Made by a program: the position numbers and the translations under genes. The notes below the pieces were generated by a model. It searched no databases and was not told where the DNA came from. It saw only the letters and a program-made list of their open reading frames with translations. 25,312 nucleotides of DNA, taken from contig DJDY01000214.1 in the NCBI GenBank assembly GCA_002435585.1, positions 2,554-27,865 of the forward strand. Reading direction: 5' to 3'. The DNA comes from Lachnospira sp. UBA5912 (GTDB lineage: Bacteria > Bacillota > Clostridia > Lachnospirales > Lachnospiraceae). Positions 1 to 25,312 of the stretch are shown here, one piece after another. Positions within the stretch are counted from its first letter, which is position 1. Every line of letters begins with the position of its first letter.

Positions 1-720
1 ATCTGTAAGATATTTCCATGTTTTTTTCGGAAATGTCATAAAACATTCTGCAAGCAGCCATCCAGCTGCCATCTGGGTATAATATCCATTAGATGAAAAA
101 TCTCTGTTAACAAGATTAAATATCTCATCCAGATATAATCCGTTATTCTCCTGACTGTTAATATTATCCTGACTAATAATATCTGGCTCTTTATCTGGTT
201 TAACACATCCAATATCTTCAAGTGAAACTTTCTTCATTCTTGGTCTTTTATTGCCATTCATATCGACCTTTAAGTAATGGTCAAGCAACATGATAAGTCC
301 TACTCGTGCCTTATATTCATCCCTTGATTCAACACATTCTTTTATGTATGGCATGAATTCATCCCTGAATATATCCATAACCCTGAATTCTGCACAAAAA
401 CCATCATTAACAGCCCAGTTATTAACAAGCGGAACGAAAGTTTTAAGGTCACTTAGTGCTTTTTTAAAGTCTTTTTCTTTAGCTGTTCCCATTCCTATTA
501 TGTATCCTCTAAGCAGTGTTTCTTCATGATATAAGTCGGGTTCATCCAGCAGTTTTCTAAAATTCCTGTTATCCTTTACAAGCTGTTTGGCATATTTTTT
601 TAATATTGGCTGCCTGATTCCTATTATATTATCACAGCCTGGAATAAGTGATGATGTAAACCCCGCATAGTCACCTTTATCACACATAGTCATTAATTCA
701 TTTCTTATATATCCAACCAT
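1..720 (-). CDS. DNA alkylation repair protein, AlkD family (partial, C-terminus beyond window)
   Basis: This frame is open from an ATG at 718-720 to the window edge (240 codons, no stop), so the C-terminus is missing. The N-terminal half has the HEAT-like helical pattern of AlkD-family DNA glycosylases, which excise positively charged alkylated bases such as N3- and N7-alkylpurines. Recognisable segments are IPGCDNIIGIRQPILKKYAK (residues 26-45) and NNWAVNDGF (100-108). W102 and D106 keep the W-x3-D spacing of the catalytic Trp/Asp pair of Bacillus AlkD, and W221 in AAGW fits the second DNA-contacting Trp. A CGGAG ribosome site (728-732) lies 7 bases before the ATG. The gene follows glyA but is separated from it by a terminator. 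Family call is confident; substrate is inferred from the family. Confidence 0.85.
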   Translation of the reverse strand, partial: MVGYIRNELMTMCDKGDYAGFTSSLIPGCDNIIGIRQPILKKYAKQLVKDNRNFRKLLDEPDLYHEETLLRGYIIGMGTAKEKDFKKALSDLKTFVPLVNNWAVNDGFCAEFRVMDIFRDEFMPYIKECVESRDEYKARVGLIMLLDHYLKVDMNGNKRPRMKKVSLEDIGCVKPDKEPDIISQDNINSQENNGLYLDEIFNLVNRDFSSNGYYTQMAAGWLLAECFMTFPKKTWKYLTD

Positions 721-977
721 ATTTTTTCTCCGTTTTATATTTTTTCATAATACACCTTCATTCTTCTTTTATGCTTATTATATTTACCTGCCATGCAGAT
801 TCAGAAAAGCTACTGCAGCGATATCTGCATAAAAAAATCCTGCCACCTGTCACATCTAAAGTTATGCCAGTATGAAATAATAACTTTCAGGCAGATGCCT
901 ATAAGTACATTATACTCACAAACAATAGAAATAACAGGTAACAGAATTATATCTTAGTCAAATCTGCACATACAGAA
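721..977. other. Intergenic region between glyA and the alkD-like gene
   Basis: This 257-base gap holds the glyA terminator (831-894), followed on the minus strand by an 8-bp inverted repeat (ATGCAGAT at 793-800, ATCTGCAT at 823-830). A possible -10 hexamer for the alkD-like gene, TATAAT, lies at 777-782 on the minus strand, but no convincing -35 box is visible. No further coding frame is seen. Confidence 0.5.
831..894 (-). terminator. Rho-independent terminator of glyA
   Basis: On the minus strand an outer CTGCC/GGCAG stem (890-894 with 840-844) encloses an 8-bp AAAGTTAT/ATAACTTT stem (880-887 with 858-865). The structure is followed by a run of seven T (831-837). It lies about 85 bases beyond the glyA stop codon. 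Confidence 0.7.
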
Positions 978-2219
978 TTATTCATAAAGAGGATACTTAT
1001 CTGTAAGGCCCTTAACCATCTCCATAGCCTTTGCCTTGTTAGCATCTACATCATCAACAAGTAATGCAATAGCTTCTGCTACTACATCCATATCTGCTGT
1101 GTTAAAGCCTCTTGTTGTAACTGCAGCTGTACCTAATCTTATACCACTTGTTACAAATGGTGAAGCTGGGTCATTAGGAATAGTGTTCTTGTTACATGTA
1201 ATATTAGCTGCATCAAGAAGCTTTTCTACTTCCTTACCAGTCTTATTCTTGCTTAAAAGGTTAACAAGCATAAGGTGATTGTCTGTACCACCTGATACGA
1301 TATCAAAGCCTCTGTTCATAAGGCCATTGCAAAGAGCCTGTGCATTATCAACAATGTTCTTAGCATAAGTCTTAAAGCTTGGATCTAGAGCTTCCTTTAA
1401 GCATACAGCCTTGCCAGCGATAACATGCATAAGTGGACCACCCTGAATTCCTGGGAATACGGCCTTATTGAACTTAAACTTCTCTGCATTTTCTGCAGAA
1501 GAAAGAATCATGCCACCTCTTGGTCCTCTTAATGTCTTATGTGTTGTAGTTGTGACTACATCTGCATAAGGGATTGGACTTGGATGCTGTCCACCTGCTA
1601 CAAGGCCAGCAATATGAGCCATATCAACCATAAGATATGCACCAACTTCATCTGCTATTTCTCTGAACTTCTTAAAGTCGATAACTCTTGCATATGCTGA
1701 TGCACCTGCAATAATCATCTTTGGCTTACATTCCTTGGCAATCCTTAACACTTCATCATAATCTATAAAACCTTCAGCTGTAACACCATAAGGAACTACA
1801 TGGAAATACTTACCAGAAATATTAACTGGTGAACCATGCGAAAGATGTCCACCACAGTCAAGGCTCATCCCCATAACAGTGTCACCCGGTTCTACCATAG
1901 CAAAGAATGCTGCAAGGTTAGCCTGTGCACCTGAATGTGGCTGTACATTGGCATATTCGCAGCCAAATAACTTCTTGGCTCTCTCAATAGCAAGTGTTTC
2001 AACAACATCTACGTATTCACATCCACCATAGTATCTCTTTCCTGGATAACCCTCTGCGTACTTATTAGTCAGTGGACTTCCCATAGCTGCCATAACCGCC
2101 TTACTTACAAGATTCTCTGAAGCTATAAGTTCAATATGGCTTCTCTGTCTTGCTAACTCATCATCCATAGCCTTGGCTACTTCTGGATCATAGTTCATTA
2201 CTTCATCAAATGAATACAT
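978..2219 (-). CDS. glyA: Serine hydroxymethyltransferase
   Basis: A 413-residue PLP enzyme that interconverts serine and glycine with tetrahydrofolate, supplying one-carbon units in the cytoplasm. The sequence is typical SHMT throughout: [13 protein letters not shown] near residue 27, [15 protein letters not shown] at 52-66, QPHSGAQAN at 93-101, and the PLP-lysine motif [14 protein letters not shown] with K228. The ATG at 2217-2219 is chosen because a perfect GGAGG lies 7 bases upstream (2227-2231). The frame extends 39 codons further, but that extension is not SHMT-like and would cross the promoter region. Length is normal for the family. It appears monocistronic, with its own promoter candidates and terminator. 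Confidence 0.97.
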
Positions 2220-2256
2220 ATTACAACCTCCGTATCTGTTAATATAATCATATGAA

Positions 2257-2285
2257 ATAATACTGATAATGCATAAACGATGCAA
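2257..2285 (-). promoter_or_regulatory. Possible proximal glyA promoter
   Basis: TTGCAT (2280-2285) and TATTAT (2257-2262) are separated by 17 bases on the minus strand, about 40 bases before the glyA start. The -35 box matches consensus at only three positions, so this is weaker than the distal candidate at 2417-2445. Confidence 0.3.
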
Positions 2286-2357
2286 ACCAGGCAATCGTAC
2301 ACATATATCACCAGCATGCATACAATATATATTCAAATATTACTTCATATAATATAA

Positions 2358-2413
2358 AAGCTAAGCATATATACTACTGCCATATTTTAGCAGACATATA
2401 TCTTACTTAGCTT
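2358..2413 (-). promoter_or_regulatory. Long imperfect hairpin in the glyA leader or esterase trailer
   Basis: AAGCTAAG (2358-2365) and CTTAGCTT (2406-2413) form an 8-bp stem. Internal ATATAT and CTGC/GCAG pairings extend it into an imperfect hairpin of about 56 bases. On the minus strand it is followed by TTTTATATT, so it could be a weak terminator for the upstream esterase gene. It also begins almost exactly where transcription from the promoter at 2417-2445 should start, so it could be a 5' leader structure of glyA. The sequence does not decide between these. Confidence 0.5.
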
Positions 2414-2416
2414 CTA

Positions 2417-2445
2417 ATTTTATATAAATTTTATAGATAAGTCAA
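2417..2445 (-). promoter_or_regulatory. Distal glyA promoter candidate
   Basis: On the minus strand TTGACT (2440-2445) and TAAAAT (2417-2422) are separated by exactly 17 bases, a good vegetative promoter match located just after the esterase stop. Transcription would start near 2410 and give glyA a leader of about 190 bases that begins in the hairpin at 2358-2413. Confidence 0.55.
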
Positions 2446-2493
2446 TGCCTGCTTCGCAGTCGCTTCCTTTTTCTTTGCGCTCATTACATCACA

Positions 2494-3552
2494 TCAAAAT
2501 ACTCGTCTTAAGAAATTGTATAAGCCATTATTCCATACAACTGCCTCATGACCACCTGGTCTGTAATAAAATATATGTTCAATAGAATGAGCAGTCATAT
2601 ACTTACTATAATATTCTGAGGAAAGTCTGCAATAAGGATCTTCTTCTCCTGTAACTATAAGTGTTAACAATGGTGCTTCTTTTCCTTCTGGTACAAGCTC
2701 ATCTAAAAGATAACCTCTGTTTCCGTATGGAATTTCATCAAGGCTTGTATCAACAACACCACCTACTGGTTCGAAAGCACCTACATATCCGAAGATATCA
2801 GGATGTGCGAAGCAAAGATAAAGTGCCTCCCTTCCTCCAAGGGAATATCCTGCAATTGCTGTATACTCTCTTCCTTCTTTAGTAGAATAATGTGAATTAA
2901 TATAAGGAATCAATGCATTTATAACATCATTCTCACAATTATCATATCTTTCTGTCAGATCAGAAAATCCATAGTCTGATTCATTTTTGCCATCTGTATC
3001 AGTAAACACTGTAAAGCTTACAAGTATCATATCATTACGGTTATAATCATATACCGCATTCTGGGCAATATTAAGTGCATCCAGTCCCTTATAGTCCATG
3101 TAATCTCCACCCATTCCATGTAACAGATATACTACTGGATAGCTTTTGCTCTTATCATAATCTTTTGGCAGAAATACATTAGCACTGCGCATTTTATTAA
3201 GTGTTGGCGAATAATAGCTTATCTCTTCTACAGTACCATATGATCTGCCATCCTGTTCCCAGTTGAATCTGTCAGTCTCATCATAATTATCATCATTCTT
3301 ATCATATGATAACAACTGTACAGGATAATTATGATTAACACCAGATATATCCTCTGATATTACATTAGAATTACTGCCATCAGTATCAGATGTTGTTAAT
3401 CCAGTTATATCCTTAACAGCTGCATCACTGTTACTACCGCTTCCTGTGACACTGTCATTAGTTCTGCAACCAGTAAGGAGCATTCCTGCCGATAACGCTG
3501 CGACAAGAAGCATTCCTGCACTTTTCTTTATCATTCTGTTTCTTTTTACCAT
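2494..3552 (-). CDS. Lipoprotein esterase, esterase D/feruloyl-esterase-like alpha/beta hydrolase
   Basis: A 352-residue exported lipoprotein. The N-terminus is a lipoprotein signal: basic start, hydrophobic stretch, lipobox LLTGC with C29 as the lipidated residue. A Ser/Thr/Asn/Asp-rich linker runs to about residue 110. The hydrolase domain has the oxyanion-side motif YLLHGMGG (142-149), nucleophile elbow GYSLGG with S237, probable acid D305 in TGEEDPY, and catalytic H335 in PGGHE. This is the esterase family that includes feruloyl and acetyl-xylan esterases, so a role in removing acyl groups from plant polysaccharide is plausible but unproven. A GAGGTGA ribosome site supports the start. It has its own MerR-type promoter and structured leader, and lies downstream of aspS beyond a terminator. 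Confidence 0.85.
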   Translation of the reverse strand: MVKRNRMIKKSAGMLLVAALSAGMLLTGCRTNDSVTGSGSNSDAAVKDITGLTTSDTDGSNSNVISEDISGVNHNYPVQLLSYDKNDDNYDETDRFNWEQDGRSYGTVEEISYYSPTLNKMRSANVFLPKDYDKSKSYPVVYLLHGMGGDYMDYKGLDALNIAQNAVYDYNRNDMILVSFTVFTDTDGKNESDYGFSDLTERYDNCENDVINALIPYINSHYSTKEGREYTAIAGYSLGGREALYLCFAHPDIFGYVGAFEPVGGVVDTSLDEIPYGNRGYLLDELVPEGKEAPLLTLIVTGEEDPYCRLSSEYYSKYMTAHSIEHIFYYRPGGHEAVVWNNGLYNFLRRVF

Positions 3553-3606
3553 TTTTAATCACCTCAATATTATATAATAATTTATTCCTTAAACATCCCT
3601 ACACTC

Positions 3607-3660
3607 ACGAACCCGCGCTTTCGCGCTCTTTCGACATGCTTCGCATGACTGTTCGTTCGT
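3607..3660 (-). promoter_or_regulatory. Candidate structured RNA element in the esterase leader
   Basis: Read on the minus strand, ACGAAC (3651-3656, with a second overlapping copy at 3655-3660) can pair with GTTCGT (3607-3612) to close a junction. Two hairpins lie inside it: CATGC-GAA-GCATG (3635-3647) and GCGC-GAAA-GCGC (3615-3626), the latter with a GNRA-type tetraloop. It lies between the predicted start of transcription and the esterase start codon. I do not recognise it as a known riboswitch. It could also be an extragenic repeat element. Confidence 0.45.
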
Positions 3661-3730
3661 TAAAAGCTTTTCGTCCACTTATGAACAGACTAATGTTTGC
3701 TTAGAGCATTTGTTGATGACCTTTTTACAT

Positions 3731-3761
3731 ATATTAACACATGGAGTTCACTTCAAGTCAA
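3731..3761 (-). promoter_or_regulatory. MerR-type promoter/operator for the esterase gene
   Basis: TTGACT (3756-3761) and TAATAT (3731-3736) are separated by 19 bases, the long spacer typical of promoters remodelled by MerR-family activators. The spacer carries an imperfect dyad, CTTGAAGT-GA-ACTCCATG, with 6 of 8 half-site positions symmetric. No merR-like gene is present in the window. Confidence 0.55.
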
Positions 3762-3807
3762 TATTTAATATATAAAGATATTATCAGAAATATATTAAGA
3801 AATCTTT

Positions 3808-3848
3808 AAAAATGCCGCCCTGACAGTCTTAAACTACCAGAACGGCAT
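3808..3848 (-). terminator. Rho-independent terminator of aspS
   Basis: On the minus strand the arms pair as ATGCCG/CGGCAT, TTCTGG/TCAGGG (with G-U pairs) and TAGT/ACTG around a UUAAG loop. This gives about 16 continuous base pairs (3812-3848), followed by a run of T. It lies about 85 bases after the aspS stop. Confidence 0.85.
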
Positions 3849-3931
3849 CGTATATATTATAATATTATATCAATCTATTATTTATCATCGCTTCATTGTT
3901 TTGCAATTCACGCAGTATCTGCGTAACTATA

Positions 3932-5734
3932 TTATTCTTCAACTTCATGTTCTGGCTCTGATATACTTATAGAAAGGTCTTCAAGCTGCTTGGCATCAAC
4001 AACATCAGGTGCGTTAGTAAGAAGACATGTTGCATCCTTAACCTTAGGGAAAGCTATGACATCTCTTATTGAATCTCTCTTAGCCATAAGCATAACAAGT
4101 CTGTCAAGACCATATGCAAGTCCTGCATGTGGTGGTACACCATACTTGAAAGCATCGAGTAAGAAGCCAAACTTCTCATTAGCTACTTCATCTGTAAGTC
4201 CAAGTGCCTTAAACATTCTTGACTGTACATCTGCCTGGTGTATTCTTACTGAACCACCGCCAATCTCTGTACCATTAAGTACGATATCATAAGCCTTGGC
4301 ACGTACTGAACCTGGATCTGTCTCAAGCTTATCAAGATCCTCATCCATAGGCATAGTGAATGGATGATGCATAGCTACGAATCTTTCTTCTTCATCTGAC
4401 CATTCAAACTGTGGGAACTCTGTTACCCAGAGGAACTTATAATCATTCTTGTCAAGAAGACCCATCTGTCCTGCAAGCTCAACTCTTAATGCACCAAGTA
4501 CATTCCATACAATCTTGTTCCTGTCAGCTGCGAAAAGTAAAAGATCTCCTGGCTTTCCTTCCATAGCAGCAACAAGTGCATTCATCTCATCCTCTGTCAT
4601 AAACTTAGAGAATGATGACTTAAGTGAACCATCTTCATGTATAGCTATATATGCAAGACCCTTTGCACCATAACCCTTAGCGAAGTCAACAAGTGCATCT
4701 ATCTTCTTACGAGGCATGCTTCCCTGACCTGTGGCATTAATACCACGTACTGAACCGCCATTCTCAATAGCTCCTGTAAACACACCAAAACCACAGTTCT
4801 TAACTATATCGGTAACATTCTTAAGTTCCATACCGAATCTTAAGTCAGGCTTATCAGAACCGAATCTGTCCATAGCCTCCTGCCATGTCATACGCTGGAT
4901 AGGAAGCTTGACATCAACATCTAACACTTCCTTAAAAAGGTATGCTAAGAGTCTTTCATTGACATCAATTACGTCATCAACATCAACAAACGATAACTCC
5001 ATATCTATCTGTGTAAACTCTGGCTGTCTGTCAGCTCTTAAGTCCTCATCCCTGAAACATCTTGCAATCTGCATATATCTGTCATAACCAGAACACATAA
5101 GCATCTGCTTGAAAAGCTGAGGTGACTGTGGAAGTGCATAGAACTTACCTGGGTGAATTCTGCTTGGTACAAGATAATCCCTGGCTCCTTCTGGTGTTGA
5201 CTTAGTAAGCATAGGTGTCTCTATTTCAAGGAAGCCTTCCTTTGCAAGAAATGCTCTTGTAAGAGTTGCAACCTTACTTCTCATGATAATATTAGACTGG
5301 ATATCTGGTCTTCTTAAGTCTAAGCATCTGTACTTAAGTCTGATATCTTCCTTAGTGTTGATATTCTCCTCAATAGGGAATGGAGGTGTTTCTGACTCTG
5401 AAAGAATTCTTAAAGATTCTGCTGCTATCTCGATATCACCTGTCTTAAGATTCTCATTAACTGCACCACTTCTTTTAACTACCTTACCAACTACAGCTAT
5501 AACGAATTCATTTCTTAATGTATAAGCCTTATCAAAGCCTTCCTTACCTACTATATTCTCATCAAAAAGTATCTGTAAAATACCACTTCTATCTCTTAAA
5601 TCAACAAATATAAGTGAACCAAGATTACGTCTCTTAGCCACCCAGCCCATAACTGTAACAGTACTTCCTATATCAGCACTTGTCACCTCTGTACATCTGT
5701 GTGTTCTTTTTAAGCCAACCATTGACTCTGCCAT
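3932..5734 (-). CDS. aspS: Aspartyl-tRNA synthetase
   Basis: A 600-residue class II aminoacyl-tRNA synthetase that charges tRNA-Asp in the cytoplasm. The N-terminal OB-fold anticodon-binding domain (about 15-110) includes GWVAKRRNLGSLIFVDLRD. The catalytic core has motif 2 (FRDEDLRADRQPEFTQIDME, about 227-246) and motif 3 (GLAYGLDRLVMLMA near 555). An insertion between motifs 2 and 3 matches the GAD domain of bacterial-type AspRS, as does the length. The start is supported by GAGGT 7 bases upstream. The HD-GYP gene ends 56 bases upstream with no visible terminator between, so the two are probably cotranscribed. Whether it is discriminating or also charges tRNA-Asn cannot be read here. Confidence 0.97.
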   Translation of the reverse strand: MAESMVGLKRTHRCTEVTSADIGSTVTVMGWVAKRRNLGSLIFVDLRDRSGILQILFDENIVGKEGFDKAYTLRNEFVIAVVGKVVKRSGAVNENLKTGDIEIAAESLRILSESETPPFPIEENINTKEDIRLKYRCLDLRRPDIQSNIIMRSKVATLTRAFLAKEGFLEIETPMLTKSTPEGARDYLVPSRIHPGKFYALPQSPQLFKQMLMCSGYDRYMQIARCFRDEDLRADRQPEFTQIDMELSFVDVDDVIDVNERLLAYLFKEVLDVDVKLPIQRMTWQEAMDRFGSDKPDLRFGMELKNVTDIVKNCGFGVFTGAIENGGSVRGINATGQGSMPRKKIDALVDFAKGYGAKGLAYIAIHEDGSLKSSFSKFMTEDEMNALVAAMEGKPGDLLLFAADRNKIVWNVLGALRVELAGQMGLLDKNDYKFLWVTEFPQFEWSDEEERFVAMHHPFTMPMDEDLDKLETDPGSVRAKAYDIVLNGTEIGGGSVRIHQADVQSRMFKALGLTDEVANEKFGFLLDAFKYGVPPHAGLAYGLDRLVMLMAKRDSIRDVIAFPKVKDATCLLTNAPDVVDAKQLEDLSISISEPEHEVEE

Positions 5735-5790
5735 TGTTAATACCTCATTCCTGTAAATATTTAATAAAATACACCTATAATCAGATTAAT

Positions 5791-6417
5791 CTAAATATTA
5801 AGTATATCACTTATATCCAGATCATCAATATCTATTCTGCTGTTTTTTATAAGTTCAAGTGTTGATTCCTCATGAATAAGTCTTTGAAATAATATAAAGA
5901 TTTTCATGTCAAGATTCTTCACTTCATCTATCATAATAGAAACAGCTGTATCTATATCAAAGGCCTTTCTATAAGGTCTGTCTGATATAAGAGCCGCGAA
6001 TTCATCAGTAACCTTAAGAATTCTTGCTCCTATAGGTATATCCTCACCCACAAGTCCGTCTGGATATCCACTTCCATCGTAACACTCGTGGTGTAAAAGT
6101 ACAACCTCCATAATATTATCCGAATAATCATACTTTTTCAATACATCATAGCTAATCTTTGAATGCATGCTCATATACTTCTTTTCTTCTTCAGGAAGAT
6201 TCTCATTAGTTCTTCCATACAGATATTCGGAAAGCTTAAGCTTTCCGATATCATGCATCATAGCCGCAACTCTTAGCTCATATGCCTCATCATCTGACAT
6301 GCCATATTCTTTAGCAAGAGCATAGGTAAGATTAGCGACAAGCACTCCATGCTTAATACCGCTTTTGAAATCATTGACTATGTAGTCAATAAGCTCATTA
6401 TTCTTTTCTTTTTCCAT
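5791..6417 (-). CDS. HD-GYP domain phosphohydrolase (small, stand-alone)
   Basis: A 208-residue cytoplasmic protein that is essentially one HD-GYP domain. Metal-ligand motifs are visible: H55-D56 in MMHDIGK, H85, H109-H110 in LLHHE and the GYP signature DGSGYPDG (114-121), with D138 after it. The family hydrolyses cyclic di-GMP or related cyclic dinucleotides; that activity is inferred here. There is no sensor or receiver domain, so any regulation must come from expression or partners. The start is uncertain: the ATG at 6415-6417 is used, but a TTG at 6430-6432 in frame would add five residues, and neither has a strong ribosome site. It is preceded by a consensus promoter and followed closely by aspS. 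Confidence 0.85.
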   Translation of the reverse strand: MEKEKNNELIDYIVNDFKSGIKHGVLVANLTYALAKEYGMSDDEAYELRVAAMMHDIGKLKLSEYLYGRTNENLPEEEKKYMSMHSKISYDVLKKYDYSDNIMEVVLLHHECYDGSGYPDGLVGEDIPIGARILKVTDEFAALISDRPYRKAFDIDTAVSIMIDEVKNLDMKIFILFQRLIHEESTLELIKNSRIDIDDLDISDILNI

Positions 6418-6432
6418 ATTAAACTTAACCAA

Positions 6433-6682
6433 TATATACTTTTATTCCAGACAAAACACTTGAGATAAATATTTAAAACAAACATTTATTATTTGAAATA
6501 AGCATTTAAAGCTATACCTGTCTGAACAATAGTTTATTATATTTTTCAAAGACAAAATTGTCAATCTAATCACAATCTATTTTCATGCAAGATTTTATTT
6601 TTTATTTACTATATAACAATATTGCTGACAAGTGATAAACAGTCAATATAAGATATGCAATAAAACGCTAATTATTATATAT
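6433..6682. other. Intergenic region between the ABC operon and the HD-GYP gene
   Basis: This 250-base AT-rich gap contains the promoter for the HD-GYP gene (6536-6564). It also holds an imperfect inverted repeat (about 6617-6650) that might terminate the ABC operon, but with only a weak T-run. In the leader, TTCAGACA near 6520 could pair with TGTCTGGAA near 6447. No coding frame is seen. Confidence 0.45.
6536..6564 (-). promoter_or_regulatory. Consensus vegetative promoter for the HD-GYP gene and aspS
   Basis: On the minus strand, a perfect TTGACA (6559-6564) and a perfect TATAAT (6536-6541) are separated by exactly 17 bases. Transcription should start near 6529, leaving a leader of about 110 bases before the HD-GYP start. 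Confidence 0.85.
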
Positions 6683-8647
6683 CTAAGCCGATATACTCTT
6701 ACCAGTATATAACTGATAGTACTTGCCCTTTTCTTCCATCAGCTGGTCATGTGTTCCACGTTCAATAATTCTTCCCTGCTCCATAACCATAATACAATCT
6801 GCATTACGTACTGTAGAAAGTCTGTGTGCTATAACGAAAGAAGTTCTTCCTGCCATAAGAGCATCCATGCCTTTCTGCACAAGTCTTTCAGTTCTTGTAT
6901 CGATAGAAGATGTCGCCTCATCAAGAATAAGAACAGGAGGGTCAGCTACTGCCGCACGTGCTATAGCTAAAAGCTGTCTTTGTCCCTGGCTTAAGTTAGC
7001 TCCACCACTGTGAAGCACTGTATTGTAGCCTTCTGGAAGACGTCTTATGAATCCATCAGCATTGGCAAGTCTTGCTGCTGCCATACACTCTTCATCTGTA
7101 GCATCCAGGCGGCCGTAACGTATATTCTCCATAATAGTCTCTGTAAACAGATTCGTATCCTGAAGAACTATGCCAAGACTTCGTCTTAAATCATCTTTCT
7201 TTATATGGTTGATATTAATACCATCATATCTTATCTTACCATCCTGTATATCATAGAATCTGTTGATAAGATTGGTAATAGTAGTCTTTCCGGCACCTGT
7301 ACTGCCTACAAATGCTATCTTCTGACCTGGTGTTGCATACATCTTGATATCATGAAGTACCATCTTGTCTTTATTATATCCAAAGTCAACATCATCAAAT
7401 GTAACATCACCCTCAAGTCTTCTGTAATCCACAGGCTTACCATCCATAGCTGGTCTTTTCCATGCCCACATCATAGTATTTTCCTTAGTTTCTTCAAGTT
7501 CCTTATCTTTGTTGTACTTTACATTAACAAGTTCAACCTTACCTTCATCAGTTTCAGGCTTTTCATCATATAATTCAAATACACGTCCGGCACCCGCCAT
7601 AGCCATAACTATACTGCTTACCTGCTGGCTTATCTGTGTTACAGGCTGTGTAAAACTCTTGTTAAGGCTTAAGAAAGCAACAAGTGTACCAATCGTAAGT
7701 CCTGAAAAATCACTGAGTGCTAATATACCACCAACAATAGCACATAACACATAGCTTATATTACCGATATTACCATTAACAGGCATAGTAATGTTTGCAA
7801 TTTTATTCGCGTTGTTAGCACTTTCACGAAGCGCATCATTAATCTTTCTGAACTGCTCTATACTTTCTTCCTCATGACAGAATACCTTTACAACCTTCTG
7901 TCCTTCCATCATTTCCTCAATATAAGCATTTACCTTACCGATATCCTTCTGCTGTTCAACGAAATATCTTCCAGAAAGATCACTAAGTTTAGACGTTACA
8001 TATAACATAATAATAACCATGATAACTGATACAATAGTAAGTGGAATATCAAGTACTATCATACTTACAAATGTAGAAACAAGCGTTATACATGAGTTAA
8101 TAACCTGTGGTATACTCTGGCTGATAAGCTGTCTTAATGTATCAATATCGTTAGTATACACAGACATGATATCGCCATGTGCATGTGTATCAAAATATCT
8201 TATAGGAAGTGATTCCATGTTAGCAAATAATTCAAATCTTAACTTCTTTAAAGTACCCTGTCCGACATTAACCATAATTCTATTATATATATATGAACAT
8301 AACACACCAACAAGCAGTACTGCTGAAAGCTTTATAATAGCTGATTCAAGAGGGGCATAGTCATGCACTGCGGACTGTGTAAGTGGAATTATATAGTTAT
8401 CAACCAGCTTCTGTATGAAAAGGGTAGCTGTAAGTGTTATAAGAGATGAAGCTACAATACATAACACAACAGCTATACATGAAAACTTATAATTCTTTAA
8501 AACATATCCCAATAATCTTTTCATAATATGGAGAGTATTCTTTTTATCATTTTTCCTGCCATTATTTTTATTATTTTCATTTTTATTATCTATTGACATG
8601 TCTGATTTATTCAACATTTTTTCTGGACTGTTACTATTATTACTCAT
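6683..8647 (-). CDS. ABC multidrug exporter half-transporter, canonical-ATPase subunit
   Basis: A 654-residue inner-membrane protein with six predicted transmembrane helices (about 55-345) and a C-terminal ATPase. The ATPase has Walker A GSTGAGKT (448-455), signature LSQGQ (552-556), Walker B LILD followed by catalytic E577, and switch H608. This set, with a glutamine in the signature, matches the catalytically complete subunit of heterodimeric exporters such as TM288, BmrD or LmrD. A hydrophilic Asn/Lys-rich N-terminus (1-40) and a Lys/Glu-rich insertion (about 365-410) before the ATPase are its main oddities. It overlaps the preceding exporter gene by 8 bases and has AGGAGG 8 bases before its ATG, so translation is coupled. 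It probably pairs with that protein to export drugs or other hydrophobic compounds. Confidence 0.93.
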   Translation of the reverse strand: MSNNSNSPEKMLNKSDMSIDNKNENNKNNGRKNDKKNTLHIMKRLLGYVLKNYKFSCIAVVLCIVASSLITLTATLFIQKLVDNYIIPLTQSAVHDYAPLESAIIKLSAVLLVGVLCSYIYNRIMVNVGQGTLKKLRFELFANMESLPIRYFDTHAHGDIMSVYTNDIDTLRQLISQSIPQVINSCITLVSTFVSMIVLDIPLTIVSVIMVIIMLYVTSKLSDLSGRYFVEQQKDIGKVNAYIEEMMEGQKVVKVFCHEEESIEQFRKINDALRESANNANKIANITMPVNGNIGNISYVLCAIVGGILALSDFSGLTIGTLVAFLSLNKSFTQPVTQISQQVSSIVMAMAGAGRVFELYDEKPETDEGKVELVNVKYNKDKELEETKENTMMWAWKRPAMDGKPVDYRRLEGDVTFDDVDFGYNKDKMVLHDIKMYATPGQKIAFVGSTGAGKTTITNLINRFYDIQDGKIRYDGININHIKKDDLRRSLGIVLQDTNLFTETIMENIRYGRLDATDEECMAAARLANADGFIRRLPEGYNTVLHSGGANLSQGQRQLLAIARAAVADPPVLILDEATSSIDTRTERLVQKGMDALMAGRTSFVIAHRLSTVRNADCIMVMEQGRIIERGTHDQLMEEKGKYYQLYTGKSISA

Positions 8648-10475
8648 TATCTGCTCCTCCTTTCACATCATCCGCAAGCTGTACATCTGCGGGCTGATTA
8701 TTATTTTCTACACTTTGATTAACGTTTTTATCTTCTGACTGTTCATCAAAATCGCCACCGCCCTGTGTCTGGACTTCATATATCTCGCGATATACTTTAT
8801 TGCTTTCTATAAGCTTATCATGTGTATCAAACCCACTGACTATTCCGTTATCAAGTACAAGTATTCTGTCTGCATCCTGAATACTTGATATTCTCTGTGA
8901 TACTATAAGCTTGGTAGTTCCAGGTATCTTTGTAGCAAACGCCCTCTTTATCTTAGCATCTGTAGCTGTATCTACCGCACTTGTTGAATCATCAAGTATA
9001 AGAACCTTTGGATGCTTAAGGAGTGCTCTTGCAATACATAATCTCTGTCTTTGTCCACCAGAAACGTTGGTTCCACCCTGTTCTATCCACGTATTATACT
9101 TATTCGGCATACGTTCAATAAACTCATCAGCACAAGCCTGCCTGCATGCTTCTATACACTCTTCTTCGGTTGCGTTATCATCACCCCATCTTAAGTTATC
9201 AAGAATAGTTCCTGAGAATAAAACATTTTTCTGAAGAACAACAGATACTTCATCTCTAAGTGTTTCTATGTCATATTTTCTTACATCAACTCCACCGACA
9301 CATACACTGCCATCCTTGACATCATACAGACGGCTTATAAGATTAACAAAGCTTGACTTGCCACATCCTGTTCCGCCTATAATTCCAATAGTTTCACCCG
9401 GATTAATATGTATATCTATATCGTGAAGTGTATCTGTCTTACTATCCTTCTTATATACAAAATCTACATGATTGAAATCTATTCTTCCATCAGCAACTTC
9501 CATAACTGGTGTATCCGGATTAGTTATATCAGCTTTTTCATTAAGTACCTCTGCTATACGTCTCGCGCTGGCCACACTCATAGATACCATAACGAATACC
9601 ATGGAAAGCATCATAAGAGACATCATCATACTCATTACATACGAAAACATAGATGTAAGATTACCTGTTGTCATACTTCCATTAGCTATAAAGTGTGCTG
9701 CAAACCATGAAAGAGCAATAACACTTGCATATATGACAAACATCATAACCGGGTTGTTAAAGGCAAGCCATGATTCTGCCTTTACAAATGTATTATAAAG
9801 ACTTGTAGCAGCCTTCCTGAACCTATCATTCTCATAATCTTCTCTTACAAATGCCTTAACTACACGAATACCTGAAATATTTTCCTGTACGCTTGCATTA
9901 AGATTATCATACTTTGCAAAACCTTCTGTAAATATAGGTGTTACCTTATATATAATAAAGAAAAGTACGAATCCAAGCAGTATAAGTGCGACTAAGAATA
10001 TCATGCTCATGGTTGGATTAATAATGAAGCACATAACCATACTGCATATCATCATAAGTGGTGCTCTTACAGCTATTCTAAGAAGCATCTGGTACGCATT
10101 CTGTACATTGGTAACATCTGTTGTCATACGTGTAATAAGACCTGCTGTACTATACTTGTCAATGTTGGAAAATGCAAAATTCTGTATGTTAGTATATATT
10201 CCTTCTCTTAAGTTACAGGCAAAACCAGTCGATGCACTTGCTGCATATTTTCCTGCCTGTATACCACAGAACAGACTGACAAATGCAAGTACAATCATAA
10301 TTCCACCATATATATATACATTTTTCATATCTCCTGCCTGTATACCCTTATCTATAATACTTGCTGTGACAAATGGTATAAGAATCTCCATAAGCACTTC
10401 AAATATAATATAGATAGGAGCTTTAATTGAATCTTTCTTGTACTGGCCTACAAAGGCTGACAGTGTTTTAATCAT
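8640..10475 (-). CDS. ABC multidrug exporter half-transporter, degenerate-ATPase subunit
   Basis: A 611-residue membrane protein with six predicted helices (about 20-300) and an ATPase domain. Walker A is GGTGCGKS (367-374) and the signature is canonical VSGGQ (471-475). The residue after Walker B (LILD) is D496 rather than Glu, and the switch position is Q527 rather than His. This is the known pattern of the degenerate-site subunit of heterodimeric exporters (TM287, BmrC, LmrC type), so it is expected to bind ATP at one non-hydrolysing site and to need the downstream protein as partner. The C-terminal 40 residues are an acidic, Asn/Gln-rich tail. GAGGAA lies just before the ATG. The gene follows a MarR regulator by 68 bases. 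Confidence 0.93.
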   Translation of the reverse strand: MIKTLSAFVGQYKKDSIKAPIYIIFEVLMEILIPFVTASIIDKGIQAGDMKNVYIYGGIMIVLAFVSLFCGIQAGKYAASASTGFACNLREGIYTNIQNFAFSNIDKYSTAGLITRMTTDVTNVQNAYQMLLRIAVRAPLMMICSMVMCFIINPTMSMIFLVALILLGFVLFFIIYKVTPIFTEGFAKYDNLNASVQENISGIRVVKAFVREDYENDRFRKAATSLYNTFVKAESWLAFNNPVMMFVIYASVIALSWFAAHFIANGSMTTGNLTSMFSYVMSMMMSLMMLSMVFVMVSMSVASARRIAEVLNEKADITNPDTPVMEVADGRIDFNHVDFVYKKDSKTDTLHDIDIHINPGETIGIIGGTGCGKSSFVNLISRLYDVKDGSVCVGGVDVRKYDIETLRDEVSVVLQKNVLFSGTILDNLRWGDDNATEEECIEACRQACADEFIERMPNKYNTWIEQGGTNVSGGQRQRLCIARALLKHPKVLILDDSTSAVDTATDAKIKRAFATKIPGTTKLIVSQRISSIQDADRILVLDNGIVSGFDTHDKLIESNKVYREIYEVQTQGGGDFDEQSEDKNVNQSVENNNQPADVQLADDVKGGADNE

Positions 10476-10543
10476 ATTCTTCCTCTTTTCTGCACACTTT
10501 CTTTATAACAGGTTTGTGCCATGTGTGCACTGACACTAATCTG

Positions 10544-10981
10544 CTAGTTTTCCAGTCTTACGTTATCATATATCTTTTGTAATAAGCGGTGCAGTTCTTC
10601 TTTTTCTTTTTCATCAAGACTTGACAGAAACCATTCCTCTTTTTTCACCATATTAACCCATGCATGCTTGCATACTTCACGACCCTTATCGGTAAGTTTT
10701 ACATGTTTTACTCTCTTATCATCAGGCACATAAAAGCTTTCTATCATATCTTTTTTTTCGAGTCTTGCAACAATACCTGCAATCGTTGCCTGTGCCACGC
10801 CAAAATGTTTCTCAAGTTCCTTAAGCGTTATACATTCATTATATGTCTCACTTATTATTATAAGCAGCTTTATCTGTGAAGCAGTCATATCATCACACTT
10901 AAGGTCTTTGTTCGCACTTCTCCCAAGTATATCGTTGAGTCGTTTTATAAGCTCTCCACTATGAAGTTTTTCTCTTGTCAC
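10544..10981 (-). CDS. MarR-family transcriptional regulator
   Basis: A 145-residue dimeric winged-helix regulator starting with GTG (10979-10981), supported by AGGA about 8 bases upstream. The wHTH core is clear: TASQIKLLIIISE, LKELEKHFGVAQATIAGIVARLEKKDMIES (about 52-82), then the wing with DDKRVKHVKLTDKG. MarR proteins usually repress an adjacent efflux operon and release DNA on binding a phenolic or drug-like ligand. Its position as first gene of the exporter operon, with palindromic sites over the operon promoter, suggests autoregulation and control of the two ABC genes. The ligand is unknown. Confidence 0.93.
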   Translation of the reverse strand: MTREKLHSGELIKRLNDILGRSANKDLKCDDMTASQIKLLIIISETYNECITLKELEKHFGVAQATIAGIVARLEKKDMIESFYVPDDKRVKHVKLTDKGREVCKHAWVNMVKKEEWFLSSLDEKEKEELHRLLQKIYDNVRLEN

Positions 10982-11082
10982 GTATACATCCTTTCCTTAC
11001 CCAATATATAAATAAAATGAAATAAAAGCATAAAAATAGCTGCACCCCACATATCATATCCGCTATAACATATATAACGAAA

Positions 11083-11096
11083 ACAAGTATACTTGT
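11083..11096. promoter_or_regulatory. 14-bp palindrome, candidate second MarR site
   Basis: ACAAGTATACTTGT is a perfect palindrome located about 20 bases downstream of the predicted transcription start, in the leader of the marR operon. AT-rich palindromes of this style are typical MarR-family targets. Its sequence differs from the inverted repeat over the promoter, so it could instead be bound by another regulator. Confidence 0.45.
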
Positions 11097-11120
11097 GAGT
11101 TGCAACTAATGTGCTTTAAT

Positions 11121-11164
11121 ATAATACACATTCAACAGCGCACTGTCAATAGCACGCTGTTGAA
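11121..11164 (-). promoter_or_regulatory. Promoter of the marR-ABC operon with overlapping inverted-repeat operator
   Basis: On the minus strand TTGACA (11144-11149) and TATTAT (11121-11126) are separated by 17 bases. A perfect 10-bp inverted repeat, TTCAACAGCG at 11131-11140 and CGCTGTTGAA at 11155-11164, brackets the -35 box: one arm lies upstream of it and one lies in the spacer. A protein bound here would block polymerase, which fits repression by the adjacent MarR protein. Confidence 0.75.
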
Positions 11165-11237
11165 CCGTCCATATTTTATATTTTCTTAATTAATTTTAAT
11201 TTTAATTTTTAATAATACCTTTTACAACTGGTTACAG

Positions 11238-14117
11238 CTACATACCATAATGCTCTTTGAGCACTTCGCATATATCCTTAAGGCTGACCGGTTTAGATAT
11301 ATATCCATTCATACCGGCCTCCATACATCTCTGCCTGTCACTCTCAAATGTATTAGCAGTCATTGCAAATATAAGTATATCTTTATCCTGTCTGCCTGAC
11401 TTTCTTATGCATCTGGTTGCCTCAACACCATCCATAACCGGCATCTGCATATCCATAAATATGGCAATATACTCATTCACTGCTGAATTCATATATTTTT
11501 CAACACCACTTTTACCATTATCTGCCCAGTCAACATGAAGTCCTATGCTTTCAATCAGTTCTATTGCTATCTGTGCATTAAGTGCATTATCCTCTACAAG
11601 AAGTACCTTCTTACCTGCATAACCCTTAACCGTATCAGAATCCACGCTGGTGATATCATCCTTGACAGAACGAAGAATCAGTTCCTTCTGTCTGTCAGAT
11701 GCTGCTCTGAATGGTATATCTACCATAAATGTTGAGCCTTTACCCTCTTCACTTTCAACTGACAGTTTTCCATTCATAAGTTCTGTAAGACCTTTAACAA
11801 CAGACATTCCAAGACCGGTTCCTTCTGTTACTGATATACGGCTGTCTTCAGCTCTTGTATATTCCTCACATATATGCTTAAGAAACTCTCTACTCATACC
11901 TATTCCGTTATCCGTACAAGTAAAACGATACATTTCTTCATCAAGTTTTTTAATACTTACTTTAATGCTTCCTTTGCTATCTGTATACTTAATTGCATTG
12001 GATACTATATTAACAACAATCTGTCTATATCTGTTAGAATCGCCTACAACAACTGCATCTATTGCATCATTATCTATAACAATATTCTGTTCCTTCTTTT
12101 CTGCAAGCGGCTTTAAAAGATTAACACTTTCCTCAACACATTCACCTATATTGAAAGCCTTTTGTGAAAGTTCCATATGTCCATATTCTAGCTGGTTAAT
12201 ATCAAGAATAGAATTAACTAGAGTCAGAAGATAAGTTCCCTCTGTTGTTATATTATCAAGTGCATTATCAAGCTTGTCAGGATTATGTTTATATTTACGC
12301 GCTATCTGTGTCATGCCAAGCACAACATTAAGTGGTGTCCTGATATCATGACTCATCTTAGAAAAGAAGTTCAGCTTGGCATCGTTGGCCTTCTTGGCTT
12401 CTGTAAGTGCAAGTGATAACTGGTCAGATATATGTCTCTGTCTGTTCTTTGCCACTACAGACTGTATATATAACAGTATGAAAAATAGTAATGCAAATGC
12501 TACGGCCACAGTCGCAAACAAATATATCGGATTATCAAAAAGATATGCTATAAACGTAGGTTCATTTTCATTTTCAAGATAATTCTGTACAATCTCATAG
12601 CTTTTCTGTGCTGCTACTTCTTCAAGAGTTTTATCCCATATTCCATAAAAATTATAATTATCTGATGACTTAACACCCATGCATATATTAACAAGTGCTC
12701 CTGGCACTATATCTACACTAAAACGGTTCTGCGTATCATTGCGTGCAAGCTTCTGCGCTGTATAACTAAAAAGTAAGGCTCCGTCTACCTTGCCATCTTT
12801 TATCTGTTCAATACATTGTTGTGTACCATCAACAGATGATAATTCAGCCTGTGACCATGCATCGCTGATAGCTTCTTTCATATCAGCATTATCGCCAACA
12901 ACTGCTATCTTGTTTATCCTTGGCGAAGCTCCTCTTCTCCTTACTACAGATAAAGTTGTCGTTGTATACGGGTTAGTAGCTTTATATATGTATTTCCCAT
13001 TATTTCCATAATATCCGTACATATCCATCCATATATCAACAGCACCATCTGATAAAATCTGTTCATATTCAGCTTTTGTAGATACGTATATTATCTTATA
13101 GTCAAGATCTAACTTTTCAGCTGTAGCTATAAACATATCAGCTGCAATACCACAAGGCTTTCCATTATCATACCACGAATAAGGGTTATTATCAGGATTC
13201 ATAACTGCCCGTATTACTGTGCCATCTTCCCTCATCTGTTCAAGAAGAGCTTCCTCATCAGATGTCAGCCTTGTATTAGAACTTGGTGAACCATAATACA
13301 TATTGTACAGATCACTTCTCCAGTTTGGATTCTTTATATTCATGGCATCTATAGCCTTATCTATGTTCTCTAACACAGACTTATCTTCTTTTCTTGCCAT
13401 GAAGTAATATGGTGTCTCACCAAAATCTTCAACTATCTGTTCATCTTCCGGTGTGCTTATATAGCTGCTAACAAGTGCATCAACATCTCCACTTATGAGT
13501 GCATTAGCAAGTTCAGTTGGCGTATCATAATATATTATTTCACACGAAAATCCTTTATGCTCTACAAACTGTTTAAAGCTGTCATTATATGTATGTCTTG
13601 TAAGAAGCCCTACCCTAAGACCATCATACGTTGAGTAATCTCCTGCAACCACCTTGTCATTGCCAACCTTTACGTTCATACAAGTCTTAGCTGTTATTGC
13701 CGGATGCTTGGAAAAACAGAACTCTTCTTCACGTTCTGCGGTTTTTCTGGCTGCTGTATATATATCCAGTTCGCCATTTCTTAACATCTGTTCACACTCA
13801 TTAGCACTCTTATCATAGCCAGCATATGAAAATGTACACTGCATATAATGAGATATATCCTGCATCATCTCATATCCATAACCATACATCTTTCCATTCT
13901 CATCCTGCATATTATAACAATCAAAAGCATAATAAGCCACTCTGTAATCTGGCGTATATGAACTTGGAACCTCTTCAGCATATGCTTCCGATATATATGC
14001 TGCATTTGTAATCGCGTTATAATTCACTGCATATACAGGCGCTACACATAATATTACCTGTATTGTAACTAATAATAATACAATTATTCTTTTAAAATAC
14101 ACACTTCTCTTGTTCAT
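11238..14117 (-). CDS. Hybrid sensor histidine kinase with two extracellular solute-binding domains and a receiver domain
   Basis: A 959-residue membrane sensor. Order of parts: signal/anchor helix (about 8-30); first family-3 solute-binding-like domain (about 55-275); second one (about 300-520, including a [30 protein letters not shown] start); transmembrane helix (about 531-552); HisKA with phospho-acceptor H590 in [10 protein letters not shown]; HATPase with an N-box near [17 protein letters not shown] and GTGLGMS; and a C-terminal receiver (about 835-955) with phospho-acceptor D889 in [11 protein letters not shown]. The binding domains suggest detection of a small polar ligand such as an amino acid. 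It follows the HD-GYP response regulator by 95 bases, which is its likely partner. Confidence 0.92.
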
Positions 14118-14212
14118 TTAAACCCTTTTAATCATTATCTTCCTACTAAATAGCACCAAATGACCATATATTTAAAGTCATATATAAAAACCATACATAT
14201 ATAAACTATATT

Positions 14213-15337
14213 TTAAGAAACTTCTTTATTCTTATTATCTGGTCTGCCTTCTTTTAACGTCCATCTTAATATATCATTCTTTGCGGCAGCAAAACATTCA
14301 AGAATATCTGGTGAAAACACACCACATTCACCATCATATATCATCTTAATGGCATGCTCAACATCATATGCCTGCTTATATACTCTCTTACTTATAAGTG
14401 CATCATATACATCTACAACAGATACTACCTGCGCCCATAATGGAATCTCATCACCTTTTTTGCCATCAGGATATCCCTTACCATCGTATCTTTCATGATG
14501 ATATCTGCATATATCCCAGCAATATTTAAAGAAATCACTATCTTCCATCTTGAATCTGTCTAATATATCACAGCCTATAGTTGTATGAGTCTTCATAATC
14601 TCGAACTCTTCCGGTGTAAGTCTTCCTGGCTTTAAAAGAATCTTATCAGGTATACCAATCTTTCCAATATCGTGAAGTGCCGATGCTGATACCATCTGGT
14701 CTATATCATCTTTTGTATAATTACATTCAGGATGCATTCTGACCCATGTTTCAAGCATAATCCTTGTAAATGTTGACACCCTCTTTATATGCTCGCCTGA
14801 CTCAAGGCTTCTGAATTCAACAACTGAACTTAATGCGTTAATAAGGAATTCGTTATTCTTCTCAAGCTTTGACTGTGATTCAATAAGTGCTCTGTTCTTG
14901 TTAGCCAGCATCTCTTTCATATTGTTACGCTGCTGATACAATTCTATGATATTAAGTGCTCTTCGTACTACAACCCTTTCAACAACCGGCTTATATATAA
15001 TATCAGCAACTCCATATTCATATGCCTGTTCATCGCTCTGTGCCGTTGCTTCCCCTGTTATCATAATAACAGGAATCTTCTCAAGCAGCTCTTCATCTTT
15101 CATATACTCAAGTACTTCCATACCTGACTTCTTTGGCATAACAAGATCAAGAAATATAAGTACAAGACCATCCTCGCACTTACTCATGCTATCAGCTTCA
15201 CGGATATTCTCCTGCTTTATAAGTTCTATCGTCTGTTCACCATCTGCCGCCTCAAGAATCTCATATCTGTTCTTAAACATCTCTTTTAGTAAACTTCTGT
15301 TTATCTCGGCATCATCTGCTATAAGTATTTTCTGCAT
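14213..15337 (-). CDS. Response regulator with HD-GYP output domain
   Basis: A 374-residue cytoplasmic protein: N-terminal receiver (about 1-125) with acidic D8/D9, phospho-acceptor D64 in FLDLVMP, T94 and K116, a coiled linker (about 130-165), and an HD-GYP domain (about 170-345). The latter has H183, H222-D223 in LHDIGK, H251, H280-H281 and the signature DGKGYPDG (285-292). The RpfG-like architecture predicts phosphorylation-controlled cyclic-di-GMP hydrolysis, inferred from the family. The ATG at 15335-15337 is chosen because GGAGG lies 5 bases upstream; an in-frame upstream extension of 18 residues is hydrophobic and unlike a receiver. The hybrid kinase gene follows downstream. Confidence 0.92.
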   Translation of the reverse strand: MQKILIADDAEINRSLLKEMFKNRYEILEAADGEQTIELIKQENIREADSMSKCEDGLVLIFLDLVMPKKSGMEVLEYMKDEELLEKIPVIMITGEATAQSDEQAYEYGVADIIYKPVVERVVVRRALNIIELYQQRNNMKEMLANKNRALIESQSKLEKNNEFLINALSSVVEFRSLESGEHIKRVSTFTRIMLETWVRMHPECNYTKDDIDQMVSASALHDIGKIGIPDKILLKPGRLTPEEFEIMKTHTTIGCDILDRFKMEDSDFFKYCWDICRYHHERYDGKGYPDGKKGDEIPLWAQVVSVVDVYDALISKRVYKQAYDVEHAIKMIYDGECGVFSPDILECFAAAKNDILRWTLKEGRPDNKNKEVS

Positions 15338-15583
15338 GCTGACCTCCATCATAACAATAAGGATACTATGCAGAAATAATCTGTATAGCATCCTTTAATC
15401 GTAAGCTTCTCCCGCTTAATCTATGCACTTTATATAAATATAACAATGTTTGGGCTTATAATAAATACATCAAAATACAATCCCTAATATATTCTTATTA
15501 TTTATATTAATTCACACTCAATGCTACAATTATTTTACCTATCGTACCATATTACCAGGATAAAAGCAACAAAATAATTGCAA

Positions 15584-17293
15584 TCAGATTGTCAGTTTTT
15601 CTGCAACCACCCTGCATCTCTTCTTACAAAACGCCATACCATAAATCAATATATCATCTCTCTGTTCATTTCTTAAGTATGTGTCATACCGCTTGTCCTT
15701 AATCTGCTGGATGGCTTCTTCACAGGCTTTATCCATTCCCTCATACGTTGCAGAATGTTTTAACTCAACAACAATGCCTGCTTTATAATCTTCCGGTTCA
15801 ACGATAATGTCTGCAAAGCCATCTCCAGATTCTACATTAGACTTAACCTCCCAATCAGCATTTGTTGACAAAATGCCTGTTAATAACATATGGTAAGAAT
15901 TTTCTTTTTCACCTTTACGGCTCTTTGTATCAAAAATGCTTATTGTACTGTCAAGCATACGATTAAGATAATCTTCTATATCTTCTGAATTACCTTCCTG
16001 AAAATCTTTCCAGAACGCCTGAAGCTTATTGGTATCTCTTCGTAATGATGCATTTAGCCATTCCCTAATCTGTCTTTTATATACAGTCCTTACTTCTTCG
16101 TTCGGTATCTTAAGACTGAAGACACCATTTTTTGCCTTCTTATCCTGTGTCAGATATCCTGTTGTAAATAATACACTCCATATATTCTCAATGCTGTTAT
16201 CTATTTCATCATACGTCAGCTCCTGATGAATTTCTTTCTCAATTACCCCACCAGCAACAAGCCTTTCAATTTCACTCTTTGTTTTTCTATCCGCCCTGTA
16301 TATCAGCCTTTTAACAAGTTCATTGGAACTTGTATTTATCCAGAAAGCCTGTGGTTCTGCATCCGAAGATGCATTAAGACTATCCACATAATTAATTACA
16401 TCCCATGGACAATATACATCTGCATCACCAAAGTGATAACCATCATACCATTCCTTAGTTTCTTTCAAATGTTCATCCTTATTATAGTAATTTAACAGCT
16501 TCTTTACTTCTTCCTCAGTAAATCCAAACTGCTCATCAAACCTGCAATCAGTAATTGATAGAATTTTAAAGTTATTCAATCCTGTAAATATACTTTCCTT
16601 AGATATTCTAAGACAACCTGTTAATACTGCAAATTGCAGCGCATCATTTGTCTTTAAAGCATTGCCTAACATACCTCTGATTAAAGAAACCATTTCTCTG
16701 TAATAACCATTCTGAAATGCTTTATCTAAAGGAACATCATACTCATCAATTAATATAATTGCCTTCTGACCATAATGTTTATATAATAACTGCGATAATA
16801 ACTTAAGTGAAGATGTCAGCCTATTCTTGTTCCACGAACATTGTCCACTATTCAATTCAATCAGACCATTAAACCTTATTTTATCATTATCTGATAACCT
16901 ATCGCTGTCCGATAGAAATTCAAAATGCTCTGCCACATTCCCTAACAGCTCTGCCATCTCACACTCTGCTTCTTCATAAGTAAGCCCTTCTACACTTTTT
17001 AATGAAATAAATATAACTGGATACTTCCCCATATACTCTTCACATAACTTCTGATTTCCAGTAATATAAAGTCCATTAAACAAACTTTTATCTGTCCCTA
17101 TTTCAAAGAAACTTCTAAGCATACTCATATTCAAAGTTTTACCAAAACGTCTTGGGCGTGTAAAAAGATTAACTTTTCCCCAGTTTTCAAGAAGCTGTTC
17201 TATTAATTTTGTTTTGTCTACATAATAAAAATCAGATTTTCGTATTTTCTCAAAATCATCAATTCCAACTGGCAATCTTAATGGTTCAGTCAT
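15584..17293 (-). CDS. AAA-ATPase-like protein with C-terminal PD-(D/E)XK nuclease domain (PF09820/PF08011 type)
   Basis: A 569-residue protein of a family common in Lachnospiraceae and Bacteroidetes and of unknown function. The N-terminus has the family signature, LPVGIDDFEKIRKSDFYYVDKT, then an atypical Walker A, RPRRFGKT (46-53), and Walker B IDEYD (182-186). The C-terminus has a PD-(D/E)XK nuclease-like core with D495, then E510-L-K512. It lies in a run of defence-type genes, 78 bases after the DUF262 gene, with AGGAG about 10 bases before its ATG. It may belong to the same transcript or be an independent gene. The family occurs as many paralogues per genome, so a link to defence is not certain. 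Confidence 0.85.
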   Translation of the reverse strand: MTEPLRLPVGIDDFEKIRKSDFYYVDKTKLIEQLLENWGKVNLFTRPRRFGKTLNMSMLRSFFEIGTDKSLFNGLYITGNQKLCEEYMGKYPVIFISLKSVEGLTYEEAECEMAELLGNVAEHFEFLSDSDRLSDNDKIRFNGLIELNSGQCSWNKNRLTSSLKLLSQLLYKHYGQKAIILIDEYDVPLDKAFQNGYYREMVSLIRGMLGNALKTNDALQFAVLTGCLRISKESIFTGLNNFKILSITDCRFDEQFGFTEEEVKKLLNYYNKDEHLKETKEWYDGYHFGDADVYCPWDVINYVDSLNASSDAEPQAFWINTSSNELVKRLIYRADRKTKSEIERLVAGGVIEKEIHQELTYDEIDNSIENIWSVLFTTGYLTQDKKAKNGVFSLKIPNEEVRTVYKRQIREWLNASLRRDTNKLQAFWKDFQEGNSEDIEDYLNRMLDSTISIFDTKSRKGEKENSYHMLLTGILSTNADWEVKSNVESGDGFADIIVEPEDYKAGIVVELKHSATYEGMDKACEEAIQQIKDKRYDTYLRNEQRDDILIYGMAFCKKRCRVVAEKLTI

Positions 17294-17371
17294 ATATGAT
17301 AGGCTCCTTTCTGGGTAACAATGTGCCCTTGATAATTCATTATTTAAATAAGTCTAATTACTGAAAAGCTA

Positions 17372-18691
17372 TCATTTCATATCATTCAGCTCTGCTAATT
17401 TCTTTGCAAAAAAGCCTACCTGACGATTTTCATCCAAAAACCATTTTTCTTTAATATGTCTATTAATATCAAGACATTCTTCTTCTATTTCTTTTATTTC
17501 TCCTGTCTTTGATATCGTAAGATTTTCTGCATCAATATCATATCTTGACATAATCAGACCTGTTATTATATATAATGAATGATATTTACTTTCTATTAAT
17601 TCCATATCACTTTCACTCAGATATGATATAAGCCAGTTTATCGTTTCAACAATTATTTTGTTTAAATTTTTTACAAACTCACTTATATCATCTTTTGTAT
17701 GCTCTTTAGAATATAATAAATCTACAGCCTTAACAATTCTATTAGAAGATAAACTTATTATTGATGAATATAATTCAAATGCTATTGTATCATTATCATA
17801 ATATTTTTTTATATTATTTTTATACTTAACACATTGTATAAGTCGCTTGTAGGCTGAATAATGAAATACTTTATCACTATCCTTAATACAACATATAATA
17901 TTATTAAGTCCTATCAAATTCTTAAATATATCAAACTGTCCCTTATCTTTAGCTGCACTTATCTCATAATCTTCTTTGATAAGCTCCAATTCTCTTAAAA
18001 ATGCATCATACTCATCTACAAGTATTGTTTCATTAAGATAATTATTAATCCAGACTGATTGCAATATTTCATATTGAGATAAAGCAACACTGCCAGTATT
18101 AATATTTTTAAACAACTCTGGCAAATCTTCCTTATCACCTTTATATATTATAAGAACTATGTCATCATGCATTATTCTTATATTCTGCTGTAATATATCT
18201 AATAACTCAGCAATTAAGTCCAAGTCATTCAAATATTTAAAAATGTCCGGTTTTGCTTTAATTTTATTATAAAGAACCGTCATTTTTTCATATTGATACA
18301 ATCCATTAAGTCCCTCATACCATCCTTTTATGCAGCTCTTTAATTGGCTCTCTCTTATTCCCAAATCATTTTTGGTTATAAAACCTTTAATATCATCAGA
18401 TATTTTGCTGTAATACTCTTTAAACCCGACTATTTCAGATGGACTTGAAAGATACTGCTGCAATGTATTAATTCTCTGTAATCCATCTATAATATAATAC
18501 TGACCTTCATCTTCATAAAGAGTTAATGCACCTATTGGAAACCCTTTGAATAGGGAAGATATAAGCTGATATTTTTTATTGCTTTTCCAAACGAAGCTTC
18601 TCTGAAAATCTGGTATAGTCAACTTATATGCTGTTAAAAGCTTTTTAATTGTTGTCTGATCCAATACAAACTCCTTTGTCTTATTCTCCAT
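17372..18691 (-). CDS. DUF262 domain protein (ParB/Srx-like, GmrS-like) without HNH domain
   Basis: A 439-residue protein. The N-terminal DUF262 domain shows IPDFQRSFVW (26-35), LISSLFKGFPIGAL, and IIDGLQRINTL with the nucleotide-binding-type DGLQR (69-73). Further on, NINTGSVALSQYEIL is the usual second DUF262 block. In GmrSD-type modification-dependent restriction enzymes DUF262 is joined to a DUF1524 HNH nuclease. Here the C-terminal half has no HNH motif, while a separate HNH gene lies 124 bases upstream. The ATG at 18689-18691 is chosen because AAGGAG lies 11 bases before it; a TTG three codons earlier is only 2 bases from that site. The gene is markedly AT-rich. Function is inferred from context only. 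Confidence 0.8.
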   Translation of the reverse strand: MENKTKEFVLDQTTIKKLLTAYKLTIPDFQRSFVWKSNKKYQLISSLFKGFPIGALTLYEDEGQYYIIDGLQRINTLQQYLSSPSEIVGFKEYYSKISDDIKGFITKNDLGIRESQLKSCIKGWYEGLNGLYQYEKMTVLYNKIKAKPDIFKYLNDLDLIAELLDILQQNIRIMHDDIVLIIYKGDKEDLPELFKNINTGSVALSQYEILQSVWINNYLNETILVDEYDAFLRELELIKEDYEISAAKDKGQFDIFKNLIGLNNIICCIKDSDKVFHYSAYKRLIQCVKYKNNIKKYYDNDTIAFELYSSIISLSSNRIVKAVDLLYSKEHTKDDISEFVKNLNKIIVETINWLISYLSESDMELIESKYHSLYIITGLIMSRYDIDAENLTISKTGEIKEIEEECLDINRHIKEKWFLDENRQVGFFAKKLAELNDMK

Positions 18692-18815
18692 TACTTTCAA
18701 TTCTCCTTTTATAATATGTAAAAACGGACAAAAATATTATCCTTGTTGAACTCTTATCATCATTTTTAAGTATATCATAATATCCATCATCATTAACGAT
18801 ATCTCTAAAAAATTT

Positions 18816-19334
18816 TTATCTATAATTATTTAGGTCTGTTCTATCCAACTTATACATATCTATCATATAAGCTGCCTTCTCTTCTTCACTCTTTGTTAAA
18901 CCATTTGCAACTTTTATAGTTCCATCCATCTTAAATTCAAAATATTTAGATATATCCTTTACTTTTGTAGGGTCTAAATATTTATTTTTATCATAAGGAT
19001 ATTCATTTCTTTTAGTATTACATGTTTTACAGGCACATAAAAGATTTTTCCATTCAAATATTTTACACGGTGTACTTACCTTAGTTTGTATATGTTCAAC
19101 AGTCATTTCCGAATTATAATCCATAATTATTCTTGTACAAAATGAACATCTTCCACCTGTCATATTAAAAAACTCTTCTTTTGTTTCAGGTGTATTATAT
19201 TTATATTTCGACTTATTATCATTGTAAAATTTGTATGCTTCTTTAACAGACATATCTTTTATTAATAGATTAAATTCATCATTTGTCTTTTTTAAATCCT
19301 TTAATGACGATTTTTTTCTTTGTATATATTCCAT
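18816..19334 (-). CDS. HNH endonuclease, PtuB-like (Septu type)
   Basis: A 172-residue protein with a zinc-bound HNH core: C63-x2-C66, catalytic E80-H81 in TVEHIQ, N97 in WKNLLCACKTC, and C102-x2-C105. The flanking layout, with a charged helical N-terminus and a C-terminal FEFKMDGTI segment followed by helices ending in LDRTDLNN, resembles PtuB of the Septu anti-phage system and the related retron-associated HNH family. It begins one base after the ATPase stop codon with AGGAG inside the ATPase gene, so expression is coupled. It is probably a DNA or RNA nuclease activated through the ATPase when phage is sensed. PtuB identity is inferred from motifs and order. Confidence 0.8.
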   Translation of the reverse strand: MEYIQRKKSSLKDLKKTNDEFNLLIKDMSVKEAYKFYNDNKSKYKYNTPETKEEFFNMTGGRCSFCTRIIMDYNSEMTVEHIQTKVSTPCKIFEWKNLLCACKTCNTKRNEYPYDKNKYLDPTKVKDISKYFEFKMDGTIKVANGLTKSEEEKAAYMIDMYKLDRTDLNNYR

Positions 19335-19335
19335 A

Positions 19336-20298
19336 TTACTCTACTCCTAATTTCACCTCTGCTTTAGCAACAAGTCCCGGATATTTAGCTTTTACATTAG
19401 CATATTGTTCACTTAAAATCTCTAAGTCCTTTACAATAACATCCCTATTATATTCTTCTCCACAAATATAATCTCCCAGCCTGTTAATAATCTCTCCCGC
19501 TTCCTTAGGAAATTCTTCAACATTAAAATAAACTTCATAAATATTATCTAAATCTTTATAATACAAATCTGCATTAATTTCATTTAAAATTCCATTATCT
19601 AATTGAAACTTTCTTATATTATAATATCTTGATAATAATAATGGCGAATGTGTTGTAAACACAAAAGAACATTTTGAAAAATCTTCTTTAAACTTTTGCA
19701 ACATACGACTCTGTACATAAACATGTAAAAATGCTTCAATTTCATCTATCATAACAATCGCACTTGTATCGCACAAAAGCTGCTTCAGCTTGTCATATTT
19801 AATATCTTCTATATCTTTATCCCATGTAAACAACCATATAATACTGCAATAAATATTTATAATATTCTCAACGCCATCACTCTGTCTTCTGTCAAAATCA
19901 AATTCATAATCCTCTCCAAACATATATATTATAGCATTTTTAATAACTTGTCTTACCGCATTATTCCTTAACAGATTCTCCCTTATAAGCCTCAAATGTA
20001 AATCAAACTCATTATAACTGTCTTTTTTATATGCAAGAAATTCTTCTATATCTTTTATTTGTGTACTACTTGTATGTGCCTGTCTTACAATCACCCTGTT
20101 GGTAGGAATAAAAAGCGACCTTATATATTCGCCATCATTTACAATACATTTAATATTTTCTTCATCTATAACTTTATCTAATTCTTTAAGAATTGTTGTT
20201 TTTCCTGAATTATTATATCCATAAATACCTATTAACGATTCTGTTACTTCTATGTCCTGTTCTCTAATAACATCGTTACCTTTTAACTTAAATACCAT
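19336..20298 (-). CDS. AAA ATPase, PtuA-like (Septu type)
   Basis: A 320-residue ATPase of the OLD/SMC-like class (AAA_15/AAA_21). Visible motifs are Walker A GYNNSGKT (27-34), an ABC-type signature SDGVEN (140-145), Walker B IVMIDEIE (181-188) with D185 and E186, and switch H217 in FTTHSPLLL. There is no TOPRIM nuclease domain, which argues against an OLD nuclease and for a PtuA-like partner of the downstream HNH gene. The coiled region between Walker A and the signature is short, so the protein is at the small end for PtuA. GGGGAG lies 6-8 bases before the ATG. It is first gene of the cassette and has an upstream sequence shared with two neighbouring operons. Confidence 0.82.
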   Translation of the reverse strand: MVFKLKGNDVIREQDIEVTESLIGIYGYNNSGKTTILKELDKVIDEENIKCIVNDGEYIRSLFIPTNRVIVRQAHTSSTQIKDIEEFLAYKKDSYNEFDLHLRLIRENLLRNNAVRQVIKNAIIYMFGEDYEFDFDRRQSDGVENIINIYCSIIWLFTWDKDIEDIKYDKLKQLLCDTSAIVMIDEIEAFLHVYVQSRMLQKFKEDFSKCSFVFTTHSPLLLSRYYNIRKFQLDNGILNEINADLYYKDLDNIYEVYFNVEEFPKEAGEIINRLGDYICGEEYNRDVIVKDLEILSEQYANVKAKYPGLVAKAEVKLGVE

Positions 20299-20336
20299 TA
20301 TCTCTCCCCTTAATAAATTGTGTTTATTATAAAGCT

Positions 20337-20369
20337 TTATATATTCTTAAAATAAGGATATCATATTTT
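20337..20369 (-). promoter_or_regulatory. Shared upstream element of the Septu-like cassette
   Basis: This 33-base block matches the block at 21825-21857 (upstream of the DUF6978 gene) at 28 of 33 positions without gaps. The conserved core on the minus strand is AAAATATGATA, then TTTAAGAATA-ATAA. It contains a TGATATCCT that could be an extended -10 box. It lies 38 bases before the ATPase ATG. Confidence 0.6.
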
Positions 20370-20429
20370 TTTTACAATTCGATTTTATATAAGTAATGTA
20401 TGTTAGATTTCATATATATTAATTACGCT

Positions 20430-20484
20430 ATAAATAAAAATTGTACCACAAGATACTCATCCATTACCTTGTAGTACAATTTTT
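20430..20484. repeat. Repeat copy 1 with 17-bp hairpin, possible bidirectional terminator
   Basis: Bases 20430-20455 are identical to 25251-25276 (26 bases). In this copy the 17-base arm at 20436-20452 pairs with 20468-20484 with a single mismatch (a G-U pair in RNA) around a 15-base loop. With A-rich and T-rich ends it can serve as a terminator in either direction, and it lies 160 bases past the DUF1828 stop. The left arm recurs near the window end but the right arm there is diverged. Confidence 0.65.
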
Positions 20485-20642
20485 AACACAATACTATACT
20501 ATATATTATTTATATATTGAGCTACAACAACCTTTTCTCCCAATATTTAACCATAGGAAAGAACACACGCTACTCATTATGCACTCAATTCCTGTACATA
20601 CTTATCTTTTTCTGTCCATAATGCAGTATTTATACCATACTC

Positions 20643-21362
20643 TTAAATTGCCCTGATTGCATCTTCAGATATTTTCTTGTCTGTATCTTGTATAAATGTG
20701 TATAACTTTGTTCCTTGTTGGCGCATATCCTTGGTATCATTCCATGAGAATATAATATTTCTTGCTGCATTTAAATCCATATTATTTACTACATTTATTA
20801 ATCTTTCAGGTGTTCTTTTTGAACGCGCAACAGCAAAATCATAATGGGTTGCCAGCTTACCTTTTCCTATCAGACATATATTATTAACATATCTTATATC
20901 ATTTTTATCGAAAAAATTCTGAACATCATCTAAAAAGATTGATTGTACATTACTTCTGGATAAATAAAACATATCACTCACTTTTACCATACACTGTGCT
21001 AACATATGCTTTTTTACTGGTAAATCATTCTCTGTGCAATCTACCATCAATTCGTTATGTTCTGATCTATTAATGCCATATGATGAAACAATAAAGTCTA
21101 ATAAAGACCTTCTTTTAGCACTCGCCCCAATATCAAATCCACCTAATTTTAAGTCACTAATTGTATATCCATCATCTGTAATCGTATACCATCTATTTCC
21201 TTTATCCAATATATAAATATCCACATAATCATTATTTCTATCTAAAAAAGGTAATGTTATACGATAAATATTGTCATTAACCTTATATTGACTAATATTC
21301 TGTTTTAACCAATCTATATATTTTTTCCCATAATCCTTTTCTATCTGCTGTTTCATCATCAT
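20643..21362 (-). CDS. DUF1828/DUF1829 domain protein
   Basis: A 239-residue protein. The N-terminal half matches DUF1828, with YVDIYILDKGNRWYTITDDGYTISDLKLGGFDI (about 46-78). The C-terminal half fits DUF1829, with YDFAVARSKRTPERLINVVNNM and FSWNDTKDMR. Biochemical function is unknown to me. The ATG overlaps the stop of the preceding DUF6978 frame by four bases (ATGA), and the pair looks like a two-gene module. Three consecutive ATG codons begin the frame; the first is used because it is in the overlap. The upstream partner is frameshifted, so this gene may have lost translational coupling. Confidence 0.75.
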   Translation of the reverse strand: MMMKQQIEKDYGKKYIDWLKQNISQYKVNDNIYRITLPFLDRNNDYVDIYILDKGNRWYTITDDGYTISDLKLGGFDIGASAKRRSLLDFIVSSYGINRSEHNELMVDCTENDLPVKKHMLAQCMVKVSDMFYLSRSNVQSIFLDDVQNFFDKNDIRYVNNICLIGKGKLATHYDFAVARSKRTPERLINVVNNMDLNAARNIIFSWNDTKDMRQQGTKLYTFIQDTDKKISEDAIRAI

Positions 21363-21810
21363 ATCACAACCTGTACATTATTAATATTTATATTACAGTA
21401 TTCACAAAATCCAGTAAAAATGTTCATAAATATTATATTGTCTTCATTAAATTTAATCTGAGCAAAATTTTCTAAATCATATGCCCATGGAAAATTTCCT
21501 GTATCATTATCTACCTCTTTATAAATGTGTATATGATTTCTTGATGTCTTTGTACCATCAGGATTTATATAAGGAGGCGAATCTATATCTATCCTTACAA
21601 GTGGTAATTTAGCCAAAGGATATCTGTTTTGCAACTTAAATTTTGATAATTCAATTCTACCACGTCTATCCACATCCAAGAAAAATTTATCATTTGTGCT
21701 TATACTTTTTAAATCAAAAACATCACTTTCACCATTTTATGGTAAGCAAATATTGCTTTTCAAAAAATCTTTTCTAACTCTATTAATTTAAGAAATTCTA
21801 AATTTGTCAA
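21359..21810 (-). pseudogene. DUF6978-like gene broken by frameshifts near its N-terminus
   Basis: A TTG at 21808-21810 with GAGGTGG 7 bases upstream begins TNLEFLKLIELEKIF and then meets TGA after a run of six T. A second frame supplies FEKQYLLTI, and a third gives NGESDVFDLKS and continues uninterrupted to 21359. The downstream part (LDVDRRGRIELSKFKLQNRYP, PLVRIDIDSPPYINPDG, HIHIYKE, WAYDL) has the DUF6978 pattern. Two frame changes, in a T6 and an A4 run, are needed to rebuild one protein of about 150 residues. Either the gene is decaying, the runs are phase-variable, or the assembly has two homopolymer errors. The C-terminal 106-codon frame has only a TTG start with no ribosome site. Confidence 0.65.
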
Positions 21811-21824
21811 CTCTACACCACCTC

Positions 21825-21883
21825 TTATGTATTCTTAAAGTGAGATTATCATATTTTCATTTTCATTTCAATTTAATTTTATC
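21825..21883 (-). promoter_or_regulatory. Shared upstream elements of the DUF6978/DUF1828 module
   Basis: Bases 21825-21857 match the block before the Septu-like ATPase at 28 of 33 positions. Bases 21865-21883 match 24759-24777 before the helicase gene at 17 of 19. On the minus strand TTGAAA, 17 bases, then TAATCT with a TG one base before gives a plausible extended -10 promoter. The block ends 14 bases before the TTG start of the pseudogene. Confidence 0.6.
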
Positions 21884-22014
21884 GTAAACGCACCATACCA
21901 TAAAAGTGCTTTTATCCTATCATTCTTCCTTCCATTAGCAACAACTAATTCTGTAGATGCAGAAGTTTCTTTAGGTATAGGTTGGAGCTTTTACCAAGAT
22001 TCCGAAAGAACATC

Positions 22015-22049
22015 AAAAAAAGAGAGCGTACAGTTTTCCCATACGCTCT
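22015..22049 (-). terminator. Rho-independent terminator of the helicase-nuclease gene
   Basis: On the minus strand AGAGCGTA (22042-22049) pairs with TACGCTCT (22023-22030) around an 11-base loop, followed by CTTTTTTT. It lies about 135 bases after the helicase stop codon. Confidence 0.85.
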
Positions 22050-22184
22050 GATGCTGTGACTGCTATTTAGTTGTTATTATTATGTCGGCACTGTTCAACA
22101 AACTCAAATTAGCAAAATTATACAATAAGCATGACTTTACATAAATCTATTGCTTTTTACTTTCCTTACCTATAATTTATCCCT

Positions 22185-24689
22185 TTATTTCTGTCGTTCA
22201 TACTTAACTGTATACATATTTACAATATCATCTTTTCTAAGTTTATACATATGCAACAATTCATTAATTTTACTTACATCATCAATATTTCCATCTTGGC
22301 AAAGAGCACTATAGAAATCGCGAACATTTTTTCTAAAAAATTCTAGTTCTTTCTCAGTTATCACTCTCATATTGTCGTCTGGTGATGCAACTGCATCAAC
22401 AACGTTAGATGGATGAGCCATTATTGGTATACACTCATTTGGGTATACATAATTTTCCTTAAACCAATTAACCGATCCCGATAATTGATTACAATAATCT
22501 TTTTTTATCGTTTGAGTAGTAGCCTCGGTTTTACATTCAATGACCAAATACTTGCTTGAATCAATTGCCCACAAATTGTCAGGCCCGTATCCTCCTGTTT
22601 CCTTGTCTGGTCTTGAACATGCAAAACCAAGAATTGTTCCTATCTGATTTAGTGCCTCCTCAAACTTTTTGTATTCACTTCCCATACGTAAATTTGACAG
22701 AATTCCATCTATATATATTAACAGTTCATTTAACCCAAGTCTTCGAACAACAAGATTTTTACTGATAGCTTGTGCCTGTGGAATTGTGTTAGTTGTTCTT
22801 TGATACTGTATACCTGCAAGAGGTGACAGAATGGCTGCACTTAAATTTTTACCCGCTTTTAGTATCTCTTGAGAAAGAGCTGGATTTATTTTATTTGTAT
22901 ATTCAGCCTGAATCTGACATAAATATCCTTTAGTTCTTTTGTCATTCTCTGTATCTTTAACCGCCTTAATAGCATTTGCAGCATCAAGCCATTGCATATT
23001 CATAGCTTTTTCAAAAGCCTTTCTCTGCGCAACTATCTTTTCATCCACCTTTGCCTCATTTGAATACTTGACTGCGGCTAAATTCTCTTTACAGGTTGTA
23101 ACCCATTCTTCATCTTTTTCTAATGAATAATTTGCAAGTTCAAATATCTGATCAATTGTTGGCTTTGAGCCTGTTTCACTTACTAATAAATCCCATAATT
23201 TCTTTGAAAGATCATATTGACATCTCGTCGCTGCACTAAAATAATCTATCCCCTTATTTCTTGATAATACATCGGTAAGCTCATCACCCATAAGAACAAT
23301 GCAACATTCATCGTCATTAGAACGAACCCCACGTCCCATACCTTGCTCGATCCTTTGAACTTGCTCCCTCAATAAAGTTGTGTTCTGAGGAGCCACACTT
23401 TGAATATATCGATCCTTAATACTATTTAAAGGTGGAAGTCCATCAATAACCAACATCCTACAAGCATCACCCGGCAAATCAATTCCATCATATCTATTAA
23501 CAAAAATCATTTTTCCTACATGTTTGCCACTCTTTAATGCTGCAACCATTCGATCTATATTATCTTTTGTCGCTGTTCTTAACCCCTTTTCATCCCAAAA
23601 TTTTGCTCTGGAGAAAGAAGGCACAAGTATCACGACGTTATACGTTTCAGCTATTTCCTCAACTTTTTCCCTTATCTCAATCTCCGATATATCACTATTT
23701 ACATATTTAGGGAAAATAATTAACCTATCTCCGATATCATTGGCATTCTCTGGAGTAATAATGTTCTTCATGTCTTCTTTAGCCAATCCTAATGCAGAGA
23801 CAAACACACTATCATCAGCTAATGTTGCACTCATATATATGCGTCTACTTGCTTCTTCGAGACTAGATATCTTTTCTAAATCAATTCCTTTAGGAGATAT
23901 TTCAATTGCAGAAGCAGTAATTATACAATCACAGTTTTCCAGCCCCCTCTCTATTAATGGCAGACCAAAGTATATCTCCTTATTATCACTATTATTATAT
24001 TTCGTTAATATCCTATAAATATTGTCTTGCTGCCGTTGCCATTCCCAATAAGGCACAAGCATATTTTTTCGACAATCCTTCATTTCAACAATATCAATGT
24101 AACTCTTTGGATTATAGTCCTTTAATGAAGAACTAAATATAGCAATTAATTCCTTATAGGTATCTGTATCAGCATCAATTTTTATCATAAATTGACCAAT
24201 GATTTTGTCCATGCAGGCATGTACATCATCAATAATAATACTTCCTATCGGATAATTCCCACTTTCTCTCATACCGAAATAGCTATAGCCATTTACAATA
24301 GTTTGAATAGAAGTAACAAGTATCGCTTTTGAGTTTGAATAGTTATAATCATCTCTATCTTCCGTTACAGAAATTCCCAATCTCTTAGCTTCATCAACGA
24401 CTTGCTTAACCAAATAATTATCAGGCACTACATATATAGCTGGTCCCTTTTCTTCATTTAAACAACTCTGAAGCATAATCAACCCAACTACTGTTTTGCC
24501 ACTACCAGTATTCATTTTTAAAATAACATTTTTTTCATTTCTTATATCAAACCACTTTTTCCAGACTTCACTTTGAACATCTCTGGGATATCCATAACCA
24601 GGTGCTTTTGAAGGTAATGTCATAAATATTTCTCTAGGCTCTATTGTTTTTGTCTTTGCCCTAGAATTAAGTTTCGATAAAAGATTCAT
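22185..24689 (-). CDS. SF2 DEAD/DEAH-type helicase fused to a PD-(D/E)XK nuclease domain
   Basis: An 834-residue protein. The N-terminal helicase has Walker A NTGSGKT (60-66), motif Ia-like YVVPDNYLV (86-94), and a Walker B box IIIDDVH (151-157), a DDVH variant of DEAH. Motif V is NRYDGIDLPG (about 398-407) and motif VI QRIEQGMGRGVRS (about 443-455). The order and the motif V/VI wording resemble Rad3/DinG-like helicases. A helical linker follows (about 480-680). The C-terminal domain has GPDNLW with D704, then E718-C-K720 in VIECKTE, a good PD-(D/E)XK core. AGGAG lies about 9 bases before the ATG. A lone helicase-nuclease in a defence-type region suggests degradation of foreign nucleic acid, but I cannot match it to a named system. 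Confidence 0.85.
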   Translation of the reverse strand: MNLLSKLNSRAKTKTIEPREIFMTLPSKAPGYGYPRDVQSEVWKKWFDIRNEKNVILKMNTGSGKTVVGLIMLQSCLNEEKGPAIYVVPDNYLVKQVVDEAKRLGISVTEDRDDYNYSNSKAILVTSIQTIVNGYSYFGMRESGNYPIGSIIIDDVHACMDKIIGQFMIKIDADTDTYKELIAIFSSSLKDYNPKSYIDIVEMKDCRKNMLVPYWEWQRQQDNIYRILTKYNNSDNKEIYFGLPLIERGLENCDCIITASAIEISPKGIDLEKISSLEEASRRIYMSATLADDSVFVSALGLAKEDMKNIITPENANDIGDRLIIFPKYVNSDISEIEIREKVEEIAETYNVVILVPSFSRAKFWDEKGLRTATKDNIDRMVAALKSGKHVGKMIFVNRYDGIDLPGDACRMLVIDGLPPLNSIKDRYIQSVAPQNTTLLREQVQRIEQGMGRGVRSNDDECCIVLMGDELTDVLSRNKGIDYFSAATRCQYDLSKKLWDLLVSETGSKPTIDQIFELANYSLEKDEEWVTTCKENLAAVKYSNEAKVDEKIVAQRKAFEKAMNMQWLDAANAIKAVKDTENDKRTKGYLCQIQAEYTNKINPALSQEILKAGKNLSAAILSPLAGIQYQRTTNTIPQAQAISKNLVVRRLGLNELLIYIDGILSNLRMGSEYKKFEEALNQIGTILGFACSRPDKETGGYGPDNLWAIDSSKYLVIECKTEATTQTIKKDYCNQLSGSVNWFKENYVYPNECIPIMAHPSNVVDAVASPDDNMRVITEKELEFFRKNVRDFYSALCQDGNIDDVSKINELLHMYKLRKDDIVNMYTVKYERQK

Positions 24690-24735
24690 TATTTCACACT
24701 CCTAACTCTTTAAATACTACATCATCTACACTCAT

Positions 24736-24778
24736 TTATGTATCCTTTACAAATTACAATTTCATTTTAATTATATCA
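24736..24778 (-). promoter_or_regulatory. Helicase promoter and shared leader motif
   Basis: On the minus strand TG-A-TATAAT (24770-24778) is a perfect extended -10 box; no clear -35 is seen. The block 24759-24777 matches 21865-21883 at 17 of 19 positions. In the leader, AAAGGATACATAA (24736-24748) echoes TAAGAATACATAA before the DUF6978 gene and TAAGAATATATAA before the Septu-like ATPase. The leader would be about 75 bases. Confidence 0.5.
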
Positions 24779-24942
24779 TAAAACTAGCACTTTGCTATCC
24801 CTGCTTTTCTCTGTGGATTTGTCATTGCTAATAATAAACGCTCCATCCAATGTACCCTTACTTTTATACAAAATATGCTCACTATATTTTACCTTAATGC
24901 CTAGATTATGCATTCCACTTACTAATAAAAAATCATTAAATA

Positions 24943-25119
24943 TTAATTGCACATAATTATGATGTGGTATTCATAAGCTGTCAGACGGTATAGTTTTGCG
25001 AATAGATGATACGCTATATGCGGAATATTCAGTATCTTCATTCCGTTTGAGCGGCATTCTTTTATTATTGCTGCCCACTTTTTTAAATTACGTTGTATTT
25101 CCAACTCCTTAGCATTCAA
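24943..25119 (-). pseudogene. Possible remnant of an IS66-type accessory transposition gene (TnpA)
   Basis: A 58-codon frame begins with TTG (25117-25119) and has AGGAGG 9 bases upstream. The first 27 or so residues (MNAKELEIQRN, KKWAAIIKECRSNG) resemble the start of IS66-family TnpA accessory proteins, which carry a W-x(n)-I-x-ECR-x-SG pattern. The usual WC and YYYW segments that should follow are absent. The frame stops after residues that look unrelated, so the gene is probably truncated. No terminal inverted repeat of IS66 was found. The call rests on a short match. Confidence 0.35.
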
Positions 25120-25150
25120 TAATTATAACCTCCTGAAAAATTTGTGATAG

Positions 25151-25167
25151 TTGTACGAATTGTACAA
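25151..25167. promoter_or_regulatory. Operator-like inverted repeat upstream of the TnpA-like frame
   Basis: TTGTAC, five bases, then GTACAA. The segment also includes an overlapping 12-base palindrome, AATTGTACAATT (25159-25170 region). It lies about 32 bases before the TTG start. Its TTGTAC core resembles the arm of the repeat hairpin at 20436-20452. Confidence 0.3.
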
Positions 25168-25250
25168 TTTGTTAAAATCATGTAACTGGATTATTACTAT
25201 AATAGCAAATTTTTCATGTCATTTATAGGTACATAAGTTAGAGCTTTTAC

Positions 25251-25276
25251 ATAAATAAAAATTGTACCACAAGATA
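25251..25276. repeat. Repeat copy 2 (26 bases, right arm diverged)
   Basis: These 26 bases are identical to 20430-20455. The following bases (to about 25290) retain ACCTTGT but no longer complete the 17-bp hairpin arm found in the first copy. With copy 1 it brackets the block carrying the DUF1828, DUF6978 and helicase genes, in the same orientation. Confidence 0.65.
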
Positions 25277-25312
25277 ATCCCATCACCTTGTGTTGATTTA
25301 TACTTAAAACTG

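What the first reader, a model, noticed from the sequence alone, without database searches (positions are those of the whole stretch)
17372..20298. Three-gene ATPase-HNH-DUF262 cassette: a Septu-like system with a GmrS-like third gene
The sequence shows a PtuA-like ATPase and a PtuB-like HNH nuclease one base apart, followed 124 bases later by a DUF262 protein that lacks its usual HNH partner domain. Known Septu consists of PtuA and PtuB; known GmrSD joins DUF262 to an HNH domain. The arrangement here could be a hybrid: DUF262 as a sensor for modified DNA or nucleotide, the shared HNH as effector, and the ATPase as gate. The functional link is inference.
Basis: partly seen in the sequence, partly recalled or inferred. 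Interest (0 to 1): 0.7.

Follow-up and report, generated by a model that had tools for sequence, protein, structure and literature searches.

The report
Septu-like operon with DUF262 gene
A gut bacterium carries a three-gene, probably anti-virus operon in which a known ATPase-nuclease pair travels with a third, nucleotide-binding gene; in this genome the nuclease gene is cut short by a stop codon, which made it look as if a gap separated it from the third gene.

Summary
The three genes are real, where stated, and belong together. Of 13 close genomic relatives found through the DUF262 protein alone, 12 have the same ATPase and HNH genes directly upstream. Of 36 ordinary PtuA-PtuB loci with at least 380 bases visible downstream, none shows a DUF262. 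The ATPase is a short PtuA, the HNH protein a PtuB, and the DUF262 protein has no recognisable nuclease domain. The '124-base gap' is not intergenic: it is the in-frame end of the HNH gene behind a TAA at codon 173. Relatives are full length, and in 6 of 12 they overlap the DUF262 gene by the same 11 bases. This copy of the nuclease is therefore truncated, or the sequence has an error. Most likely mechanism (inferred): PtuA-PtuB is the toxic nuclease complex and DUF262 its NTP-dependent sensor or gate, the place that RT-msDNA holds in type I-A retrons. Close precedents exist (PADLOC NsnABC = Menshen, ptuXYZ). My searches of open papers found no description of PtuA-PtuB-DUF262. New variant of a known kind.

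The parts
19336..20298 (-). PtuA-type ATPase, 320 aa; Walker A GYNNSGKT, Walker B IDE, H-loop THSP present; shorter than ordinary PtuA
18816..19334 (-). PtuB-type HNH protein as ORF, 172 aa, ending at a premature TAA (18818-18816)
   Evidence: PADLOC PtuB 1e-21; TIGR02646 58.1 bits over cut-off 52.15; homologues 215-230 aa in 12 of 12 cassette loci
18681..18815 (-). Remaining 44 codons plus stop of the HNH gene, in frame behind the TAA; fills the apparent gap and overlaps the DUF262 start by 11 bases
   Evidence: 40 of 44 residues identical to P0243; same 11-base overlap in 6 of 12 relatives
17372..18691 (-). Stand-alone DUF262 protein, 439 aa, QR / DGLQR / FxxxN motifs kept, no nuclease domain recognised

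Best explanation
One operon, ATPase-HNH-DUF262, encoding a three-component variant of Septu. Shown by comparison: the three genes form a conserved unit that turns up in unrelated neighbourhoods; ATPase and HNH are PtuA- and PtuB-type; the third protein keeps the DUF262 nucleotide-binding motifs and has no recognisable nuclease domain. Inferred: PtuA and PtuB assemble into a nuclease complex that arrests the infected cell by cutting tRNA or DNA, as reported for other PtuAB pairs; DUF262 is the dedicated sensor and gate that keeps the complex silent until a phage cue (modified DNA or a changed nucleotide pool) acts on it, the role that RT plus msDNA plays in type I-A retrons. In this genome the HNH gene has a premature stop that removes its last 45 residues, so this copy is probably weak or dead.
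For: Linkage 12 of 13 and fixed order; ATPase-HNH and HNH-DUF262 overlaps or short gaps; correlated divergence of the three proteins, r 0.84, 0.86, 0.75, reached by none of 5000 permutations; neighbours not shared (66 flanking proteins of 10 of the 12 loci, commonest Pfam family in 6); 0 of 36 ordinary PtuAB loci with DUF262; PtuA fold. Literature passages: PtuA+PtuB together arrest growth, RT+msDNA neutralise them, tRNA-Tyr is lost (PMC11555353); Septu EcB88 needs Walker and H-N-H residues and cuts tRNA-Tyr (PMC13096335); DUF262 domains use NTP to regulate a nuclease (PMC12137116; PMC10952713).
Against: No functional test. One orphan DUF262 of the subfamily (L019, upstream gene unrelated, DUF262 cut by contig end). 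Five of 12 relatives have a 53-85 base gap before DUF262. Correlated distances could come from vertical descent alone. Flanks of relatives show few defence genes. The sensor role could equally be recognition of modified DNA for restriction. The window's own HNH is truncated.
Confidence: 0.5

Rival explanations
1. It is a Menshen system in permuted gene order: DUF262 = NsnA, ATPase = NsnB, HNH = an HNH-type NsnC effector. (That PADLOC's Nsn models are the Menshen proteins is recalled, not from a call.)
For: NsnA is the best PADLOC hit of the DUF262 protein, 5.1e-21 over residues 20-418. In L152, L153 and L160 NsnA-NsnB-NsnC-type genes stand in the order DUF262-ATPase-third gene. In L153 the third protein hits NsnC 4.7e-85 and also PtuB 1e-9, and its 321-aa ATPase hits PtuA (7.5e-20) better than NsnB (1.4e-15).
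Against: Order differs. Window ATPase and HNH hit PtuA and PtuB models, with no Nsn model among the best 25 shown of 79 and 51. Profile comparison: HNH family against L153 NsnC only 5% probability, against ordinary PtuB profile 98.9%; DUF262 family scores higher against three long DUF262 proteins (115-165) than against NsnA (71-110).
Confidence: 0.2
2. The three proteins form a modification-dependent restriction enzyme: DUF262 recognises modified phage DNA and the HNH protein, in place of the missing DUF1524 domain, cuts that DNA, with the ATPase as motor or clamp.
For: DUF262 is the modification-sensing half of GmrSD, BrxU and GrwA and here lacks DUF1524; one Septu was reported to cut nicked phage DNA (discussion passage).
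Against: PtuB is not a DUF1524 relative by the profiles used; two PtuAB systems act on tRNA-Tyr.
Confidence: 0.2
3. DUF262 is an independent defence gene that merely sits beside a Septu pair.
For: An orphan DUF262 of the subfamily exists (L019); five loci have a gap before the gene.
Against: 12 of 13 linkage, overlap with the HNH gene in 7 of 12, correlated divergence, unshared neighbours.
Confidence: 0.06

Closest known systems
Septu (PtuA-PtuB)
   Same: ATPase and HNH of PtuA/PtuB type, adjacent, same order
   Different: ATPase about 320-350 aa against mostly 370-480 aa in sampled loci; third gene DUF262, seen in 0 of 36 ordinary loci
Menshen (NsnABC; name link recalled)
   Same: DUF262 + PtuA/OLD-like ATPase + third gene; in L153 the third protein is HNH-like
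   Different: Gene order; window ATPase and HNH nearer to PtuA/PtuB
ptuXYZ (PMC11980606, passages)
   Same: DUF262 without DUF1524 plus a PtuA-like ATPase in a three-gene operon
   Different: There DUF262 comes first and the effector is a BECR-fold RNase, not HNH
Type I-A retron (Ec78/Eco7: RT, msDNA, PtuA, PtuB)
   Same: PtuAB effector with an added regulatory module
   Different: No reverse transcriptase among 17 window proteins scanned, no Rfam hit in 14000-24000
GmrSD / BrxU / SspE / DndI
   Same: DUF262 domain; weak whole-length structural alignment
   Different: No DUF1524 domain in the window protein
PADLOC candidate PDC-M55
   Same: Includes an ATPase model (M55A, hit by the NsnB proteins of L152 and L160) and a DUF262 model (M55C, 554 positions)
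   Different: Window DUF262 hits M55C only over about 50 residues (2.2e-9) and M55A is not among the 25 best shown for the window ATPase

Membership tests
Septu | PtuA-type ATPase | tested here: met
   PADLOC 1.8e-22; structural rows 1-20. It is far below the Ec78-type NCBIfam equivalog cut-off (49 of 500 bits)
Septu | Adjacent PtuB-type HNH protein | tested here: met
   PADLOC 1e-21; TIGR02646 58.1 over 52.15 bits, NF041761 66 of 150 bits
Septu | Intact full-length HNH gene in this genome | tested here: not met
   In-frame TAA at codon 173 of 217; catalytic H and the CxxC pairs lie before it
Septu | Anti-phage activity | not testable with these tools
   Needs plating tests
Menshen (NsnABC) | NsnA DUF262 protein | tested here: met
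   NsnA 5.1e-21, but long DUF262 proteins score higher by profile
Menshen (NsnABC) | NsnB ATPase and NsnC protein | tested here: inconclusive
   Only the best 25 of 79 and 51 PADLOC families are shown; all are PtuA/PtuB and other models; HNH against L153 NsnC 5%
Type I-A retron | Reverse transcriptase and msr-msd RNA | tested here: not met
   No RT family among 17 window proteins; no Rfam hit, though Rfam may lack the RNA type
GmrSD type IV restriction | DUF262 domain with QR, DGQQR and FxxxN motifs | tested here: met
   GmrSD_N 2.2e-25; QR, DGLQR, FxxxN invariant in 21; motif names from PMC12137116
GmrSD type IV restriction | DUF1524 His-Me nuclease in the same or partner protein | tested here: not met
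   No such Pfam hit in the three proteins at E<=0.1; the partner is PtuB-type HNH
ptuXYZ | BECR-fold (RelE/YoeB) third protein | tested here: not met
   The third part is HNH/PtuB; no RelE/ParE family among the listed Pfam and NCBIfam hits

The most novel reading that the evidence does not exclude
PtuA-PtuB is a shared toxic engine into which different sensors are plugged. Here DUF262 is a protein-only, NTP-dependent antitoxin and sensor that stands in for the RT-msDNA of type I-A retrons, giving a further PtuAB architecture, with the hazard of the engine visible as truncated HNH alleles.
Probability: 0.4. Interest if true: 0.7.

Novelty: new variant of a known kind. Interest (0 to 1): 0.5.

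Why it matters
The passages read call the trigger of retron-Eco7 unknown. A compact, conserved operon in which a DUF262 protein is tied to PtuAB gives a direct test of whether the PtuAB nuclease is gated by swappable sensors, and would connect Septu, Menshen, ptuXYZ and type I-A retrons as one modular design. It also corrects a naive reading: an apparent spacer between two defence genes is the tail of a broken effector gene.

Tried and rejected

Counts that need care. The 36 ordinary loci come from 46 fetched loci with both an ATPase and an HNH hit, 38 after merging those that share 100-base words, minus L050 and L057 (105 and 6 bases visible downstream). 28 of the 36 show 700 bases or more. 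Loci with only one of the two hits were not counted. DUF262 was sought with the subfamily profile at E<=1e-3. They come from samples of relatives, family, class and order and include the own genome's second Septu (L007). The genome-contig scan needed exact 8-residue words, so distant cassettes are missed; three distant partial matches (two Dietzia, one Dolichospermum) were left out of the 13. One search scored at most 5 candidates for each genome. The distance correlations use 11 loci plus the window (L013, a near copy of L012, left out). Of the 10 HNH clusters under 205 aa several lie on short contigs and may be cut by contig ends.

That PtuA-PtuB-DUF262 is undescribed rests on searches of CC-licensed PMC papers only; subscription papers and preprints were mostly not searched.

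Full report

THE GAP IS A BROKEN GENE END. The HNH ORFs of all 12 cassette relatives are 215-230 aa, and 46 of 56 homologous database clusters are 205 aa or longer. In the window the frame meets TAA at codon 173 and then stays open for 44 codons. Of those 44 residues 40 equal P0243, and of the 172 before the stop 158 do, so there is no extra decay behind the stop: it is recent, or a sequence error. The frame would end at 18681, 11 bases inside the DUF262 gene whose ATG is at 18691. Six of 12 relatives have exactly that overlap, one overlaps by 20, and five have gaps of 53-85 bases. Intact copies exist elsewhere. Other short HNH clusters also exist, among them a 100-aa one on 23 contigs up to 1.3 Mb (P0298); several of the ten are on short contigs and may be artefacts.

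THE THREE GENES ARE A UNIT. A scan of one genome for each of 84,980 species with the DUF262 alignment gave 16 loci: three distant partial matches and 13 close relatives at 49-59% identity. Twelve of the 13 have the ATPase and HNH genes directly upstream in the same order. In the exception, L019, the gene upstream is unrelated and the DUF262 runs to the contig end. From the other side, an HNH search of 397 family genomes found two subfamily members, the own genome and G308, both with DUF262; G308's locus is the same as L008. An ATPase-profile search found only the own genome among 392 of the order and only G308 among 37 of its genus. Of the 20 other species of the genus searched with the ATPase, none has it (G001-G021 are 21 genomes, one with a weak match only). 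The cassette is rare and patchy. Ordinary PtuA-PtuB loci: 0 of 36 with at least 380 bases visible downstream show a DUF262, 0 of 28 with 700 or more. Pairwise distances of the three proteins correlate (r 0.84 ATPase-HNH, 0.86 ATPase-DUF262, 0.75 HNH-DUF262). Flanking genes are mostly ordinary and not shared: of 66 flanking proteins from 10 of the 12 loci the commonest Pfam family occurs in 6, and only a few match defence models.

CLOSEST KNOWN KINDS. PADLOC's nearest model is NsnA, recalled to be the Menshen DUF262 protein. Three fetched loci (L152, L153, L160) carry NsnA-NsnB-NsnC-type genes with DUF262 first. In L153 the third protein carries a CxxC...EH...CxxCN pattern, hits NsnC 4.7e-85 and PtuB 1e-9, and its 321-aa ATPase hits PtuA better than NsnB. 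So the set DUF262 + PtuA-like ATPase + HNH exists in another order. Profile comparison nevertheless puts the window's ATPase and HNH nearest to ordinary PtuA and PtuB, gives only 5% probability for HNH against L153's NsnC, and scores the DUF262 family higher against long DUF262 proteins than against NsnA. The ptuXYZ operon joins a DUF262 protein without DUF1524 to a PtuA-like ATPase and a BECR RNase (PMC11980606, passages). Menshen is described as a DUF262 gene with a predicted OLD nuclease, DUF262 being needed for resistance (PMC10952713, passages).

HOW IT MOST LIKELY WORKS. Passages read: PtuA+PtuB together arrest growth, RT+msDNA neutralise them and tRNA-Tyr is lost (PMC11555353); Septu EcB88 cuts tRNA-Tyr and needs Walker and H-N-H residues (PMC13096335); [quoted passage not shown] DUF262 domains use NTP to control a nuclease (PMC12137116; PMC10952713). 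The best-supported reading is PtuAB as effector and DUF262 as its sensor or gate. The unit and the identity of its parts are shown by comparison; division of labour, trigger and target are inference. In this genome the effector ORF is truncated while ATPase and DUF262 stay open, so this copy is probably weak or dead.

VERDICT. A real, conserved three-gene variant of a known kind, not a chance neighbourhood.

Noticed in passing
window 21359-21830, minus strand: The DUF6978 gene (PADLOC candidate PDC-M24A, beside PDC-M24B at 20643-21362) matches its model only from position 49; stops and a frame change lie upstream, so its 5' end also looks broken.
   Followed up: partly
G000 contig 144, about 25379-26784 (L007, L163): The same assembly has a second, ordinary Septu-type locus whose HNH match contains four in-frame stops while the ATPase frame is open.
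   Followed up: partly
window 22185-24689, minus strand: An 834-aa helicase matches the PADLOC single-gene candidate PDC-S28 at 8.1e-302, so the cassette sits among other candidate defence genes here.
   Followed up: no
database proteins P0161, P0163, P0172, P0187 and others: 52 of 120 listed relatives of the DUF262 protein carry an extra C-terminal domain of about 110 residues (motifs ATGKKRYLI and YYIETHK) that Pfam and PDB profiles do not name.
   Followed up: partly
L153 3205-6137: A DUF262-ATPase-HNH operon in the opposite order to the window's, between Menshen and Septu in its model hits.
   Followed up: partly
database protein P0298: A 100-aa HNH relative lacking its N-terminal half, on 23 contigs up to 1.3 Mb: probably a second, established broken allele.
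   Followed up: no
database proteins P0158, P0179, P0180: Relatives of the DUF262 protein of 304 aa without a Pfam DUF262 domain, covering 69% of the query: possible N-terminally broken alleles.
   Followed up: no
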